Positions 1 through 64,000 of a stretch of DNA of 64,000 nucleotides are shown piece after piece. Both the position numbers and the translations under genes were made by a program. The notes below the pieces were generated by a model. It was not told the origin of the DNA, made no database searches, and was given only the letters and a program-made list of their open reading frames with translations. This DNA is from Cellulomonas sp. NS3 (GTDB taxonomy: Bacteria > Actinomycetota > Actinomycetes > Actinomycetales > Cellulomonadaceae): NCBI RefSeq assembly GCF_024757985.1, contig NZ_CP103289.1, forward strand, positions 2,542,001 to 2,606,000. The letters run 5' to 3'. How positions within the stretch are numbered: the first letter of the stretch is position 1; the number at the start of each line of letters is the position of its first letter.

Positions 1-1
1 G

Positions 2-49
2 GCGTCCCACGACGACGACATCGCCCTGCTCTGCGCCCGCGCCCGATGA
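2..49 (+). CDS. C-terminal tail of a truncated protein, possibly a PP2C/SpoIIE-type phosphatase
   Basis: Only the last 15 codons are inside the window. They read ASHDDDIALLCARAR followed by TGA at 47-49. The pattern D-D-(I/V)-A-L-L near the C-terminus is typical of SpoIIE/RsbU-type PP2C phosphatases, whose last strand carries a metal-binding Asp pair. The assignment rests on this short motif alone and is tentative. The gene begins upstream of the window. Confidence 0.35.
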   Translation, partial: ASHDDDIALLCARAR

Positions 50-258
50 GTGACCCGGCCGCGGCCGAGGCGATGGAGCATCGGCGCGAACCACGCACCC
101 AGCACCCGGCGAGCCAGGGCCGCGGACCTCGCTGAACGCTGTTCCGGTCCCCGACGCGAGTCGCTCCGGACCGATGCCGAGAACGCCCAGCCTCGAGCCT
201 GACGCCTGCGACGACGACGGCCTCTCCGGGGGGCTCCGCTGGGCCACCGACAACTTGT

Positions 259-272
259 GGCAACTCGTTGCC
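259..272. promoter_or_regulatory. Perfect palindrome GGCAACTCGTTGCC, LacI-type operator candidate
   Basis: GGCAAC and GTTGCC form a perfect inverted repeat about 60 bp before the transporter start. The core GCAA-N4-TTGC recurs twice in the divergent promoter region at 4024-4035 and 4078-4089. The centre is CG-like, as in LacI-family operators. The rest of 50-331 shows no convincing ORF or terminator. Confidence 0.6.
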
Positions 273-331
273 GACCTCCGGCCCGAAGGCTGTGATGACG
301 GAGCCAGACATCCACCGACGGGGAGCATCCG

Positions 332-1792
332 ATGACCACAGCAATCGCCGAGCAGCAGGAGGCGGCCCGCCGCCCGCTGAAGTGGAGGGCGCTGGTCGGT
401 TACAGCCTCGGTGACTTCGGCTGCAACCTCGCGTTCTCGCTCGGCTCGACGTTCCTGCTGTATTACTACACCGACGTGGCCGGACTGACCGCCGCCACGG
501 TCGGGACGATGTTCTTCGTCGTGCGGCTCTGGGACGCTTTCGCCGACATCATCGCCGGTCGCGCGGTCGACCGGACGATGACGCGGTGGGGCAAGTTCCG
601 CCCGTTCATCCTCTTCTTCGCCGTGCCGCTGCTGTTCATGAGCTTCTTGACTTTCCGCGTGCCGACCGGCCTGGACGACGTGGGGACGCTGCTCTACGTC
701 TACCTCACCTACGCCGTCCTCGGGCTGCTGTACTCGCTGGTCAACATCCCGTACGGCTCGCTCGCCTCCGCCATGACCCAGTCGGTCCACCAGCGAGCGA
801 AGCTGGTCGCGGCCCGCACGCTCGGCGCGGCCGCCGGCGGCGTCCTGATCAGCTACATCATCGCCCCGCAGATCTCGGCCCTGCGCGCGCAGAAGGACAC
901 GCTGTCCCCCGAGGTCTACCTCGAGCGGGCCCAGGCCATCTTCACGAACATCACCCTGCTCTTCCTGGTGCTGGGCACGATCGCGTTCGGCCTGACGTTC
1001 CTGTGGTGCCACGAGACGGTGGTCCGGCGCTCGCCCAGCGTGACCGTCAAGGAGACGTTCGCGACGCTGCGCCAGAACCGCCCGCTCGCCATTCTCTGCG
1101 GCGCCAGCTTCTTCTACCTGATGGGCTACTACACCGTCACGGGCGCCACGCTCTACTACGCGACGTACATCCTCGGTGACCCGGGGCTCGCTTTCCAGGT
1201 TGCGCTGCTCAGCACGGGTGTGCAGATCCTCATCACGCCCTTCTGCCCGAAGCTGATCGCCCGGTTCGGCAAGAAGACGCTGTTCCAGTACGCGGGCTTC
1301 CTGACGGTCGTCGGCGGTGTGGGCCTCTTCCTCACGCCGAACGGCATGATCTGGCTGGCGCTGCTCTGCCTGGGGATCAAGGGGGTGGGCTTCTCCCTGA
1401 TCAACACCATGATGTTCGCCCTCGAGCCCGACACCGTCGAGTACGGCGAGTGGAAGACCGGGGTGCGGTCGGAGGGCGCGACCTACGCGATCTTCTCCTT
1501 CACCCGCAAGCTCACCCAGTCGATCGGCGGCGCCGCGACGGCGTGGGCGCTGGCGCTGGGCGGGTACGTGTCGGCGACGACCGAGGTCGCCACCCCGGAC
1601 CAGCCGGAGTCGGCGCTGCTCGCGATCAAGGTGGTCTTCGGTCTGGTCCCGGCGGTCGCGGCGGTGCTCGCCATGATCGTGTTCATCACCTACCCGCTCA
1701 CCGACCAGCGGTTCCGCGAGGTCCGCGACGAGTCCGAGGCACGCAAGGCCGCGCTCGACCACGCCGTGCTCGGCGACCGTGGCGCGGTCTGA
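332..1792 (+). CDS. GPH-family sugar:cation symporter (MFS)
   Basis: This 486-residue membrane protein has about twelve hydrophobic segments. The N-terminus (VGYSLGDFGCNLAFSLGS, about residues 22-39), the DRTMTRWGKFRPFI loop between TM2 and TM3, and the EYGEWKTGVRSEGATYA segment before TM11 are hallmarks of the glycoside-pentoside-hexuronide symporter family. It should import a sugar or glycoside across the cytoplasmic membrane with a cation. The ATG at 332 follows GGGGAG (320-325). It leads a catabolic cluster of isomerases and dehydrogenases and carries a palindromic operator at 259-272, so induction by its substrate is likely. The substrate cannot be read from sequence; a glucoside or anhydrosugar is inferred from the neighbours. 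Confidence 0.88.
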   Translation: MTTAIAEQQEAARRPLKWRALVGYSLGDFGCNLAFSLGSTFLLYYYTDVAGLTAATVGTMFFVVRLWDAFADIIAGRAVDRTMTRWGKFRPFILFFAVPLLFMSFLTFRVPTGLDDVGTLLYVYLTYAVLGLLYSLVNIPYGSLASAMTQSVHQRAKLVAARTLGAAAGGVLISYIIAPQISALRAQKDTLSPEVYLERAQAIFTNITLLFLVLGTIAFGLTFLWCHETVVRRSPSVTVKETFATLRQNRPLAILCGASFFYLMGYYTVTGATLYYATYILGDPGLAFQVALLSTGVQILITPFCPKLIARFGKKTLFQYAGFLTVVGGVGLFLTPNGMIWLALLCLGIKGVGFSLINTMMFALEPDTVEYGEWKTGVRSEGATYAIFSFTRKLTQSIGGAATAWALALGGYVSATTEVATPDQPESALLAIKVVFGLVPAVAAVLAMIVFITYPLTDQRFREVRDESEARKAALDHAVLGDRGAV

Positions 1793-1817
1793 CCCCATCA
1801 CACGAGGAGACACCACC

Positions 1818-2645
1818 ATGTGGACCCTGTCCGGCTTCGCCGACGAGATCGACCCCGACCTGGAGACCCAGTGCGCCACGCTCGACGAGCTCGGCATCAC
1901 GCACATCGAGCTCCGCAGCGCCTGGGGCACCAACGTGCTGGACCTGAGCGACGAGCAGGTCGAGGAGGCTGCCGCGATCCTGGCGGCGCACGGCCTGTCC
2001 GTGTCGTCGATCGGCTCACCGATCGGCAAGATCAACATCGAGGACGACTTCGACGCCCACCTCGTGCGGGCGGACCGGGCGCTGGCTGTGGCGCGGCGTC
2101 TCGAGGCCCCGTTCATCCGGATCTTCTCGTTCTTCCTGCGTCCCGACCAGGCGCCTGCGGACCACCGCGACGAGGTGCTCCGGCGGATGACGGCGCTCAC
2201 CGAGCGGGCCGCGCCGACCGGGATCGTGCTGCTGCACGAGAACGAGAAGGACATCTACGGCGACGTCCCCGACCGTGTCCTCGACATCGTCGAGTCGGTG
2301 GGCTCACCGTCGCTCCGGCTGGCCTGGGACGCCGCGAACTACGTCCAGGTCGGTGTGACCCCGTTCACCGACGGCTACGCCCGGCTGCGCCCGTACACCG
2401 ACTACGTCCAGGTCAAGGACGCGGTCCTGGCGACCGGCGACGTCGTGCCGGCCGGCGAGGGCGACGGGCAGCTGCGCGAGACGGTCCGCGCGCTGGCCGC
2501 CGACGGCTTCGACGGCTTCTTCTCGATGGAGCCGCACCTCGGCGAGTACAACGATTGGGGGGCGCTGTCCGGGCCCGACAACTTCGCCCGCGCCACGCGG
2601 GCGTTCACCGGGCTCCTCGACAGCGAGGGCATCCCGTACGCGTGA
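1818..2645 (+). CDS. Sugar phosphate isomerase/epimerase-fold TIM-barrel protein
   Basis: This 275-residue protein is of the AP endonuclease 2/xylose isomerase-like TIM-barrel superfamily. Candidate metal ligands sit at the expected strand ends: HENEKD near residue 144, WDAANYVQ, VQVKDA and SMEPHLG. The ATG at 1818 is chosen because CGAGGAG (1802-1808) precedes it; an upstream in-frame GTG at 1779 has no such site and overlaps the transporter. Enzymes of this family isomerise sugars or catalyse elimination/hydration on 3-keto-glycosides, as in LgdB and DgpC-type proteins. Location directly behind the symporter suggests the same operon. The first 14 codons are echoed by a short leader ORF at 4185. 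Confidence 0.82.
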   Translation: MWTLSGFADEIDPDLETQCATLDELGITHIELRSAWGTNVLDLSDEQVEEAAAILAAHGLSVSSIGSPIGKINIEDDFDAHLVRADRALAVARRLEAPFIRIFSFFLRPDQAPADHRDEVLRRMTALTERAAPTGIVLLHENEKDIYGDVPDRVLDIVESVGSPSLRLAWDAANYVQVGVTPFTDGYARLRPYTDYVQVKDAVLATGDVVPAGEGDGQLRETVRALAADGFDGFFSMEPHLGEYNDWGALSGPDNFARATRAFTGLLDSEGIPYA

Positions 2646-2690
2646 TCAGCCCCCGGGACGGCACGGGTGAGGCGTCGACGCCCACCTCGA

Positions 2691-2726
2691 CGGCCCCCGC
2701 CCAGCGGAGACGCTGGGCGGGGGCCG
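2691..2726. terminator. Perfect 16-bp hairpin between convergent genes
   Basis: CGGCCCCCGCCCAGCG (2691-2706) and its exact complement (2711-2726) enclose a four-base loop GAGA. It lies 46 bp after the isomerase stop and 58 bp before the stop of the convergent dehydrogenase, so it can terminate from both sides. Confidence 0.85.
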
Positions 2727-2783
2727 TTGGTCGTCTCGCGTGCCCCGCTGCCCACGCCGTGGGCTCGCCCGCACGGGCTGCGG

Positions 2784-3956
2784 TCAGCCCTCGCGCGCGG
2801 GGAACAGGCCCTCGGCGCGGATCCGCTCGTTGAGCAGGTCGAGGTACTGCCGCTCGTCGAAGTCGAGCGCGACCTCCTGGTCGAGCCAGCTCGACAGGTG
2901 GATCGCGTTGGCGAGCCGCACCCCGTGGATGCCGTCGGCCCCCGGCGCCACGAGCGGGGTGCCGTCGAGGACGTTCAGGGCGAAGTTCTCGAGCACGTCG
3001 GCGTGCTGCTGCCCGAAGGGCGACTCGAGCTCGATCGTCTCCTGCGTGTACAGCGTGTCGAGGTCGACCTCGCCGGTGAACAGGCGCATGACGTCGCCCA
3101 TGCCCATGCCCGCGCTGAGCTCGGCCTCGGGCTTGCGCAGACGGGTCACGACGGCGCGCTTGCTGTCCTCGACGACGATCTTGCCCTGGTCGCCGAGGAT
3201 CTCGAACCGGTCGGTGCCCGCGATGTCGTAGGTGCAGGTGACGAACGTGCCGGTCACGCCGTCGCCGTAGTCCACGAGCGCGGTGACCTCGTTCTCGACC
3301 GCGATGTCGCGGTTCACGCCGTAGCCGAGCTTGGCGTAGACCTTCTGCGGCACGCCGCAGATCCACTGCCACAGGTCGAGCTGGTGCGGCGCCTGGTTCA
3401 CCAGGACGCCGCCGCCCTCTCCGCCCCAGGTCGCGCGCCAGGCGCTGGAGTCGTAGTAGCCCTGCGGGCGCCACCACGTGGTGATCGTCCAGTGGCTGCG
3501 CAGCACGCGCCCGATCTCACCGCTCGCGACGATCTGCTGGAGCCGCTGGTAGAGCGGGTTCATCCGCTGGTTGAACATGATGCCGAAGGTGAGCTCGGGC
3601 TTCGTCGCCGCGAGCTCGATGAGCCCGGTGGCCTGGCGCGTGTAGACGCCCGCCGGCTTCTCGACGAGCGCGTGGACGCCCTGGCTGAGGGCGGCGATCC
3701 CCATCTCCGGGTGCAGGTAGTGCGGCACGGTCGTCACGACGGCGTCGACGTCGCCCGAGGCGAGCATGGCCTGGTAGTCCTCGTGCACGGGGACGCCGGG
3801 GTATGTGGCCCGGATCTTCTCGCGCTTCGCGGGGTCCGTGTCGCAGATCGCCCCGAGCGTCATGTGCGGCACGCGGCCCTCCGTGATCAGCCCGGCGTAC
3901 ATGCCGCCCTGCTGGCCGAGTCCGATGATGCCGAGCCGGATGGCGCTGTCGGCCAT
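2784..3956 (-). CDS. Gfo/Idh/MocA family NAD(P)-dependent oxidoreductase
   Basis: This 390-residue protein has an N-terminal Rossmann fold (LGIIGLGQQGGMYAGL, about residues 8-23), the family EKP motif (ALVEKPAGV) and a C-terminal substrate domain with GGGVLVNQAPHQLDL containing the usual D/H catalytic region. Family members oxidise or reduce hydroxyls of sugars, inositols or glycosides, often at C3. The ATG at 3956 is preceded on the minus strand by GAGGAGAAGCTC, a strong ribosome site; a longer reading to 4124 would run through the promoter. It is divergent from a second Gfo/Idh/MocA gene and shares two operator-like sites with it. Length matches the reported size class of levoglucosan dehydrogenases, but the substrate is an inference. 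Confidence 0.87.
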   Translation of the reverse strand: MADSAIRLGIIGLGQQGGMYAGLITEGRVPHMTLGAICDTDPAKREKIRATYPGVPVHEDYQAMLASGDVDAVVTTVPHYLHPEMGIAALSQGVHALVEKPAGVYTRQATGLIELAATKPELTFGIMFNQRMNPLYQRLQQIVASGEIGRVLRSHWTITTWWRPQGYYDSSAWRATWGGEGGGVLVNQAPHQLDLWQWICGVPQKVYAKLGYGVNRDIAVENEVTALVDYGDGVTGTFVTCTYDIAGTDRFEILGDQGKIVVEDSKRAVVTRLRKPEAELSAGMGMGDVMRLFTGEVDLDTLYTQETIELESPFGQQHADVLENFALNVLDGTPLVAPGADGIHGVRLANAIHLSSWLDQEVALDFDERQYLDLLNERIRAEGLFPAREG

Positions 3957-4023
3957 GAGCTTCTCCTCTGCGTGCTGTCCCGGGCGAGCGTCGTCCCATC
4001 CACACAGCCCGACGATCGATCCA

Positions 4024-4035
4024 GCAAGCGGTTGC
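4024..4035. promoter_or_regulatory. Operator-like site GCAAGCGGTTGC
   Basis: The GCAA-N4-TTGC core matches the palindrome at 260-271 upstream of the symporter. It lies in the divergent promoter region between the two dehydrogenase genes. Confidence 0.55.
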
Positions 4036-4077
4036 CTCCAGTTGCCGCTGAGCACGTCACCGCCGAGGCAACACACG

Positions 4078-4089
4078 GCAATCGGTTGC
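4078..4089. promoter_or_regulatory. Operator-like site GCAATCGGTTGC
   Basis: This is the third GCAA-N4-TTGC copy. Its centre is 54 bp from the centre of the copy at 4024-4035, close to five helical turns, which would suit cooperative binding or looping by a LacI-type dimer or tetramer. Further GGCAAC and GTTGCC half-sites lie between the two. Confidence 0.55.
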
Positions 4090-4184
4090 TGGGGCGACGA
4101 GGCGCTCCGTAGCGTCACGAGCACCGTCCTGTCGTCTCCGCTGCGGCTGCGACCCGCCCATCACGCTCCCCTGGAGGTCCGCCC

Positions 4185-4244
4185 ATGTGGGTCCTGTCCG
4201 GTCACGCCGGCGAGATCGCTCCCGACGCCGTGCCGTCCCGGTGA
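4185..4244 (+). CDS. 19-codon leader ORF or remnant of a TIM-barrel isomerase gene
   Basis: GGAGG (4173-4177) precedes an ATG at 4185 that opens MWVLSGHAGEIAPDAVPSR and then TGA at 4242-4244. Ten of the first 14 residues equal the N-terminus of the isomerase at 1818 (MWTLSGFADEIDPD), and 34 of 42 bases agree. The stop overlaps the GTG of the next gene as GTGA. That gene has no ribosome site of its own, so translational coupling is likely. It may be a decayed paralogue fused by deletion, now serving as a leader. Confidence 0.6.
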   Translation: MWVLSGHAGEIAPDAVPSR

Positions 4245-5350
4245 GCCGGATGCGCTTCGCGCTCGTCGGGTGCGGGGTGATCGCGCCCACGCACGCCCGA
4301 GCGCTGCTCGAGCTGCCGGAGCACGCCGAGCTCGTCGCCTGCTCGGACGTGCTGCCGGAGCGGGCGCTCGCCCTGGGGCGCGAGCTCGGGATCGAGGCGC
4401 GGCCCTACGAGGACGTCCTCGCGGACCCGACGATCGACGCCGTGACCGTGTGCACGCCGAGCGGGCTGCACGCCGAGGTGGGCGTGCCCGCGCTGCTGGC
4501 CGGCAAGCACGTCGTCGTCGAGAAGCCGATGGACGTCTCGCTCGAGGCGTGCGACCGGCTGCTCACGGCTCAGGCGACCTCCGGCACGAGGCTCGCGGTG
4601 ATCTCGCAGCACCGGTTCGACCCGGCGTCGCAGGCGGTCAAGGCCGCGGTCGACGCCGGGGAGCTCGGTCGGCTCGTGCTCGCGGAGGCGCGCGTGCCCT
4701 GGTACCGCACGCAGGAGTACTACGACTCCGGCGCGTGGCGTGGGACGTGGGCGATGGACGGCGGCGGCGCGCTGGTCAACCAGGGCGTGCACACGCTCGA
4801 CCTGCTGCGCTGGACGTGCGGGCCGGTCCGGACGGTGTACGCCCAGGCGCGCACCGCCGCGCACGAGCGCATCGAGGTGGAGGACGTCGTGTGCGCGACC
4901 GTCACGTTCGCGAACGGTGCCGTCGGCTCCGTCGTCGCGTCGACCGCGGCCTACCCCGGGTTCCCCGCGAGCCTCGCGCTCCACGGCACGCGCGGTGGCG
5001 CCGTCATCGAGGGCGACCGCCTCGCCGTGCTGGCCACCGTCGACGGCGCCGACCGGGGTGGCGAGGCCGCGAACGCGCACGCCGTGCAGGTCGCGACGGG
5101 CGGGACCCGCGCGGCCACGAGGGCGGTCGACGAGTCCTCCCGCGCCGTGACCGCCGAGCTCCGCGCGGACGACAGCCCCGCGCCGGCCGACACCTGGGGG
5201 CGCGCGCACCGGGCGCAGCTCCTCGACCTCGTCGAGGCGGTCGAGCAGGGCCGGGCGCCTCTGGTCGACGGGCACGAGGGGCGCAGTGCCGTCGAGCTCG
5301 TCCGCGCGATCTACGACTCCGCGCGCACGGGAGAGCCGGTCACCCTCTGA
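4241..5350 (+). CDS. Gfo/Idh/MocA family oxidoreductase
   Basis: This 369-residue protein shows a Rossmann nucleotide site (FALVGCGVIAPTHARALL), the EKP motif (VVVEKPMDV) and GGGALVNQGVHTLDLLRW with the family catalytic region. It is a second dehydrogenase of the same family as the divergent gene, with different substrate-domain sequence, so the pair could catalyse the opening oxidation and closing reduction of one pathway. I place the start at GTG 4241, which overlaps the stop of a 19-codon leader; an ATG at 4250 is the alternative. No Shine-Dalgarno precedes either, supporting coupling to the leader. A TIM-barrel isomerase gene follows 96 bp downstream. Confidence 0.85.
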   Translation: MSRMRFALVGCGVIAPTHARALLELPEHAELVACSDVLPERALALGRELGIEARPYEDVLADPTIDAVTVCTPSGLHAEVGVPALLAGKHVVVEKPMDVSLEACDRLLTAQATSGTRLAVISQHRFDPASQAVKAAVDAGELGRLVLAEARVPWYRTQEYYDSGAWRGTWAMDGGGALVNQGVHTLDLLRWTCGPVRTVYAQARTAAHERIEVEDVVCATVTFANGAVGSVVASTAAYPGFPASLALHGTRGGAVIEGDRLAVLATVDGADRGGEAANAHAVQVATGGTRAATRAVDESSRAVTAELRADDSPAPADTWGRAHRAQLLDLVEAVEQGRAPLVDGHEGRSAVELVRAIYDSARTGEPVTL

Positions 5351-5446
5351 CTCCCCGCGTCCCCGGCCCCCACCCCGGCGGCCCCCGCGCGTGGCGGCTC
5401 GCTCGTCGAGGACCGTCCCGCACCCACCCCTCAGGAGGAGAACCTC

Positions 5447-6304
5447 GTGGCAACCATCGGCGTGCAGGCCAGCACGATCAAGAGCGCGTTCACCCAGCTC
5501 GGCACGTACGAGACCCTGCGGCGCGTCCGCGACCTCGGCTACCACGCCGTGGAGATCTCCCAGGTCGCGATGACCCCCGAGAACGTCGCCGCGATGCACC
5601 GCGCGCAGGACGAGCTCGGCGTCCGCATCGCCGCGCTGTCCGCGAGCCTGACGCCGCAGACGGTCGGCGCGGAGTCGCTGACGACGACGTTCGACAAGAT
5701 CGTCGACGACTGCCGGACCCTTGGCACCACGATGGTGCGGATCGGGATGCTGCCGCTCGAGGCGGCGGGCTCGCTGGGGCTCGTGACCGACTTCGCGGGC
5801 CGCGCGAACGAGGCGGCCGCGCAGCTCGCGGCGGAAGGCATCGACCTCTACTACCACAACCACCACATCGAGTTCGCGAAGCTCGACGGCCGCTTCATGC
5901 TCGACGTCATCGCCGACACCGCACCGGACCTCGGGATGGAGATCGACGTGCACTGGGTCCACCGTGGCGGGCAGGACCCCGTCACGACGCTCGCCCGGCA
6001 CGCGGGACGCGTGAAGCTCGTGCACCTCAAGGACTACCGGATCGGTCTGCTCCCGCCGACCGCCGCGGACCTGCTCGGCGCCGGCGACGTCGCCGGGTTC
6101 ATGCGCGAGTTCCGCGAGGTGGTGCAGTTCGCGGAGGTCGGGCAGGGGAACCTGGACTGGTCGCCCATCGTGGAGCAGGCGCTGGCGAGCGGCGCGGAGT
6201 ACCTGTTCGTCGAGCAGGACGACACCTACGGGCGCGACCCGTTCGAGTCCCTGCGGATGTCGCACGACCACCTGGTCGGGCTCGGGTACGCCGACCTCTT
6301 CTGA
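5447..6304 (+). CDS. Sugar phosphate isomerase/epimerase-fold TIM-barrel protein
   Basis: This 285-residue xylose-isomerase-like TIM barrel carries metal-ligand candidates YYHNHHIEF, EIDVHWVHRGG, LVHLKDY and FVEQDD in the order expected of the superfamily. The GTG start at 5447 follows AGGAGGAGAA (about 5433-5442). It differs strongly from the barrel at 1818, so the two may catalyse separate steps (elimination and hydration) between the two dehydrogenases. Expression probably continues from the dehydrogenase upstream, since the 96-bp gap holds no clear terminator. Confidence 0.82.
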   Translation: MATIGVQASTIKSAFTQLGTYETLRRVRDLGYHAVEISQVAMTPENVAAMHRAQDELGVRIAALSASLTPQTVGAESLTTTFDKIVDDCRTLGTTMVRIGMLPLEAAGSLGLVTDFAGRANEAAAQLAAEGIDLYYHNHHIEFAKLDGRFMLDVIADTAPDLGMEIDVHWVHRGGQDPVTTLARHAGRVKLVHLKDYRIGLLPPTAADLLGAGDVAGFMREFREVVQFAEVGQGNLDWSPIVEQALASGAEYLFVEQDDTYGRDPFESLRMSHDHLVGLGYADLF

Positions 6305-6388
6305 GCTGCGCGTCGCGTGCGCGCCGGCCCCGGGACCGCGACAGTGGTGCGCATGACGACGCACCCGGCCACACCCGCAGGAGGACCC

Positions 6389-7318
6389 GTGCTCACCCGT
6401 GACGACGTGCTCGCCGCCCAGGAGAGGATCCGCGGGCACGTCCGCCGCACGCCCGTGATCGCCGTGGACCCCGCCACCAGCAACTTGTGGCTCAAGTGCG
6501 AGTTCCTGCAGCTGGCAGGGGTGTTCAAGACGCGCGGGGCCGTCAACCGCATCCTCACCGGCCTCGAGACCGGCACCCTCGACCCCGCGATCGGCGTCGT
6601 CGCCGCGTCCGGCGGCAACGCCGGCCTCGCCCACGCCTACGCGGCCGCCCGGGTCGGGGTCGCCGCGACCGTCTTCGTCCCGCAGACCGCGCCCGCCGTC
6701 AAGGTCGCCCGGCTCCGCGAGTACGGGGCAACCGTGCGGCAGGTCGGACAGGAGTACGCCGAGGCGTACCTCGCGGCGGTCGACTTCGCCGGCACCGCGG
6801 GAGCACTGTTCTGCCACGCGTACGACCAGCCCGAGATCGCCGCCGGCGCCGGGACCATCGGCGAGGAGATCCTCACCGACGTCCCCGACGTCGACACCAT
6901 CGTCGTCGCCGTCGGCGGGGGCGGGCTCTTCGCCGGCATCGCCGCCGCAGCCGAGGGCCGCGCCCGGGTCGTGGCCGTCGAACCCGAGCGCATCCCCACC
7001 CTGCACAGCGCCCTGCAGGCCGGTCAGCCGGTCGACGTCGCCGTCTCCGGCGTCGCCGCCGACTCGCTGGGCGCCCGGCGCATCGGGAGCATCGCCTTCG
7101 ACGTCGCCCGACGCACCCGGCCGGTCAGCGTCCTCGTCGACGACGAGGCGATCCTGGCGGCCCGCACGGCCCTCTGGCAGGACCACCGCATGGCCGTCGA
7201 GCACGGCGCGGCCGCCGCCTACGCGGGGCTCACCAGCAACGCGTACCGGCCCGCACCGGACGAGCGGGTCGCCGTGGTGATCTGCGGCGCCAACACCGAC
7301 CCCGGCACCCTCGCCTGA
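6389..7318 (+). CDS. PLP-dependent serine/threonine dehydratase-family protein
   Basis: A fold-type II PLP enzyme of about 309 residues. The Schiff-base Lys lies in GVFKTRGAVNR (Lys47 from this start), SGGNAGLAHAYA contacts the cofactor, and the glycine-rich VGGGGLFAGIA loop binds the PLP phosphate. Such enzymes deaminate Ser/Thr or related hydroxy-amino acids to 2-oxo acids in the cytoplasm. I prefer GTG 6389 because AGGAGG (6379-6384) lies four bases before it; ATG 6353 in the same frame has no ribosome site and would add 12 residues. The substrate is uncertain, and a link to the preceding sugar genes is positional only. Confidence 0.82.
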   Translation: MLTRDDVLAAQERIRGHVRRTPVIAVDPATSNLWLKCEFLQLAGVFKTRGAVNRILTGLETGTLDPAIGVVAASGGNAGLAHAYAAARVGVAATVFVPQTAPAVKVARLREYGATVRQVGQEYAEAYLAAVDFAGTAGALFCHAYDQPEIAAGAGTIGEEILTDVPDVDTIVVAVGGGGLFAGIAAAAEGRARVVAVEPERIPTLHSALQAGQPVDVAVSGVAADSLGARRIGSIAFDVARRTRPVSVLVDDEAILAARTALWQDHRMAVEHGAAAAYAGLTSNAYRPAPDERVAVVICGANTDPGTLA

Positions 7319-7524
7319 CCGGCCCGCGCGGGAGAGAGCGGGCGGCACGCACTCCGACGCCGACTCGTCGACCGGCGGGAAGCAGCATCCCGGCCCTGGG
7401 GGTGGACGACGAACGAGGCACGCGCCGGCCGTGCGTCCTGCGTGCGGCGCGCGTCCTGCGGTGGTCGAGCCCATCGCACGTCGCCGCACGCGCACCCCCG
7501 CCACCGCTCCGCTAGCATCGCCTG

Positions 7525-7926
7525 ATGGCGATGACAGTGGTGCTCAGCGATCCTATGCCCGTCGACGAGGCGCCCGCTCTCGCCGCGGCAGCCTGCCTCT
7601 TCCACGGGTTCAGCGACCCGTCGCGCCTGACGATCCTGCGCCACCTCGCGCTCGGCGAGCACCGGGTCGTCGACCTCACCGAGCACCTGGGACTCGCGCA
7701 GTCGACCGTGTCGAAGCACCTCGCCTGCCTGCGGGACTGCGGCCTCGTGACGTCGCGTCCGCACGGGCGGGCGTCCGCGTTCCGGCTGACGCACCCGGAG
7801 GCGCTCATGGACCTGCTCGCGTCGGCGGAACGCCTGCTCGCGCTGACCGGGGACGCCGTGGCGCTGTGCCCGACGTCCGGCGTCGGATCCACCGCGCGCG
7901 CCGGCGCCGACGGAGCATCCGCGTGA
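7525..7926 (+). CDS. ArsR/SmtB-family metal sensor, CmtR-like
   Basis: This 133-residue winged-helix repressor has its recognition helix in LAQSTVSKHLACLRDCGLV. Cys68 and Cys72 sit four apart in that helix and Cys115 lies near the C-terminus (VALCPTS). This reproduces the Cys57/Cys61/Cys102 ligand arrangement of the mycobacterial Cd/Pb sensor CmtR. Binding Cd(II) or Pb(II) should release DNA. Its stop overlaps the start of a cation exporter as GTGA, so the pair is autoregulated as one transcript. The 206 bp before it contain no recognisable gene; the exact operator is not evident. Confidence 0.87.
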   Translation: MAMTVVLSDPMPVDEAPALAAAACLFHGFSDPSRLTILRHLALGEHRVVDLTEHLGLAQSTVSKHLACLRDCGLVTSRPHGRASAFRLTHPEALMDLLASAERLLALTGDAVALCPTSGVGSTARAGADGASA

Positions 7927-8579
7927 GCGGGACCCGCGAGCTCGACGCGCCGGAGGTCGAGCGGCTGACCCGGCGCGGCCTGCGGCTCGCGCAGCTGACC
8001 GTGGCCTACAACGTCGTCGAGGGCGCGGTCGCCGTCACGCTCGGTCTGGGAGCGGGGCTCGTGTCGGTCGTCGGGTTCGGCATCGACTCGGGGATCGAGT
8101 CGGTCGCGGCCGTGCTCGTCGGGCTCCGTCTCGCGGGCCGGCTCCGCCACGGGGAGCCGGACGAGCGCAAGGAGCGGCTCACCCTGCGCGCCGTCGCGGC
8201 CACGTTCTTCCTGCTCGCTGGTTACGTCACGGTCGAGGGCGTGCGGAGCCTGGTCGGCGGCGAGGCGCCCGGCACGTCCACCCCGGTCGTTCTGCTGCTG
8301 GTCGCCTCGATCGTGGTCATGCCGGTCCTCGCGGCGAAGAAGCGTCGGGTCGGCCTCGCGCTCGGCGACGACCTGATCCTCGCCGACGCCGCCGAGACCC
8401 GGATCTGCGTGCTTCTGAGCGTCTCGACGCTCGCCGGCGTGGTGCTGTACCAGCTCACGGGAGCCGCGTGGCTCGACCCGGTCGCCGCCTTCGTGATCGC
8501 CGCGTTCGCGGTCCACGAGGGCAAGGAGGCCTGGGAGGGCGAGCTCGTCCACGCGGAGGGGCACGACCACGCCGGCTGA
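7923..8579 (+). CDS. Cation diffusion facilitator-type metal exporter
   Basis: This 218-residue membrane protein has five to six hydrophobic segments. FGIDSGIESVAAVLVGLRLAG is the acidic metal-site helix of the CDF family, and LADAAETRICVLLS plus WLDPVAAFVIAAFA match the later helices. It lacks the usual C-terminal cytoplasmic domain, ending shortly after TM6 in an HAEGHDH tail that could bind metal. The GTG at 7923 overlaps the stop of the CmtR-like sensor, so the likely cargo is Cd, Pb or Zn exported from the cytoplasm. Confidence 0.8.
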   Translation: MSGTRELDAPEVERLTRRGLRLAQLTVAYNVVEGAVAVTLGLGAGLVSVVGFGIDSGIESVAAVLVGLRLAGRLRHGEPDERKERLTLRAVAATFFLLAGYVTVEGVRSLVGGEAPGTSTPVVLLLVASIVVMPVLAAKKRRVGLALGDDLILADAAETRICVLLSVSTLAGVVLYQLTGAAWLDPVAAFVIAAFAVHEGKEAWEGELVHAEGHDHAG

Positions 8580-8729
8580 GACCGCTCGAGCCGGTCAGCC
8601 ACCGCTCGCACGGGTCGCCTACCTCGACCAGCCGCGGACCGGCCGGCGCGGGCGAGGAGCGGCGGGCTGCGACGCGCGGGCGGGCGGCCTGAGCGGACCG
8701 CTCCCGGACGCGTGGCTAGGGTGAGCCGC

Positions 8730-9341
8730 ATGGCACGGACGGACCGGGTCCCCCGTCGGCGGCTCGACCCCGACGCCCGACGCGAGGCGATCCTGGCGGC
8801 GGCCGCCGAGGCGTTCGCGCGCGAGCCGTACCGCGACGTGACCATCGCCTCGGTCGCCCGGCTCGCGGGCGCGTCGGAGGCGCTGCTCTACCGCTACTTC
8901 GCCGGCAAGGACCAGCTGTACACCGCGGTCGTCGGTTCTGCGGTCGAGGACCTGCTCGACGCGCAGGCCGCGGCCCTCGCGGACCTGCCGGTGGGCTCCC
9001 CGGTCCGTGACCGCGTGACGGTCGCGACGACGGTGTACCTCGACCACGTCGCGCACCACCCGCAGGCGTGGGCTCTGCCGCTCAGCGGCGTCGGGAGCGA
9101 GCCGACCGCGACCGTCGAGGTCCGCACCCGCGCGCGCGAGGAGTACGTCCAGCGCCTGCGCGACCTGCTCGCCCCGAGCTCGACGGCGCGGCACGAGTAC
9201 GCGCTGTGGGGGTTCTTCGGCTTCCTCGACGCCGCGTGCCTGCGGTGGGTCCGCGAGGGGTCCCCGGCCGACGGTCGTCAGCCGCTGCTGGACGCGACCG
9301 TCGGCGCGCTCGAGGGGGCGCTCGGCGACTGGGGCGCCTAG
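8730..9341 (+). CDS. TetR-family transcriptional regulator
   Basis: This 203-residue protein has an N-terminal HTH (REAILAAAAEAFAREPYRDVTIASVARLAGASEALLYRYFAGKDQLYTAV, split as helix 1, the recognition region ASEALLYRYF and the following helix). The C-terminal ligand domain is uncharacterised. ATG 8730 is preferred; in-frame GTG codons at 8712 and 8721 are alternatives. The gene stands directly before a glycosidase whose promoter carries a perfect TetR-type inverted repeat (9427-9449), which is its most likely operator. Confidence 0.85.
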   Translation: MARTDRVPRRRLDPDARREAILAAAAEAFAREPYRDVTIASVARLAGASEALLYRYFAGKDQLYTAVVGSAVEDLLDAQAAALADLPVGSPVRDRVTVATTVYLDHVAHHPQAWALPLSGVGSEPTATVEVRTRAREEYVQRLRDLLAPSSTARHEYALWGFFGFLDAACLRWVREGSPADGRQPLLDATVGALEGALGDWGA

Positions 9342-9426
9342 CCCGACCGCCCGGTACGGGAGCGCACGCCACCGGCGCGGCGCCGGACCGTTGCGGTGCG
9401 CTCGCGCGGTCCGGTACGGTCGGCGT

Positions 9427-9449
9427 GTTAGTGAATCCGATTCACTAAC
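9427..9449. promoter_or_regulatory. Perfect 11-bp inverted repeat, TetR operator
   Basis: GTTAGTGAATC (9427-9437), one central C, then its exact complement (9439-9449). It ends 12 bp before the glycosidase start, overlapping the probable promoter/leader. Size and symmetry fit a TetR-family dimer site; the regulator at 8730 is the natural candidate. Confidence 0.8.
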
Positions 9450-9461
9450 GGAGGAGGTCGC

Positions 9462-10703
9462 ATGGACCGGTCCGAGCACGGCACCTGGTGGCACGTCTAC
9501 CCGCTGGGCTTCACGGGCGCGCCGATCCGCACGGCGCACGACGCGCAGCCCCGGCTGGCGCGCCTGACCGCGTGGCTCGACTACGCGGTCGAGCTCGGGG
9601 TCGGCGGCCTGCTGCTCGGCCCTGTCTTCAGCTCCGAGACGCACGGGTACGACAGCGTCGACCAGTACCGCATCGACCCCCGGCTCGGTGACCTCGCCGA
9701 CTTCGACGCGCTCGTGGCCGGCTGCCACGAGCGCGGCCTGCGCGTCGTGCTCGACGGGGTGTTCAACCACGTCGGCGCGGGGCACCCCTGGGTGCGCCGC
9801 GCGCTCGCGGAGGGGCCGGACGGTGAGTACGCCCGCTTCTTCCGGATCGACTGGTCCGACCCCCTCGCACCCCGGACCGCGGACTTCGAGGGCCACGCGT
9901 CGCTAGTCGCGCTCGACCACGACTCCCCCGCGGTGGCCGACTACGTCACCGACGTCATGACGACCTGGCTCGACCGGGGCGCCGACGGCTGGCGGCTCGA
10001 TGCCGCGTACGCGGTCCCGCCGCGGTTCTGGGCACAGGTGCTCCCGCGCGTGCGCGCCGCGCACCCGGACGCCTGGGTCCTGGGCGAGGTCATCCACGGC
10101 GACTACGCGGCGTTCGCCGCCGCCTCCGGCATCGAGTCGATCACGCAGTACGAGCTGTGGAAGGCGATCTGGAGCAGCCTCGCCGACCGGAACTTCTTCG
10201 AGCTCGACTGGGCGCTGACGCGTCACCTGCAGCTCGCGGAGGGACAGCTGCCGGCGACGTTCGTCGGGAACCACGACGTCACGCGCATCGCGACGACGGT
10301 CGGCGCGGAGGGCGCGGTGCTCGCGCTCGTCGTGCTGATGACCGTCTCCGGCGTGCCGACCGTCTACTACGGCGACGAGCAGGCGTTCACCGGCACCAAG
10401 GAGGAGCGCCTCGGCGGAGACGACGCGGTCCGCCCGGCGATGCCGGACTCCCCGGCGGAGCTCCCGCCCGGGGGCGCGTGGATGTTCCGGGTCCACCAGC
10501 AGCTCCTCGCGCTGCGGCGCAGCCACCCGTGGCTCGTGGACGCGGTGACCACGACCACCGGGCTGACGAACACGCGCTACGCCTACACGGCTCGCGCGCG
10601 CACGGGGCCGGGTGCACTGCACGTCGAGCTCGACGTGACCGACGGCCACCACGCCGTCGTGCGCAACGCGGCGGGCGCGACGCTCTTCGCGTACGACGCC
10701 TGA
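9462..10703 (+). CDS. GH13 alpha-amylase-family glycoside hydrolase
   Basis: A 413-residue cytoplasmic (no signal peptide) (beta/alpha)8 enzyme. The four GH13 regions are present: LDGVFNH (Asp98-His103), DGWRLDAAY with Arg178 and nucleophile Asp180, LGEVIHG with acid/base Glu209, and FVGNHDVT with Asp272. It should cleave or transfer alpha-glucosidic bonds in imported maltodextrin-like oligosaccharides. GGAGGAGG directly precedes the ATG. The TetR-type palindrome just upstream predicts tight ligand-dependent control. A GH3 enzyme follows 137 bp later with a different inverted repeat. Confidence 0.9.
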   Translation: MDRSEHGTWWHVYPLGFTGAPIRTAHDAQPRLARLTAWLDYAVELGVGGLLLGPVFSSETHGYDSVDQYRIDPRLGDLADFDALVAGCHERGLRVVLDGVFNHVGAGHPWVRRALAEGPDGEYARFFRIDWSDPLAPRTADFEGHASLVALDHDSPAVADYVTDVMTTWLDRGADGWRLDAAYAVPPRFWAQVLPRVRAAHPDAWVLGEVIHGDYAAFAAASGIESITQYELWKAIWSSLADRNFFELDWALTRHLQLAEGQLPATFVGNHDVTRIATTVGAEGAVLALVVLMTVSGVPTVYYGDEQAFTGTKEERLGGDDAVRPAMPDSPAELPPGGAWMFRVHQQLLALRRSHPWLVDAVTTTTGLTNTRYAYTARARTGPGALHVELDVTDGHHAVVRNAAGATLFAYDA

Positions 10704-10758
10704 TCTGCCCGGCAGCGCCAGACTGGGAGGATCGACCCGAGCGCAGGGAAAAGGCTTC

Positions 10759-10776
10759 ACTTACCAACAAGTAAGT
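10759..10776. promoter_or_regulatory. Inverted repeat ACTTAC-N6-GTAAGT before the GH3 gene
   Basis: Perfect 6-bp arms flank CAACAA in an AT-rich patch (10740-10790) that contrasts with the surrounding sequence. It resembles a TetR/AcrR-type operator and lies 65 bp before the GH3 start. The sequence differs from the palindrome at 9427, so a different regulator is implied. Confidence 0.5.
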
Positions 10777-10840
10777 AATAAAGTCGAGCGCCCGCGCCCG
10801 CCCGGCCGGCGACGAACCCGCACCGAACGAAGGAGCTGCC

Positions 10841-13141
10841 GTGACCGGCGCCCCCTACCAGGACCCGCAGCTGCCTGTCGAGCAGCGGGTCAAGGACCTC
10901 CTCGAGCGCATGACCCTGGCGGAGAAGGTCGGGCAGATGCTCCAGCTCGACGCCCAGGCGGACGTCCGGCCGCTCGTCGAGGACCTGCACGCGGGCTCGA
11001 TCCTGCACGCCGCGCCCGAGCAGGTGCTGCGCGCGCACGAGCTCACCGAGGGCACGCGCCTGCGCATCCCGTTGCTCGTGGCCGAGGACTGCATCCACGG
11101 GCACTCGTTCTGGCGCGGCGCGACGATCTTCCCGACGCAGCTCGCGATGGCCGCGTCCTGGGACCCGACGCTCGTCGAGCGGGTCGCGCGGATCACCGCC
11201 GTCGAGGTCGCCGCGACCGGCATCCACTGGACCTTCTCCCCCGTGCTCTGCATCGCGCGGGACCTGCGCTGGGGACGCGTCGACGAGACGTTCGGCGAGG
11301 ACCCGCTGCTCATCGGCGAGCTCGCGTCCGCGATGGTCCGCGGGTACCAGGGCGACGGGCTCGCCGACCCGACCGCGATCCTCGCGACGGCCAAGCACTT
11401 CGCGGGGTACTCCGAGACGCAGGGCGGGCGCGACGCGTCCGAGGCCGACATCTCGCGGCGCAAGCTGCGCTCGTGGTTCCTCCCGCCGTTCGAGCGCGTC
11501 GCCCGCGAGGGCTGCCGGACGTTCATGCTCGGCTACCAGACCATGGACGGCGTCCCGATCACGGTCAACGACTGGCTCCTCAGCGAGGTCCTGCGTGAGG
11601 AGTGGGGTTACACCGGAACCCTCGTGACGGATTGGGACAACGTCGGGCGGATGGTCTGGGAGCAGAAGGTCCAGCCCGACCACGCGCACGCGGCAGCCGC
11701 GGCGGTCCGGGCGGGCAACGACATGATCATGACGACGCCGCAGTTCTTCGAGGGCGCGCAGGAGGCCGTCGAGCTCGGCCTGATCGCCGAGCACGACCTC
11801 GACGCCGCCGTCGGGCGGATCCTCACCCTCAAGTTCGAGCTCGGGCTGTTCGAGGACCCGCGCCGGCCCGACCGGGCGCGCATCGCGGAGGTGGTCGGGG
11901 CCGACGAGCACACCGCCCTCAACCTCGAGGTGACCCGCCGGTCGCTCGTGCTCCTGCGCAACGACGGCGTGCTGCCGCTCGCCGGGGGCCACGCGCCGGG
12001 TGCCCCGACCGACGCCGCGGGCCGGGCCGTCGTGGACGGGCCCCCGCGCACGGTGGCCGTCGTGGGCCCGCTCGCCGACGACGCGCAGACCCAGCTCGGT
12101 GACTGGGCCGGGTCGTCCGGCCAGGCGGACTGGCTCCGCGACGGGCAGCCCCGCGAGATGATCACGACCGTCCTCGACGGCCTGCGCGCGCACGTGCCGG
12201 GCGCCTGGACGGTCACGCACGCCCCGGGCGCCGAGATCCTCAGCATCACGCCGGACCCCGAGGGACCGTTCTTCCCCGACGGCCAGCCCCGCCCGCCGCT
12301 CGTCGCACCGGCGACGCCGGACGAGCAGCTCCTCGCCGACGCCGTCGCGCTGGCCCGCGAGGCCGACTACGTCGTCGCGGTGGTCGGCGACCGCGTGGAG
12401 CTCGTCGGCGAGGGGCGCTCGACCGCGACGCTCGAGCTCGTCGGCAGCCAGGTCGCTCTCCTCGACGCGCTCGCCGCCACCGGCACCCCGCTCGTCGTGG
12501 TCCTGCTCGCCTCCAAGCCGCTCGTCCTGCCCGAGTCCGCGCTGCGCGCCGCGGCGCTCGTGTGGGTCGCCAACCCCGGGATGCAGGGCGGGCGCGCGGT
12601 CGCCGAGCTGCTGCTCGGCGTCGTCGAGCCGTCCGGTCGGCTCCCGATCTCGTTCGCGCGGCACGTCGGTCAGCAGCCGACGTACTACAACCAGATCCGG
12701 GGGCAGCACGGGACCCGCTACGCCGACCTCACGCAGCGCCCGGCGTTCGTCTTCGGCGAGGGCCTCTCATACAGCTCCGTCGAGTACGCGGGCCTGCGGC
12801 TCGACGCCGAGCAGGTCACCGCGGCGGACGTATTGCGCGGCGAGGTCACGGTGCGCAACACCGGCTCCCGGCCGGTGCGCGAGACCGTGCAGGTCTACGT
12901 GAGCGACACCGTGACGTCCGCGAGCTGGGCGGACCGCGAGCTCAAGGCGTTCACGCAGGTCGAGCTCGCGCCGGGCGAGACGCGCGCGGTCACGCTCGAG
13001 CTCCCGGTCCGGGACTGCACGATCGTCGACGCGCACGGCCGCCGGGTCGTCGAGCCGGGCGCGTTCGAGCTGCTCGTCGGGGCGTCGTCGCGCCCGGAGG
13101 ACCTTCTGAGGGTCGCGTTCACCGTGCGTGCGGGCGACTGA
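10841..13141 (+). CDS. GH3 beta-glucosidase-type glycoside hydrolase
   Basis: A 766-residue GH3 enzyme without a signal peptide. The N-terminal TIM barrel contains AKHFAGYSETQGGRD and the nucleophile Asp264 in LVTDWDNVGRM. The alpha/beta sandwich domain spans about residues 350-600, with GEGRSTATLEL likely contributing the acid/base region. A C-terminal fibronectin-III-like domain starts near ETVQVYVSD. It should release glucose or xylose from beta-linked oligosaccharides in the cytoplasm. GTG 10841 follows GAAGGAG. It is probably regulated through the inverted repeat at 10759-10776. Confidence 0.92.
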   Translation: MTGAPYQDPQLPVEQRVKDLLERMTLAEKVGQMLQLDAQADVRPLVEDLHAGSILHAAPEQVLRAHELTEGTRLRIPLLVAEDCIHGHSFWRGATIFPTQLAMAASWDPTLVERVARITAVEVAATGIHWTFSPVLCIARDLRWGRVDETFGEDPLLIGELASAMVRGYQGDGLADPTAILATAKHFAGYSETQGGRDASEADISRRKLRSWFLPPFERVAREGCRTFMLGYQTMDGVPITVNDWLLSEVLREEWGYTGTLVTDWDNVGRMVWEQKVQPDHAHAAAAAVRAGNDMIMTTPQFFEGAQEAVELGLIAEHDLDAAVGRILTLKFELGLFEDPRRPDRARIAEVVGADEHTALNLEVTRRSLVLLRNDGVLPLAGGHAPGAPTDAAGRAVVDGPPRTVAVVGPLADDAQTQLGDWAGSSGQADWLRDGQPREMITTVLDGLRAHVPGAWTVTHAPGAEILSITPDPEGPFFPDGQPRPPLVAPATPDEQLLADAVALAREADYVVAVVGDRVELVGEGRSTATLELVGSQVALLDALAATGTPLVVVLLASKPLVLPESALRAAALVWVANPGMQGGRAVAELLLGVVEPSGRLPISFARHVGQQPTYYNQIRGQHGTRYADLTQRPAFVFGEGLSYSSVEYAGLRLDAEQVTAADVLRGEVTVRNTGSRPVRETVQVYVSDTVTSASWADRELKAFTQVELAPGETRAVTLELPVRDCTIVDAHGRRVVEPGAFELLVGASSRPEDLLRVAFTVRAGD

Positions 13142-13220
13142 GCCGTCGGGCGGCGGGTTCACTCGGACGGGTCGGGGGCCCGGCCTTCACCGGGTCGCCC
13201 GGCCCGCCGATGAAGGACAC

Positions 13221-15281
13221 ATGGCCGCGGGACCCACGCAGAACTACGACGACGCGACCCTCGGCAGCTGGCGACCGCACCCCGTCCTCGCCACGGTCGT
13301 GCGTGCCGCCGTCGGTCTGACGCCGCTGCTCCTCGCGCTCGCGACCGGGCTCGCCGCGCACCGCTGGCTCCCGCCCGCGCGCGTCGGGCTGCACCCGTGG
13401 CTCTGGCTGGCGGTGCAGGTCGCCTGCTCGACGGCGGTGCTCCTGGTGGTCGCGTGGGCCGTGCGCCGCCTCCTGCCGCTCGACGTCCTCCTGCGCCTGA
13501 GCCTCTTCCTGCCCGACCGTGCGGCCTCGCGGTTCGCCGTCGCCCGCCGCCGGCACTCCCCCGCGGTGCTGCACGCGCACCTCGAGGAGGGGCGCCCGCT
13601 GCTCGGCGCGGCCGACGAGGCCGCGCACGGCGCCGAGCTCCTCGACCTCGTGGCGCGCCTGCGCGCGCACGACCGGGGGACGTTCAGCCACAGCGAGCGC
13701 GTGCAGGCCCTCGCCGCGCTGATCGGGACCGAGCTGGGGCTCTCGCGGGTCGAGGCCGCGCAGCTCGGGTGGGCGGCGCTCCTGCACGACATCGGCAAGC
13801 TCGCGGTCCCGCGGGAGATCCTCACCAAGCCGGGTCGCCCGACGGACGAGGAGTGGCGGGTCGTCGCGTGCCACCCCGAGCACGGCGAGGCCCTCGCGGC
13901 GCCCCTGCAGGCGTGGCTCGGGCCCTGGGTCGACGCGGTCGGCCAGCACCACGAGCGCTGGGACGGCGCCGGGTACCCGCACGGGCTCGCGGGCGAGCAG
14001 ATCAGCCTGGGCGCCCGGATCATCGCGGTCGCGGACGCGTTCGACGTGATCACCTCGGCGCGCTCCTACAAGAAGCCGCTGTCGGCGACGGCCGCGCGGA
14101 CCGAGCTCGCGCGCTGCGCCGGTTCGCAGTTCGACCCCGACGTCGTCCGCGCGTTCCTCGCCGTCGGGCTCGGTCCGCTGCGGGCGGTGGCCGGGCCGGC
14201 GTCGCTCGTCGCGGCGGTGCCCGGTCTGCGGTCGATGCCGTGGCCCGACCTCGCGGGTGCGGCCTCCCGCCTCGCCGTCGGGCCGGTGGCGGGCGCCGCG
14301 TCGCTCGCCACCGGCGCCGCGCTCGTGCTCGGCGCCGTCGCCCCGGGGTCCCCGCTGCTCGCGCCGCTCGCGGCCGTGGGCACCTCGGTCGCGGCCGCGG
14401 CGCGTGCCGACGCGGCGGCGGGGCAGGCCGGCACGGCCGGAGATGTCTCCGACCCCGCGGGCGGAGGGGGCTCGGACCGCGAGGGCTCCAACACGGCGGG
14501 GGCCTTCGCCGACGGCGGTCCCGCGGGCGGCTCCCTCGCGGTCCCGTCCGACGTGGCCGCGACCGCCGGTGCGGCGTCCGGTGCGTCGTCGGCGGGCCCC
14601 GGCGCCGAGGCCGGCACCGCGCCTGCCGGGGCCCCGTCGACCGGGGCCGCGTCGCCCGCGTGCCGGCGAGCACGCGCGGGTGCCACGGACCTCCCGCTCG
14701 CGGCGCTGTCCCGCTGCCTGCTCACCGGCGACCTGCGGGGCGCGAACCTCGCGGGGGCCGACCTCAGCGGCGCGACGCTCACCGGCCTCGACCTGACGGG
14801 CGCACGCCTCAACGGTGCGAACCTGCGGGGAGCGGTCGTCTCCGGGACGACGTTCGACCGCGCCGACCTCACCGGCGCCGACCTGACCGGCGCCGTCGTG
14901 ACCGCCTCGAGCTTCCGCGGGGCGACGCTCGGGCCGACGACCTTGCGCGGCGCGACCCTGCAGGACTGCGTGCTCGACCCGGGGGTCGCCGCAGGCCCCG
15001 GGGCACCCGCCGTGCCCGCACAGGCGCCGCCCGCCGCCCCGGCCGTCCCCGCTCGGGGTGCACCCGCCGCGGGCGCGCCCGCCGAGCCGGTGCCCGCGCC
15101 GGCCGCGCCCGCAGCAGGCGCTCCCGCCGCCCCGGCGGCACCGGCCGCTCCCGGTCCGGCCGCACCCGCACCACCGGCCGCCACGAGCGGCGGGCAACCC
15201 GCCGCACCCGCGACCGGGCCCGGCGGCGCCGCCTCGGGCGCAGGCTCTGCGGCGAACGGCCGGGCGAACGGCCGACCCTGA
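13221..15281 (+). CDS. Membrane HD-GYP phosphodiesterase fused to pentapeptide repeats
   Basis: A 686-residue protein. Two TM segments lie at about residues 20-45 and 59-81. A full HD-GYP domain follows, with HSERV, His189-Asp190 (LLHDIGK), HHERWDGAGYP (GYP 251-253) and FDP, all the metal/substrate residues needed to hydrolyse cyclic di-GMP. A hydrophobic stretch near 355-395 and an Ala/Gly/Ser linker lead to A(D/N)LxG pentapeptide repeats at about 506-580, then a roughly 100-residue Pro/Ala tail. ATG 13221 follows GAAGGA. HD-GYP plus pentapeptide repeats is an unusual architecture. The stop lies only three bases from that of the convergent lutC. Confidence 0.85.
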   Translation: MAAGPTQNYDDATLGSWRPHPVLATVVRAAVGLTPLLLALATGLAAHRWLPPARVGLHPWLWLAVQVACSTAVLLVVAWAVRRLLPLDVLLRLSLFLPDRAASRFAVARRRHSPAVLHAHLEEGRPLLGAADEAAHGAELLDLVARLRAHDRGTFSHSERVQALAALIGTELGLSRVEAAQLGWAALLHDIGKLAVPREILTKPGRPTDEEWRVVACHPEHGEALAAPLQAWLGPWVDAVGQHHERWDGAGYPHGLAGEQISLGARIIAVADAFDVITSARSYKKPLSATAARTELARCAGSQFDPDVVRAFLAVGLGPLRAVAGPASLVAAVPGLRSMPWPDLAGAASRLAVGPVAGAASLATGAALVLGAVAPGSPLLAPLAAVGTSVAAAARADAAAGQAGTAGDVSDPAGGGGSDREGSNTAGAFADGGPAGGSLAVPSDVAATAGAASGASSAGPGAEAGTAPAGAPSTGAASPACRRARAGATDLPLAALSRCLLTGDLRGANLAGADLSGATLTGLDLTGARLNGANLRGAVVSGTTFDRADLTGADLTGAVVTASSFRGATLGPTTLRGATLQDCVLDPGVAAGPGAPAVPAQAPPAAPAVPARGAPAAGAPAEPVPAPAAPAAGAPAAPAAPAAPGPAAPAPPAATSGGQPAAPATGPGGAASGAGSAANGRANGRP

Positions 15282-15284
15282 CGC

Positions 15285-15953
15285 TCAGGGCCCGACGAGG
15301 ACCACCCGCAGGTCGCGCGGGCCGTGCACGCCCTCGACGCGCACGAGCTCGATGTCGCTCGTCGCGCTCGGGCCGCTGATCCACGTCAGCGGACGCTCGG
15401 GGTGCGCCTCGAGCAGGCGGACCGCCTCCGGGACCGACCCCACGACCTGGTCCGAGCGCACGACGCACACGTGCCGGTCCGGGACGAGCGTCAGCACCCG
15501 CCGGCCCTGCCCCGGGCCGGCGTCGAGCACGATCGTGCCCGTGTCGGCGACGGCGACCCGGCAGCCCGTGACGACCGCGTCGGTGCGGTCGAGCTCGGCG
15601 GCGGCGAGCGGGCGTCCCGGCACGTCGTCGCGCACCGTGGCCCCGGTGGCGCGCACCGCGTCCGCCCACGCCTCGGGCAGCCCGTGCGGGACGGCCACCG
15701 ACGCCGCACCCGCGAGCTCGCGCACGACGGTCGCCGCCACCTCCTCGGGCCGGCACCGGGTGACCCGCGCCCGGTAGTCGAGGAGCCGGTGCTCGAGCAG
15801 GTCGCACGCGGCGACGGACCCGGACGCGGTGTCGGTCGCGACCCGGTAGCCCCGCGGCACGTCGCCGGCGCCGACCGCGTCCGCGCGTCCGCCCCGGGGT
15901 CCCCGGCCGAGCGCCGCCCGCACCGCCCCGAGGACGTCCTCGCGCGCGCTCAC
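15285..15953 (-). CDS. lutC: LutC, LUD-domain lactate utilisation protein
   Basis: A 222-residue LUD (DUF162) protein. The VADTGTIVLDAGPGQGRR segment and ISGPSATSDIELVRVEGVHGP near the C-terminus are diagnostic of LutC/YkgG. It is the third component of the iron-sulfur L-lactate dehydrogenase complex LutABC, which oxidises L-lactate to pyruvate. The GTG start overlaps the lutB stop as GTGA, so it is translationally coupled. It closes an operon that begins with rhamnose genes, where lactate arises from lactaldehyde. Confidence 0.92.
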   Translation of the reverse strand: MSAREDVLGAVRAALGRGPRGGRADAVGAGDVPRGYRVATDTASGSVAACDLLEHRLLDYRARVTRCRPEEVAATVVRELAGAASVAVPHGLPEAWADAVRATGATVRDDVPGRPLAAAELDRTDAVVTGCRVAVADTGTIVLDAGPGQGRRVLTLVPDRHVCVVRSDQVVGSVPEAVRLLEAHPERPLTWISGPSATSDIELVRVEGVHGPRDLRVVLVGP

Positions 15954-17530
15954 GGCCGGCCCCGCCCGTCCGTACCCGGCGACCGCTCGCCGGACCGCGG
16001 GTCACGGCCGTCCGGCGCTGCGGGGGTGTCCCGCGTGGCCCTGCTGACCCGGGCGACCCGGGCGGCCCAGGCGCCCCGGAACGACCGCGCGGGCAGCGCC
16101 GGGAGGTCACGGCTCGCGGTCCACAGGGAGCCCGGCCACGGGAGCCGGCGCACGCGGCGCCCGCCGAGCAGCCGGCCCGCGAGCGCGGCGCCCCGCAGCG
16201 CCCAGCGGAACCGGCGGCCCGAGGACAGCACGACCGCGGCCGCGCCCATCGCGGCCCCGGCGGCGGTCGGGCGGCGCGGCCCGCCGTCGTGCAGCGCCCG
16301 GTCGCGCAGGTGCACGAGCGCCGTCGGGATGTCGATCTTGACCGGGCACGCGTCGTAGCACGCGCCGCACAGCGTGCTCGCGAACGGCAGCGACGCCGTG
16401 GCCGCGTCGGCGTCGTCGAGGCCGAGGAGCTGCGGCGTCAGGATCGCGCCGATCGGCCCCGGGTAGACCGAGCCGTACGCGTGCCCGCCCGTCCGCTCGT
16501 ACACCGGGCAGACGTTGAGGCACGCCGAGCAGCGGATGCAGTGCAGCGCCTGGCGCCCCACGTCGTCCGCGAGCGCGCGCGTGCGGCCGTTGTCGAGCAG
16601 CACGAGGTGGAACTCCTGCGGGCCGTCGCCGGGTGTCACGCCGGTCCACGTCGTCGTGTACGGGTTCATGCGCTCGCCCGTGGACGAGCGCGGCAGGAGC
16701 TGGAGGAACACCTCGAGGTCCCGGAACGTCGGCAGCACCTTCTCGATGCCCATCACGGTGACGAGCGTGCGCGGCAGCGTCAGGCACATGCGGCCGTTGC
16801 CCTCGGACTCCACGACCGCGACGGTGCCGGTCTCGGCGATCGCGAGGTTCGCACCGCTGATCGCGACGTCGGCCCGCAGGAACAGCGCACGCAGGTGCTC
16901 CCGGGCCGCCATCGCGAGCGCGGCCGGCTCGTTCGTGAGGCGGTCGGGGACGCCGGGCATCTGGGACCGGAAGACGTCGCGGATCTCGTCGCGGTTGCGG
17001 TGGATCGCGGGCACGAGGATGTGCGAGGGCCGGTCCCCCGCGAGCTGCACGATGAGCTCGGCGAGGTCGGTCTCGTGCGCCGTGATCCCCTCGGCCTCGA
17101 GGTGCTCGTTGAGGCCGATCTCCTGCGTCGCCATCGACTTGACCTTGACGACCTCGCGGGCGCCCGCCGCGCGCACGAGCCCGGTCACGATGCGGTTCGC
17201 CTCCGCGGCGTCGCGCGCCCAGTGCACCGTGCCGCCGTGCGCGGTGACGTTGGCCTCGAGCTGCTCGAGCAGCTCCGGGAGCCGGTCCATCGCGTCGGCC
17301 TTGATCGCGGCGCCGGCGTCACGCAGGGCCTCCCAGTCGGGCAGCTCGGCGGTGACCGCGAGCCGCTTGTCGCGGATCGTGCGGGTCGCGCGGCGCAGGT
17401 TGGTCCGCAGCTGCGCGTCGTCGAGCGTCCCGCGGGCCGCCTCGGGGAACGTCGGGCCCCACCGGAGCGGGTCGAGCGGCTCGGCCGCGGGCTTCGGCGG
17501 GACGGCGGGCATGCCGAGGTAGGTGCTCAC
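15950..17530 (-). CDS. lutB: LutB, iron-sulfur L-lactate oxidation subunit
   Basis: A 526-residue protein. The N-terminal two thirds is a LUD domain (SMATQEIGLNEHLEAEGI, IAETGTVAVVESEGNGRM). The C-terminal third carries two ferredoxin-type clusters, CIRCSACLNVCPVY and CGACYDACPVKI. This domain order and length match LutB/YkgF. It forms the electron-transfer core of the LutABC lactate dehydrogenase. The GTG at 17530 overlaps the lutA stop as GTGA; longer upstream reading in this frame is antisense-like Arg/Ala-rich sequence and was discarded. Confidence 0.93.
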   Translation of the reverse strand: MSTYLGMPAVPPKPAAEPLDPLRWGPTFPEAARGTLDDAQLRTNLRRATRTIRDKRLAVTAELPDWEALRDAGAAIKADAMDRLPELLEQLEANVTAHGGTVHWARDAAEANRIVTGLVRAAGAREVVKVKSMATQEIGLNEHLEAEGITAHETDLAELIVQLAGDRPSHILVPAIHRNRDEIRDVFRSQMPGVPDRLTNEPAALAMAAREHLRALFLRADVAISGANLAIAETGTVAVVESEGNGRMCLTLPRTLVTVMGIEKVLPTFRDLEVFLQLLPRSSTGERMNPYTTTWTGVTPGDGPQEFHLVLLDNGRTRALADDVGRQALHCIRCSACLNVCPVYERTGGHAYGSVYPGPIGAILTPQLLGLDDADAATASLPFASTLCGACYDACPVKIDIPTALVHLRDRALHDGGPRRPTAAGAAMGAAAVVLSSGRRFRWALRGAALAGRLLGGRRVRRLPWPGSLWTASRDLPALPARSFRGAWAARVARVSRATRDTPAAPDGRDPRSGERSPGTDGRGRP

Positions 17531-18324
17531 GAGGCGCTCCGGGCGGTCGCACGCCGCGTGCCCGGCGGGCGCCACGGGTCGTCGCGCGTCGCGGCCAGGA
17601 TCTCGGCGAGGTGCACCGCCCGTGTCCCCGCACCACGCCGCGAGAGCGCGCCGTCGATGTTCATGAGGCACGACCAGTCCCCCGCGGTCACGACGTCGGC
17701 GCCGGAGGCGAGCACGGCGTCGGCCTTGTCGGCGACCATCGCCGCCGACGTGTCCGAGTTCTTGAGCGCGAACGTGCCGCCGAACCCGCAGCACTGGTCG
17801 GCGTCGGGCAGGTCGACGAGCCGGAGACCGCCGACCTGCTCGAGGAGCCGCGTGGGCCGCTCGCCGACCCGGAGCAGGCGCAGCGAGTGGCACGTCGGGT
17901 GGTAGGTCACGGTGTGCGGGAACCAGGCGCCGACGTCGGTCACGCCGAGCACGTCGACGAGCAGCTCGGACAGCTCGTACGTGCGTGCGGCGACCCGCTC
18001 GGCTGCGACGGCGAGCCGCTCGTCGCCCGCCTGCCGGGCGACGCGGGCCTGCTGGTGCCGGGTCGACCCGACGCACGAGCCCGAGGGCGCCACGACCGCG
18101 TCCCACTCCCCCTCCACGACGGGCCAGAACGCGCGCACGTGGTTGCGGACGACCGGCTCCGCCTGGCCGGGGTAGCCGGAGTTCACGTGCATCTGCCCGC
18201 AGCACGCCTGGCCGGGCGGGACGACGACCTCGTGGCCGAGGCGCTCGAGCAGGCGGACGGTCGCGGCGGCGGCGTGCGGGAACAGGCCGTCGACGAGGCA
18301 CGTCGTGAACAGGGCGATGCGCAT
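17527..18324 (-). CDS. lutA: LutA, CCG-domain (Fe-S) lactate oxidation subunit
   Basis: A 265-residue protein with two cysteine-rich CCG domains: QACCGQMHVNSGY in the first half and DQCCGFGGTFALKNSD in the second. This is the LutA/YkgE (GlpC-like) pattern for binding iron-sulfur clusters. It works with LutB and LutC to oxidise L-lactate to pyruvate. The ATG at 18324 follows AGGAGG on the minus strand with a seven-base spacer. It is the first lut gene after the rhamnose block; no terminator separates it from the upstream genes. Confidence 0.93.
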   Translation of the reverse strand: MRIALFTTCLVDGLFPHAAAATVRLLERLGHEVVVPPGQACCGQMHVNSGYPGQAEPVVRNHVRAFWPVVEGEWDAVVAPSGSCVGSTRHQQARVARQAGDERLAVAAERVAARTYELSELLVDVLGVTDVGAWFPHTVTYHPTCHSLRLLRVGERPTRLLEQVGGLRLVDLPDADQCCGFGGTFALKNSDTSAAMVADKADAVLASGADVVTAGDWSCLMNIDGALSRRGAGTRAVHLAEILAATRDDPWRPPGTRRATARSAS

Positions 18325-18368
18325 GCGGTCCCCTCCTGGGCGGTCCTCGATCGGGCGCGGTGCGCGGC

Positions 18369-18521
18369 TCAGCGGGCGCACAGCACGACGCGGGCCGCGC
18401 TGCGGGCTGCGGCGACCACGCGGTGCCCGAGCCCCTCGGTGTCCACCTCCATCATCGCCTCGGAGCCGGGCACGGGGAACGGCAGCGCGTGCGGACCGGG
18501 GAACGGTCGTCCGTGGGGCAT
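18369..18521 (-). CDS. Small ORF (50 codons) between rhaB and lutA
   Basis: An ATG at 18521 is preceded on the minus strand by GAAGGA with a seven-base spacer. The 50-residue product starts MPHGRPFPGPHALPFPVPGS and continues with a helix-like MMEVDTEGLGHRVVAAARSA stretch ending in LCAR. It has no membrane segment and I do not recognise a family. Position inside the rha-lut operon, a good ribosome site and a clean stop 44 bp before lutA favour a real gene, but it could also be a chance ORF in GC-rich DNA. Confidence 0.5.
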   Translation of the reverse strand: MPHGRPFPGPHALPFPVPGSEAMMEVDTEGLGHRVVAAARSAARVVLCAR

Positions 18522-18554
18522 GTCGGGTCCTTCGTCGGTCGGCCGGGACTGCGT

Positions 18555-20042
18555 TCAGCCCCGGAGGTTCTTCTCGGCACGCTCCCAGGCGGCGCGGTCG
18601 CCGGACGGCTCGTAGCGACGGACGGGCGTCGAGGCACGCACGACGGCCCGCATCGCCGCGAGGTCGTCACCGACGTCACCGGCGGCCGCGGCCTGGACGA
18701 GCAGGTTGCCGGTCGCGGTCCCCTCGGCGGGCCCCGCCTCGACGGGGAGGCCGGTCGCGTCCGCGGTGAGCCGGCACAGGAGCGTGTTGCGCGAGCCGCC
18801 GCCCACGAGGTGCACGACGGCGACGTCGCGGCCCGCGAGCTCGGCGGCCTGCCGGACCGCACGGGCGTGGGCCAGCGCGAGCGAGTCGAGGAGCACCCGC
18901 ACCACCTCGGCGGGCTCCAGCGGCACGGGCTTCCCGGTGGACCGGGCGAGGTCCGCGACCCGGGCGGGCACGTCCCCCGGGGCGGCGAGCACGGGGTCGT
19001 CGACGTCGACGACGCAGCGCAGCCCGGGCACGGCCGCGGCCTGCCCGAGCAGCGCCTCGAGGTCCTGCGGGCGGCCCTGCCCGGCCCACGTCGCGAGCGC
19101 CTGCTCGAGCAGCCAGAGCCCCGGGACGTTGCGCAGGAAGCGCACGGTCCCGTGCACGCCGAGCTCGTTGGTGAAGTTCGCGGCGCGGCTCGCCTCCGTG
19201 AGCACGGGCGCATCGAGCTCGAGGCCGACGAGCGACCACGTCCCCGAGGAGATCCACGCGGCGTCCCGGCCCGCGACGGGGACGGCGGCGACCGCCGAGG
19301 CGGTGTCGTGCGAGCCCACGGCGACGACGTTCGCGCCGGCGAGGCCGAGCGCGTCGGCCGCCTCGGGGCGCAGCGCACCGATGACGGATCCCGGCGGCAC
19401 GAGCCGCGGGAGCAGCGCGCGGACGTCGACGCCCGTGATCGCCGAGGCCGCGTCGGTCACCTCCGCGCTCCACGCCCGGGTCGTCACGTCGAGCAGCCCC
19501 GTCGTCGAGGCGTTGGTGAGCTCCGCGACCTGCTCACCCGTGAGCCAGGACGCGAGCAGGTCGGGGACCAGCAGCGCGCGCCGCGCGGCGGCGAGCTGCG
19601 CGGTGCCGGCCGCGGCGACGAGCTGGAACACGGTGTTGAACGGCTGGACCTGGACGCCGGTGAGCGCGTGGTGGCGCTCCGGGCTGAGGCGCTCGAACAG
19701 CCGCCCGGGGGCGCCCTCGGTGCGCGCGTCGCGGTAGTGCACCGGGTTGCCGAGCAGCGCGCCGTCGGCGTCGAGCAGCCCGTGGTCGACCGCCCAGCCG
19801 TCGATCCCGACCGACGTCACCGGGCCGAACCGCCGGGCCGCCGCCGCCAGGCCGTCCTGCACCCCCGCCCAGAGCCGAAGCACGTCCCAGTGCAGCGTCG
19901 CCCGCCCGCCCGGCCCCGGCGCGCTCACCGGCACGTTCGGGAACCGCCCGGTCTCCTCGGTCACGAGCCGGCCGGACTCGACGCGGCCCGCGATGACCCG
20001 CCCGCTCGTGGCGCCGAGGTCGACGGCGACGTAGGTGCGCAC
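18555..20042 (-). CDS. rhaB: Rhamnulokinase
   Basis: A 495-residue FGGY-family kinase. The N-terminal ATPase strand VAVDLGATSGRVIAGRV, the VGIDGWAVDHGLLD segment and the C-terminal VVHLVGGGSRNTLLC/GPAEGTATGNLLVQA motifs match RhaB. It phosphorylates L-rhamnulose with ATP to rhamnulose-1-phosphate in the cytoplasm. It lies three bases downstream of the aldolase/dehydrogenase gene, in the order isomerase, aldolase/dehydrogenase, kinase. Confidence 0.94.
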   Translation of the reverse strand: MRTYVAVDLGATSGRVIAGRVESGRLVTEETGRFPNVPVSAPGPGGRATLHWDVLRLWAGVQDGLAAAARRFGPVTSVGIDGWAVDHGLLDADGALLGNPVHYRDARTEGAPGRLFERLSPERHHALTGVQVQPFNTVFQLVAAAGTAQLAAARRALLVPDLLASWLTGEQVAELTNASTTGLLDVTTRAWSAEVTDAASAITGVDVRALLPRLVPPGSVIGALRPEAADALGLAGANVVAVGSHDTASAVAAVPVAGRDAAWISSGTWSLVGLELDAPVLTEASRAANFTNELGVHGTVRFLRNVPGLWLLEQALATWAGQGRPQDLEALLGQAAAVPGLRCVVDVDDPVLAAPGDVPARVADLARSTGKPVPLEPAEVVRVLLDSLALAHARAVRQAAELAGRDVAVVHLVGGGSRNTLLCRLTADATGLPVEAGPAEGTATGNLLVQAAAAGDVGDDLAAMRAVVRASTPVRRYEPSGDRAAWERAEKNLRG

Positions 20043-20045
20043 GCG

Positions 20046-22100
20046 TCAGCGCAGGAACGCGGCGGCGACGCCGGAGTCGACGGGCACGTGCAGCCCGGTG
20101 GTCTGCACGAGGTCCGGCCCGGTCAGCGCGAACACCGCCGCGGCGACGTGCTCGGGCAGCACCTCCTTCTTGAGGATCGTGCGCTGCGCGTAGTACTGAC
20201 CCAGCTCCTCCTCCGGCACCCCGTACGTCGCGGCCCGCTGCGCGCCCCAGCCGCCGGCGAAGATCCCGGACCCCCGCACGACGCCGTCCGGGTTCACGCC
20301 GTTGACCCGGATCCCGTGCGCGCCGAGCTCGGCGGCGAGCAGCCGCACCTGGTGCGCCTGGTCGGCCTTGGTCGCCGAGTACGCGATGTTGTTCGGGCCC
20401 GCGAACAGGGAGTTCTTCGACGCGATGTAGACGACGTCGCCGCCCATCCCCTGCGCGACCATCGCCCGCGCGGCCTCCCGCGAGACGAGGAACGACCCCT
20501 TGGCCATGACGTCGTGCTGCAGGTCCCAGTCGCGGACCGTGGTCTCGAGCAGCGGCTTCGAGATCGACAGCCCGGCGTTGTTCACGACGAGGTCGACCCC
20601 GCCGAACGCGAGCGCCGCCGCGTCGACCAGCGCGCGCACGTCGTCCTCCGACGTGACGTCCGCGCGGACGGCGACGGCGACGTCGGGTCCGCCGAGCGAC
20701 GCGGCGACCTCCTGGGCACCGTCGAGGTTCAGGTCGGCGACGACGACGCACGCGCCCTCGGCGGCGAGCCGCTCCGCGATCGCGCGGCCGATGCCCGAGC
20801 CGGCGCCGGTCACGAGCGCGACGCGGGCCGCGAGCGGCCGGGGCCTCGGCATGCGCTGGAGCTTGGCCTCTTCGAGCGCCCAGTACTCGATCCGGAACTT
20901 CTCCGCCTCGTCGATGGGCGCGTAGGTGCTGATCGCCTCGGCGCCGCGCATGACGTTGATCGCGTTGACGTAGAACTCCCCCGCGACGCGCGCGGTCTGC
21001 TTGTCCTTGCCGAACGAGAACATCCCGACGCCGGGCACGAGCACGATCGCCGGGTCCGCCCCGCGCATGGGCGGGCTGTCCGGCGTCGCGTGGCGCGCGT
21101 AGTACGCGGCGTAGTCCGCGCGGTAGGCCGCGTGCAGCTCCTGGAGCCGGGCGACGACGTCCTCGAGGGGCGCGTCCGCCGGCAGGTCGACGACGAGCGG
21201 CGTGACCTTGGTCCGCAGGAAGTGGTCGGGGCACGACGTCCCGAGGGCCGCGAGCGCCGCGAGCCTGTCGCGGGACAGGAAGTCGAGGACGACGTCCGAG
21301 TCCGTGAGGTGGCCGACCTGCGGGCGGTCGGTGCTCGCGAGACCGCGGACGACCGGGGCCAGGGCCGCCGCGCGGGCGCGCCGCTCGGCCTCGGGGAGCG
21401 CCTCCCGCCCGGGGACGACCGCGCCGAACGCGTGCCGGTCCTCGGCGGCCAGGCGGCGCTCGCGCTCCGCCACGAAGCCCTCGGCCGCGGCGATGATCTC
21501 GAGCGAGCGGGCCTCCGCCTCGTCGGACGTCCCGCCCCACGCGGTGATGCCGTGGCCGCCGAGGATGCAGCCGATCGCCTCGGGGTTCGCCGCCGCGATC
21601 GCCGCGATGTCGAGACCGAGCTGGAACCCGGGCCGACGCCACGGGACCCAGGCGACCCGGTCGCCGAAGATCTCGCGGGTCAGCGCCTCGCCGTCCGCCG
21701 CGGTCGCGAGCGCGATCCCGGCGTCCGGGTGCAGGTGGTCGACGTGCGCGGCGTCGAGCAGCCCGTGCATCGCGGTGTCGATCGACGGCGCCGCACCGCC
21801 CTTGCCGTGCAGGCAGTAGTCGAACGCCGCGACCATCTCGTCCTCGCGCTCGACGCCCGGGTAGACGTCCGCGAGCGCGCGCAGCCGGTCCAGGCGCAGC
21901 ACGGCCAGGTTCTGCTCGGTCAGCGTGCCGAGGTCGCCGCCCGAGCCCTTGACCCACAGCAGCTCGACGTCCTCGCCGGTGACGGGGTCCGTCGCGGTGC
22001 CCTTGGCGGACGTGTTGCCGCCCGCGTAGTTGGTCGTGCGCGGGTCGGCGCCGAGGCGGTTCGACCGGGCGATGAGGTCGGCCGCAGGGGTGTGCGTCAT
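20046..22100 (-). CDS. rhaEW: Bifunctional rhamnulose-1-phosphate aldolase/lactaldehyde dehydrogenase
   Basis: A 684-residue fusion. The class II aldolase domain spans about residues 1-400, with NYAGGNTSAKG, HLHPDAGIA and ILGGHGITAWG. A short-chain dehydrogenase domain spans about 415-684, with VALVTGAGSGIGRAIAE and catalytic Tyr/Lys in YSATKADQ. This architecture corresponds to RhaEW described for Bacillus, Actinobacteria and others: it splits rhamnulose-1-phosphate into DHAP and L-lactaldehyde and oxidises the lactaldehyde to L-lactate. That explains the lutABC genes downstream. The ATG at 22100 follows AGAGGA; the 83-bp gap to rhaI shows no gene. Confidence 0.93.
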   Translation of the reverse strand: MTHTPAADLIARSNRLGADPRTTNYAGGNTSAKGTATDPVTGEDVELLWVKGSGGDLGTLTEQNLAVLRLDRLRALADVYPGVEREDEMVAAFDYCLHGKGGAAPSIDTAMHGLLDAAHVDHLHPDAGIALATAADGEALTREIFGDRVAWVPWRRPGFQLGLDIAAIAAANPEAIGCILGGHGITAWGGTSDEAEARSLEIIAAAEGFVAERERRLAAEDRHAFGAVVPGREALPEAERRARAAALAPVVRGLASTDRPQVGHLTDSDVVLDFLSRDRLAALAALGTSCPDHFLRTKVTPLVVDLPADAPLEDVVARLQELHAAYRADYAAYYARHATPDSPPMRGADPAIVLVPGVGMFSFGKDKQTARVAGEFYVNAINVMRGAEAISTYAPIDEAEKFRIEYWALEEAKLQRMPRPRPLAARVALVTGAGSGIGRAIAERLAAEGACVVVADLNLDGAQEVAASLGGPDVAVAVRADVTSEDDVRALVDAAALAFGGVDLVVNNAGLSISKPLLETTVRDWDLQHDVMAKGSFLVSREAARAMVAQGMGGDVVYIASKNSLFAGPNNIAYSATKADQAHQVRLLAAELGAHGIRVNGVNPDGVVRGSGIFAGGWGAQRAATYGVPEEELGQYYAQRTILKKEVLPEHVAAAVFALTGPDLVQTTGLHVPVDSGVAAAFLR

Positions 22101-22183
22101 CCGACGTGTCCTCTCGTCAGCGTGCGCGGGCGTGGTCGCCCGGCGGTTCGTGTGTGCGTGCCGTGCCATGTCGTGCGTGCGTG

Positions 22184-23395
22184 TCAGGCGCCCCAGCCGG
22201 CCTGCGTGCCGCCGACACGCTCGTCGGCGATCCGCGCGAGGTAGCCGCTCGCGAGGAACGCCGCCATGGGGTCGGCGGGCAGGCCGCGCTCCTCGCGCCA
22301 CGCGGCGAGCGCGGGCCGGACGTCGGTGTAGAAGGCGTCCATGAACACCTGGTGGGCACCCAGCACGTCGTTCGCCTGCTGCGCCGCCGCGAGCGCCTCG
22401 CGGTCGAGCAGCAGCGCCCGGGCGGTCATCTCCTGGACGTTGAGCACCGAGCGGATCTGGCCCGGGACCTTGTCCTCGACGTTGTGGCACTGGTCGAGCA
22501 TGAGCGCGACGTCGGAGCCGGGGCCGAGCCCGCCGCCGCGGACGACCTCGACGAGGATGCGGAAGAGCTGGAACGGGTCGGCGGCGCCGACGATGAGGTC
22601 GTCGTCGGCGTAGAAGCGCGAGTTGAAGTCGAACGACCCGAGCCGCCCGAGCCGCAGGAGCTGGGCGACGATGAACTCGATGTTGGTGCCGGGCGCGTGG
22701 TGGCCGGTGTCGAGGCACACGACCGCACGCTCCCCGAGCGCCGTCACCTGGGCGTACGCGGTGCCCCAGTCCGGGACGTCGGTGTGGTAGAACGCCGGCT
22801 CGAAGAACTTGTACTCGAGCACGAGCCGCTGGTCGTCGCCGACCTGCGCGTAGATCGCGGCGAGCGACTCCGCGAGGGCGTCCTGCCGCGCGCGGATGTC
22901 GTCCTGACCGGGGTAGTTCGTGCCGTCGGCGAGCCAGATCTTGAGGTCCCGGGACCCCGTCTGCGCCATGACCTCGAGGCAGTCGAGGTGGTGCTCGACC
23001 GCAGCGCGGCGGACCTCGGCGTCCCGCGACGCGAGCGAGCCGAACTTGAACCGCTCGTCCTGGAAGGTGTTCGAGTTGATCGTGCCGAGCCGGACCCCCA
23101 GGTCGTCGGCGTGCCGGCGCAGCGCCGCGTAGTCGTCGACGGCGTCCCACGGGATGTGCAGCGCCACGGTGGGGGCAAGCCCGGTGAACCGGTGGACCTG
23201 CGCGGCGTCGGCGAGCTTCTCCTGCACCGTGCGCGGGGTGCCCGGCGACGGCCAGACGCGAAAGCGCGTGCCGGAGTTGCCGAACGCCCACGAGGGCAGC
23301 TCGATCGCGAGGTCGTCGAGCGCGGCCGGGAGCGCGCCGGGCCGCGCGCCCGAGCCGGTGCCGGGGCTGCGGTCGGAGGACGGAGCAGTGGTCAC
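22184..23395 (-). CDS. rhaI: L-rhamnose isomerase (Pseudomonas stutzeri/Gram-positive type)
   Basis: A 403-residue TIM-barrel isomerase. Motifs WAFGNSGTRFRVW, LKIWLADGTNYPGQDD, EYKFFEPAFYHTDVPDWG, CLDTGHHAPGTNIEFI and FDFNSRFYADDDLI supply the metal-binding Glu/Asp/His set of the RhaI type rather than E. coli RhaA. It converts L-rhamnose to L-rhamnulose. It is the first enzyme gene of the operon. A LacI-type palindrome lies 22-33 bp before its start, and the LacI gene itself is 84 bp upstream on the same strand. Confidence 0.94.
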   Translation of the reverse strand: MTTAPSSDRSPGTGSGARPGALPAALDDLAIELPSWAFGNSGTRFRVWPSPGTPRTVQEKLADAAQVHRFTGLAPTVALHIPWDAVDDYAALRRHADDLGVRLGTINSNTFQDERFKFGSLASRDAEVRRAAVEHHLDCLEVMAQTGSRDLKIWLADGTNYPGQDDIRARQDALAESLAAIYAQVGDDQRLVLEYKFFEPAFYHTDVPDWGTAYAQVTALGERAVVCLDTGHHAPGTNIEFIVAQLLRLGRLGSFDFNSRFYADDDLIVGAADPFQLFRILVEVVRGGGLGPGSDVALMLDQCHNVEDKVPGQIRSVLNVQEMTARALLLDREALAAAQQANDVLGAHQVFMDAFYTDVRPALAAWREERGLPADPMAAFLASGYLARIADERVGGTQAGWGA

Positions 23396-23416
23396 AATGA
23401 TCCTTCCGTTCGTCTT

Positions 23417-23428
23417 TGAAACGATTCA
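23417..23428. promoter_or_regulatory. LacI-family operator TGAAACGATTCA
   Basis: A CG-centred near-palindrome (TGAA-N4-TTCA) sits in the 84-bp gap between the LacI regulator and rhaI. Both the sequence type and placement fit repression of the rha-lut operon by the adjacent regulator. Confidence 0.75.
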
Positions 23429-23479
23429 TAGACTAACGCGACGCCGCCGCCACGGGCAAGGCCCGCGCCGGACGACGCG

Positions 23480-24511
23480 TCAGCCGGCGTGCGTGCTCGA
23501 GTCGCGCACGACGAGCTCGGGCTGGAACACGACGTCCCGCTCGGTCGCACCGTCACCCTCGAGCAGGATCGCCGCCGCGCGGTACCCCATCTCGAGCGCG
23601 GGCTGGCGCACCGACGTGAGCGGCGAGGCCAGCTCGCTCGAGATGTCGAGGTCGTCGTACCCGACGAGGGCCGTCGAGCGCAGCAGCGCCGTCCCGCCCA
23701 GCGCGCGCAGCGCCCGCTGCGCACCGATCGCCACGAGGTCGTTGACGCACAGCACCGCCTCGGGCGCCACGCCGTCACGCTCGGCGACCAGGCGGCGCAT
23801 CGCCTCGTCGCCGCCGCGCGCGTCCATGCCGGAGACCGTGACCTCGCGGACCACCTCGTCCGGGTCGAGCCCCGCCCGCTCGACCGCGTCCCGCACGCCG
23901 CGCTGACGGTCGACGCACTGCCGGATCGAGTGCGGGCCGTTGAGCAGCACCAGCCGGCCGTGCCCGCGCCCGAGCAGGTGCCCGGCCGCCAGCGCGCCGC
24001 CCGCCCGGTCGTCGACAGCGACCGACGGGACGCCGGGCACCGACGACGGGTGGTCCAGGAGCACCACGCGGACCCCGCGGGCGTGCAGCTCCTCGACGGC
24101 GCGCGTGCCGGCCGACCCCGGGACCACGAGCATCCCGAGCACGCCGTGCTCCTCGAACAGCCGCAGGTAGCGCCGCTCGCGCTCGGGGTCGTCGTCCGAG
24201 CTCGCGAGCATGAGCATGTGGTCGTCGAGGCTGAGCCGGTCCTCGATCCCGCGCGCGACCTCGGTGAAGTACGGGTTGCGGATGTCGAGCACGAGCGCGC
24301 CCACGGTCGTCACGGTGCGCGAGCGGAGCTGGCGCGCGACGCCGTTCGGGACGAAGCTCAGCGCGGCGATGGCCTCCTCGACGCGCGTGCGCGTCTCCGG
24401 CTTGACCACGTCCGGGCGGTTCAGCACGTTCGAGACGGTGCCGACGGAGACGCCGGCCTCGCGCGCCACGTCCATCACGGACGCACGCCGTCGCGACGTC
24501 GGGGCAGCCAT
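23480..24511 (-). CDS. LacI-family regulator of rhamnose catabolism
   Basis: A 343-residue LacI/PurR-type repressor. The N-terminal HTH and hinge (SVMDVAREAGVSVGTVSNVL, then NRPDVVKPETRTRVEEAI) are followed by a periplasmic-binding-protein-like effector domain (TVGALVLDIRNPYFTEVARGI, VLLDHPSSVPGVPSVAVDD). The ATG at 24511 follows GGAGGAGAGGA; an earlier ATG at 24535 would place that ribosome site inside the gene. Rhamnose or rhamnulose is the presumed inducer. LacI-type RhaR regulators are known in actinobacterial rhamnose regulons, so the role is well supported by context. Confidence 0.9.
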   Translation of the reverse strand: MAAPTSRRRASVMDVAREAGVSVGTVSNVLNRPDVVKPETRTRVEEAIAALSFVPNGVARQLRSRTVTTVGALVLDIRNPYFTEVARGIEDRLSLDDHMLMLASSDDDPERERRYLRLFEEHGVLGMLVVPGSAGTRAVEELHARGVRVVLLDHPSSVPGVPSVAVDDRAGGALAAGHLLGRGHGRLVLLNGPHSIRQCVDRQRGVRDAVERAGLDPDEVVREVTVSGMDARGGDEAMRRLVAERDGVAPEAVLCVNDLVAIGAQRALRALGGTALLRSTALVGYDDLDISSELASPLTSVRQPALEMGYRAAAILLEGDGATERDVVFQPELVVRDSSTHAG

Positions 24512-24728
24512 GTCCGTCCTCTCCTCCGCGTGCACGTCCGGGCCCCCGGTGCCGTGTGGCGAGGGCGTGCGCCCAGCCTAGGTGCGGGGGCCGGGCGACC
24601 CGCGGAACCCCGCGTCCCACGACACGAGACGGCACGGTACGGGGTGGGAGGGAGACCGGCGTCGGCGCATGATGAGCGGTGCCGCGTCCGACCGGCCGGC
24701 ACCCCTCGACCCGACCCGGAGGTCCCCC

Positions 24729-25139
24729 GTGCCCCTGCCCCCGCTGCCCGACGACGTCGCCGCACTGCTCGCCCGCCCGAACCCCGCGGTCATGGCGACG
24801 GTCGCGTCCGACGGCCGACCCGTCACCGTCGCGACGTGGTACCTCGTCGAGCCGGACGGCACCGTGCTGCTCAACCTCGACGCGTCCCGCGCACGCCTCC
24901 AGCACCTGCGCACGGACCCGCGCGTCTCCCTGACCGCGCTCGACGAGTCCGGCTGGTACACGCACGTGAGCGTCCAGGGCACGGTCGTGTCGATCGAGGA
25001 GGATGCCGACCTCGTGGACATCGACCGCCTGTCGACCCACTACACCGGCAACCCGTACCCCACGCGTGACCGCGCCCGGGTCAGCGTGCGGGTCCGCGTC
25101 GACCGGTGGCACGGGTGGGGCGCCGCCAAGCAGGACTGA
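24729..25139 (+). CDS. PPOX-class (FMN/F420) oxidoreductase-fold protein
   Basis: A 136-residue split-barrel flavin/deazaflavin protein. The signature PAVMATVASDGRPVTVATWYLVEPDGTVLLNL, then ARLQHLRTDPRVSLTALD, is that of the TIGR03618-type pyridoxamine-phosphate-oxidase-like family common in Actinomycetota. It may use F420 or FMN; substrate unknown. GTG 24729 is chosen because GGAGG (24718-24722) precedes it by six bases; upstream in-frame ATG codons near 24669 lack a site. The 217 bp between it and the LacI gene hold no other gene. Confidence 0.8.
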   Translation: MPLPPLPDDVAALLARPNPAVMATVASDGRPVTVATWYLVEPDGTVLLNLDASRARLQHLRTDPRVSLTALDESGWYTHVSVQGTVVSIEEDADLVDIDRLSTHYTGNPYPTRDRARVSVRVRVDRWHGWGAAKQD

Positions 25140-25278
25140 GGCCGCCGCACGGCGGAGCCGGCGGTCGTCGCCGGGAGTCCGACGCACCCGGCCCCGACGC
25201 TCCCCGTCCTGACCGATGAGTTCCGGCCGGACGGCGCGTCTGCCCCACGACGACGACCCCGACCCGGGAGGCAGGACC

Positions 25279-25752
25279 ATGGCGGTCGACGACGGTGCGG
25301 ACGCCGCGACGGTGGCGGACGAGGCGCGGCGGGTGCTGGCCGCGAGCGCGTACCTGACGCTCGCGACCGCCGACGCCGACGGGCGGCCGTGGGCGACGCC
25401 GGTCTGGTTCGCGTCCCGGGAGTGGGCCGAGCTCGTCTGGGTGTCGCGGCCGGGCGCCCGCCACTCCGTGAACCTCGCCGGCCGGCCCGCGGTCGGCATC
25501 GCCGTGTTCGACCCGACGGCCGCGGTCGGCACCGCGTCCGCCGTCTACGTCGAGGCGGAGGCCGCGGAGGTCGGCCCCGACGGCCGGGCCGCAGCGCTCG
25601 ACGTCTACGACCGGCGCACGAGCGCGCAGGGCCTGCGGCGGTGGACCGAGCAGGACGTCACGGGCCCGGCGCAGTTCCGGCTCTACCGGGCCGTGGCGAC
25701 GCACGTGTACGTCCTCGACGAGCACGACGGCCGGGTGCAGGTCGGCGCCTGA
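25279..25752 (+). CDS. Pyridoxamine 5'-phosphate oxidase family protein
   Basis: A 157-residue split barrel: LAASAYLTLATADADGRPWATPVWFA, then WVSRPGARHSVNLAGRP (phosphate-binding strand) and VYVEAEAAEVG. It is a general PPOX flavoprotein of unknown substrate, distinct from the neighbour at 24729. ATG 25279 follows GGGAGG; an upstream ATG at 25216 is less likely. A hairpin follows the stop. Confidence 0.78.
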   Translation: MAVDDGADAATVADEARRVLAASAYLTLATADADGRPWATPVWFASREWAELVWVSRPGARHSVNLAGRPAVGIAVFDPTAAVGTASAVYVEAEAAEVGPDGRAAALDVYDRRTSAQGLRRWTEQDVTGPAQFRLYRAVATHVYVLDEHDGRVQVGA

Positions 25753-25754
25753 CG

Positions 25755-25785
25755 CGGTGCCCGGTCCTCCCGGAGCCGGGCACCG
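25755..25785. terminator. Hairpin between convergent PPOX and thiolase genes
   Basis: CGGTGCCCGG (25755-25764) pairs perfectly with CCGGGCACCG (25776-25785) around an 11-base loop, starting two bases after the PPOX stop. Confidence 0.75.
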
Positions 25786-25837
25786 AGCGCGGAAGCGGTG
25801 ACCCCCGAGCGCCCGGTGCGTCCGACCCCGCTCCGGT

Positions 25838-27022
25838 TCACCGCCGCAGCAGGAGCGCCTCGCCCTGTCCCCCGCCGCCGCAGAGCGCGACGCCCGCACG
25901 CCCGGACCCCCGCCGCGCGAGCTCGAGCGCCGCGTGCCCGGCGAGCCGCGCACCGGACGAGCCGATGGGGTGGCCGAGGGCGATCGCCCCGCCGTGCACG
26001 TTGGTCCGCTCGTGCGGGTAGCCGAGGTCGGCGAGCGACCGGACGAGGACCGACGCGAACGCCTCGTTGATCTCCAGGAGGTCGAGGTCGCCGACGTCCC
26101 ACCCGGCGCGGTCGAGGGCGGCGGCGAGCGCGGCGGACGGCTGCGAGTGCAGCGAGGTGTCGGGACCCGCGACCTGCCCGGACGCGCCGATCTCCGCGAG
26201 CCACGGCAGCCCGCGGGCCTCGGCGCGCTCCCGGCTCATGACGACCACGGCCGACGCGCCGTCCGTGAGCGGCGAGGCGTTCCCGGCGGTGATCGTGCCG
26301 TCGGACGCGAACGCCGGGGCCAGCCGGGAGAGCGTCGCCGCGGTCGTGTCGGGACGGATGCCCTCGTCGGCGGCCACCCGGACCGGGTCGCCGCGGCGCT
26401 GCGGGACGTCGACGGGCACGATCTCCTCGGCGAGGACGCCGTCCTTCGCGGCGAGCGCCGCCCGGCGGTGGCTCTCCGCCGCGACCTCGTCCTGCTCCTC
26501 GCGCGTGATCCCGAGCCGGGCGTTGCCCCGCTCGGTCGAGGCGCCCATCGACTCCTGGTCGAACGCGTCGGTGAGCCCGTCGTGCGCGAGCGAGTCGACC
26601 GCACGCACGTCGCCGAACGTCCAGCCGCGCCGCGAGCCGGGCAGCAGGTGCGGCGCCTGGCTCATCGACTCCTGCCCGCCCGCGACGACGACGTCGGCCT
26701 CGCCGAGCCGGATCGTGCGCGCGGCGTCGACGATCGCGCTGAGCCCGCTCAGGCACACCTTGTTGACGGTCGCCGCCGGGACCGACCACGGGATGCCGGC
26801 GCCGCGGGCCGCCTGACGTGCGGGGTTCTGGCCGGCACCGGCCTGCACGACCTGGCCCAGGAGGACCTGGTCGACGTCCTGGGGCGCGATCCCGGCCCGG
26901 TCGAGCGCGCCGCGGACCGCCACGGCACCGAGCTCGGCCGCGGTGAGCGTCGAGAGCCCGCCGCCCAGCCGTCCCATCGGCGTGCGGGCGAACGCCACGA
27001 GCACGACGTCCCGGCCGGTCAT
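25838..27022 (-). CDS. Acetyl-CoA acetyltransferase (thiolase)
   Basis: A 394-residue thiolase. Catalytic Cys90 lies in NKVCLSG, with [27 protein letters not shown] and CGGGGQGEA as the remaining active-site loops. It cleaves acetoacetyl-CoA with CoA into two acetyl-CoA. The ATG overlaps the scoB stop as ATGA, so the two are coupled. With ScoAB it converts acetoacetate, an end product of leucine breakdown encoded nearby, to acetyl-CoA. Confidence 0.93.
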
Positions 27023-27687
27023 CGCAGCACCATCTCGGGGACGTCGCCGTCGACCGCGAGCGGCACGTCGGTCGTCGCGTCGAGGACCTCCTGGACGCTC
27101 ACGCCGGGCGCGCGCTCGCGCAGCAGGAGCCCCGCCGGGGTCACGTCGATCACGGCGAGGTCGGTGATGACGCGGTCGACCACCGCGCGGCCGGTGAGCG
27201 GGAGCGTGCACGCCGGGACGAGCTTCGCCGAGCCGTCCCGCGCGGTGTGCTCCATGAGCACGACGATGCGCCGGGCTCCGTGCACGAGGTCCATGGCCCC
27301 TCCCATCCCCTTGACCATCTTCCCGGGGATCATCCAGTTGGCGATGTCCCCGCCGACCGAGACCTGCATGGCGCCGAGGATCGCGACGTCGACCTTGCCG
27401 CCGCGGATCATCGCGAAGCTCGTCGCGGAGTCGAAGAAGCTCGCGCCCGGCTCGACGGTGATGGTCTCCTTGCCGGCGTTGATGAGGTCGGGGTCGACGC
27501 CGTCCTCCGCCGGGTACGCGCCGACGCCGAGGACGCCGTTCTCGGACTGCAGCACGAGCTCGACGCCGTCGGGCACGTGGTTCGGGACGAGCGTCGGCAG
27601 CCCGATGCCGAGGTTCGCGTACGTGCCGTCGACGAGCTCCTGCGCGGCGCGCTCGGCGAGCTGGTCGCGCGTGAGCCGCCCGGTCAC
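27019..27687 (-). CDS. scoB: 3-oxoacid CoA-transferase subunit B
   Basis: A 222-residue beta subunit of a succinyl-CoA:acetoacetate-type CoA transferase. The catalytic Glu49 is in [22 protein letters not shown] and the [24 protein letters not shown] segments are typical of ScoB. The GTG at 27687 overlaps the scoA stop (GTGA). It activates acetoacetate for the downstream thiolase. Confidence 0.93.
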
Positions 27688-28472
27688 GACGGCCCCCCGG
27701 CGGCGACGGAGCGGACGGTGCGGCGCTCGATGCGCTTGTCGGCGGCCTGCTCGGGCGTGAGCTCGACGACGCGGTCGACGAAGATGCCGGGCAGGTGCAC
27801 CGCGTCGGGGTCGATCGCCCCGACGGGGACGAGGTGCTCGACCTCGGCGAGCGCGACCCGTCCCGCCGCCGCGGCGAGCGGGTTGAAGTTGCGGGCCGAG
27901 GCGCGGAACACGAGGTTTCCCGCACGGTCGCCCTTCCAGGCCCGCACCAGCGAGAAGTCCGCGGTGATCGCCCGCTCCAGGACGTACTCGCGCTCGACGC
28001 CGCGGACCGTGAACCGGTCGACCTGCTTGGGCGGCGACGCGACGGCCACGCCGCCGTCGGGGTCGTAGCGCCACGGCAGCCCGCCCTCCGCGACCTGCGT
28101 CCCGACGCCGGTCGCGGTGTAGAACGCGGGGATGCCGCTGCCGCCCGCGCGCAGGCGCTCCGCGAGCGTGCCCTGCGGTGTCAGCTCGACCTCGAGCTCC
28201 CCCGCGAGGAACTGCCGCGCGAACTCCTTGTTCTCCCCGACGTAGGACGCGACGACGCGGCGCACGCGGTGCTGCTGGAGCAGCAGCCCCAGCCCCCAGT
28301 CGTCGACCCCGCAGTTGTTGCTCACGACCTCGAGGTCGTGCGTGCCGGCGTCCAGCAGCGCGCCGATGAGCACGCTCGGGATGCCGCAGAGCCCGAACCC
28401 CCCGACCGCGAGAGTCGCGCCGTCGGGGATGTCGGCGACCGCCTCCTGGGCGGACCGGACGACCTTGTCCAT
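27684..28472 (-). CDS. scoA: 3-oxoacid CoA-transferase subunit A
   Basis: A 262-residue alpha subunit. [16 protein letters not shown] near the N-terminus, [16 protein letters not shown] and [16 protein letters not shown] are standard ScoA motifs. The ATG at 28472 follows GAGGAGG. It heads the scoAB-thiolase operon and is divergent from bkdA across a 162-bp promoter region, suggesting coordinate control of branched-chain oxo-acid oxidation and acetoacetate use. Confidence 0.93.
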
Positions 28473-28634
28473 GGGCGTGCCTCCTCGCACCAGCACGTGC
28501 ACGGCAGCCTCGTGAGCGACGCGCGCACCTCTTCGGAGCACCGTAACCCCGGTCGTCGTACGCTGGCAGCACATCGGGCGATGGAGCCCAGACCTCACGA
28601 GGGCGCGGGCTCCGCCGAACAAACGGAGCACACC

Positions 28635-29900
28635 ATGTTGCGTTCAGAGCTGCGTCCAGACGTCACCCCGCACACGAGCCCCGCGAGCGCCGAGCACGTC
28701 GCGGCCCCCGGCGACGCCGTCCCCCGGCCCACGAGCCCCGCGCCCGGGCCCGCGCCCGGCCCCGGAGCGGGCCCCGCGCCGGTCCAGCTGCTCGCGCCGG
28801 ACGGGACCCGCCGGACCGACCCCGAGCACGACCCGTGGGTCGCCGACCTCGACGACGACCGGCTCGTCGCGCTCTACGAGGACATGGTCGTCGTGCGCCG
28901 GCTCGACTTCGAGGCCACGGCGCTCCAGCGTCAGGGCCAGCTCGGGCTGTGGCCGCCGCTCCTGGGCCAGGAGGCCGCGCAGGTCGGCTCGGCGCGCGCG
29001 CTGAGGCCCGACGACTTCGTGTTCTCGAGCTACCGGGAGAACGCCGTCGCGTGGTGCCGCGGCGTCTCGACGACCGACCTGGTGCGTGTCTGGAAGGGCA
29101 CCGCGGCGACCGGGTGGGACCCGCGCGCGGTGGGCATGGCGACCCCGACGATCATCATCGGCGCGCAGACGCTGCACGCGACGGGGTACGCGATCGGCTG
29201 CGCCAAGGACGGCGTCGACTCGGTCGCGGTCGCGTACTTCGGGGACGGCGCCACGAGCGAGGGCGACGTGCACGAGGCGATGGTCTTCGCCGCGTCGTAC
29301 CGCGCGCCGGTCGTGTTCTTCTGCCAGAACAACCAGTGGGCGATCTCGGAGCCCGTCGGGCTGCAGGCGCGGCGCCCGGTCGCGGACCGCGCCCCCGGCT
29401 ACGGGATCCCGAGCGTGCGCGTCGACGGCAACGACGTGCTGGCCGTGACCGCGGTGACCCGCGTCGCGCTCGACCGGGCGCGCACGGGCGGCGGACCGAC
29501 GTTCGTCGAGGCCGTGACCTACCGGCGGGGACCCCACACGACGTCCGACGACCCGACGCGCTACGTCGACCCGGCGGTGCACGAGCAGTGGGTCGCGCTC
29601 GACCCGATCGCGCGCGTCGAGCGGTACCTCGCGAGCCGCGGCCGCCTGACCGACGAGCTGACCGGCGCGGTCACGGCCCGCGCCGACGCGGCGGCCGCCG
29701 AGATGCGCGCGGGCTGCCACGGGCTCGAGCCGCCGCCGCCGCTGAGCGTGTTCGACCACGTCTACACGACTCCGACGTCGTGGCTCGAGCGCCAGCGCAG
29801 CCAGTACGCCGCGTACCTCGCGATGTTCGACGAGGACAGCGCGGACGGTGCGGCCCCGGGCGGCGCGCGCGGCACGGACGCGCGCGGAGGTGACCGGTGA
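28635..29900 (+). CDS. bkdA: Branched-chain 2-oxoacid dehydrogenase E1 alpha
   Basis: A 421-residue E1-alpha. A Pro/Ala-rich N-terminal extension (about residues 1-55) precedes the catalytic domain. The thiamine diphosphate motif is [20 protein letters not shown], ending in [19 protein letters not shown] and [15 protein letters not shown] are typical of branched-chain rather than pyruvate enzymes. It decarboxylates the oxo acids of Leu, Ile and Val. I use ATG 28635; the longer open frame back to 27795 is antisense to scoAB. Overlaps bkdB as GTGA. Confidence 0.92.
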
Positions 29901-30904
29901 CCGCGCTCACGCTCAGGGGCGCGCTGAACGCGGCGCTGCGACGCGCGCTCGAGGACGACCCGAAGGTCGTGCTCCTGGGCGAGGACATCGGCACCCTCGG
30001 CGGGGTCTTCCGGGTCACCGACGGCCTGCAGCGCGACTTCGGCGCCGACCGGGTCATGGACACCCCGCTCGCCGAGGCCGGCATCGTCGGGACCGCCGTC
30101 GGGCTCGCGTACCGCGGGTACCGGCCCGTGGTGGAGATCCAGTTCGACGGCTTCGTCTTCCCGGCGTTCGACCAGCTCGTCACGCAGGTCGCGCGGCTGC
30201 ACCACCGCACGGGTGGCGCGATCCGGATGCCGATCACGGTCCGGATCCCCTACGGCGGCGGGATCGGCGCGGTCGAGCACCACTCGGAGTCACCCGAGGC
30301 GTACTTCGCGCACACCCCCGGCCTGCGGGTCGTGACGTGCGCGGACCCGCAGGACGCGCACACGCTGCTGCGCCAGGCGATCGCGTGCGACGATCCCGTG
30401 ATCTTCTTCGAGCCCAAGCGGCGCTACTGGGTCAAGGGCGAGGTCGACGACGTGATCGACGCCTCGACCGCCCCGATGGACGCCGCGCGCGTCGTCGTGC
30501 CGGGGACCGACGTCACGCTCGTCGCGTACGGGCCGCTCGTCATGACCGCACGCGACGTCGCGCTCGCCGCCGCCGACGACGGCATCTCGGTCGAGGTGGT
30601 CGACCTGCGCTCGCTGTCCCCGATCGACCTCGCCACCGTCGAGGCGTCGGTGCGGCGGACGGGCCGGCTCGTCATCACGCACGAGGCGCAGCAGCACGGC
30701 GGCCTCGGCGCGGAGATCGCCGCGAGCATCACCGAGCGGTGCTTCTACCACCTGGAGGCTCCCCCGGTCCGGGTGACGGGCTTCGACGTCCCCTACCCCG
30801 CCGCCAAGCTCGAGGAGCACTTCCTGCCCGACCTCGACCGCATCCTCGACGCGGTCGACCGCGTGCTCGGTCGCGAGCACTCCCTGTCCGGATGGAGGGG
30901 CTGA
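29897..30904 (+). CDS. bkdB: Branched-chain 2-oxoacid dehydrogenase E1 beta
   Basis: A 335-residue E1-beta with LLGEDIGTLGGVFRVTDGLQ, DTPLAEAGIVGTAVGLA, EIQFDGFVFPAFDQLVTQVA and IRMPITVRIPYGGGIGAVEHHSE split over the thiamine-binding half. The C-terminal transketolase fold has VVDLRSLSPID and VITHEAQQHGGLGAEIAA. It pairs with BkdA. A GGAGG at 29886-29890 precedes GTG 29897. One base separates it from bkdC. Confidence 0.94.
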   Translation: MTALTLRGALNAALRRALEDDPKVVLLGEDIGTLGGVFRVTDGLQRDFGADRVMDTPLAEAGIVGTAVGLAYRGYRPVVEIQFDGFVFPAFDQLVTQVARLHHRTGGAIRMPITVRIPYGGGIGAVEHHSESPEAYFAHTPGLRVVTCADPQDAHTLLRQAIACDDPVIFFEPKRRYWVKGEVDDVIDASTAPMDAARVVVPGTDVTLVAYGPLVMTARDVALAAADDGISVEVVDLRSLSPIDLATVEASVRRTGRLVITHEAQQHGGLGAEIAASITERCFYHLEAPPVRVTGFDVPYPAAKLEEHFLPDLDRILDAVDRVLGREHSLSGWRG

Positions 30905-30905
30905 C

Positions 30906-32420
30906 GTGGCCATCGAGGAGTTCGCGATGCCGGACCTCGGCGAGGGGCTGACCGAGGCGGAGCTCGTGTCGTGGGAGGTCGCCGAGGGCGACACCGTCGT
31001 ACTCAACCAGGTGATCGCGGAGGTCGAGACGGCCAAGGCGGCCGTGCAGCTGCCGTCGCCGTACGCGGGGGTCGTCGCGCGGCTGCTCGTCGAGCCGGGG
31101 ACCACCGTCCCCGTCGGGTCGCCGATCCTCGCGGTCGACACGGCGCCGGCGGGCGGCGGTGCACCGGTGAGCGCACGGGCCGAGGCGTCGCCCGTGGCGG
31201 TGAGCGCCGCGCCCGCGTCCCCACCGGCGGCTGCGACCGCGACCGCCGAGCGCTCGCCCGCGAGCGCGCACGCCGCGTCGTCGTCCGCGAGCGCCGGAGC
31301 GCCGTCGCCAGTGGCCGCGCGCACGTCGGTGCTCGTCGGCTACGGGCCCGCGGTCGGGACGACGGACCGGCCCCGGCGCCGCCCCCGCCCGTCGCGACCC
31401 GGTCCCTCGGGCCCGCCCACCGGGCGCGGACCGGCGGACCCGCCGCCGACCGCACCGTCGCCGACGGACCACGCACGTCCCTCCGGTCAGGCCGCACCGC
31501 CCGCGGGCGGGACCGTCACCGAGAGGCCGCGCACCCACCCGCCGGTGCGCAAGCTCGCGCACGAGCTCGGCGTGGACCTGACGAGTGTCGCCGGCACCGG
31601 ACCGGACGGGGTCATCACGCGCGACGACGTCCTGGCCCGCGCGCACCGGGATCCCGGCGCGGTGAGCACCGGCTCCCCGACGGACGGGCGTCGCCCACCG
31701 GACGCGCCCGTCGGGTCGCCGCGCGAGGACCGCACACCGGTGACGGGCGTCCGCCGACGCACCGCCGCCGCGATGGTCGCGAGCGCGTTCACCGCACCGC
31801 AGGCGACGGTCTTCCTCACGGTCGACGTCACCCCGACGCTCGAGCTGCTCGACGACCTGCGCCGCGACCGCGCGCTGGCGGGCCGCCGCCTCACGCTGCT
31901 CACGGTCGTCGCCAAGGCGGTGACGATCGCGGTCGCCCGCACGCCCGAGGTCAACGCGCGCTGGGACGAGGCGGCCGGCGAGATCGTGCAGCCGCACTAC
32001 GTGAACCTCGGCATCGCCGCGGCGACCCCCCGGGGCCTGCTCGTGCCCAACGTCAAGGACGCCGACCGGCTGCACCTCGGCGCTCTCGCCGACGCCCTCA
32101 CGGACCTCACGGAGCACGCGCGCGCGGGCACGACGCCACCGGGCGCCCTCGTCGGCGGCACGATCACGATCACCAACGTGGGCGTCTTCGGGATCGACGC
32201 GGGGACACCGATCCTCAACCCGGGCGAGTCCGCGATCCTCGCGGTGGGAGCGGTGCGGCGCCGGCCGTGGGAGCACCGGGACGCGATCGCGCTGCGCAGC
32301 GTCGTGACGCTCGCGGTCACCTTCGACCACCGGGTCGTGGACGGCGAGCAGGCGGCGCGGTTCGTGTCCGACGTCGGTGCGGTCCTCGCGAATCCCGGGT
32401 CGGCGCTCGCGATGGTGTGA
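30906..32420 (+). CDS. bkdC: Branched-chain 2-oxoacid dehydrogenase E2 (acyltransferase)
   Basis: A 504-residue E2. One lipoyl domain (residues 1-80) carries lipoylated Lys44 in VETAKAA. A long Ala/Pro/Arg linker follows. The peripheral subunit-binding domain HPPVRKLAHELGVDL starts near residue 212. The catalytic domain runs to the end with His475 in TFDHRVVDG. It transfers the branched acyl group to CoA. No E3 (lipoamide dehydrogenase) gene is in the window, so the complex must borrow one encoded elsewhere. The stop abuts a very long hairpin. Confidence 0.94.
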   Translation: MAIEEFAMPDLGEGLTEAELVSWEVAEGDTVVLNQVIAEVETAKAAVQLPSPYAGVVARLLVEPGTTVPVGSPILAVDTAPAGGGAPVSARAEASPVAVSAAPASPPAAATATAERSPASAHAASSSASAGAPSPVAARTSVLVGYGPAVGTTDRPRRRPRPSRPGPSGPPTGRGPADPPPTAPSPTDHARPSGQAAPPAGGTVTERPRTHPPVRKLAHELGVDLTSVAGTGPDGVITRDDVLARAHRDPGAVSTGSPTDGRRPPDAPVGSPREDRTPVTGVRRRTAAAMVASAFTAPQATVFLTVDVTPTLELLDDLRRDRALAGRRLTLLTVVAKAVTIAVARTPEVNARWDEAAGEIVQPHYVNLGIAAATPRGLLVPNVKDADRLHLGALADALTDLTEHARAGTTPPGALVGGTITITNVGVFGIDAGTPILNPGESAILAVGAVRRRPWEHRDAIALRSVVTLAVTFDHRVVDGEQAARFVSDVGAVLANPGSALAMV

Positions 32421-32486
32421 CACCGGGACGTCTCCCCGGGGCGGTCCGACGGGGCCGCCGAACCGCCCCGGGGAGACGTCCAGGTG
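32421..32486. terminator. Exceptionally long hairpin after bkdC
   Basis: Nineteen perfect pairs (32427-32445 with 32462-32480) continue outward for six more positions with a single G/A mismatch. The loop is 16 bases. The stem begins at the base after the bkdC stop codon. It is much longer than a usual terminator. Confidence 0.8.
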
Positions 32487-32501
32487 CAGCACACTGTCCG
32501 G

Positions 32502-33203
32502 ATGCCCGCGCCATCGCCGCCCGCCGGATCACTGGTCCCCGAGCACCTCCGCCTGACGACCGCCAGCCAGAGGTGGCGCCTGGCCGACCGTCACCTGCGC
32601 ATCTCCGGGACGTGGCTCGGGCGGAGGGTGGCGCCGTGGCGGTGGGTGTGCGCTCTGATCCTGTGCGCATCCCTTCGAGCCGCCACCACGGCGGCGCACG
32701 GCACAGCTGCGCTGCTGCCCTTCCCGCAGAGCGTCGTCGAAGGTATGTGGAGGGGCATCGCCCGTGATCTGGCGCTCCTCGGCGCCGTCCTCGTGTTCTG
32801 CGTCGCGATCGTCGGGATGCCGGTCGGCCTGCTGGTCGCCGTGATCAGCCCTGTCCTTGTCGCGACCGGTGTCTGGGTGATCGAGAACCGACGAGTGCTC
32901 CGGCTGGCCTGGCAGTGCCGGAAGGATCAGCGCCGCGCGGTCGAGCAGCTCGTCGCGTCCGGCCACGCCGGCCCGATCGTGTGGTGCGACGTCCTGTCCG
33001 TGCAGGACCCTGACGACGCCGTGGTGCTCGGCCGGCTGTGGCTCGCGCACGCCGACTCCGCCGGGATCGCGCTCGTCACGACGGGAGTCGGCGCGCAGGT
33101 GCTCGATCCCGCCGGCGCAGCTGACTTCCGACCGGTGCGGGCGGGTGCCGACGTCCCGCTCGTGCTCCGCGTCCCGCGGTCCACCCTCGTGCCCGTGGTC
33201 TGA
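32502..33203 (+). CDS. Hypothetical membrane protein
   Basis: About 233 residues from ATG 32502 (GTG 32484 in frame lies inside the terminator stem). A hydrophobic segment at roughly residues 48-72 and a longer one at about 85-130 (LALLGAVLVFCVAIVGMPVGLLVAV) predict two or three membrane passes. A soluble C-terminal half follows, with IVWCDVLSVQDPDDAVVLGRLWLA and GIALVTTGVG. Codon use is somewhat less GC-extreme than in flanking genes and no strong ribosome site is seen. I do not recognise a family; the position between bkdC and the TetR gene may be incidental. Confidence 0.6.
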   Translation: MPAPSPPAGSLVPEHLRLTTASQRWRLADRHLRISGTWLGRRVAPWRWVCALILCASLRAATTAAHGTAALLPFPQSVVEGMWRGIARDLALLGAVLVFCVAIVGMPVGLLVAVISPVLVATGVWVIENRRVLRLAWQCRKDQRRAVEQLVASGHAGPIVWCDVLSVQDPDDAVVLGRLWLAHADSAGIALVTTGVGAQVLDPAGAADFRPVRAGADVPLVLRVPRSTLVPVV

Positions 33204-33281
33204 CGGTCTCCGTCGACGCCGGTGCCGGCGTGCCCGACCCGCCGACGTGACGCGTCCCGCACCCTGCGCGCGTCGGACGTC

Positions 33282-34019
33282 CTACGCCGGGTGCCCGAGC
33301 GCCGCGAGCGCCATCTCGGCGAGCAGGGCCTCGACCCGTCCGCGGGGCAGCGCCCGGGCGCTGTGCGGCGTCGAGTTGAGCAGCCCGAACGTGGCGTGCG
33401 CGCGCAGCCGCAGCTCGGGGCGGTCGGCCGCCGGGTCCAGGCGTGCGAGCACGTCGACCCAGAGCTCGACGTAGCGGCGCTGCAGCGTCCGCACCGATCG
33501 GCGGTCGTGCTCCGCGAGCTGCTCGAGGTCGCGGTCCTGCACGCGGATGACGTCGGGGTCGGCGAGCGCGAACTCAACGTGGAACGCGACGAGGCCCCGG
33601 AGCGCCGCCTCGTCGTCCGCAGCCCGCTCCACGACGGCCCGGCCCCCGTCGAGCAGCTCCGCGCTGACCCCGCCGAGGAGCGACGCGAGCACGGCGTGCT
33701 TGCCCGGGAAGTGCCGGTAGACCGCGGGGCCGCTCACGCCGGCGGCGGCGCCGAGGTCCTCCATCGACACGCCCTCGAAGCCGCGGAGCGCGAACAGGCG
33801 GGCCGCCGCGGCGAGCAGAGCGGCGCGACGCTCCGCCTTGGCGCGCCCCCGGGCCGTGCCTGCCGTGCCCGTCGCGCCGGCCGTGCCCGCCACGCCGGCC
33901 GTGCCCACCACGCCCCGGCTGTCTCGCCCTGCGGCCCCGTCGCCCGGTGGGCCCGCGCCGGCGGCGCTGCCCGGACGGCTCGGCGCACCCGGGACCAGCG
34001 TGCCCGCCTCACCGCTCAT
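33282..34019 (-). CDS. TetR-family regulator of the leucine-degradation operon
   Basis: A 245-residue TetR protein. An unusual low-complexity N-terminus with GTAG-type repeats (about residues 38-58) precedes the HTH (AALLAAAARLFALRGFEGVS, then MEDLGAAAGVSGPAVYRHF). The C-terminal domain resembles acyl-CoA-pathway TetR regulators. I start at ATG 34019; an ATG at 34082 would reach into the promoter. It is divergent from accD1 with an inverted repeat GTGAA-N6-TTCAC between them, so it probably represses the operon and itself. In M. tuberculosis a TetR gene (Rv2506) occupies the corresponding neighbourhood. Confidence 0.85.
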   Translation of the reverse strand: MSGEAGTLVPGAPSRPGSAAGAGPPGDGAAGRDSRGVVGTAGVAGTAGATGTAGTARGRAKAERRAALLAAAARLFALRGFEGVSMEDLGAAAGVSGPAVYRHFPGKHAVLASLLGGVSAELLDGGRAVVERAADDEAALRGLVAFHVEFALADPDVIRVQDRDLEQLAEHDRRSVRTLQRRYVELWVDVLARLDPAADRPELRLRAHATFGLLNSTPHSARALPRGRVEALLAEMALAALGHPA

Positions 34020-34094
34020 TCCGCGCTCCCGCCCCGTCTCGTCCTCGCGCCCCACGCCGCGCACATCCCGGTGAACCAACACTAGCCGAACTCG

Positions 34095-34110
34095 GTGAAT
34101 GGGTGTTCAC
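34095..34110. promoter_or_regulatory. Inverted repeat GTGAA-N6-TTCAC, TetR operator candidate
   Basis: This perfect 5-bp-arm repeat lies 39 bp before accD1 in the divergent TetR/accD1 region. A related GTGAAC half-site occurs about 23 bp to the left. Confidence 0.55.
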
Positions 34111-34148
34111 TCGAACCCGAGACCCGCGGTCCCCGGACAGGAGCGTCG

Positions 34149-35756
34149 ATGACGACGACCACGAGCACGGCCGACCCCGCCGCGCCGCCCACCGCCGCCC
34201 GCGAGGCCGCCCAGCGCGCGCTCGTCGACGAGCTCCGCGAGCGTTTGCGCACGGCGGCCCGCGGCGGCCCGGCGGCCTCCCGCGAGCGCCACGTCGCGCG
34301 CGGCAAGCTCCTCGCCCGGGACCGCGTCGACGCCCTCCTCGACGACGGCAGCCCGTTCCTCGAGCTCGCGCCGCTCGCCGCGCACGGGATGTACGACGAC
34401 GAGGCACCCGGCGCGGGCGTCGTCGCGGGCATCGGCCTCGTGGCGGGCCGGCACGTGGTGGTGGTCGCGAACGACGCGACGGTCAAGGGCGGCACCTACT
34501 ACCCGATGACGGTCAAGAAGCACCTGCGCGCTCAGGAGGTCGCGCTCGAGAACCGGCTGCCCTGCGTCTACCTCGTGGACTCGGGCGGGGCGTACCTGCC
34601 GATGCAGGACGAGGTGTTCCCGGACCGCGACCACTTCGGGCGGATCTTCTACCACCAGGCCCGGCTCTCCGCCGCGGGCGTCCCGCAGGTCGCGTGCGTC
34701 ATGGGCTCGTGCACCGCGGGCGGGGCGTACGTGCCCGCGATGAGCGACGAGACGGTCATCGTCCGCGGCCAGGGCACGATCTTCCTGGGCGGCCCCCCGC
34801 TCGTGAAGGCCGCGACCGGCGAGGTCGTGACGGCCGAGGACCTCGGCGGCGGCGAGCTGCACACCCGCGTCTCCGGGGTCGCGGACCACCTCGCGGAGGA
34901 CGACGCCGACGCGCTGCGGATCGTCCGGCGCATCGTCGCGACGCTCCCCGCCCCGCGCGAGCACGCCTGGGACGTGTCCGAGGTCCGCGAGCCGCTGGCC
35001 GACCCGGCCGGGCTGTACGGCGTCGTGCCGGTCGACCTCCAGGAGCCGTACGACGTGCGTGAGGTCATCGCGCGCCTCGTCGACGCGAGCGAGCTGCACG
35101 AGTTCAAGCGCGAGTACGGCACGACGCTCGTGACGGGGTTCGCCCGCCTGCACGGGCACCCGGTCGGGATCGTCGCCAACAACGGCGTGCTGTTCGGGGA
35201 GTCGGCGCTCAAGGGCGCGCACTTCGTCGAGCTGTGCGACCAGCGCGGGATCCCGCTGGTGTTCCTGCAGAACGTCGTCGGCTTCATGGTCGGCCGCGAC
35301 TACGAGGCGGGCGGCATCGCCAAGCACGGCGCCAAGATGGTCGCGGCCGTCGCGACGGCGCGCGTCCCGAAGCTCACGGTGGTGATCGGCGGGTCGTTCG
35401 GCGCCGGCAACTACTCGATGTGCGGGCGCGCGTACTCCCCGCGGTTCCTCTGGATGTGGCCGGGCGCCCGGATCTCCGTGATGGGCGGGGCGCAGGCCTC
35501 GGCGGTGCTCGCGACGGTGCGGCGCGACCAGCTCGAGGCCCGCGGCGAGACGTGGTCGACCGAGGACGAGGAGCGGTTCGCCGCCCCGATCCGTGCGCAG
35601 TACGAGCGGCAGGGCTCCCCGTACTGGTCGACGGCGCGGCTGTGGGACGACGGCATCCTCGACCCCGCGGACACCCGGCGCGTGCTCGGCCTCGCGCTCG
35701 ACGTGTGCCGCGGCGTCCCCCTGGAGCCGCGCGCCGCGGCCGTGTACCGGATGTGA
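34149..35756 (+). CDS. accD1: Acyl-CoA carboxylase carboxyltransferase, methylcrotonyl-CoA type
   Basis: A 535-residue biotin-dependent carboxyltransferase. [22 protein letters not shown], the crotonase-fold halves with [16 protein letters not shown] and [25 protein letters not shown] (read as consecutive shorter motifs) and the C-terminal [16 protein letters not shown] are typical of AccD1/LiuB. It carboxylates 3-methylcrotonyl-CoA in leucine catabolism. ATG 34149 follows ACAGGAG. The stop overlaps the next gene as GTGA. Confidence 0.92.
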
Positions 35757-37849
35757 GTGCCGTGCCCACCGCTCCCGGGACGGCGCCCGCTCCGCCGTTC
35801 CGCACCGTCCTCGTCGCGAACCGGGGCGAGATCGCGTGCCGCGTGGTCCGGACCCTGCACCGGCTCGGGATCCGCTCGGTCGCGGTGTTCAGCGACGCGG
35901 ACTCCGGCGAGCCGCACGTGCGGCTCGCGGACCTCGCCGTCCGGCTCGGGCCGGCCGAGCCGCAGGCCAGCTACCTCGACGTGGACGCGGTGCTGCGCGC
36001 CGCGAAGGCGACCGGCGCGGACGCGGTGCACCCGGGGTACGGGTTCCTGTCCGAGAGCCCGGCGCTCGCGCGCGCGTGCGCCGACGCGGGGATCACCTTC
36101 GTCGGCCCGCCGGTGCACGCGCTCGAGGTCATGGGCGACAAGATCGGCGCGAAGGCGCACGTCGCCGGGCTCGGTGTCCCGGTCGTCCCGGGGACGCACG
36201 AGCCCGGGCTGTCCGACGACGAGCTCGTCGCACGCGCCGCCGACGTCGGGTACCCGCTGCTGGTCAAGCCCGCGGCGGGCGGCGGCGGCAAGGGGATGAC
36301 GACCGTGCGGTCCCTCGCCGAGCTGCCGGCCGCGCTCGCCGCCGCGCGCCGGGTCGCCGCGTCGGCGTTCGGGGACGACGCGCTCCTGCTCGAGCGCCTG
36401 CTCACCGCGCCGCGCCACATCGAGGTCCAGGTGCTCGCCGACGCCCACGGCGCGGTCGTGCACCTCGGGGAGCGCGAGTGCTCGCTCCAGCGACGCCACC
36501 AGAAGGTCGTCGAGGAGTGCCCCTCACCGCTCGTGGACGCCCCGACCCGAACTCGGCTGGGCGAGGCCGCGTGCGCGGTCGCCCGCTCCGTCGGGTACGT
36601 CGGGGCCGGGACCGTCGAGCTGCTCGTCGAGGGTGACGCGGCCGAGGGCTTTTTCTTCATCGAGATGAACACGCGCCTGCAGGTCGAGCACCCGGTCACT
36701 GAGCTCGTCACCGGGGTCGACCTCGTCGAGCAGCAGCTGCGCGTCGCCGCGGGCGAGCCGCTCGGGCTGCCCCAGGACGACGTGCGGCTCACCGGCCACG
36801 CGGTCGAGGCCCGCGTCTACGCGGAGGACCCCGCGCGGGGGTTCCTGCCGACGGCCGGGCGCGTCCTCGTGCTCGACGAGCCCGCCGGCGCGGGGGTGCG
36901 GGTGGACAGCGCGCTCGCCGTCGGCGGCGAGGTGGGGTCCACCTACGACCCGATGCTGTCCAAGGTCGTCGCGTGGGGACCCGACCGCGCCACGGCGCTC
37001 GCCCGGCTCGACGCGGCCCTCGCCTCGACGACCGTGCTCGGGGTCACGACGAACATCCCGTTCCTGCGCCGGCTCGTCGCGCACCCCGAGGTCCGCGCGG
37101 GGCGCCTCGACACCGGCGTGATCGAGCGCCACCTCGACGAGCTGGGCGCACCGGTGCGCGTGCCGGACGCGGTCCTGGTCGCGGCGCTCCGGGCCACCGC
37201 CGACCGCACCGGCGCCGCCGCGACCGCGGGCTCGGCGTGGGCCCGCGACGGGTGGCGGCTGGGCGAGCCCGCCCCGACGGTGCACGTCGTCACCTCGGGG
37301 GACGGCGAGCGGACCGAGGTCGCCGTGCTCGGCCCCGCCGAGGACGCCCGCGTCCGCCTCGACGGCCGGCCGCCCGTGCACGCGCGCCTCAGCCCGGTCG
37401 ACGCCACGACGGCGCAGCTCACGGTCGACGGTGTCGTCCGCACCGTGCGCGTCGCGTCCGACGGCGCGACGACGTGGGTCGGGTACGACGGTTCCGCCGT
37501 CGCGCTCCGGGTCACGGGCCGGCTCGACGCCCTCGTCGAGGCACGGGTCCACGTCGACCGTCCCGCCGGGGCCGCCGACCCGGTGGTCCGGTCCCCGATG
37601 CCCGGGACCGTCGTCGCGGTCGACGTCGCGACGGGCGACCACGTGACCGCCGGGCAGCCGCTGCTCACCGTCGAGGCGATGAAGATGGAGCACCGGCTCA
37701 CGGCGACGACCGACGGCGTCGTCACCCTCCAGGCCCGACCGGCCGACCGGGTGGCGCTCGACCAGGTGCTCGCGACGATCACGCCGCACGGCACCGACCG
37801 CACCGGGCAGGACACCACCGCGCCCGCCGAGGAAGGGACCCGACCATGA
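35753..37849 (+). CDS. accA1: Acyl-CoA carboxylase biotin carboxylase/BCCP subunit
   Basis: A 698-residue alpha subunit. The biotin carboxylase domain (about residues 15-460) includes [10 protein letters not shown], the ATP-grasp loop [11 protein letters not shown] and [19 protein letters not shown] linker domain follows. The C-terminal BCCP has biotinylated Lys644 in VEAMKMEH. It supplies carboxybiotin to AccD1. GTG 35753 overlaps the accD1 stop; GTG 35762 is the alternative. It overlaps the acyl-CoA dehydrogenase gene as ATGA. Confidence 0.93.
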
Positions 37850-39018
37850 GCCACGAGCTCACCGACGCCCAGCAGCGCCTCGTCGACGAGGTGCGCGACT
37901 TCGCCGACACCGTCGTCGCGCCCGCCGCGTACGAGTACGACACCAAGCGCGAGCTGCCCTACGAGATCCTCGCGCAGATGGGCGAGATGGGGCTGTTCGG
38001 GCTGCCGTTCCCGCGCGAGTACGGCGGTCAGGGGCGGGACTACCTCGACCTGTGCCTCGCCGTCGAGCAGCTCGCGCGCGTCGACCAGTCGATCGCCGTG
38101 ACGCTCGAGGCGGGGGTCGGGCTCGGGGCCATGCCCGTGTGGCGCAGCGGGACGGACGCGCAGAAGAAGGAGTGGATCCCGATGCTCGCGCGCGGCGAGG
38201 CGCTCGCGGCGTTCGGCCTCACCGAGGCCGAGGCCGGCTCCGACGCCGCCGGGACCCGCACGACCGCGGTCCTGGACGACGGCGACTGGGTGATCGACGG
38301 CTCGAAGCAGTTCATCACCAACTCCGGCAGCCGGATCACGCGGCTCGTCACGGTCACCGCGGTCACGGGCGAGACGACCCGGCCCGACGGCTCGGTCCGC
38401 AAGGAGCTGAGCGCGTTCCTCGTGCCGTCCGGCACCCCGGGGCTGCACGTCGGGCCGGCCTACGACAAGGTCGGCTGGCACACGTCCGACACCCACCCGC
38501 TCGTGCTCGACCACGTGCGCGTCCCCGAGGAGAACCTGCTCGGCGAGCGCGGCCGCGGGTTCGCGAGCTTCATCCAGACCCTCGACGAGGGCCGCGTCGC
38601 CTTCGCCGCGCTGTGCACCGGCGCCGCCCAGGGCTGCCTCGAGGAGTCGATCCGCTACGCGGGGACCCGGCGGGTGTTCGGCCGGACCATCGGGGAAAAC
38701 CAGCACACCCAGTTCACGATCGCCCGCATGCAGGCCCGCACGCACGCCGCCCGCCTCGCCTACCTCGACGCCGCGCACCGGATCGTCGCCGGGCGCCCGT
38801 TCAAGCTCGAGGCGAGCCTCGCCAAGCTGATCGGGAGCGAGGCGGCGATGGCCAACGCCCGGGACGCCTCGCAGATCTTCGGCGGCTACGGCTTCCTCAA
38901 CGAGAACCCCGTCGCCCGGCACTACCGCGACTCCAAGGTGCTCGAGGTCGGCGAGGGCACGACGGAGGTGCAGCTCATGGTGATCGCCCGCGAGCTCGGG
39001 CTGGCGGGACGGTTCTGA
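37846..39018 (+). CDS. Acyl-CoA dehydrogenase, isovaleryl-CoA type
   Basis: A 390-residue FAD enzyme. [21 protein letters not shown] and FITNSGSRI form the FAD site; [26 protein letters not shown]-like [33 protein letters not shown] and the EGTTEVQ segment complete the fold. Context as the gene between AccA1 and a MaoC hydratase matches FadE19 of the mycobacterial leucine locus, which oxidises isovaleryl-CoA. ATG 37846 overlaps accA1; its stop shares a base with the next ATG. Confidence 0.91.
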
Positions 39019-39491
39019 TGCGCGACGCCGTGCAGCGCGGCCTCTGGTACGAGGAGCTCGAGACCGACGTGCGGTACCTGCACCGCCCGGGTCGCACGAT
39101 CACCGAGGCCGACAACGTCGCGTTCACGACGATGACGATGAACACCCAGCCGCTGCACCTCGACGCGGCGTGGTCGGCCGGCCAGCCGTTCGGGCGCCCG
39201 CTCGTCAACTCGATGCTCACGCTCGCGACGCTCGTGGGCAGCTCGGTCGCGCAGCTCACCCAGGGCACGCTGGTGGCGAACCTCGGGCTGACCGACGTCG
39301 ACTTCCCGCACCCGCTGTTCCCGGGCGACACGCTGTACTCCGAGACGGTCGTGACCGGCAAGCGCCTGTCCGCCTCGCGCGAGGGCCAGGGCGTGGTGAC
39401 CTTCGCGCACACCGGCCGCAACCAGGACGGCACCGTGGTCGCGACGGCGACGCGGACCGTGCTGCTGTGGCGCGCGAGGGCACAGCCGTGA
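39018..39491 (+). CDS. MaoC-family enoyl-CoA hydratase
   Basis: A 157-residue hot-dog-fold protein: TITEADNVAFTTMTMNTQPLH carries the D-x4-H-type hydratase motif, with FGRPLVNSMLTLATLVG and DVDFPHPLFPGDTLYSETVV following. It is the counterpart of Rv2499c and probably hydrates an unsaturated acyl-CoA (methylglutaconyl-CoA) since no classical LiuC is present. It overlaps both neighbours. Confidence 0.88.
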   Translation: MRDAVQRGLWYEELETDVRYLHRPGRTITEADNVAFTTMTMNTQPLHLDAAWSAGQPFGRPLVNSMLTLATLVGSSVAQLTQGTLVANLGLTDVDFPHPLFPGDTLYSETVVTGKRLSASREGQGVVTFAHTGRNQDGTVVATATRTVLLWRARAQP

Positions 39492-40324
39492 CGGCGCCCG
39501 CGCTCGGACCGGCGCTGCTGTTCTGCCCCGCGGACCGCCCGGACCGCTACGGCAAGGCCGCCGACCGCGCCGACGCCGTCGTGCTCGACCTCGAGGACGC
39601 CGTCGCGCCGTCGGCCAAGGCGGACGCGCGCGCGGCGCTGGTCGCGACGCCGCTCGACCCGGGGCGCACGGTCGTCCGGGTCAACGCCGCGGGGACCGCG
39701 GACCTCGCCGCCGACCTCGCGGCGCTGACCCGCACCGCGTACCGGACCGTCATGCTGCCCAAGACGGCGAGCGCCGCGGACCTCGACGCGCTCGCGGGGT
39801 TCGCGACGGTCGCGCTGGTCGAGACGGCCGCCGGCGTCCTGCGCGTCGCCGAGATCGCGGCCGTCCCGCACGTCGTCGCGCTGCACTGGGGCGCGGACGA
39901 CCTCGTCGCCTCGCTCGGCGGGACCGCGAGCCGGCACGCGGACGGGCGCTGGCGCGACGTCGCGCGGCACGCGCGCGCGACCGTGCTGATCGCCGCGGGC
40001 GCGCACGGCAAGCCCGCCTACGACGCGGTGCACCTGGACATCGCCGACCTCGACGGCCTGGCCCGCGAGGCCGAGGACGCCGCAGCGTCGGGGTTCGCGG
40101 GCACGGCCTGCATCCACCCGAGCCAGGTCGACGTCGTCCGGGCGGCGTTCCGGCCCGACGACGCGGCCGTCGAGCGGGCCCGGCGGCTCCTCGAGGCTGC
40201 CGCGGGCGAGCACGGCGTGTTCCGGTTCGAGGGGCGGATGGTCGACGGGCCCGTCCTCGCGCACGCGCGGGAGGTGCTGCGCCGGGCGGAGGCAGGCTCT
40301 CCGCCGCGAGGCGGGCCTGCATGA
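39488..40324 (+). CDS. CitE-like beta-hydroxyacyl-CoA lyase
   Basis: A 278-residue HpcH/HpaI TIM barrel. LLFCPADRPDRYGKAADRAD and VLDLEDAVAP bind substrate and Mg2+, MLPKT and LVETAAGV lie mid-barrel, HWGADDL and GTACIHPSQ end it. Its place after MaoC matches Rv2498c of M. tuberculosis, shown to be a lyase for (R)-HMG-CoA and citramalyl-CoA. It therefore probably replaces HMG-CoA lyase here, giving acetyl-CoA and acetoacetate for ScoAB. GTG 39488 overlaps maoC as GTGA. Confidence 0.88.
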   Translation: MTAPALGPALLFCPADRPDRYGKAADRADAVVLDLEDAVAPSAKADARAALVATPLDPGRTVVRVNAAGTADLAADLAALTRTAYRTVMLPKTASAADLDALAGFATVALVETAAGVLRVAEIAAVPHVVALHWGADDLVASLGGTASRHADGRWRDVARHARATVLIAAGAHGKPAYDAVHLDIADLDGLAREAEDAAASGFAGTACIHPSQVDVVRAAFRPDDAAVERARRLLEAAAGEHGVFRFEGRMVDGPVLAHAREVLRRAEAGSPPRGGPA

Positions 40325-40466
40325 GGACCGCCAAGAGGGCGCACACCGCCCGCTCAACCCGCATCTGCGTGGGTTTGGGCCCATTTGTGACGCGCGTGCG
40401 GCGGCGCGACGCTGGCTGACGGGGCACGACGTCGCCACGCCCAGGCCTGTCCGTCCCGGACACGGC

Positions 40467-40497
40467 GGAGGCCGGCGCCCACCGGCCGCCGGCCTCC
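40467..40497. terminator. Hairpin between convergent citE-like and UDP-glucose pyrophosphorylase genes
   Basis: GGAGGCCGGCG (40467-40477) pairs perfectly with CGCCGGCCTCC (40487-40497) around nine bases. The stretch 40325-40466 holds no gene. Confidence 0.75.
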
Positions 40498-40541
40498 GTG
40501 ACGACGAGCCGCCCGATGACCGGGGGGCTCGGCAGCGCGCC

Positions 40542-41930
40542 TCAGGCGATCCCGTCGGGCCCGATCCGCGCTCCGTCCGGGACCGTCGACGGCTCCCCCG
40601 GGTCGGTCAGCCGCGCGTCACCGGTCACGACGACGTCGCGCCCGAACGTCCAGTCACCCTGCACGCGCAGCGCGGACGCACCGGCGAGGGACGGGGCGAG
40701 GGGGATGCGGTCGTCGAACGTCCCGATCGTCTTGTAGTGCGTCGGGTCGAGGTCGACGAACGGTGCGTCGACGACGGCCTCGAGCCGGTGGTCCTCGGTC
40801 GAGCGGTACACGTCCGAGCGCAGCACGAGCAGGTCGTTCGTCGTCTTGACCGGCAGGAACCGCGAGCGGTCCACCTCGAGCACGACCGCGCCGTCGAACA
40901 CCTCGATCGCCGCACCCATCGCCGACTCGATCTGCACCACGGGGGTCGACGAGGAGTCGGTCGGGTCGACCGTCTTGTCGTTGCGGATGAGCGGGAGGTC
41001 GAGCACGCCCCCCGTGCGCTCGAGCTCGTCGGCCAGCGCCCGCAGGTCCAGCCACAGGTTGTTCGTGTTGAAGAACGGGTGCGTCTCGATGTCCGCGGCC
41101 GCCTCGGCGTCCTCGGGCAGGGTCTGCGCGGTCTCGCGCAGCACGATCCTGCCGTCCGCCGCCCGGACCACGAGGTGACCGCCCTTGCGGTCGGCGGGCG
41201 TCCGGCGCGCGACCTCCGCGGCGAACGGCGCGCCCGTCGAGGCGAACCAGCCGGCGATGCGCGCGTCGGGCGAGGCCCCGAGGTTGTCGGAGTTCGACAC
41301 GGACGCGTACCGGTAGCCCGCGTCGAGCAGGCGCTCGAGCGTGCCCGACGCGTAGAGCGCGGTGTACAGGTCGCCGTGGCCGGGCGGGCACCACTCGAGG
41401 CTCGGGTCCGCGGGCCAGTCGACGGGCGTGAGGTCGTCCGCGCGGAGCTTGGGCTCGCGGTTCTGCAGGAAGTCGAGCGGGAGGCCGTCGACCGCGAGCG
41501 CGGTGTGCGGCGCGAGGGCCTCGATCGTGTCCTCACGCGTGCGGAAGCTGTTCATCAGGACGAGCGGGAGCCGCGCGCCGGTCGCGGCTCGTGCGGTCAG
41601 GACCTGGTGGGCGATCACGTCGAGGAACGTCTGGTCGCCGCGCACGCGCAGCAGCGACTTGGCGCGGTCCATGCCCATCGAGGTGCCGAGGCCCCCGTTG
41701 AGCTTGATCACCGCGGTCACCGCGAGGGCCTCGCGGGCCGCGTCGTCGGACACGTCGAGGTCGGACAGGTGCGGGACGTCGGTCAGCGGGCGCACGTCCT
41801 TCTCGGCGATCGCGCCGGTCTCCCCGGACTCGAGGAGACCGTAGAAGCGGGCGAAGACGTCGATCGCAGTGGGCGCCACCCCTGCGTCCGTCATCTTCTG
41901 GCGGGCCTGGTCCAATCCGTCAGCGCTCAT
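40542..41930 (-). CDS. UTP-glucose-1-phosphate uridylyltransferase, eukaryotic-type
   Basis: A 462-residue UDPGP-family nucleotidyltransferase: the uridine-binding loop KLNGGLGTSMGMDRAKSLL, NSFRTREDT, WCPPGHGDLY and the FNTNNLWLDLRAL region are typical, with a C-terminal beta-helix (GDWTFGRDVVVTGDARL). It makes UDP-glucose from UTP and glucose-1-phosphate for glycan and trehalose synthesis. This family differs from bacterial GalU. It is monocistronic, ending at a shared hairpin; the 197 bp before the divergent SWIM gene show no other ORF. Confidence 0.92.
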   Translation of the reverse strand: MSADGLDQARQKMTDAGVAPTAIDVFARFYGLLESGETGAIAEKDVRPLTDVPHLSDLDVSDDAAREALAVTAVIKLNGGLGTSMGMDRAKSLLRVRGDQTFLDVIAHQVLTARAATGARLPLVLMNSFRTREDTIEALAPHTALAVDGLPLDFLQNREPKLRADDLTPVDWPADPSLEWCPPGHGDLYTALYASGTLERLLDAGYRYASVSNSDNLGASPDARIAGWFASTGAPFAAEVARRTPADRKGGHLVVRAADGRIVLRETAQTLPEDAEAAADIETHPFFNTNNLWLDLRALADELERTGGVLDLPLIRNDKTVDPTDSSSTPVVQIESAMGAAIEVFDGAVVLEVDRSRFLPVKTTNDLLVLRSDVYRSTEDHRLEAVVDAPFVDLDPTHYKTIGTFDDRIPLAPSLAGASALRVQGDWTFGRDVVVTGDARLTDPGEPSTVPDGARIGPDGIA

Positions 41931-42127
41931 GCTTCGAGACTAGGGGCCGGACATGTCGGTGCACACCCGGCGCCCGACCCGTGGTCCGTGGCCCCCGCAC
42001 CGGCACGGCGCGGGTCCGCCGGAGCGTCGACGCACGTTCGCCGGGGCGCCCGCCGGCGTTCGGCTGCACGTCACGCCGCTCGCGCGAGCCGTCGACCCGT
42101 GTCGGACGACGTGGCTACCGTGACGCC

Positions 42128-43456
42128 ATGCCCCCGCGCTGGACCGTCGAGCAGGCGCTCGCGCTCGCCCCCGACGCGTCCTCGGCGACCGCCGGGCGGA
42201 AGCTCGCGACGTCGGGCACGTGGACCTCCACGGGTGCCTCGCCGGGCGCCGTGTGGGGGCTGTGCGCGGGCTCGGGCACGACGCCCTACCAGACCGTCGT
42301 CGACCTCACCGAGCCCGCGTTCAGCTGCTCGTGCCCGAGCCGGAAGTTCCCGTGCAAGCACGCGCTCGCGCTGCTCCTGCGGTGGGCCGGCGGCGAGGTC
42401 GACGAGCACGGCGAGCCTGCCGACTTCGCCGCGACGTGGCTCGAGGCCCGGGCCGCGCGGGCTGCGCGCAGCGCGGGACGTGCCGAGGTCCGCGCCGACC
42501 GCGCCCCGGCGGACCCGCGTGCCGCCGGGCGGCGCGCGGAGCAGCGCGAGCAGCGCGTCTCGGCCGGCGTCGCCGAGCTCGAGCGCTGGCTGCGCGACCA
42601 GGTCCGCACCGGTGTGGCGTCGGCCGACACCGCGGGCTACGCCCTGACCGACCCCGTGGCCGCCCGGCTCGTCGACGCGCAGGCGCCCGGGCTGGCCGCG
42701 GCCGTGCGCCGGCTCGCGTCCGTCGCGGCGTCGGGCGAGGGCTGGCCCGGACGTCTCCTCGAGGAGCTCGCCCTGGTGCACCTGCTGACGACCGCGCACG
42801 GCCGGATCGACGAGCTCCCCGAGGACCTCGCGGCCACGGTGCGGACGCGCGTCGGCGCGACCGTCCGCACGGAGGACGTGCTCGCGGGGCCGCCCGTGCG
42901 GGACCGCTGGGACGTGCTGGCGCTCCGGGACTCCTCGGACGGGCGGCTCACGACCCGGCGCGTGCACCTGCGCGGGGCCACGACGGGCCGCGACGCGCTC
43001 GTGCTGTCCTTCGCCGGGCCCGGTCAGGCGCTCGACGTCTCGCTCGTGCCGGGGACGTCCCTCGATGCGGACCTGCACTTCTACCCGGGCGCGCTCCCGC
43101 TGCGTGCGGTGATCGGCGCGCGGCACGGCGAACCGGGCCCGCTGTCGGCGGTCGCGGGCAGCGGCGTGCGGGCCGCGCTCGACGCGTGGGCGCACGCGCT
43201 CGCCGCGGACCCGTGGACGAGCGACCTGCCCGTCGTGCTCGGCGACGTGCGCGTGGTCCCGGCCCCCGACGGGGCACCGGACGGCTGGCTCGTCGCGGAC
43301 GCGACCGGCGACGCGCTCCCGCTCGTGCCCGCGCCCGGGCTGTGGACGGTCCTCGCCGTCGCGGGTGGTGACCCCGTGACCCTCGTCGGGGCCCTCACCC
43401 CGCGCGGGGTCCGTGCCGAGTCGGTCCTCGCCGACGGCGCACCGGTGCCGGCATGA
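42128..43456 (+). CDS. SWIM zinc-finger protein, first gene of a five-gene cassette
   Basis: A 442-residue protein. The SWIM motif C67-x-C69-x6-C76-x-H78 (CSCPSRKFPCKH) follows a conserved lead (GRKLATSGTW, WGLCAGSGTTPYQT). SWIM domains bind zinc and mediate DNA or protein contacts. The remainder is helical with no enzymatic motif I recognise. It opens an operon with DUF5691, MoxR, DUF5682 and VWA proteins; its stop overlaps the next start as ATGA. This proteins' role in the cassette is unknown; substrate recognition or scaffolding is possible. Confidence 0.83.
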   Translation: MPPRWTVEQALALAPDASSATAGRKLATSGTWTSTGASPGAVWGLCAGSGTTPYQTVVDLTEPAFSCSCPSRKFPCKHALALLLRWAGGEVDEHGEPADFAATWLEARAARAARSAGRAEVRADRAPADPRAAGRRAEQREQRVSAGVAELERWLRDQVRTGVASADTAGYALTDPVAARLVDAQAPGLAAAVRRLASVAASGEGWPGRLLEELALVHLLTTAHGRIDELPEDLAATVRTRVGATVRTEDVLAGPPVRDRWDVLALRDSSDGRLTTRRVHLRGATTGRDALVLSFAGPGQALDVSLVPGTSLDADLHFYPGALPLRAVIGARHGEPGPLSAVAGSGVRAALDAWAHALAADPWTSDLPVVLGDVRVVPAPDGAPDGWLVADATGDALPLVPAPGLWTVLAVAGGDPVTLVGALTPRGVRAESVLADGAPVPA

Positions 43457-45213
43457 GCACCGTCCCGCCCCGCGGCACGGCGCCCGGAAGCACCCCGCGC
43501 GGGGACGCCCGGGTCGCCGGGACCGGAGGTGCCGCGCCCGTGGAGACGCCGCCCGCCGGCCACGGGGGCCACACCGGTGCGCTGGACTGGGACGACCTCG
43601 TGACCTCCGCGCTGCTCGGGGTGGCGCGGAGGCCGGTCGACCTCGCGACCCTCCCCGGTGAGGTCGGCCGCCTCGCGGCGACGCTTCCGGGCACCGACGC
43701 CCCCGGGCGCCTGCTCCACGCCGCAGCGCTCCTGACCGCGCAGCGGCGCGCGGGCACCGGCCCGCTCCCTGCCCCGCCGCCCGTGCCCGCCGCGCCGCAC
43801 GAGAGCGCGCCGGTCGCCTCGCATGCCGCCGGAGGGCGGCTCGCAGGGCTCCTCGCACGGACCGACGCGCTCGCGGAGCGGCTCGTCGACGAGTGGCTCG
43901 CCCTCGCCGCGAGCCACGGCCGGCTCGCTCCGCCCGCCCTGCTGCCGCGCCTCCTGGACTGGGCGAGCGCGCGCGGTGAGCGCGGAGAGGTCCGGCGCGA
44001 CCGTGCCGAGCGCGTGGCGCCCGTGCTCGGTGAGCGCGGCCGGTGGCTCGCCGGGCACCGAGCCGAGTGGGCGGCGGTGACGCGTGACGCCTCCGGCGCG
44101 GCGCCGTCCACCCCGTCCGACGGCGCGAGCTCGGAGGCCTCGGGGCACGGCGCCGCCGGCGGCGAGGCCGTCGCCGCCGGCAGCACCGACGGGTCCACCC
44201 CCGTGGCCGGTGACGCCTGGACCCGCGGGACGGCCGCGGAGCGTCGCGACCGCCTCGTCGCCGTGCGCCGGAGCGACCCGGCTGCTGCGCGCGCCATGCT
44301 GCTCGCCGCGGGCCCGTCGACGCTCCGGGGCGAGGAGCGCGCCCAGCTCTACGGCGTCCTCGCCGACGGCCTGCAGCCCGCGGACGAGGAGCTGCTCGAG
44401 CGCGCCCTCGACGACGCCCGCCAGGACGTGCGGACCGTCGCGGCGGCGATGCTGCGGCGGCTGCCGGGCAGCGCCCAGGCCGCCCGCGCCGCGGCACGTG
44501 CCGTCCCGCTCGTGCACGTCGAGCGGCGGCGGCTGCGGCGGGTGCTCGTCGTCGACCTGCCCGAGGTCGACCCCGGGGACCGGGACGACCGGGCGCTGCC
44601 CCCGGCGCCGTCCGGCACCGGCGCGCGCGTGTGGCTCCTGCGCCACCTCGTCCTCGCCACGCCGCTGCGCGCCTGGGAGGACGCGCTCGACGCCGCGCCC
44701 GACGAGCTCGTCGCGCTCCCCGTCGCCGACGACCTGCGCGGCCAGCTGCGCGCCGGCTGGCTCGGCGCCACCCGCGACCAGGCCGACGCGCGCTGGGCCC
44801 GGGCGCTCCTGCGCGACGCCGACCACGGCGAGCGGGTCGCGCTGCTCCCGGTCCTCGGCGTCCAGGAGCGCGCGGAGCACGTCGCCGCCGCGGTCGACGC
44901 GCTCGCGCAACAGGGCGGGCGGGCGGCGCTCACGCACGTGGACGCGCTGCTGGGCACCTGCCCGCGGCCGTGGCCCCCCGTGCTCACCGCCGCGGTGCTT
45001 CGCTGGCTCGCGGGCGAGCGCTCGACGGACACGTGGCACGCCGACTGGGCGCTGCGGACGGTCGCGATGCGCCTGCCCACGGACACCGCCAGCGAGGACG
45101 CCGTGCGGGCCGCGGGGCTCGCGCGCGCCGACGACGACCCCTGGCGTGCGCGCGTCCTGACCGTCGCCGACACGCTGCACGACCGACGCCACATGACCGA
45201 GGAGCTCCGTTGA
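43453..45213 (+). CDS. DUF5691-type helical-repeat protein
   Basis: A 586-residue protein. DWDDLVTSALLGVARRPVDL opens the conserved region. From about residue 275, short helical units such as DEELLERALDDARQDVRTVA look like HEAT repeats, a protein-interaction scaffold. An Ala/Gly/Ser-rich linker lies near residues 205-250. No catalytic motif is seen. Family name is recalled from its recurrent company with SWIM, MoxR and VWA genes rather than from a search. It overlaps both neighbours (ATGA in, TTGA out). Confidence 0.7.
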   Translation: MSTVPPRGTAPGSTPRGDARVAGTGGAAPVETPPAGHGGHTGALDWDDLVTSALLGVARRPVDLATLPGEVGRLAATLPGTDAPGRLLHAAALLTAQRRAGTGPLPAPPPVPAAPHESAPVASHAAGGRLAGLLARTDALAERLVDEWLALAASHGRLAPPALLPRLLDWASARGERGEVRRDRAERVAPVLGERGRWLAGHRAEWAAVTRDASGAAPSTPSDGASSEASGHGAAGGEAVAAGSTDGSTPVAGDAWTRGTAAERRDRLVAVRRSDPAAARAMLLAAGPSTLRGEERAQLYGVLADGLQPADEELLERALDDARQDVRTVAAAMLRRLPGSAQAARAAARAVPLVHVERRRLRRVLVVDLPEVDPGDRDDRALPPAPSGTGARVWLLRHLVLATPLRAWEDALDAAPDELVALPVADDLRGQLRAGWLGATRDQADARWARALLRDADHGERVALLPVLGVQERAEHVAAAVDALAQQGGRAALTHVDALLGTCPRPWPPVLTAAVLRWLAGERSTDTWHADWALRTVAMRLPTDTASEDAVRAAGLARADDDPWRARVLTVADTLHDRRHMTEELR

Positions 45214-46334
45214 CCACCACCCCTCAGGCCACGCCCGCCGACGCGGACGGCGCCGACGCGCTCCTGCGCCCGCACGCCGAGCAGGCGTTCGCCCACGAGC
45301 TCGCGGCGCTCGCCGCGCACGACGACCGGCCGCGTCCGCCCGCCTGGCTGCTCTCCCCCCGCGCCGTGGTGACGTACCTGCTCGGCGGGACGCTCGGTGA
45401 CGGGACGGTGATCACCCCCAAGTACGTCGGGCCGCGCCGGCTCGTCGAGGTGGCGGTCGCCACGCTCGCGACCGACCGGGCGCTGCTCCTCCTGGGCGTC
45501 CCCGGGACGGCCAAGACGTGGGTCAGCGAGCACCTCGCGGCCGCGGTCAGCGGCCGGTCCACGCTGCTCGTCCAGGGCACCTCGGGCACCGGGGAGGACG
45601 CGATCCGGTACGGCTGGAACTACGCCCGGCTGCTCGCCGAGGGCCCGACCCCCGCCGCGCTCGTCCCCTCCCCGGTGATGACCGCGATGCGCGAGGCGAA
45701 GATCGCGCGCGTCGAGGAGCTCACCCGGATCCCGTCCGACGTCCAGGACGCGCTCATCACGGTGCTCTCGGAGAAGTCGCTCCCGGTGCCCGAGCTCGGG
45801 ACGGAGGTGCAGGCAGCCAAGGGCTTCAACGTCATCGCGACCGCGAACGACCGCGACCGCGGCGTCAACGAGCTGTCCTCGGCGCTGCGCCGCCGGTTCA
45901 ACACCGTCGTCCTCCCGCTGCCCGCGACCGAGCAGGAGGAGGTCGAGATCGTCACGCGGCGCGTCGCACAGCTGGGTGCGGCGCTCGAGCTGCCGCCCGT
46001 CCCGGCCGCCGCCGAGGAGATCCGCCGTGTGGTGACCGTGTTCCGGGAGCTGCGCTCGGGCCGCACCCTCGACGGGCGCACGACGCTCAAGCAGCCGTCG
46101 GGCACGCTCTCGACCGCGGAGGCCATCTCGGTCGTCACGCAGGGGCTCGCCCTGGCGGCGCACTTCGGCGACGGGACGCTCCAGCCGTCGGACATCGCCG
46201 CGGGGATCGTCGGCTCGGTCGTCAAGGACCCCGTCGCCGATCGCGCGGTGTGGTTCGAGTACCTCGAGGCGGTCGCCCGCGAGCGCGAGGGGTGGCACGA
46301 CTTCTACGCCGCGTGCCGCGAGGTCAGCGGATGA
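45210..46334 (+). CDS. MoxR-type AAA+ ATPase
   Basis: A 374-residue AAA+ protein. Walker A is GVPGTAKT (96-103). The Walker B position reads RVEEL (Glu169-Glu170) followed by TRIPSDVQDALITVLSEK, where MoxR proteins usually have DE-x-N-R. Sensor 1 is FNVIATAND, and the lid domain follows SALRRRFN. MoxR ATPases partner with VWA proteins to remodel or load metals onto targets, as in RavA-ViaA and chelatases. The start is TTG 45210, with GAGGAG upstream and a TTGA overlap. The final ATGA overlaps the DUF5682 gene. Confidence 0.88.
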   Translation: MTTTPQATPADADGADALLRPHAEQAFAHELAALAAHDDRPRPPAWLLSPRAVVTYLLGGTLGDGTVITPKYVGPRRLVEVAVATLATDRALLLLGVPGTAKTWVSEHLAAAVSGRSTLLVQGTSGTGEDAIRYGWNYARLLAEGPTPAALVPSPVMTAMREAKIARVEELTRIPSDVQDALITVLSEKSLPVPELGTEVQAAKGFNVIATANDRDRGVNELSSALRRRFNTVVLPLPATEQEEVEIVTRRVAQLGAALELPPVPAAAEEIRRVVTVFRELRSGRTLDGRTTLKQPSGTLSTAEAISVVTQGLALAAHFGDGTLQPSDIAAGIVGSVVKDPVADRAVWFEYLEAVAREREGWHDFYAACREVSG

Positions 46335-48739
46335 CCGTCGCCCCGGTCGCGGGCGCGGGCCCGACCACGGGTGCGGGGGCGGGCGCGCCCGTCGTCGAGG
46401 TCATGGGCGTGCGGCACCACGGCCCCGGCTCGGCACGTGCCGTGCGCGCGGCGCTCGACCGCCTGCAGCCGGACGTCGTGCTGGTCGAGGGCCCGGCCGA
46501 CGCCGACCCGCTCGCCGCCCTCGCCGGCGACCCGGAGCTCGTGCCGCCGGTCGCGATGCTGGCGTACGCGAACGACGACCCCGCCACGGCCGTCTTCTGG
46601 CCGTACGCGGTGTTCTCCCCCGAGTGGCAGGCGCTGCACTGGGCGGCCGAGCACGGCGTGCGCGTGCGCTTCTGCGACCTGCCGTCGGGCGCGGTGCTCG
46701 GGCGGGCGACCCGGGGCGACGGGACGACCACACCGCCCGACCCGCCGGAGCTCCCCGGCGCGGCCGAGGATCCTGGCACATCCGGCACCCCCGACGCACC
46801 CGAGGACCCGGGCGCAGCAGACGCTCCCGACGCGCCCGCCCTCGCCGACGCACCCGGGCCCACGGACGAGCCCGGGGAGGACGCCGCCGCGCTGCGCCGC
46901 GACCCGCTCGCCGCGCTCGCCGCAGCAGCGGGCTACGACGACCCGGAGCGGTGGTGGGACGACGTCGTCGAGCACCGGCTCGAGTCCCCCACGCCGTTCC
47001 CGGTGCTCGCGGAGGCGATGGCCGAGCTGCGGCGGACCGCGGAGCCGCTGCCCCCCGAGCGGCAGGCGCACGAGGACCGCCGTGAGGCGTACATGCGCCA
47101 GACGCTGCGCGCGGAGCTGCGTGCGGGCGCACGGCGGGTCGCGGTCGTGTGCGGCGCGTGGCACGCCCCGGCGCTCGACGGGACGCTCCCGCCCGCTGCG
47201 GCCGACACCCGGGTGCTTCGAGGGCTGCCGCGCCGGCCGACGTCGGTCACGTGGGTGCCGTGGACGTCCTCGCGGCTCGCATCCGCTTCGGGGTACGGCG
47301 CGGGCATCACGTCCCCCGGCTGGTACCACCACCTGTTCGCGGCCCCGGACCACGTCGTCGCGCGGTGGCTCACGCGCGTCGCGGGCGTGCTGCGCGCGGA
47401 GGACCTGCCGGTCTCGTCGGCGCACGTGATCGAGGCGGTGCGGCTCGCCGAGACGCTCGCGACGCTGCGCGGGCGCCCGCTCGCCGGGCTCGACGAGGTC
47501 ACGGAGGCGACGCGCGCGGTGCTGTGCGAGGGCGACGACGCGGTCCTGGCGCTCGTGACGGCCCGGCTCGTCGTCGGCGAGGCGCTCGGCACGGTCCCCG
47601 AGTCGGTGCCGACGGTCCCGCTCGCGAGCGACCTGCGCGCGACCGCCCGGCGCCTGCGGCTCAAGGTCGAGCCGCTCGCCCGCACGCTCGAGCTCGACGT
47701 CCGCGAGGACACCGACCGCGAGCGGTCCCGTCTGCTGCACCGCCTGCGCGTCCTCGGCGTCGACTGGGGGGTGCCGGCAGCCGCGACCCGGCGGAGCACG
47801 GGGACGTTCCGTGAGCCGTGGACGCTCGTGTGGCGCCCGGAGCTCGCGGTCGCGGTCGTCGAGGCCGCGCTGTGGGGCACCACGGTCGAGGCCGCGGCGG
47901 GTGCGCGGCTCGGGGCCGCGGCCGGGCAGGCGTCGCTCGCGGGGCTCACCCGGCTCGTCGAGGACGCCCTGCTGGCGGACCTGCCCGCGGCGATGACGCC
48001 GCTCCTGGCCGCGCTCGACGCGCGCGCCGCGCACGACGTCGACGTGGTGCACCTCATGACGGCGCTGCCCCCGCTGGTGCGCGCGTACCGCTACCCGGGC
48101 GTGCGCGGGGTGGACGTCGTGCAGATCGGGCGCGTCGCGGACGCGCTGCTGGTGCGGGTGTGCGCCGCGCTGCCGTCCGCCGTCACGGCGCTCGACGACG
48201 ACGCGGCCCGCGAGCTGCGCACCGCGCTCGACGCCGTGCACGACGCGGTGCTGCTGCGCGAGGAGGCCGTGGGCGGCGAGCTCTGGTGGTCGGCGCTCGC
48301 GTCGCTCGCCGACCGGGACGACGTCTCCGGGGTCCTCGCGGGCCGCGCCACGCGCCTGCTACGGGACGGGGGCCGGCTCGACGACGCCCCGGTGCGGCTG
48401 GAGCGCGCGCTGTCGGTGGGTGCCCCGGCACCGGCCAAGGCCGCGTGGGTCGAGGGCTTCCTCGACGGCGGCGGGCTCCTGCTCGCGCGCGACGACGAGC
48501 TGCTCGGGGTCCTCGACGCCTGGCTCACGGGGCTCCCGGAGCGGGACTTCACGGACGTGCTCCCGCTGCTGCGCCGCACGTTCGGCGCCCTGTCGGCGCC
48601 GGAACGGCGTGCCGTCGGGCAGGCGGCGGCGCGCGGGCCCCGCACGACGCCCGACGCCGCGGCGACGACCGGCCTGGACGAGACCCGCGCGCTGCCGGCG
48701 CTGCGCACCGTCACGACGATCCTCGGAGGGCACCCGTGA
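46331..48739 (+). CDS. DUF5682 protein with TraB/TIKI-like GxxH motifs
   Basis: An 802-residue protein. The N-terminal domain has Gly26-Val-Arg-His29 (GVRHHGPGSARAV), Glu53 in VLVEGPADAD and Gly275-Ala-Trp-His278 in VVCGAWHAPAL. This GxxH...E...GxxH layout is that of TraB/TIKI and related ChaN/EreA hydrolases. A Pro/Asp/Ala linker sits near residues 140-180. GYGAGITSPGWYHHLF follows, then a long helical C-terminal half. Hydrolase activity is my inference; the family has no assigned function. It overlaps MoxR (ATGA) and VWA (GTGA) genes. Confidence 0.7.
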   Translation: MTVAPVAGAGPTTGAGAGAPVVEVMGVRHHGPGSARAVRAALDRLQPDVVLVEGPADADPLAALAGDPELVPPVAMLAYANDDPATAVFWPYAVFSPEWQALHWAAEHGVRVRFCDLPSGAVLGRATRGDGTTTPPDPPELPGAAEDPGTSGTPDAPEDPGAADAPDAPALADAPGPTDEPGEDAAALRRDPLAALAAAAGYDDPERWWDDVVEHRLESPTPFPVLAEAMAELRRTAEPLPPERQAHEDRREAYMRQTLRAELRAGARRVAVVCGAWHAPALDGTLPPAAADTRVLRGLPRRPTSVTWVPWTSSRLASASGYGAGITSPGWYHHLFAAPDHVVARWLTRVAGVLRAEDLPVSSAHVIEAVRLAETLATLRGRPLAGLDEVTEATRAVLCEGDDAVLALVTARLVVGEALGTVPESVPTVPLASDLRATARRLRLKVEPLARTLELDVREDTDRERSRLLHRLRVLGVDWGVPAAATRRSTGTFREPWTLVWRPELAVAVVEAALWGTTVEAAAGARLGAAAGQASLAGLTRLVEDALLADLPAAMTPLLAALDARAAHDVDVVHLMTALPPLVRAYRYPGVRGVDVVQIGRVADALLVRVCAALPSAVTALDDDAARELRTALDAVHDAVLLREEAVGGELWWSALASLADRDDVSGVLAGRATRLLRDGGRLDDAPVRLERALSVGAPAPAKAAWVEGFLDGGGLLLARDDELLGVLDAWLTGLPERDFTDVLPLLRRTFGALSAPERRAVGQAAARGPRTTPDAAATTGLDETRALPALRTVTTILGGHP

Positions 48740-49944
48740 GCGAGACCGGCACGACCGTCGACGAGGCCGGACGCCTGCGCCGGTGGCGCCTCGTGCTGGG
48801 CCCCGCGGGCGAGCCCTGGGGGGCTCCGCTGCGCGGGGGCGACGCGGCGATGGACGCCGCCCTGGCGGCGCTCTACGACGCCGACGACGGCTCGGCAGCA
48901 CGCCCGGGTGGTGGCGGTCCGCGGGGGGCGGGGCTCGGATCGTCGGCGCCCCGCGTCGCCCGCTGGCTCGGCGACATCCGCACGTACTTCCCGAGCACCG
49001 TGGTGCAGGTCATGCAGCGCGACGCAGTCGACCGGCTGAACCTGCGCCAGCTGCTGCTCGAGCCCGAGCTGCTCGGGGCCGTCGAGCCGGACGTGAGCCT
49101 GGTCGGGACCCTGCTCTCGCTCAACCGCGTGATGCCGGAGACGACGCGGGCGACCGCGCGGCAGGTGGTCGCGTCCGTCGTCGCGGAGGTCGAGCGGCGG
49201 GTCGCCGACCGGACGCGGTCGGCCGTCGCGGGCGCGCTGGACCGGACCAGCCGCACGCACCGTCCCCACCTGCGCGACGTCGACTGGGACGCCACGATCC
49301 GTGCGAACCTGCGGCACTACCTGCCCGAGCACCGCACGGTCGTGCCGGAGCGCCTCGTGGGCCACGGCCGCCGGCGCCAGGTCGTCGCACGTGACGTCGT
49401 GCTCGCGATCGACCAGTCGGGCTCGATGGCGGAGTCGGTCGTCTACGCCTCGGTGTTCGGGGCGGTGCTCGCGTCGATGCGCGCGCTGTCGACCTCGCTC
49501 GTGGTGTTCGACACCGAGGTCGTCGACCTGACCCCCCTGCTCGCCGACCCGGTCGACGTGCTGTTCGGGACCCAGCTCGGCGGCGGGACGGACATCAACC
49601 GTGCCGTCGCGTACTGCCAGGGGCTCGTCCGCCGGCCGGCGGACACGCTGCTGGTCCTGGTCAGCGACCTGTACGAGGGCGGCGTGCGGGACGAGCTGCT
49701 GCGCCGGGTCGCGGACCTGACCGCGGCCGGCGTGCAGGTCGTCGTGCTCCTCGCCCTGTCGGACTCCGGTGCGCCGTCGTACGACCGGGAGAACGCCGCC
49801 GCCCTCGTCGAGCTCGGCGTCCCGGCGTTCGCGTGCACACCGGACGCGTTCCCCGACCTGCTCGCCGTCGCGCTCGCCCGCGGTGACGTCGGGTCGTGGG
49901 CGGAGCGGGCGTTCGCCCCGGGGGCCGCGGCGCCGCGCCGCTGA
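48736..49944 (+). CDS. VWA-domain protein (CoxE/ViaA-like)
   Basis: A 402-residue protein. The C-terminal von Willebrand A domain has a complete MIDAS: D226-Q-S228-G-S230 (AIDQSGSM), Thr285 in GGGTDIN and Asp311 in VSDLYEGG. The N-terminal half (about 1-215) is helical, with YFPSTVVQVMQRDAVDRLNLRQLL. It is the expected partner of the MoxR ATPase three frames upstream. It is the last gene of the cassette; a hairpin at 50047-50088 lies after it. Confidence 0.88.
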   Translation: MSETGTTVDEAGRLRRWRLVLGPAGEPWGAPLRGGDAAMDAALAALYDADDGSAARPGGGGPRGAGLGSSAPRVARWLGDIRTYFPSTVVQVMQRDAVDRLNLRQLLLEPELLGAVEPDVSLVGTLLSLNRVMPETTRATARQVVASVVAEVERRVADRTRSAVAGALDRTSRTHRPHLRDVDWDATIRANLRHYLPEHRTVVPERLVGHGRRRQVVARDVVLAIDQSGSMAESVVYASVFGAVLASMRALSTSLVVFDTEVVDLTPLLADPVDVLFGTQLGGGTDINRAVAYCQGLVRRPADTLLVLVSDLYEGGVRDELLRRVADLTAAGVQVVVLLALSDSGAPSYDRENAAALVELGVPAFACTPDAFPDLLAVALARGDVGSWAERAFAPGAAAPRR

Positions 49945-50046
49945 CTCCCGGTCGTCCCGGCCGCACGCCTCGGCCCGGACCCGCGGGGCGTCGCCTCGGT
50001 CCGCTCGCGAGAGAGGGAGCCGGCCCCGGCCGGACGACGCGGGCGG

Positions 50047-50088
50047 GGGCGCCGGCGTGCGCGGCTCCAGGTGCGCACACCGGCGCCC
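50047..50088. terminator. Bidirectional hairpin between VWA and subtilase genes
   Basis: Sixteen base pairs with one C/A mismatch: 50047-50062 against 50073-50088, around a ten-base loop. It sits between two convergent genes. Confidence 0.75.
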
Positions 50089-50113
50089 GTCCGGGGCGAC
50101 CGGGGACCTCGGT

Positions 50114-50158
50114 CAGGTCAGCTCAGGTCAGGTAACGTCACGTCACGTCACGTCACCA
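50114..50158. repeat. Short tandem TGACG/TGACC-type repeats spanning the subtilase stop codon
   Basis: On the plus strand, TCAGG and CAGGTCA-like units are followed by four consecutive CGTCA units. On the coding (minus) strand the stop TGA at 50155-50153 is the first of several TGACG pentamers, then TGACC units. Because units are five bases, stops occur in all frames. Confidence 0.6.
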
Positions 50159-51997
50159 GCCGAGCTGGATCGTGTACGCGCCGGCCCCGCCGCCGTAGTA
50201 GGTGGTGCGGGCGTAGTACGTGGCCGGCGAGGTGCCGGTGTTGCGCACGGACGCGGTGTCGACCCGTCCGGCCCCGAGCCGGCTGCTGGCGAGCGCCGAG
50301 CTGCCCGACCCGTAGAGGTACAGGTCGTAGTCCGCGGCGCTCGACCCCGGGGTCAGGCGCACGGTGAGCGTCGCCCCGGCCGGGACCTGGACCGCGAAGT
50401 AGTCGGTGTCGGTGCTCGACCCCATCGTGGCCGCCAGCGTGCCCGGCGCCCCGACGGCGTTCGCGGCGCTGCGGGTGTTGTTCGGCTCGACCTCGCTCGT
50501 GCCCACCGGCGGGGTGGTCGGCGGCGGCGTCGGGTTGGTGCCACCCACGGCGGCCCGGACGGCGGCGTTCGCGTCGACCATGCCCGCGCCGCAGCTCGAG
50601 CAGGTCGCGACGAACGGGCGCGCGGTCGACTTGAGCGTGCTCTCGACCTGGTCGGGCGTGAGCGAGGGGTTCGCGGCCAGGACGAGGGCGGCCGCCGCGG
50701 CGACGTGGGGCGTCGCCATGGAGGTGCCCTGGTAGTACGCGTACGAGTCGCTGCCGGGTCCCGCCGTGCCCGTGTTGAGCGTCGAGAGGATCCCGCGGGT
50801 CTGCCCGCCGCTCATCTCGCCACCGGGCGCCGCGACGTCCACGAGCGTGCCGTAGTTCGAGTAGGACGCCCGGGCGCCCGTCGGGCCGTACGCGGCGACG
50901 GCGATGACCCCCGAGCAGTTCGCCGGGCTCGAGTTGGACACGTTGCGGTTCTCGTTGCCCGCCGCGACGACGACGACAGCGCCGTTCGCGCGCGCGGCCG
51001 TGATGGCGCGCTGGCTCGTGGTGTCGCAGGTGCCGCTGCCGCCGAGCGAGAGGTTGAGGACGCGGGCGCGGTTCTCGTTCGCCGGGACGCCGCTGACCGA
51101 GCCGCCGGACGCCCAGATCATCGCGTCGGCGATGTCCGAGGTGTAGCCGCCGCACCTCCCGAGCACGCGCAGGGGGACGATCTTGGAGGCCGGCGCGGCT
51201 CCCGCGACGCCGGCGCCGTTGCCGGCGACGGCGGAGATGGTGCCCGCGACGTGGGTCCCGTGCCAGGAGGACGTCGTCGCGCCCCGTCCAGCGACGCACT
51301 CGTTGGCTGCGGTCCAGTCACCGGGGTCGCTCGCGTCGCCGTCCCGGCCGTTGCCGTCGTTCGACACCCCGGTGTCGGTGATCAGGTCGTACCCGCCGAC
51401 GACGGCCCCGGCCAGGTCCGCGTGCGGGCGGACGCCGGTGTCGATGACGGCGACGTTGACGCCCGCACCGCGGGTGACGTCCCAGGCGCCGAGCACGCCG
51501 ATGCCGACGCTGCTCGTCTGGAGGCCCCACAGGTCGGACCACCGGGGGTCGTTCGGCGCGGCGGCCGAGGGCTGCAGCAGGCGGTCCGGCTCGGCGTACT
51601 CGACGCCCGCGTCCTCCGCGGCGACCTGGGCGGCGAGAGCCTCGACGTCGGCGAGCGGGAGCGGGGCGGACAGCGCCCAGACCTGGGCGCCCTGGGCGGT
51701 GTCGCGCACGTACTCGGCGGCGGCGCCGCGGGCCTCGGCGGCGCGCGCGATCCGGTCGCGGCGACCGGACTGGACGTCGTCGGTCGCGCCGGCACCCAGC
51801 GGCTGGGTGCGGTAGCGCACGATCAGCCGGTCGGTGCCGGGCACGCTCGCCGTGGCGTCCACGGACGGCGCCGACGCGTCCGGGGCGACGCCCTCGGTCG
51901 TCGCGGCGACGGCCTGCGGGGCCAGCGCCCAGGACGACGCCAGGAGCACGCCGGCGGCGAGGGCCGCCACGGGGCGCGTCGTGAAGGTGTGCTGCAT
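50153..51997 (-). CDS. Secreted S8 subtilisin-like serine protease with PPC domain
   Basis: A 614-residue preproenzyme. Signal peptide about residues 1-31 (hydrophobic VAALAAGVLLASSWALA, then QAVA). An inhibitor-I9-like propeptide (TDRLIVRYR) is followed by the catalytic domain with Asp186 (VIDTGVRPH), His246 (WHGTHVAGT), oxyanion Asn in AAGNEN and Ser426 (GTSMATPHVAAA). A Thr/Pro linker leads to a C-terminal pre-peptidase PPC domain (VEPNNTRSAANAV, DTDYFAVQVPAG). It is an exported protease. The ATG at 51997 gives the signal peptide at the N-terminus; the longer frame to 52117 would bury it. Confidence 0.94.
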   Translation of the reverse strand: MQHTFTTRPVAALAAGVLLASSWALAPQAVAATTEGVAPDASAPSVDATASVPGTDRLIVRYRTQPLGAGATDDVQSGRRDRIARAAEARGAAAEYVRDTAQGAQVWALSAPLPLADVEALAAQVAAEDAGVEYAEPDRLLQPSAAAPNDPRWSDLWGLQTSSVGIGVLGAWDVTRGAGVNVAVIDTGVRPHADLAGAVVGGYDLITDTGVSNDGNGRDGDASDPGDWTAANECVAGRGATTSSWHGTHVAGTISAVAGNGAGVAGAAPASKIVPLRVLGRCGGYTSDIADAMIWASGGSVSGVPANENRARVLNLSLGGSGTCDTTSQRAITAARANGAVVVVAAGNENRNVSNSSPANCSGVIAVAAYGPTGARASYSNYGTLVDVAAPGGEMSGGQTRGILSTLNTGTAGPGSDSYAYYQGTSMATPHVAAAAALVLAANPSLTPDQVESTLKSTARPFVATCSSCGAGMVDANAAVRAAVGGTNPTPPPTTPPVGTSEVEPNNTRSAANAVGAPGTLAATMGSSTDTDYFAVQVPAGATLTVRLTPGSSAADYDLYLYGSGSSALASSRLGAGRVDTASVRNTGTSPATYYARTTYYGGGAGAYTIQLGW

Positions 51998-52360
51998 CAG
52001 GGTCTGCCTCTCGGCTGCGTGGGGTGCGGACGTCGTACTGCGCGGGTCCCGACCGGTCGGGATGTCGCTCCGGTGCGACGTGCGACTCACGGTAAACATG
52101 GCCATGACTCCGGTCAAGGGCGTAAGTTACTCCGCGGTACACCGTCGACGGAGACGGCCGGGTCACCCCCGGGGAGCCCGCCGAGGACGCCTCGTGCGCG
52201 CCCACGAGCGGCTCGTCGCACGAGCCCCGCGGCGCACCCGCACGCCGACGAGCCGCCGCCCGGATGCGGCGCACAGCACGCGCCCCGACGATGGCCGGGT
52301 GCGTCAGGACACGTCGCGCACGCACCTGGGGCCGACGAGGCCCCCGCGGGAGGGGTCGAC
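51998..52360. other. Divergent intergenic region of 363 bp
   Basis: It separates the subtilase (minus) from the thiamine-diphosphate enzyme (plus). It contains the subtilase promoter candidate at 52089-52117 and a less GC-rich patch around 52085-52140. I see no credible ORF, RNA or repeat in the remainder. Confidence 0.6.
52089..52117 (-). promoter_or_regulatory. Sigma-70-like promoter for the subtilase
   Basis: On the minus strand a -35 element TTGACC (52117-52112) and a -10 element TACCGT (52094-52089) are 17 bases apart. This would start transcription about 80-90 bases before the ATG at 51997. Confidence 0.5.
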
Positions 52361-54162
52361 ATGGCGACGGTGGCGGACGGGATCGTGGCACGGCTCGCGG
52401 AGTGGGGGGTCGAGCGCGTGTTCGGCTTCGCCGGCGACGGGATCGACCCGCTCCTCGCGGCGCTCGACCGTGCGTCGGGGTCCGTCGAGCTCGTGACCGC
52501 GCGGCACGAGGAGATGGCCGCGTTCATGGCGACCGGGCACGCGAAGTACGGCGGCGGGGTCGGCGTCTGCCTCGCGACCCAGGGCCCCGGGGCGATCCAC
52601 CTCCTGACCGGGCTCTACGACGCCAAGCTCGACCGCAAGCCCGTCGTCGCGATCGTCGGGCAGGTCGTGTCCACCGCGCTCGGCAGCGGCTACCTCCAAG
52701 AGGTCGACCTCCCGACGCTGTTCAAGGACGTGTGCGGCCAGTACGTCCAGACCGTGCACGCCCCCGAGCAGCTGCCGCTCGTGCTCGACAACGCCATCCG
52801 CACCGCGCTCGCCACCTCGAGCCCCACGTGCGTGATCGTGCCGCACGACGTGCAGAAGGCGAACCTCCCGGAGGACCCGCCGCACACCCACGGCGTCGTG
52901 ACGTCGTCCGCGACGTGGGCGCGTCCGCGGGTCGTCCCCGACGACGCCTCGCTGGACCGGGCCGTCGAGCTCCTCGACTCCGGCGAGCGGGTCGCGCTGC
53001 TGGTCGGGCAGGGGGCGGCCGGTGCCGCCGAGCAGGTGCAGGCCGTCGCCGAGCGGCTCGGCGCGGGGATCACGACGTCGCTGCTGGGCAAGCCGCTCCT
53101 CGACGAGGGCCTGCCGTACCACTGCGGGGTCATGGGCCACCTCGGGACGACCGCGTCCGCCGACCTCCTCGCGCGCTGCGACACGCTCCTGATCGTGGGC
53201 AGCAGCGACCCGTGGACCGAGTTCTACCCGCCGCCCGGGACCGTCCGCACCGTGCAGATCGACATCGCGGCCCGCAACCTCGGCGCGAAGTACCCCGTCG
53301 AGGTCGGTCTCGCCGGCGACGCGGCGCTCACGCTGGACCTGCTGCTCCCCCGCCTGCGCGCCCGCGAGGGCTGGCGTGCCGAGGTCGAGCGCAGCGTCGT
53401 CGCGTGGCACGAGATCGCCGAGCGGCGCGTCGCCGAGCCGGCCGACCCGCTCAACCCGCAGCTCGTGCTGCGCGCGCTCAACGACCACCTGCCGGCCGAC
53501 GCGCAGGTCTCGCTCGACGTCGGCTCGGTCGTCTACTGGTACGCCCGGTTCCTCCGGCTGCCCCGGGGCGTCCCCGCCCACCTGTCGAGCACGCTCGCGT
53601 CGATGGGCTCCGCGATGCCGTACGGCATCGCCGCCAAGCTCCTGCACCCCGACCGGCCGGTCGTCGCGCTCGCGGGCGACGGCGCGATGCAGATGAACGG
53701 CCTCTCGGAGCTCATCACGGTCGCGGCGCGCTGGCGGGACTGGGCGGACCCCGCTTCGTGGTGCTCGTGCTCCACAACGGCGACCTCGCGGAGGTCTCGT
53801 GGGAGCAGCGCGAGATGGAGGGCGACCCGCGCTTCGCGACGTCCCAGACGGTGCCGCCGTTCCCCTACGCCGCCTACGCCGAGCTGCTCGGCCTCACCGG
53901 GATCCGCGTCGACGACCCCGCGGACGTCGACGCCGCGTGGCGTTCCGCGCTCGGCGCCGACCGACCGTGCCTCGTCGAGGCCGTCGTCGACCGCGACACA
54001 CCGCTGCTCGCCCCGCGCCAGCCCGCGGAGAAGGTCGAGCAGATGCACCGCGGGCTCGCGCAGGAGCCCGGCGCCGGGCGGGCCGGCGACCACCTCGACC
54101 GGCAGCGCGCGCACGAGGCCGAGCACGACCCGGCGGGAGTCTCCGCGGAGAACGACGGGTGA
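52361..54162 (+). pseudogene. Thiamine-diphosphate-dependent oxidase (PoxB-like) with a one-base frameshift
   Basis: The first frame, from ATG 52361 after GGGAGGGG, encodes the PYR and middle domains (ERVFGFAGDGIDPLL, TARHEEMAAFMATGHAKYGG with the catalytic Glu, VGQVVSTALGS) and the first part of the ThDP motif GDGAMQMNGLSELITVAARW. At the C-run 53749-53752 the homology moves to another frame, which continues FVVLVLHNGDLAEVSWEQ to a stop at 54162. Adding one C restores a 600-residue enzyme. Function would be pyruvate or related oxo-acid decarboxylation/oxidation. It may be a true pseudogene or an assembly error. Confidence 0.8.
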
Positions 54163-54219
54163 CCGCGCGGACCGCGCCGACGGCGTCGCCGCGCCCCCGC
54201 CCGGTCGGGGCGTGACAGC

Positions 54220-54975
54220 GTGCCCGCCTGGCTGGAGGCCGGCCTCTGGGGACTCGTCGCCGGCGGGGCGCTCCTGCTGGGTGCGCTCGTCGCCTGGCGG
54301 GTCCGGGTGCCCCAGCGTGCCGTGGCGGGCGTCATGGCCTTCGGCGCCGGGGTGCTCGTCTCGGCGCTCGCCTTCGAGCTCGTCGTGCCCGCGCAGGAGC
54401 AGGGCGGGCTCGGGCCGACCGTCGCCGGCTTCCTGGGTGGGGCTGTCACCTACGTCGCCGCGAACGAGTGGCTCGCGCGGCGCGGCGCCCGGCACCGCAA
54501 GCGCTCGACCGGGCAGCAGCCCTCGGAGCAGCAGAGCGCGGGGAGCGGCGCCGCGATCGCGGTCGGTGCGCTGCTCGACGGCGTCCCCGAGTCCGTGGTC
54601 CTCGGGCTGTCGGTGCTCGGCGGCGGGGGCGTCGGGGTCGGCGTCCTCGTCGCGGTGGCCATCTCGAACGTCCCCGAGGGGCTGTCGAGCGCGGCCGGGA
54701 TGAAGCGGGCCGGCCGGGGACCGCGCTACGTGTTCGGCGTGTGGGGCGCGATCGCCGCCGCGAGCGGGCTCGCCGCCGCGCTGGGCGCCGCCGCCCTCGG
54801 CGGTGCGTCGCCGACGACGGTCGCAGTCATCACGGCGGTCGCCGCCGGCGCGATCCTCGCGATGATCGCCGACACGATGATCCCTGAGGCGTTCGAGGGC
54901 ACGCACGCGCTCACGGGGCTCGTGACCGCGCTGGGCTTCGTCGCTGCCCTCGCGGTGCAGCAGCTCGGGGAGTGA
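54220..54975 (+). CDS. ZIP-like metal transporter
   Basis: A 251-residue membrane protein with about eight hydrophobic segments and a short Arg/Ser/Gln-rich loop (about 88-108). The two metal-site helices read LLDGVPESVVLG and ISNVPEGLSSAAGM. In classical ZIP proteins these are HNxPEG motifs; here both His are replaced (Asp and Ser) while Pro-Glu remains. Transport of a divalent metal is likely but selectivity is unclear. GTG 54220 is the start; it follows the oxidase gene by 57 bp. Confidence 0.72.
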   Translation: MPAWLEAGLWGLVAGGALLLGALVAWRVRVPQRAVAGVMAFGAGVLVSALAFELVVPAQEQGGLGPTVAGFLGGAVTYVAANEWLARRGARHRKRSTGQQPSEQQSAGSGAAIAVGALLDGVPESVVLGLSVLGGGGVGVGVLVAVAISNVPEGLSSAAGMKRAGRGPRYVFGVWGAIAAASGLAAALGAAALGGASPTTVAVITAVAAGAILAMIADTMIPEAFEGTHALTGLVTALGFVAALAVQQLGE

Positions 54976-55092
54976 CCGGGCGCGCGGACGCGACGGCTCC
55001 GCGCCCGACGAGCGGACGACCGGCGGCGACGCCACGCACGGCCCGCGCCGGACGGTGGCACCTCGGCGAGGTGCCCGAGGGCGCCCCGCACG

Positions 55093-55126
55093 CGACAGGG
55101 CCCGACGCACGCGTCGGGCCCTGTCG
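55093..55126. terminator. Perfect 15-bp hairpin between ZIP-like and antitoxin genes
   Basis: CGACAGGGCCCGACG (55093-55107) and its complement (55112-55126) enclose loop CACG. Both convergent genes end within about 120 bp of it. Confidence 0.82.
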
Positions 55127-55145
55127 TGCGGTCGTGGGTCGGGTG

Positions 55146-55325
55146 CTACTGCCCGAGGCGCTCGTCGGCCGCGTCGCCGGCCTTCTCGAGCTGCTCGTCG
55201 TGCTTGCCGCCCGTGGCGCTCGAGGCCGCGTCCTGGCCCTTGTCGAGCGCGGCGTCGCTCGCCTTCTCGCCCTTCTCGCTGTCGAGTGCTCCCTGCGCCT
55301 TGCCCGCCAGGTCGTCGATGCCCAT
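55146..55325 (-). CDS. MT0933/Rv0909-type antitoxin-family small protein
   Basis: A 59-residue, highly charged Lys/Asp/Ala protein starting MGIDDLAGKAQGALD and containing DKGQDAASSATGGKHDEQLE. This is the MT0933_antitox pattern (helical, KAxD repeats, TGGK). GAGGAG precedes ATG 55325. In M. tuberculosis the partner toxin (Rv0910) is adjacent; none is recognisable here, so it may be an orphan or a stress protein. Confidence 0.78.
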   Translation of the reverse strand: MGIDDLAGKAQGALDSEKGEKASDAALDKGQDAASSATGGKHDEQLEKAGDAADERLGQ

Positions 55326-55429
55326 GTCGGTCTCCTCACTGTCCGGGGCGCCCGTCGCGCCCTCGTCCATGCTGCGGCCGAGGAGCCGCGCACGCACCTG
55401 GGCAGGGGACGGCGGGGCGGGCGGGCGCG

Positions 55430-56305
55430 TCAGAGCCGGACGTCCCGGGCGCTCGCGAGCGGCACCCACCCGCTGCGCTCCGCCGGGGCGTCGTCCTGCG
55501 CCGCGACGGCCGCGAGCCGGTCCGCCGCGACGAGCGGCCCGAGGTCCAGGCGCGTGAGCTCCTCGACGTCGCGGACCGGGACCTGGAACGTCCGGAAGGG
55601 ACCGAGCGGGGGCGCGTCCCCGGCGGCGAGCGCCTGCGCCGTCGCGGCGCGCAGCGCGATCTCGTCGAGCTGCGGCGTCTGGTCGAGCACGTACGCGGTG
55701 GTCGCGAGCCGCAGCGCGGTGCCGGGGTCCGCGTCGTCGGGCACGTCCGCCCAGGCCGCGACCTTCCAGAACAGGCGCGGGATCCCGATGCCGCGGTACA
55801 CCGGGTCGTCCGGGTCCAGGACGGTGCCGGTCAGGACGGTGAGGCGCAGCCGGTGCACCCGGGCGTGCTCGAGCAGGTAGTCCTCGAGCCCGTTCCACAG
55901 CGCCTTCGACTGGTTGAACTCGGCGGCCTGCGGAGCGGCGTTCGGGTAGGCGAAGGTGTCGACGTTCGCGCGGCCGGCGACGGCCGGCGTGCCCCACACG
56001 GGGTCGCGGCGCCGCACGAGGTGCCCGCGGTCGAGGTCGTTGCGCGCGTAGAGCTCGGGCCCGGCCTGCTCGTCCGCGCCGACCCTCGGGTCGAGGTGCC
56101 AGTCGTCGCCGCGGCCGACGTCGAGCAGGCTCGCGCCGTCGACGTTGACGCCCGTCGCGGCCGCGAGCCGGCGGCGCGGGTCCAGCAGCACCGTGAAGTG
56201 CGTGTACGTGAGCTCGCGCAGCGGGGCGTCCGCCGGAGCGGTCGGCAGCGGCGCGCGCACGCCGAGGAAGTCGGGGTCGAAGGCGTGCTGGTCGGGCTCG
56301 CTCAT
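55430..56305 (-). CDS. DNA/RNA non-specific endonuclease (beta-beta-alpha metal)
   Basis: A 291-residue nuclease. The catalytic DRGH (92-95, His95) lies in YARNDLDRGHLVRR, and the metal Asn lies in TFAYPNAAPQAAEFNQSKAL. W-x2-LEDYLL follows. No signal peptide is visible, unlike secreted Serratia-type enzymes, so it may act in the cytoplasm or be exported by another route. The ATG at 56305 starts MSEPDQHAFDP; the earlier GTG frame was rejected. Confidence 0.86.
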   Translation of the reverse strand: MSEPDQHAFDPDFLGVRAPLPTAPADAPLRELTYTHFTVLLDPRRRLAAATGVNVDGASLLDVGRGDDWHLDPRVGADEQAGPELYARNDLDRGHLVRRRDPVWGTPAVAGRANVDTFAYPNAAPQAAEFNQSKALWNGLEDYLLEHARVHRLRLTVLTGTVLDPDDPVYRGIGIPRLFWKVAAWADVPDDADPGTALRLATTAYVLDQTPQLDEIALRAATAQALAAGDAPPLGPFRTFQVPVRDVEELTRLDLGPLVAADRLAAVAAQDDAPAERSGWVPLASARDVRL

Positions 56306-56402
56306 GACCCGACCCCACCACGGGGCACCGACAGACGCACCTCTGCCCGCGGCAGCCGACAGCGGCGGTCGACAGCGGTGACCGACGCCGCGCACGGACG
56401 CG

Positions 56403-57200
56403 TCAGCCCGTGGCTCGCCGCCCGCCGGCTCTCCCGGTCTCGCCGCGCTCGGTCCCGCCCCGCCCCGGGCCGCCTCCGAGCCGCTGCGCCCAGCGCTCCC
56501 ACGGCGGCTGCACGTCCCACCCGCGGCGCAGCGAGCGCCACGCGCGGTCGAACCGCCGCCGCACCTGCGCCGCGCCGTGCAGCGAGCGGCCGGAGACCCG
56601 GACCCGCAGGCGCCGGTCGTAGCGCAGGCGGGCGCCCGGGCCGAGCGCGAACGACAGGTCGACGTCGTCGTGGCTCTCGGGGTCGGCGCGGTTGACCCGC
56701 TCGCGCACGGCGACCCACGAGGTGCGCCGCAGCGCCATGTTCGAGCCCCACAGCGGCGGGTGCGCCATGGCGGCGTGCATCGCCGCGTAGTAGGTGCGCA
56801 GGTACAGCCAGCCGACGACCGTCGCCCGCCACCGCGGGACGTCGTAGAACGTCCCCGTGCCGGTGACGGCGTCGAGCGCCGGGTCGTCCTCGAAGTGCCG
56901 GGCGACCGACGCGAGCCAGTCGGGCGGGACGAGCGTGTCTGCGTCGCACCGGACGATCACGTCGCCGCGCGCCGCGTCGTACCCAGCCGCCGCTGCGGCG
57001 GGGATGCCCGGTGCGGACTCCGGGACGACGCGGGCGCCGTGCGCGACGGCGACGGCGGCGCTGTCGTCGGTCGAGCCGTTGTCGACGACGACCACCTCCC
57101 AGGCCGGGCGGGTCTGCCGGTCGAGGTGGGTGAGGCACGCGCGCAGCGCCACGGCGTCGTCCTTGACGGGGATGACGACGGACAGCGTGAGCACGGGCAC
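56403..57200 (-). CDS. Family 2 glycosyltransferase
   Basis: A 265-residue GT-A protein. LSVVIPVKDDAVALRACL, VVVDNGSTDDS, VIVRCDADTLVPPDW (DxD-type) and GSNMALRRTSW match GT2; DDVDLSFAL follows. The C-terminus is Arg/Gly-rich. A polyprenol or small-molecule acceptor is likely given its neighbour, a UbiA prenyltransferase 62 bp upstream in the same direction. GTG 57200 is preceded by GAGAGGG; GTG 57194 is an alternative. Confidence 0.83.
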   Translation of the reverse strand: MPVLTLSVVIPVKDDAVALRACLTHLDRQTRPAWEVVVVDNGSTDDSAAVAVAHGARVVPESAPGIPAAAAAGYDAARGDVIVRCDADTLVPPDWLASVARHFEDDPALDAVTGTGTFYDVPRWRATVVGWLYLRTYYAAMHAAMAHPPLWGSNMALRRTSWVAVRERVNRADPESHDDVDLSFALGPGARLRYDRRLRVRVSGRSLHGAAQVRRRFDRAWRSLRRGWDVQPPWERWAQRLGGGPGRGGTERGETGRAGGRRATG

Positions 57201-57262
57201 GCCCCGACCCTCTCCCGACGCGCTCGTCCGCGCACGCGGGGCCACGCCGGCCGGCCCACCCC

Positions 57263-58120
57263 TCACGTCGCCGGACCGTCGGCGACGAGGTCGGGCGCCG
57301 CCAGCACGAGCAGAGCGACGCACACCGCGGCGACCGCCATGCTCAGCGTGAAGGGCAGCCGGCTGCGGCGGCGCGCCAGCGCCACGCCCCCGCCGAGGAC
57401 CGCGAGCACGAGCGCGAGCACCCCACCGACCCACGCCGCCGTGCCCGGAGCTCCAGGTGGCGCGAGCACGACCACCCCGACCGCCGCGAGCAGCGCACCG
57501 AGCGCCACGCCCGTGGCCCGGGTCCGCCCGAGCCGGTGCGGCAGGCCGCGCACGCCGGTCGCCGCGTCGTCCTCGAGGTCGGGGAGCACGTTCGCGACGT
57601 GCGCCCCGACGCCCAGCAGCGACGCCGCGAGCACGCCCCACCCGGTCGGCACGCCCCGGCCCGGCTCCGCGAGCGCGACGAACACGAGCAGCAGGCCGAA
57701 GGAGACCGCATAGGGCGCCCAGGACCAGGCCGTGCGCTTGAGCCAGGCGTTGTACGACCACGCGCTCGCGACCGCCACGACGTGCACCGCACCGGGCACC
57801 GGCCCCGTCGCGAACGACAGCGGCACGCACACCGCGAGCGCGCCGAACGCCCAGCGGCGCAGCACGGCGGCGTCGAGGAGACCCGCGACGACGGGCTTGT
57901 CCGGTCGCGCGACGGCGAGGTCCCGCCCGGCGTCGATCCAGTCGTTCGACCAGCCGACGGAGAGCTGTCCGGCGAGCACCGCGGCGGTGACCAGCACCGT
58001 CGTGCGGACGCTCGAGCCGAGGCCCACGGCGAGCGACGCGGCGAGCACGGTGACGACCGCTGCCGGGCCCGGGTGGCATGCGAGAGCGAGGCCACGCGCG
58101 ACCCGTCCCGCTCGCTGCAC
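57263..58120 (-). CDS. UbiA-family prenyltransferase
   Basis: A 285-residue membrane protein with eight to nine hydrophobic helices. The first Asp-rich motif is SNDWIDAGRDLAVARPDKPV (NDxxDxxxD). The second is LPDLEDDAATGVRGLP. It should attach an isoprenyl chain to an aromatic acceptor. GTG 58120 follows GGAGGGAG. It is divergent across 76 bp from a type III PKS gene whose product is a plausible acceptor. Confidence 0.9.
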   Translation of the reverse strand: MQRAGRVARGLALACHPGPAAVVTVLAASLAVGLGSSVRTTVLVTAAVLAGQLSVGWSNDWIDAGRDLAVARPDKPVVAGLLDAAVLRRWAFGALAVCVPLSFATGPVPGAVHVVAVASAWSYNAWLKRTAWSWAPYAVSFGLLLVFVALAEPGRGVPTGWGVLAASLLGVGAHVANVLPDLEDDAATGVRGLPHRLGRTRATGVALGALLAAVGVVVLAPPGAPGTAAWVGGVLALVLAVLGGGVALARRRSRLPFTLSMAVAAVCVALLVLAAPDLVADGPAT

Positions 58121-58196
58121 ACCTGCTCCCTCCGCCCGGCGGCCGAGGCTAGCAACCGGACGCGCCGATCCGCCTGCCACGTGCAACGATGCCGCA

Positions 58197-59303
58197 ATGT
58201 CCCGACTTGTCGCAGTGGCGCCCGTGGTGCCGGACCACGTGTACGCGCAAGCCGAGATCACCGCGGAGATCGGCCCGCTGCTCGCGCCGAGCCCGGCGCG
58301 GCGCGCGCTCCTCGACCGCTTCCACGGCGCCTCCGGCGTGCGCACCCGGCACTTCGCGCTGCCGCTCGAGAAGTACGCGGCGCTGACGTCGTTCGACCAG
58401 GGCAACGACCTGTTCATCAGCATCGGGGCCGAGCTCGCCGAGCGGGCGCTGCGGACCGCGCTCGACGCCGCGGGGCTCGAGCCGTCCGACGTCGACTTCG
58501 TGCTCTTCACCTCGGTGACCGGCATCTCGGCGCCCTCGATCGACTCGCTGCTCGTCGAGCGCGTGGGCCTGCGCCGGGACGTCAAGCGCCTGCCGTCGTT
58601 CGGGCTGGGGTGCGTCGCGGGGGCCGCCGGGCTGGCGCGCGTGCACGACTACCTCGTGGGTCACCCGCACGACGTCGCGGTGCTGCTCTCGGTCGAGCTG
58701 TGCTCGCTCACGATCCAGCACGGGGACGACTCGACGGCCAACCTCGTCTCGAGCGGCCTGTTCGGGGACGGTGCCGCCGCGGTCGTCATGGTCGGCGCGG
58801 AGCGGGCTCGGGAGGCCGACGCGTCCGCGGGCGGCGTGCCGGTCGGCGTCGACGTGGTCGGCACGCGCAGCGCCGTGTACGCGGACAGCGCCGCGACCCT
58901 CGGGTGGGACATCGGCGGCTCCGGGTTCCGCATCGTGCTCGGCGCAGGCCTCGCGGACGTCGTCGAGGAGCACCTCGCCGGCGACGTCGCCGCACTCCTC
59001 GACGCGCACGGGCTCGCGCACGCCGACGTCGGGTCCTGGGTGGGGCACGCCGGCGGTCCGCGCATCCTGGAGGCGGCCCAGCGCGCGCTCGGGCTCGCGG
59101 ACGGCGCGCTCGACCGCAGCTGGTCCTCGCTCGCCCGGCGCGGCAACCTCTCGTCCGCGTCGGTGCTGCACGTGCTCGCCGACACCCTCGCCGACGGCGC
59201 CCCGAGCCCCGGCGAGCCCGCTGTGCTGTTCGCGTTCGGACCCGGGGTGAGCGCTGAGCTCGTCCTGCTCCGCGGCGCGGGGACGGAGAACCCATCGTGC
59301 TGA
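58197..59303 (+). CDS. Type III polyketide synthase
   Basis: A 368-residue chalcone/stilbene-synthase-fold enzyme. The catalytic triad is Cys139 (GLGCVAGAAG), His284 (GHAGGP) and Asn317 (GNLSSASV), with the same 33-residue His-Asn spacing as plant CHS. It condenses malonyl-CoA units onto an acyl starter, typically giving alkylresorcinols or pyrones in bacteria. It overlaps the next gene by seven bases. UbiA, ICMT and FAD monooxygenase neighbours match AGQ/srs-type phenolic lipid clusters. Confidence 0.93.
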   Translation: MSRLVAVAPVVPDHVYAQAEITAEIGPLLAPSPARRALLDRFHGASGVRTRHFALPLEKYAALTSFDQGNDLFISIGAELAERALRTALDAAGLEPSDVDFVLFTSVTGISAPSIDSLLVERVGLRRDVKRLPSFGLGCVAGAAGLARVHDYLVGHPHDVAVLLSVELCSLTIQHGDDSTANLVSSGLFGDGAAAVVMVGAERAREADASAGGVPVGVDVVGTRSAVYADSAATLGWDIGGSGFRIVLGAGLADVVEEHLAGDVAALLDAHGLAHADVGSWVGHAGGPRILEAAQRALGLADGALDRSWSSLARRGNLSSASVLHVLADTLADGAPSPGEPAVLFAFGPGVSAELVLLRGAGTENPSC

Positions 59304-59890
59304 CCGCCTACCTCGTCCTGCTCGGGGCCACGGCCCTCGAGCGCCTCGCCGAGCTCGTCGTCTCGACCCGCAACGCGCGCTGGTCGTTCGCGCGCGGGGG
59401 CACCGAGCACGGGCGCGGCCACTTCCCGCCGATGGTCGCGCTGCACGCGGGGCTGCTCGTCGCGTGCGCCGTCGAGGTGATCGTCGCGGACCGGCCCTTC
59501 CTGCCCCTCCTCGGCTGGACCGCCCTCGTGCTCACGCTCGCGAGCCAGGCGCTGCGCTGGTGGTGCATCACGACGCTCGGCCCGCGGTGGAACACGCGCG
59601 TCATCGTGGTGCCGGGCCTGCCCCTCGTGACGGGCGGCCCGTACCGCTGGCTGCGGCACCCGAACTACGTCGCGGTCGTCGTCGAGGGCATCGCGCTGCC
59701 GCTCGTGCACACCGCGTGGGTCACCGCGCTGGCCTTCACGGTGCTCAACGCGGTGCTGCTGCTGGGCTTCCGCATCCCGAGCGAGGAGCGCGCGCTCGGC
59801 CTGCTCGCCGCGACCCCTCCGGACGGGCCGGCCGCGACGGGCGGGCGCGCCGACGCCGACCCGGCGGCGCGCCGGCCCGGCCGCGCGTGA
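59297..59890 (+). CDS. ICMT-type membrane methyltransferase
   Basis: A 197-residue protein with four to five membrane helices and the isoprenylcysteine methyltransferase signature GGPYRWLRHPNYVAVVVEG. In type III PKS clusters (SrsB, AgqB) such enzymes O-methylate the resorcinol or quinol. It overlaps the PKS gene and the FAD monooxygenase gene (GTGA). Confidence 0.88.
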   Translation: MLTAYLVLLGATALERLAELVVSTRNARWSFARGGTEHGRGHFPPMVALHAGLLVACAVEVIVADRPFLPLLGWTALVLTLASQALRWWCITTLGPRWNTRVIVVPGLPLVTGGPYRWLRHPNYVAVVVEGIALPLVHTAWVTALAFTVLNAVLLLGFRIPSEERALGLLAATPPDGPAATGGRADADPAARRPGRA

Positions 59891-60930
59891 GCACGCCGCT
59901 CGACACCGACGTCGTGGTCGTCGGGGGCGGCCCGGTCGGGCTCGCGTGCGCGATCGAGTCGAGGCTCGCCGGCCTGGACGTCGTGGTCGTCGAGCCCCGC
60001 ACCGGCTCGGTCGACAAGGCGTGCGGCGAGGGCCTCATGCCGGGCGCGCTGGCCGCGCTCGGGCGGCTCGGCGTCGACCCGCCCGGCCACCCGCTCGCGG
60101 GCATCAGCTACCGGCGGGGCGCGCACCACGCGGACCACCGGTTCCGGGGCACTCCCGGCCGTGGTGTGCGCCGCACGACCCTGCACGACGCGCTGCGCGA
60201 GCGGGCCGACGAGCTCGGTGCCCGGCGGGTCACGGCGCGCGTGGACCGCGTCGAGCAGACGCCGGACGGCGTCGAGGTCGCGGGGGTGCGCGCACGGCGG
60301 CTGCTCGCGTGCGACGGCCTGCACTCGACGGTGCGACGCCTCACGGGGCTCGAGGTGACGGCGCGACGGTCGGGCGTGCTCGCGCCGGTCCGCCGGTTCG
60401 GGCTGCGCCGGCACTTCCACGTCCGGTCCTGGACGGACCTCGTCGAGGTGCACTGGGGCCGGGCGGTCGAGGCGTACGTGACGCCGGTGAGCGACGACCT
60501 CGTCGGTGTGGCGCTGCTCGGCCCGGCGGGCGTCGACTTCGCGACCGCGCTCGCGACCTTCCCCGAGCTCGTCGCCCGGCTCGACGGGGCCGAGCCTGCG
60601 GGTCCGGTGCGCGGTGCGGGGCCGCTGCGCCAGCGCACGCTGCGGCGCACCAGCGGCGCCGTCCGGCTCGTGGGCGACGCGTCCGGGTACGTCGACGCGC
60701 TCACCGGAGAGGGGCTGCGCGTCGGCCTCGCCCAGGCCGCCGCCGCGGTCCGCCACCTCGACGACCCCGCCGCCTACGAGCGGTCGTGGGCCCAGGCGAC
60801 GCGCGGCTACCGCGTCCTGACGACGGGTCTGGTGGCGTGGGCGACGTCCCCGGCGCGCGGCGCCATCGTCCCCGTCGCCCGCACCTCTCCGCGGCTCTAC
60901 GGAACGATCGTCGAGGCGCTCGCGCGCTGA
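59887..60930 (+). CDS. FAD-dependent monooxygenase of the phenolic-lipid cluster
   Basis: A 347-residue flavoprotein. The FAD Rossmann motif VVVVGGGPVGLACAIESRLAG, then CGEGLMPGAL, RTTLHDALRERA, ACDGLHSTVRRL (DG motif) and GDASGYVDALTGEGLRVGL (GD motif) define a PHBH/geranylgeranyl-reductase-like fold. By analogy with SrsC/AgqC it hydroxylates the aromatic ring to a quinol. It ends the operon; the 69 bp to the convergent gene have only a weak hairpin. Confidence 0.88.
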   Translation: MSTPLDTDVVVVGGGPVGLACAIESRLAGLDVVVVEPRTGSVDKACGEGLMPGALAALGRLGVDPPGHPLAGISYRRGAHHADHRFRGTPGRGVRRTTLHDALRERADELGARRVTARVDRVEQTPDGVEVAGVRARRLLACDGLHSTVRRLTGLEVTARRSGVLAPVRRFGLRRHFHVRSWTDLVEVHWGRAVEAYVTPVSDDLVGVALLGPAGVDFATALATFPELVARLDGAEPAGPVRGAGPLRQRTLRRTSGAVRLVGDASGYVDALTGEGLRVGLAQAAAAVRHLDDPAAYERSWAQATRGYRVLTTGLVAWATSPARGAIVPVARTSPRLYGTIVEALAR

Positions 60931-60999
60931 GCAGGGCGCACCTGCGCGCCCGTGGCACCGTCCGCGCCGCTCGCCGCCCGCTCACCCGGCACGTCCGCG

Positions 61000-61626
61000 T
61001 CAGCGGTGCACGAGCGCCGGGTGCCTCGGGTCGTCGACGCGCACGACGACGTCCGCGGTGCGCTCCGGGTCGCACTCCCGGACGTGGCGCGCGTACGCGG
61101 GGAGCGTCCACCGCTCCTCCGGGGGCGTGCGCCGCTCGAGGGTCGCGGGCCGCAGCGCGAGGTGCACCGTGACGTCCACGTCGAGCCCCCGGCCCGCGAG
61201 CAGCGCGCCGTCGAGCACGAGCACGGTCCCCTCGTCGGCCCGCAGGCGCCGGGCACGGGTCGACCGGTCGCGCACCGGGTCGCGCAGGCTCGGCAGGTAC
61301 TCCCCCGACCCCCGCGGGCCGAGCGGTCGCAGCACCTCGCGGTCGAGCGCGCCGAGGTCCACCCAGTCGTCGTACAGCGCGAGCTCGTCCTCACGCCCGT
61401 GCTCGAGCCGGACGGACGCGGCCCGCAGGAAGTCGCGCGCCCGCACGCGCACGACGGGCCGGCCGGCGGCACGCAGCGGCTCGACCAGGGCGTCCGCGAG
61501 CGCCTCGGGCCCGGCCGGCGGCGGACCGTCCACGAGGACCCGCACGTGCGTGCCGCGCTCGCGCCGCACGAGCACGCGGACGACGTGGTCGACGAGCGCG
61601 TCAGGGGTGACCGGCTCGACGCGCAC
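61000..61626 (-). CDS. Uridine-kinase-like protein with degenerate P-loop
   Basis: About 208 residues. The N-terminus VRVEPVTPDALVDHVV and the core RVLVDGPPPAGPEALADAL resemble actinobacterial uridine kinase/P-loop proteins, but the GK(T/S) of Walker A is replaced by Gly-Pro-Glu. VLVLDGALLAGRG corresponds to Walker B, and PEERWTLPAYARHVRECDP ends the fold. Kinase activity is doubtful. GTG 61626 fits family starts; GTG 61653 is upstream in frame. Confidence 0.65.
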   Translation of the reverse strand: MRVEPVTPDALVDHVVRVLVRRERGTHVRVLVDGPPPAGPEALADALVEPLRAAGRPVVRVRARDFLRAASVRLEHGREDELALYDDWVDLGALDREVLRPLGPRGSGEYLPSLRDPVRDRSTRARRLRADEGTVLVLDGALLAGRGLDVDVTVHLALRPATLERRTPPEERWTLPAYARHVRECDPERTADVVVRVDDPRHPALVHR

Positions 61627-61754
61627 CGGTTCAGTCTGCCTCGCACGGGACACCCGCGCCGTGCGCTCCCCCGGGGCGCCTGCCCGCCCGGACCCCTCAG
61701 ATGACGGGCCCTCCCGCCGATCGGGTCCCCGACCACGCCGGCACGAGGAGACGC

Positions 61755-62339
61755 ATGGACGGCATCACCGCGATCACGCAGCGCATGGCGGCGATCCAGG
61801 CGACCGTCGCGACGCTCGCCCCGCCCGCACCGAGGCCTGCAGCCCCCTCCGCGTCCGGCGCGGCGTTCGGCGCGGTGCTCGAGCAGGCCGTCGCGCGGAG
61901 CACCCCTGCCCCCGCGGCCGCCGCCAAGCCTGCGGCCGTGTTCGTCGACGGCGTCCCCGCGGACCTCGCCGCGTACGGGAACGGCCGCATCCCGGGCGAC
62001 GCGCTCGAGCCCGTGGGGTCCACGGGCCACAAGCTCTGGGCGCCGGCCGCCGGCGCGCTCGAGGACGTCCTCGCGGCCGCTGCGCGCGACGGCGTCACGA
62101 TCGGCATCACCGACTCCTACCGCTCGTACGACGCGCAGGTCGACGTCGCGGAGCGCAAGGGCCTGTACTCGCAGGGCGGCCTGGCGGCGAAGCCGGGCAC
62201 GAGCCCGCACGGCTGGGGCCTGGCCGTCGACCTCAAGCTCGACGCGACGGCCCAGGCGTGGATGCGCGCCAACGGTGGTCGCTTCGGCTTCGTCGAGGAC
62301 ACCCCGCGCGAGCCCTGGCACTGGGTCTACCGGGGCTGA
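61755..62339 (+). CDS. M15 (VanY-type) peptidoglycan peptidase with flagellar-like N-terminus
   Basis: A 194-residue protein. The M15B core has SYRSYDAQV, SPHGWGLAVDL (SxHxxGxAxD zinc site) and PWHWVYRG. It should cleave D-Ala-D-X bonds. There is no signal peptide: the N-terminus GITAITQRMAAIQATVATLA, a Pro/Ala linker and FGAVLEQAV resemble those of hydrolases from actinobacterial flagellar operons, which are exported by the flagellar apparatus. ATG 61755 follows CGAGGAG. Confidence 0.85.
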   Translation: MDGITAITQRMAAIQATVATLAPPAPRPAAPSASGAAFGAVLEQAVARSTPAPAAAAKPAAVFVDGVPADLAAYGNGRIPGDALEPVGSTGHKLWAPAAGALEDVLAAAARDGVTIGITDSYRSYDAQVDVAERKGLYSQGGLAAKPGTSPHGWGLAVDLKLDATAQAWMRANGGRFGFVEDTPREPWHWVYRG

Positions 62340-62453
62340 CCCGCCCACCGGCGAACCCGTCGACGCCGGCGTCGTCCGCCGCGCGCCCGAGCGACCGCGC
62401 TCGTCCCGCTGCGCGGGGCCCGCTCCTCGCCGCGCCCGGCGGGAGCGCGGGCG

Positions 62454-62480
62454 GACCCGGCGGGGACGTCCCGCCGGGTC
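62454..62480. terminator. Perfect 11-bp hairpin after the M15 peptidase
   Basis: GACCCGGCGGG (62454-62464), loop GACGT, then its complement (62470-62480). It lies between convergent genes. Confidence 0.78.
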
Positions 62481-62503
62481 CTGCGCAGGTGCGGCCCGGT
62501 GCG

Positions 62504-62698
62504 TCAGACCGTGTCGGGGTCGCGCGGGTTGAGGTTGCCCGGGTCCGCGTCGGGGTCCGTGTACTCCCCGCCCGCGTCGGACGTGTCGCGCGGGTTGAGG
62601 TTGTCCGGGTCGGTGTCCGTGTCGGTGTCCGGGTCGTACGGCTTCTCGGACTCGTTCACGGGCGTCTGGTCGCGGGTGCTCTCGGTGTTCTCGCTCAT
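62504..62698 (-). CDS. Small acidic protein with duplicated DPxNLNPRD motif
   Basis: A 64-residue Asp/Thr/Pro-rich protein beginning MSENTESTRDQTPVNESEKP. DPDNLNPRD and DPGNLNPRD occur about 20 residues apart, the second at the C-terminus. A DTDTDTD tract precedes the first. It is probably disordered. No family is recognised. The start at 62698 avoids a longer frame lacking support. Confidence 0.6.
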   Translation of the reverse strand: MSENTESTRDQTPVNESEKPYDPDTDTDTDPDNLNPRDTSDAGGEYTDPDADPGNLNPRDPDTV

Positions 62699-62749
62699 GG
62701 GCCTCACGCTGCCACCGGCGGGGTCACCCCGCATCCGATGCGGGGGCCC

Positions 62750-63748
62750 TCAGCCGCGACGGTGGTCCTGCACGGTGAGCCGGGGCCCGCGCCGGGGCGC
62801 GAACGCCCGGCCGGTGAGCTCGAGGAGGCGGATCACGCGGTACCGGTGCGGGCGCCAGGGGGCGAGGAGCTCGAGCATCGTCGCGTCGTCGACCCGCCGG
62901 CCCACGAGCGCCCACCCGACGCCCTTGGCCAGGTGGTAGTCCCCGACCGACACCGCGTCGGCGTCGCCGAGCGCGCGCTGCGCCACCTCGGCCGCGGTCC
63001 ACACCCCCACGCCGGGGACGGCCTGGAGCCGGCGCGCCGCGTCCTCGGGCGTCATCGTCACGGCCTCCTCGAGCCGCCCGGCGACCCGGGCGCAGGCGAG
63101 GACGGTCCGCGCACGCCGGGGGTCGACGCCCGCCCGGTGGAAGTCCCACTCGGGCACGCCGAGCCAACCGTGCGCGTCGGGCACGACCCGCATGCCCGCG
63201 GGCGCCGGGCCGGGTGCGGGCTCCCCGTGCCGGTCGAGCAGCCAGCGCCACGCACTGAACGCGGTGCTCGCGATCACGCGCTGCTCGAGCACCGCCGGGA
63301 CGAGCGCCTCGAGCACGCGTCCGGTGCGCGGCACGCGCAGCCCGGAGTGCCGGCGGTGGGCGTCGTGCAGGTCGGCGCGCAGCGGGCTGAACGACGACGG
63401 GTCGTCGCGGTCCCCGAGCAGCTCGGGCACCGACGCGAGCGCCTCGGCGGCCCCCGGGCCCCAGGCGGACGCGTCGACGCGGTGCGTCCCGCGCTGCACG
63501 AGGCGCAGCGTCGCGGGACCGGACGGCGGGCGGGTGGTCCGCCAGAGCGCGCCGTCGGGCGTGCGCTGCTGGGTGGGGTCGAAGCGCCCGTGCGCGAGCC
63601 GCTGGAGCGTCACGGTCAGGTCGACGGGCGTGGAGGGGCCGTAGCTCACGGTGCCCACGGCGTCGGGGCACGCGCCGTCGCGGGTGCCGACGTGTGCGCC
63701 GCCGTCGGTGCCGGCACCGGCCGACGCGGGCACCGCGGACGCGCTCAT
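62750..63748 (-). CDS. AlkA-type DNA-3-methyladenine glycosylase
   Basis: A 332-residue HhH-GPD DNA glycosylase. The helix-hairpin-helix LQAVPGVGVWTAAEVAQRAL is followed by the catalytic Asp in VSVGDYHLAKGVGW. An AlkA-like N-terminal domain and LVPAVLEQRVIASTAFSAWRW precede it. It excises alkylated bases in base-excision repair. The ATG at 63748 begins an Ala/Gly/Thr-rich leader; the domain starts near residue 30. Confidence 0.87.
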   Translation of the reverse strand: MSASAVPASAGAGTDGGAHVGTRDGACPDAVGTVSYGPSTPVDLTVTLQRLAHGRFDPTQQRTPDGALWRTTRPPSGPATLRLVQRGTHRVDASAWGPGAAEALASVPELLGDRDDPSSFSPLRADLHDAHRRHSGLRVPRTGRVLEALVPAVLEQRVIASTAFSAWRWLLDRHGEPAPGPAPAGMRVVPDAHGWLGVPEWDFHRAGVDPRRARTVLACARVAGRLEEAVTMTPEDAARRLQAVPGVGVWTAAEVAQRALGDADAVSVGDYHLAKGVGWALVGRRVDDATMLELLAPWRPHRYRVIRLLELTGRAFAPRRGPRLTVQDHRRG

Positions 63749-63884
63749 CGACCCATCGTGCCACTCGCGTCCGTCCGGGATGCCGCGCGACGCCCGCACA
63801 GCCACGATGGAGCGGTGGCCGCACGCCGTGGGCGGCCCGACGCACGCAGACCCGCCGCGGCGCACCGACGGGGAGGACGAGCAC

Positions 63885-64000
63885 ATGAGCGACCAGGGCA
63901 CGGACGGCGGCACGGGCGAGCACCTGGACCCGACGCTCGGGCAGGAGACCACCCCCGAGGTGCCCTCGGGGGGCCCCGAGAGCACGGGCAGCGGCACCGA
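63885..64000 (+). CDS. Truncated acidic, Gly/Thr-rich ORF at the window edge
   Basis: GGGGAGGACGAGCAC precedes ATG 63885, and 38 codons are open to the end of the window (MSDQGTDGGTGEHLDPTLGQ and onward, rich in Gly, Thr, Glu, Pro). It resembles small disordered acidic proteins such as the one at 62504. The true length is unknown. Confidence 0.5.
   Translation, partial: MSDQGTDGGTGEHLDPTLGQETTPEVPSGGPESTGSGT

Follow-up and report, generated by a model that had tools for sequence, protein, structure and literature searches.

A five-gene cassette of Cellulomonas sp. NS3 shares its MoxR-DUF5682-VWA core with the yehL-yehM-yehP genes of Escherichia coli

The window analyzed here, a stretch of 64,000 nucleotides from the Cellulomonas sp. 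NS3 genome (one contig, 4.78 Mb), carries a cassette of five genes on the + strand at positions 42128-49944. A Pfam search assigned all five families above curated cut-offs, and NCBIfam returned nothing at its own cut-offs for the cassette proteins. The first gene (42128..43456, +) encodes a SWIM zinc-finger protein of 442 aa (Pfam SWIM, 30.4 bits, cut-off 19.6) and shares an ATGA overlap with the gene of a 586-aa DUF5691 protein (43453..45213, +; Pfam DUF5691, 365.6 bits). These are followed by the TTG-started gene of a 374-aa MoxR AAA+ ATPase, apparently of the YehL type (45210..46334, +; Pfam AAA_5, 131.6 bits), the gene of an 802-aa DUF5682 protein (46331..48739, +; Pfam DUF5682, 899 bits), and that of a 402-aa VWA_CoxE protein (48736..49944, +; PF05762, residues 158-372, 178.1 bits). 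All four junctions are overlaps of four bases (ATGA at 43453, TTGA at 45210, ATGA at 46331 and GTGA at 48736), and both the gene inventory and the junctions were as an earlier note on this DNA had described them. The nearest named locus among the best 80 matches is that of Cellulomonas alba (MoxR 88%).

A profile search with MoxR yielded at least 574 relatives, from which the best 80 named loci were taken for locus comparison; being ranked by MoxR similarity, this sample is tilted towards the cassette type of the window. DUF5682 was present in 80 of these 80 loci, SWIM in 78, DUF5691 in 75 and VWA in 74, and wherever SWIM, DUF5691 or VWA was missing, a contig end lay no more than roughly 300 bases away. 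As a less biased sample, family searches covered 296 actinobacterial genomes including the window's own and revealed DUF5682 in 21 and DUF5691 above its cut-off in 18, three genomes with a sub-cut-off DUF5691 match and no DUF5682 being left out of the latter count. DUF5691 lay no more than 3.4 kb from DUF5682 in 18/18 genomes (hypergeometric P = 4.7e-26), and DUF5682 occurred without DUF5691 in three genomes of the 296. Among 38 loci selected by DUF5682, the window's own included, a MoxR gene was adjacent in 37, the single gap starting at a contig end, and a VWA gene in 34; of the remaining four, two are gene halves with the VWA gene beside the other half and two show it farther out. Rare co-occurrence of the five families, which the earlier note had named as grounds for abandoning its reading, is thus not what the 80/80 and 18/18 counts display, and these results support the view that the five genes form one conserved multi-gene system built on the MoxR/VWA pair.

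Gene order differed among these loci. The commonest arrangement among the best 80 loci has SWIM-DUF5691 divergent from MoxR-DUF5682-VWA (32/80 in that exact pattern), followed by the order of the window (23 loci), a fusion of SWIM and DUF5691 in one open reading frame (13/80), and other orders (12 loci, mostly truncated or with overlapping reading frames). For the same-strand junctions of these loci, a four-base overlap was possible in 27/55 cases for SWIM/DUF5691, 21/25 for DUF5691/MoxR, 45/78 for MoxR/DUF5682, 42/71 for DUF5682/VWA and 13/13 for the fused SWIM-DUF5691 gene and MoxR, all of which are upper bounds since start choice favored this overlap wherever one existed. A TTG start is used at 3 of the 21 DUF5691/MoxR junctions where the overlap is possible. 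The proposal that coupling at the junctions fixes the stoichiometry of the products is therefore not supported, as the SWIM-DUF5691 part is so often divergent and the TTG start is unconserved. The overlaps are a weaker signal than the recurring gene content and order, and it is because the latter recur across distant phyla that the cassette represents more than a chance assembly.

With regard to breadth, all five families were found in order on a Deinococcus plasmid where a small additional gene separates MoxR from DUF5682, on a Methylosinus plasmid with the VWA gene broken over three frames, and on a Rhizobium plasmid with SWIM split into two open reading frames. A Hymenobacter plasmid carries a fused SWIM-type::DUF5691 gene, to which the SWIM Pfam model gives no match, and has a further small gene ahead of DUF5682; an unannotated Methylobacterium locus contains all five according to BLAST, and Chloroflexi and Anaerolineales bins, two of the best 80 loci, have the order of the window. 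In a Fusobacterium record SWIM, MoxR, DUF5682 and VWA were present and DUF5691 was undetected by BLAST, and a 14-kb faecal contig labelled as bacteriophage contains MoxR, DUF5682 and VWA. Deinococcota, Alphaproteobacteria, Bacteroidota and Chloroflexota hence all have members with the set, and as related sets recur in such distant bacteria, the job they perform is probably a general one.

Among the relatives of the window, DUF5682 was found in 7 of 39 genomes, its own genome included, a patchiness that counts against the setting of a resident gene set. Among these relatives, type A, with SWIM and DUF5691, comprises three loci including the window's own, and type B comprises five; the eight type B loci examined, one of them that of E. 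coli, all have a DUF4132 gene ahead of MoxR and a SWIM-like gene after VWA. Two more types were met with besides. Type C is transcribed as VWA-MoxR-DUF5682 (three loci), and type D has DUF5682 and VWA in one open reading frame (L167 and L169), with a DUF4132 gene in L169 and a relative of that gene in L167. Single genomes may hold several sets, as one combines types A and B and another types A and C with a third divergent copy. Taken together, comparative genomics shows that the invariant unit consists of the YehL-type MoxR/VWA pair and DUF5682, and that SWIM-DUF5691 is a swappable module.

The same three-gene core is found in Escherichia coli K-12 as yehL-yehM-yehP, in a row that reads yehI (DUF4132), yehK, yehL (MoxR), yehM (DUF5682), yehP (VWA) and yehQ (SWIM) and whose genes are labelled uncharacterized or putative in the record. 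As in the window, MoxR, DUF5682 and VWA stand in this order, with the SWIM protein encoded after them in E. coli. The window proteins share 42% identity over 360 aa with YehL (BLAST), 27% over 607 aa with YehM and 38% over 368 aa with YehP, whereas neither the SWIM nor the DUF5691 protein had a significant match to YehQ or YehI (SWIM/YehQ, E = 0.77). A family search found no DUF5691 in the E. coli control genome, which has a DUF4132 protein instead. Of the earlier interpretation, the notion of one conserved MoxR/VWA system stands and that of fixed stoichiometry is not supported, while the yehL-yehM-yehP core and the YehL subfamily had been missed. In the literature searched, which covered few subscription papers, we found no description of a DUF5682/DUF5691 set, and, among the papers listed, no dedicated study of the yeh genes, the mentions looked at being incidental.

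The MoxR protein carries the motifs GVPGTAKT, VEELTR, ATAN and ALRRRF, the patterns of which occur in 80/80 relatives among the best 80. We take the first to be the Walker A motif and the second a Walker-B-like motif with Glu replacing the usual Asp, and assume that ATAN is sensor 1 and ALRRRF the arginine-finger region. In a MoxR tree the window protein groups with YehL, away from RavA and from the other four MoxR proteins encoded in the NS3 genome. The branch that separates the rows of RavA and MoxR proper has moderate support (90/91). Seven rows from loci with DUF5691, the window protein among them, form a well-supported group of their own (100/99); two remote AAA_5 sequences with very long branches came to lie among the YehL-type rows, where their placement is unreliable. 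YehL is named as a MoxR subfamily in PMC3893208. Adjacent DUF5682 and VWA genes, by which we recognize the YehL type, were found in the window, in E. coli and in the loci with enough flank, and judged by sequence the window MoxR appears to belong to this subfamily.

The VWA protein resembles the CoxE/NorD type in combining a VWA_CoxE domain with an intact MIDAS motif (DQSGSM / GGGTD / SDLYEGG). The MIDAS patterns recur in 72 or 73 of 74 VWA relatives, D.SGSM in 73/74. In the Pfam search the VWA domain ends at residue 372 of 402 and an extra C-terminal effector domain was absent, in line with the earlier description of a MoxR/VWA-based system without an effector. A match to Amidohydro_2 at residues 307-391 (27.8 bits, cut-off 26.4) falls partly within the VWA domain and was rejected as spurious. 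In the SWIM protein, the zinc-ligand motif CxCPSRxxPCKH spans residues 67-78, and C67, C69, C76 and H78 are invariant in a 14-sequence alignment that includes the window.

For DUF5682, an AlphaFold2 model (mean pLDDT 84.1) predicts an N-terminal alpha/beta domain at about residues 18-340, in which strands and helices alternate at high confidence, and a mostly helical, HEAT-like C-terminal half. The term HEAT-like, which the earlier note had applied to DUF5691, would fit this modelled half of DUF5682. A fold search with the full model matched residues 443-769 to helical-repeat proteins; its results were filled by such repeats, so that the N-domain was barely probed. An alignment of 18 diverse DUF5682 sequences, the others being 22-63% identical to the window protein and type D sequences being left out, contained 31 invariant columns, 22 of which fall in residues 1-340 (naive binomial P = 0.001). 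Of these 22, nine are charged or His (H29, E53, E98, D116, E214, R234, R251, E252 and H278), and the hydrolase-like motif set proposed earlier is thereby real as conservation. Because of these invariant residues we regard DUF5682 as a candidate hydrolase.

In the model, H29 follows the strand 21-27, E53 lies within the strand 49-55 and H278 follows the strand 269-275. For TIKI enzymes, whose core is a parallel beta-sheet flanked by helices on both faces, a 2His/2Glu set is described in PMC6254334, with ExH after a core strand, a Glu about 28 residues on and a late His, and the placing of H29, E53 and H278, all invariant in 18/18 sequences, resembles this His-Glu pair and late His. However, the Glu of ExH is absent, the residue two before H29 being Val or Ile in 18/18 sequences. 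Comparison of the DUF5682 N-domain with seven erythromycin-esterase-like proteins gave a profile probability of 0.1% (hhalign), and ChaN-family matches were obtained for 2 of 18 DUF5682 members at E values of about 0.1, which is chance level. DUF5682 was therefore not filed as a TIKI enzyme.

From these results we propose, at somewhat under an even chance, that the cassette encodes one ATP-driven machine in which a MoxR-VWA motor switches or remodels DUF5682 as a candidate hydrolase and SWIM-DUF5691 chooses the targets. The model is NorQ/NorD, for which a motor-plug mechanism is proposed in PMC9976466 and which likewise combines a MoxR protein with a VWA protein bearing a MIDAS. By analogy, the VWA protein would plug the MoxR hexamer, the MIDAS metal would grip a partner, and ATP hydrolysis would work on this grip. 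The permanent partner would be DUF5682, because it was never found without the pair where the flank sufficed and forms one polypeptide with VWA in type D, and it is DUF5682 that the motor may switch or remodel. Its N-terminal alpha/beta domain would contribute the His/Glu/Asp/Arg set, which is like a hydrolase active site, on the HEAT-like helical scaffold, although DUF5682 could also be a target or stator instead of an enzyme. SWIM-DUF5691 would bring the target, perhaps a nucleic-acid-bound one or a protein client recognized by the zinc finger. The machine would more likely serve conserved maintenance or a stress response than defence against phages. Median identities over the best 80 loci were 79% for MoxR, 68% for VWA, 52% for DUF5682 and 49% for SWIM, with DUF5691 as the fastest-evolving member (34.1% over 75 loci), and fast evolution of SWIM-DUF5691 is as expected of a target-choosing module. 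A bolder version, which is possible if rather doubtful, holds that DUF5682 founds a new class of AAA+-gated hydrolases, in which MoxR-VWA would open or close the site formed by H29, E53, E98, D116, R251, E252 and H278, while interchangeable modules, SWIM/DUF5691 or DUF4132, would address it to different targets.

Alternatively, the machine may remodel a client encoded elsewhere, which we consider fairly unlikely. The presence of DUF5682 and VWA in one polypeptide in the two type D loci, the same layout as in NorD, would suit this explanation, as would the predicted HEAT-like half of DUF5682, the lack of a profile link to a known hydrolase and the role suggested for the NorD N-domain in PMC9976466. 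The same seven residues, invariant in 18 sequences, fit a catalytic or metal site better than a scaffold.

Still less convincing is a chaperone that, in the manner of NorQD, CoxD/CoxE or the chelatases, loads a metal or cofactor into a metalloenzyme encoded elsewhere, an option we judge improbable. The VWA_CoxE family and the zinc-finger subunit speak for it, together with the NorQD precedent (PMC9976466) and the listing of yehM, as an entry only, with genes found mutated in E. coli evolved under copper (PMC12409786). On the other hand, in the few flanks covered no cofactor enzyme turned up repeatedly next to the cassette: nine flanking reading frames of two loci were scanned, four of which could be named by Pfam and none of which was such an enzyme, and a ferredoxin and a desaturase gene, some 2 kb upstream and on the opposite strand, were seen in one of four annotated plasmid loci. 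Reading the window's frames by eye likewise revealed no chelatase substrate nearby. NorQ/NorD has a known client, nitric oxide reductase, and is not known to include DUF5682, SWIM or DUF5691 partners.

That the cassette belongs with the MoxR-vWA ternary systems of conflict or phage defence, described with VMAP, iSTAND and others in PMC7159879, seems quite improbable. The combination of MoxR, vWA and a large third protein is alike, the bpMoxR Pfam model scores 28.6 on the window MoxR, narrowly above its cut-off of 27, the distribution among relatives is patchy (7/39), and one phage-labelled contig holds the core. In contrast to those systems, the third component here is DUF5682, in which Pfam found no VMAP, iSTAND or beta-propeller domain and only DUF5682 matches, and the VWA protein lacks an effector domain; the word SWIM is missing from the main text of PMC7159879. 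PADLOC 2.0.0 gave no full model match, only two 30-residue IetA matches (E = 0.0056 and 0.012), and DUF5682 matches numbered 16 among 72,556 plasmid records and 1 among 50,697 phage records. Moreover, a yehL-yehQ query was covered to at least 80% at one place in 5162 of 5426 complete E. coli genomes (DNA coverage), where the core is no patchy island, and the best 80 loci share chromosomal flanks, with a left-flank gene common to 34/80 and right-flank genes common to 33/80, counted separately. In one Streptomyces example, these flanking genes encode a UvrD/PcrA-type helicase, accompanied by an M23 peptidase, to the left of the cassette and two CoA ligases to its right. Shared flanks and E. coli prevalence are what one would expect of resident genes.

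The cassette also resembles RavA-ViaA in holding a MoxR/VWA gene pair. Full-length similarity to RavA was not found: the MoxR match comprises only 25 residues (E = 0.095), the VWA-domain match is 26%, and the flanks of RavA-ViaA are asnA and kup rather than DUF5682. Finally, an ordinary operon of functionally unrelated genes is hardly credible: compact GC-rich operons often contain short overlaps, but this explanation is contradicted by the fusions (SWIM::DUF5691 in other species, DUF5682::VWA in L167 and L169), by exclusive co-occurrence and by conservation across phyla despite rearrangement.

MoxR/VWA pairs are understood in few cases only, and the YehL subfamily, named yet unexplained, is now linked with DUF5682 as its obligate third protein and with modules that can be exchanged. 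The roles of yehL, yehM, yehP and yehQ, and the question whether YehM is an enzyme, therefore become testable, with the seven invariant DUF5682 residues as direct mutation targets. We found no description of an ATP-controlled DUF5682 switch in the literature searched. The cassette of a soil-type actinobacterium thus shares its three-gene core with most E. coli, where this core is unexplained, and if DUF5682 is indeed a hydrolase gated by the MoxR-VWA motor, E. coli and many other bacteria would possess a conserved ATP-controlled enzyme switch.

Examination of the Walker B motif of the window MoxR (45210-46334) revealed the residues EE rather than DE, a feature conserved in 80 of 80 relatives, the best 80 named loci among at least 574 relatives recovered by a MoxR profile search. 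The motif likewise reads EE in YehL of Escherichia coli, the MoxR of the yehL-yehM-yehP core. Downstream of the five-gene cassette and convergent with it lies an ORF on the minus strand (50153-52117), the product of which resembles a secreted subtilisin-type protease, as judged by eye from its motifs.

Small unnamed genes separate MoxR from DUF5682 in the plasmid copies of Hymenobacter (L154, 6350-6961) and Deinococcus (L155, 6744-6980). Two further plasmid copies carry split genes: in Rhizobium, two overlapping ORFs make up the SWIM gene (L156, 4075-5483), and in Methylosinus trichosporium three ORFs share one broken VWA gene (L158, 10202-11370), where the incomplete gene table of the record holds no entry.

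Additional genes were observed in loci of two other types. Type C loci, transcribed as VWA-MoxR-DUF5682 (L164, L165, L166), contain two additional conserved genes 5' of VWA, encoding 463 and 221 aa in L164 and without a Pfam match. Type D loci, in which DUF5682 and VWA share one ORF, encode a conserved protein of approximately 1600 aa upstream of MoxR (L167, 1475-6526; L169, 11755-16509), for which a Pfam search likewise returned no match. The core of MoxR, DUF5682 and VWA is also present on a faecal contig deposited as bacteriophage (L159, 1-14207).
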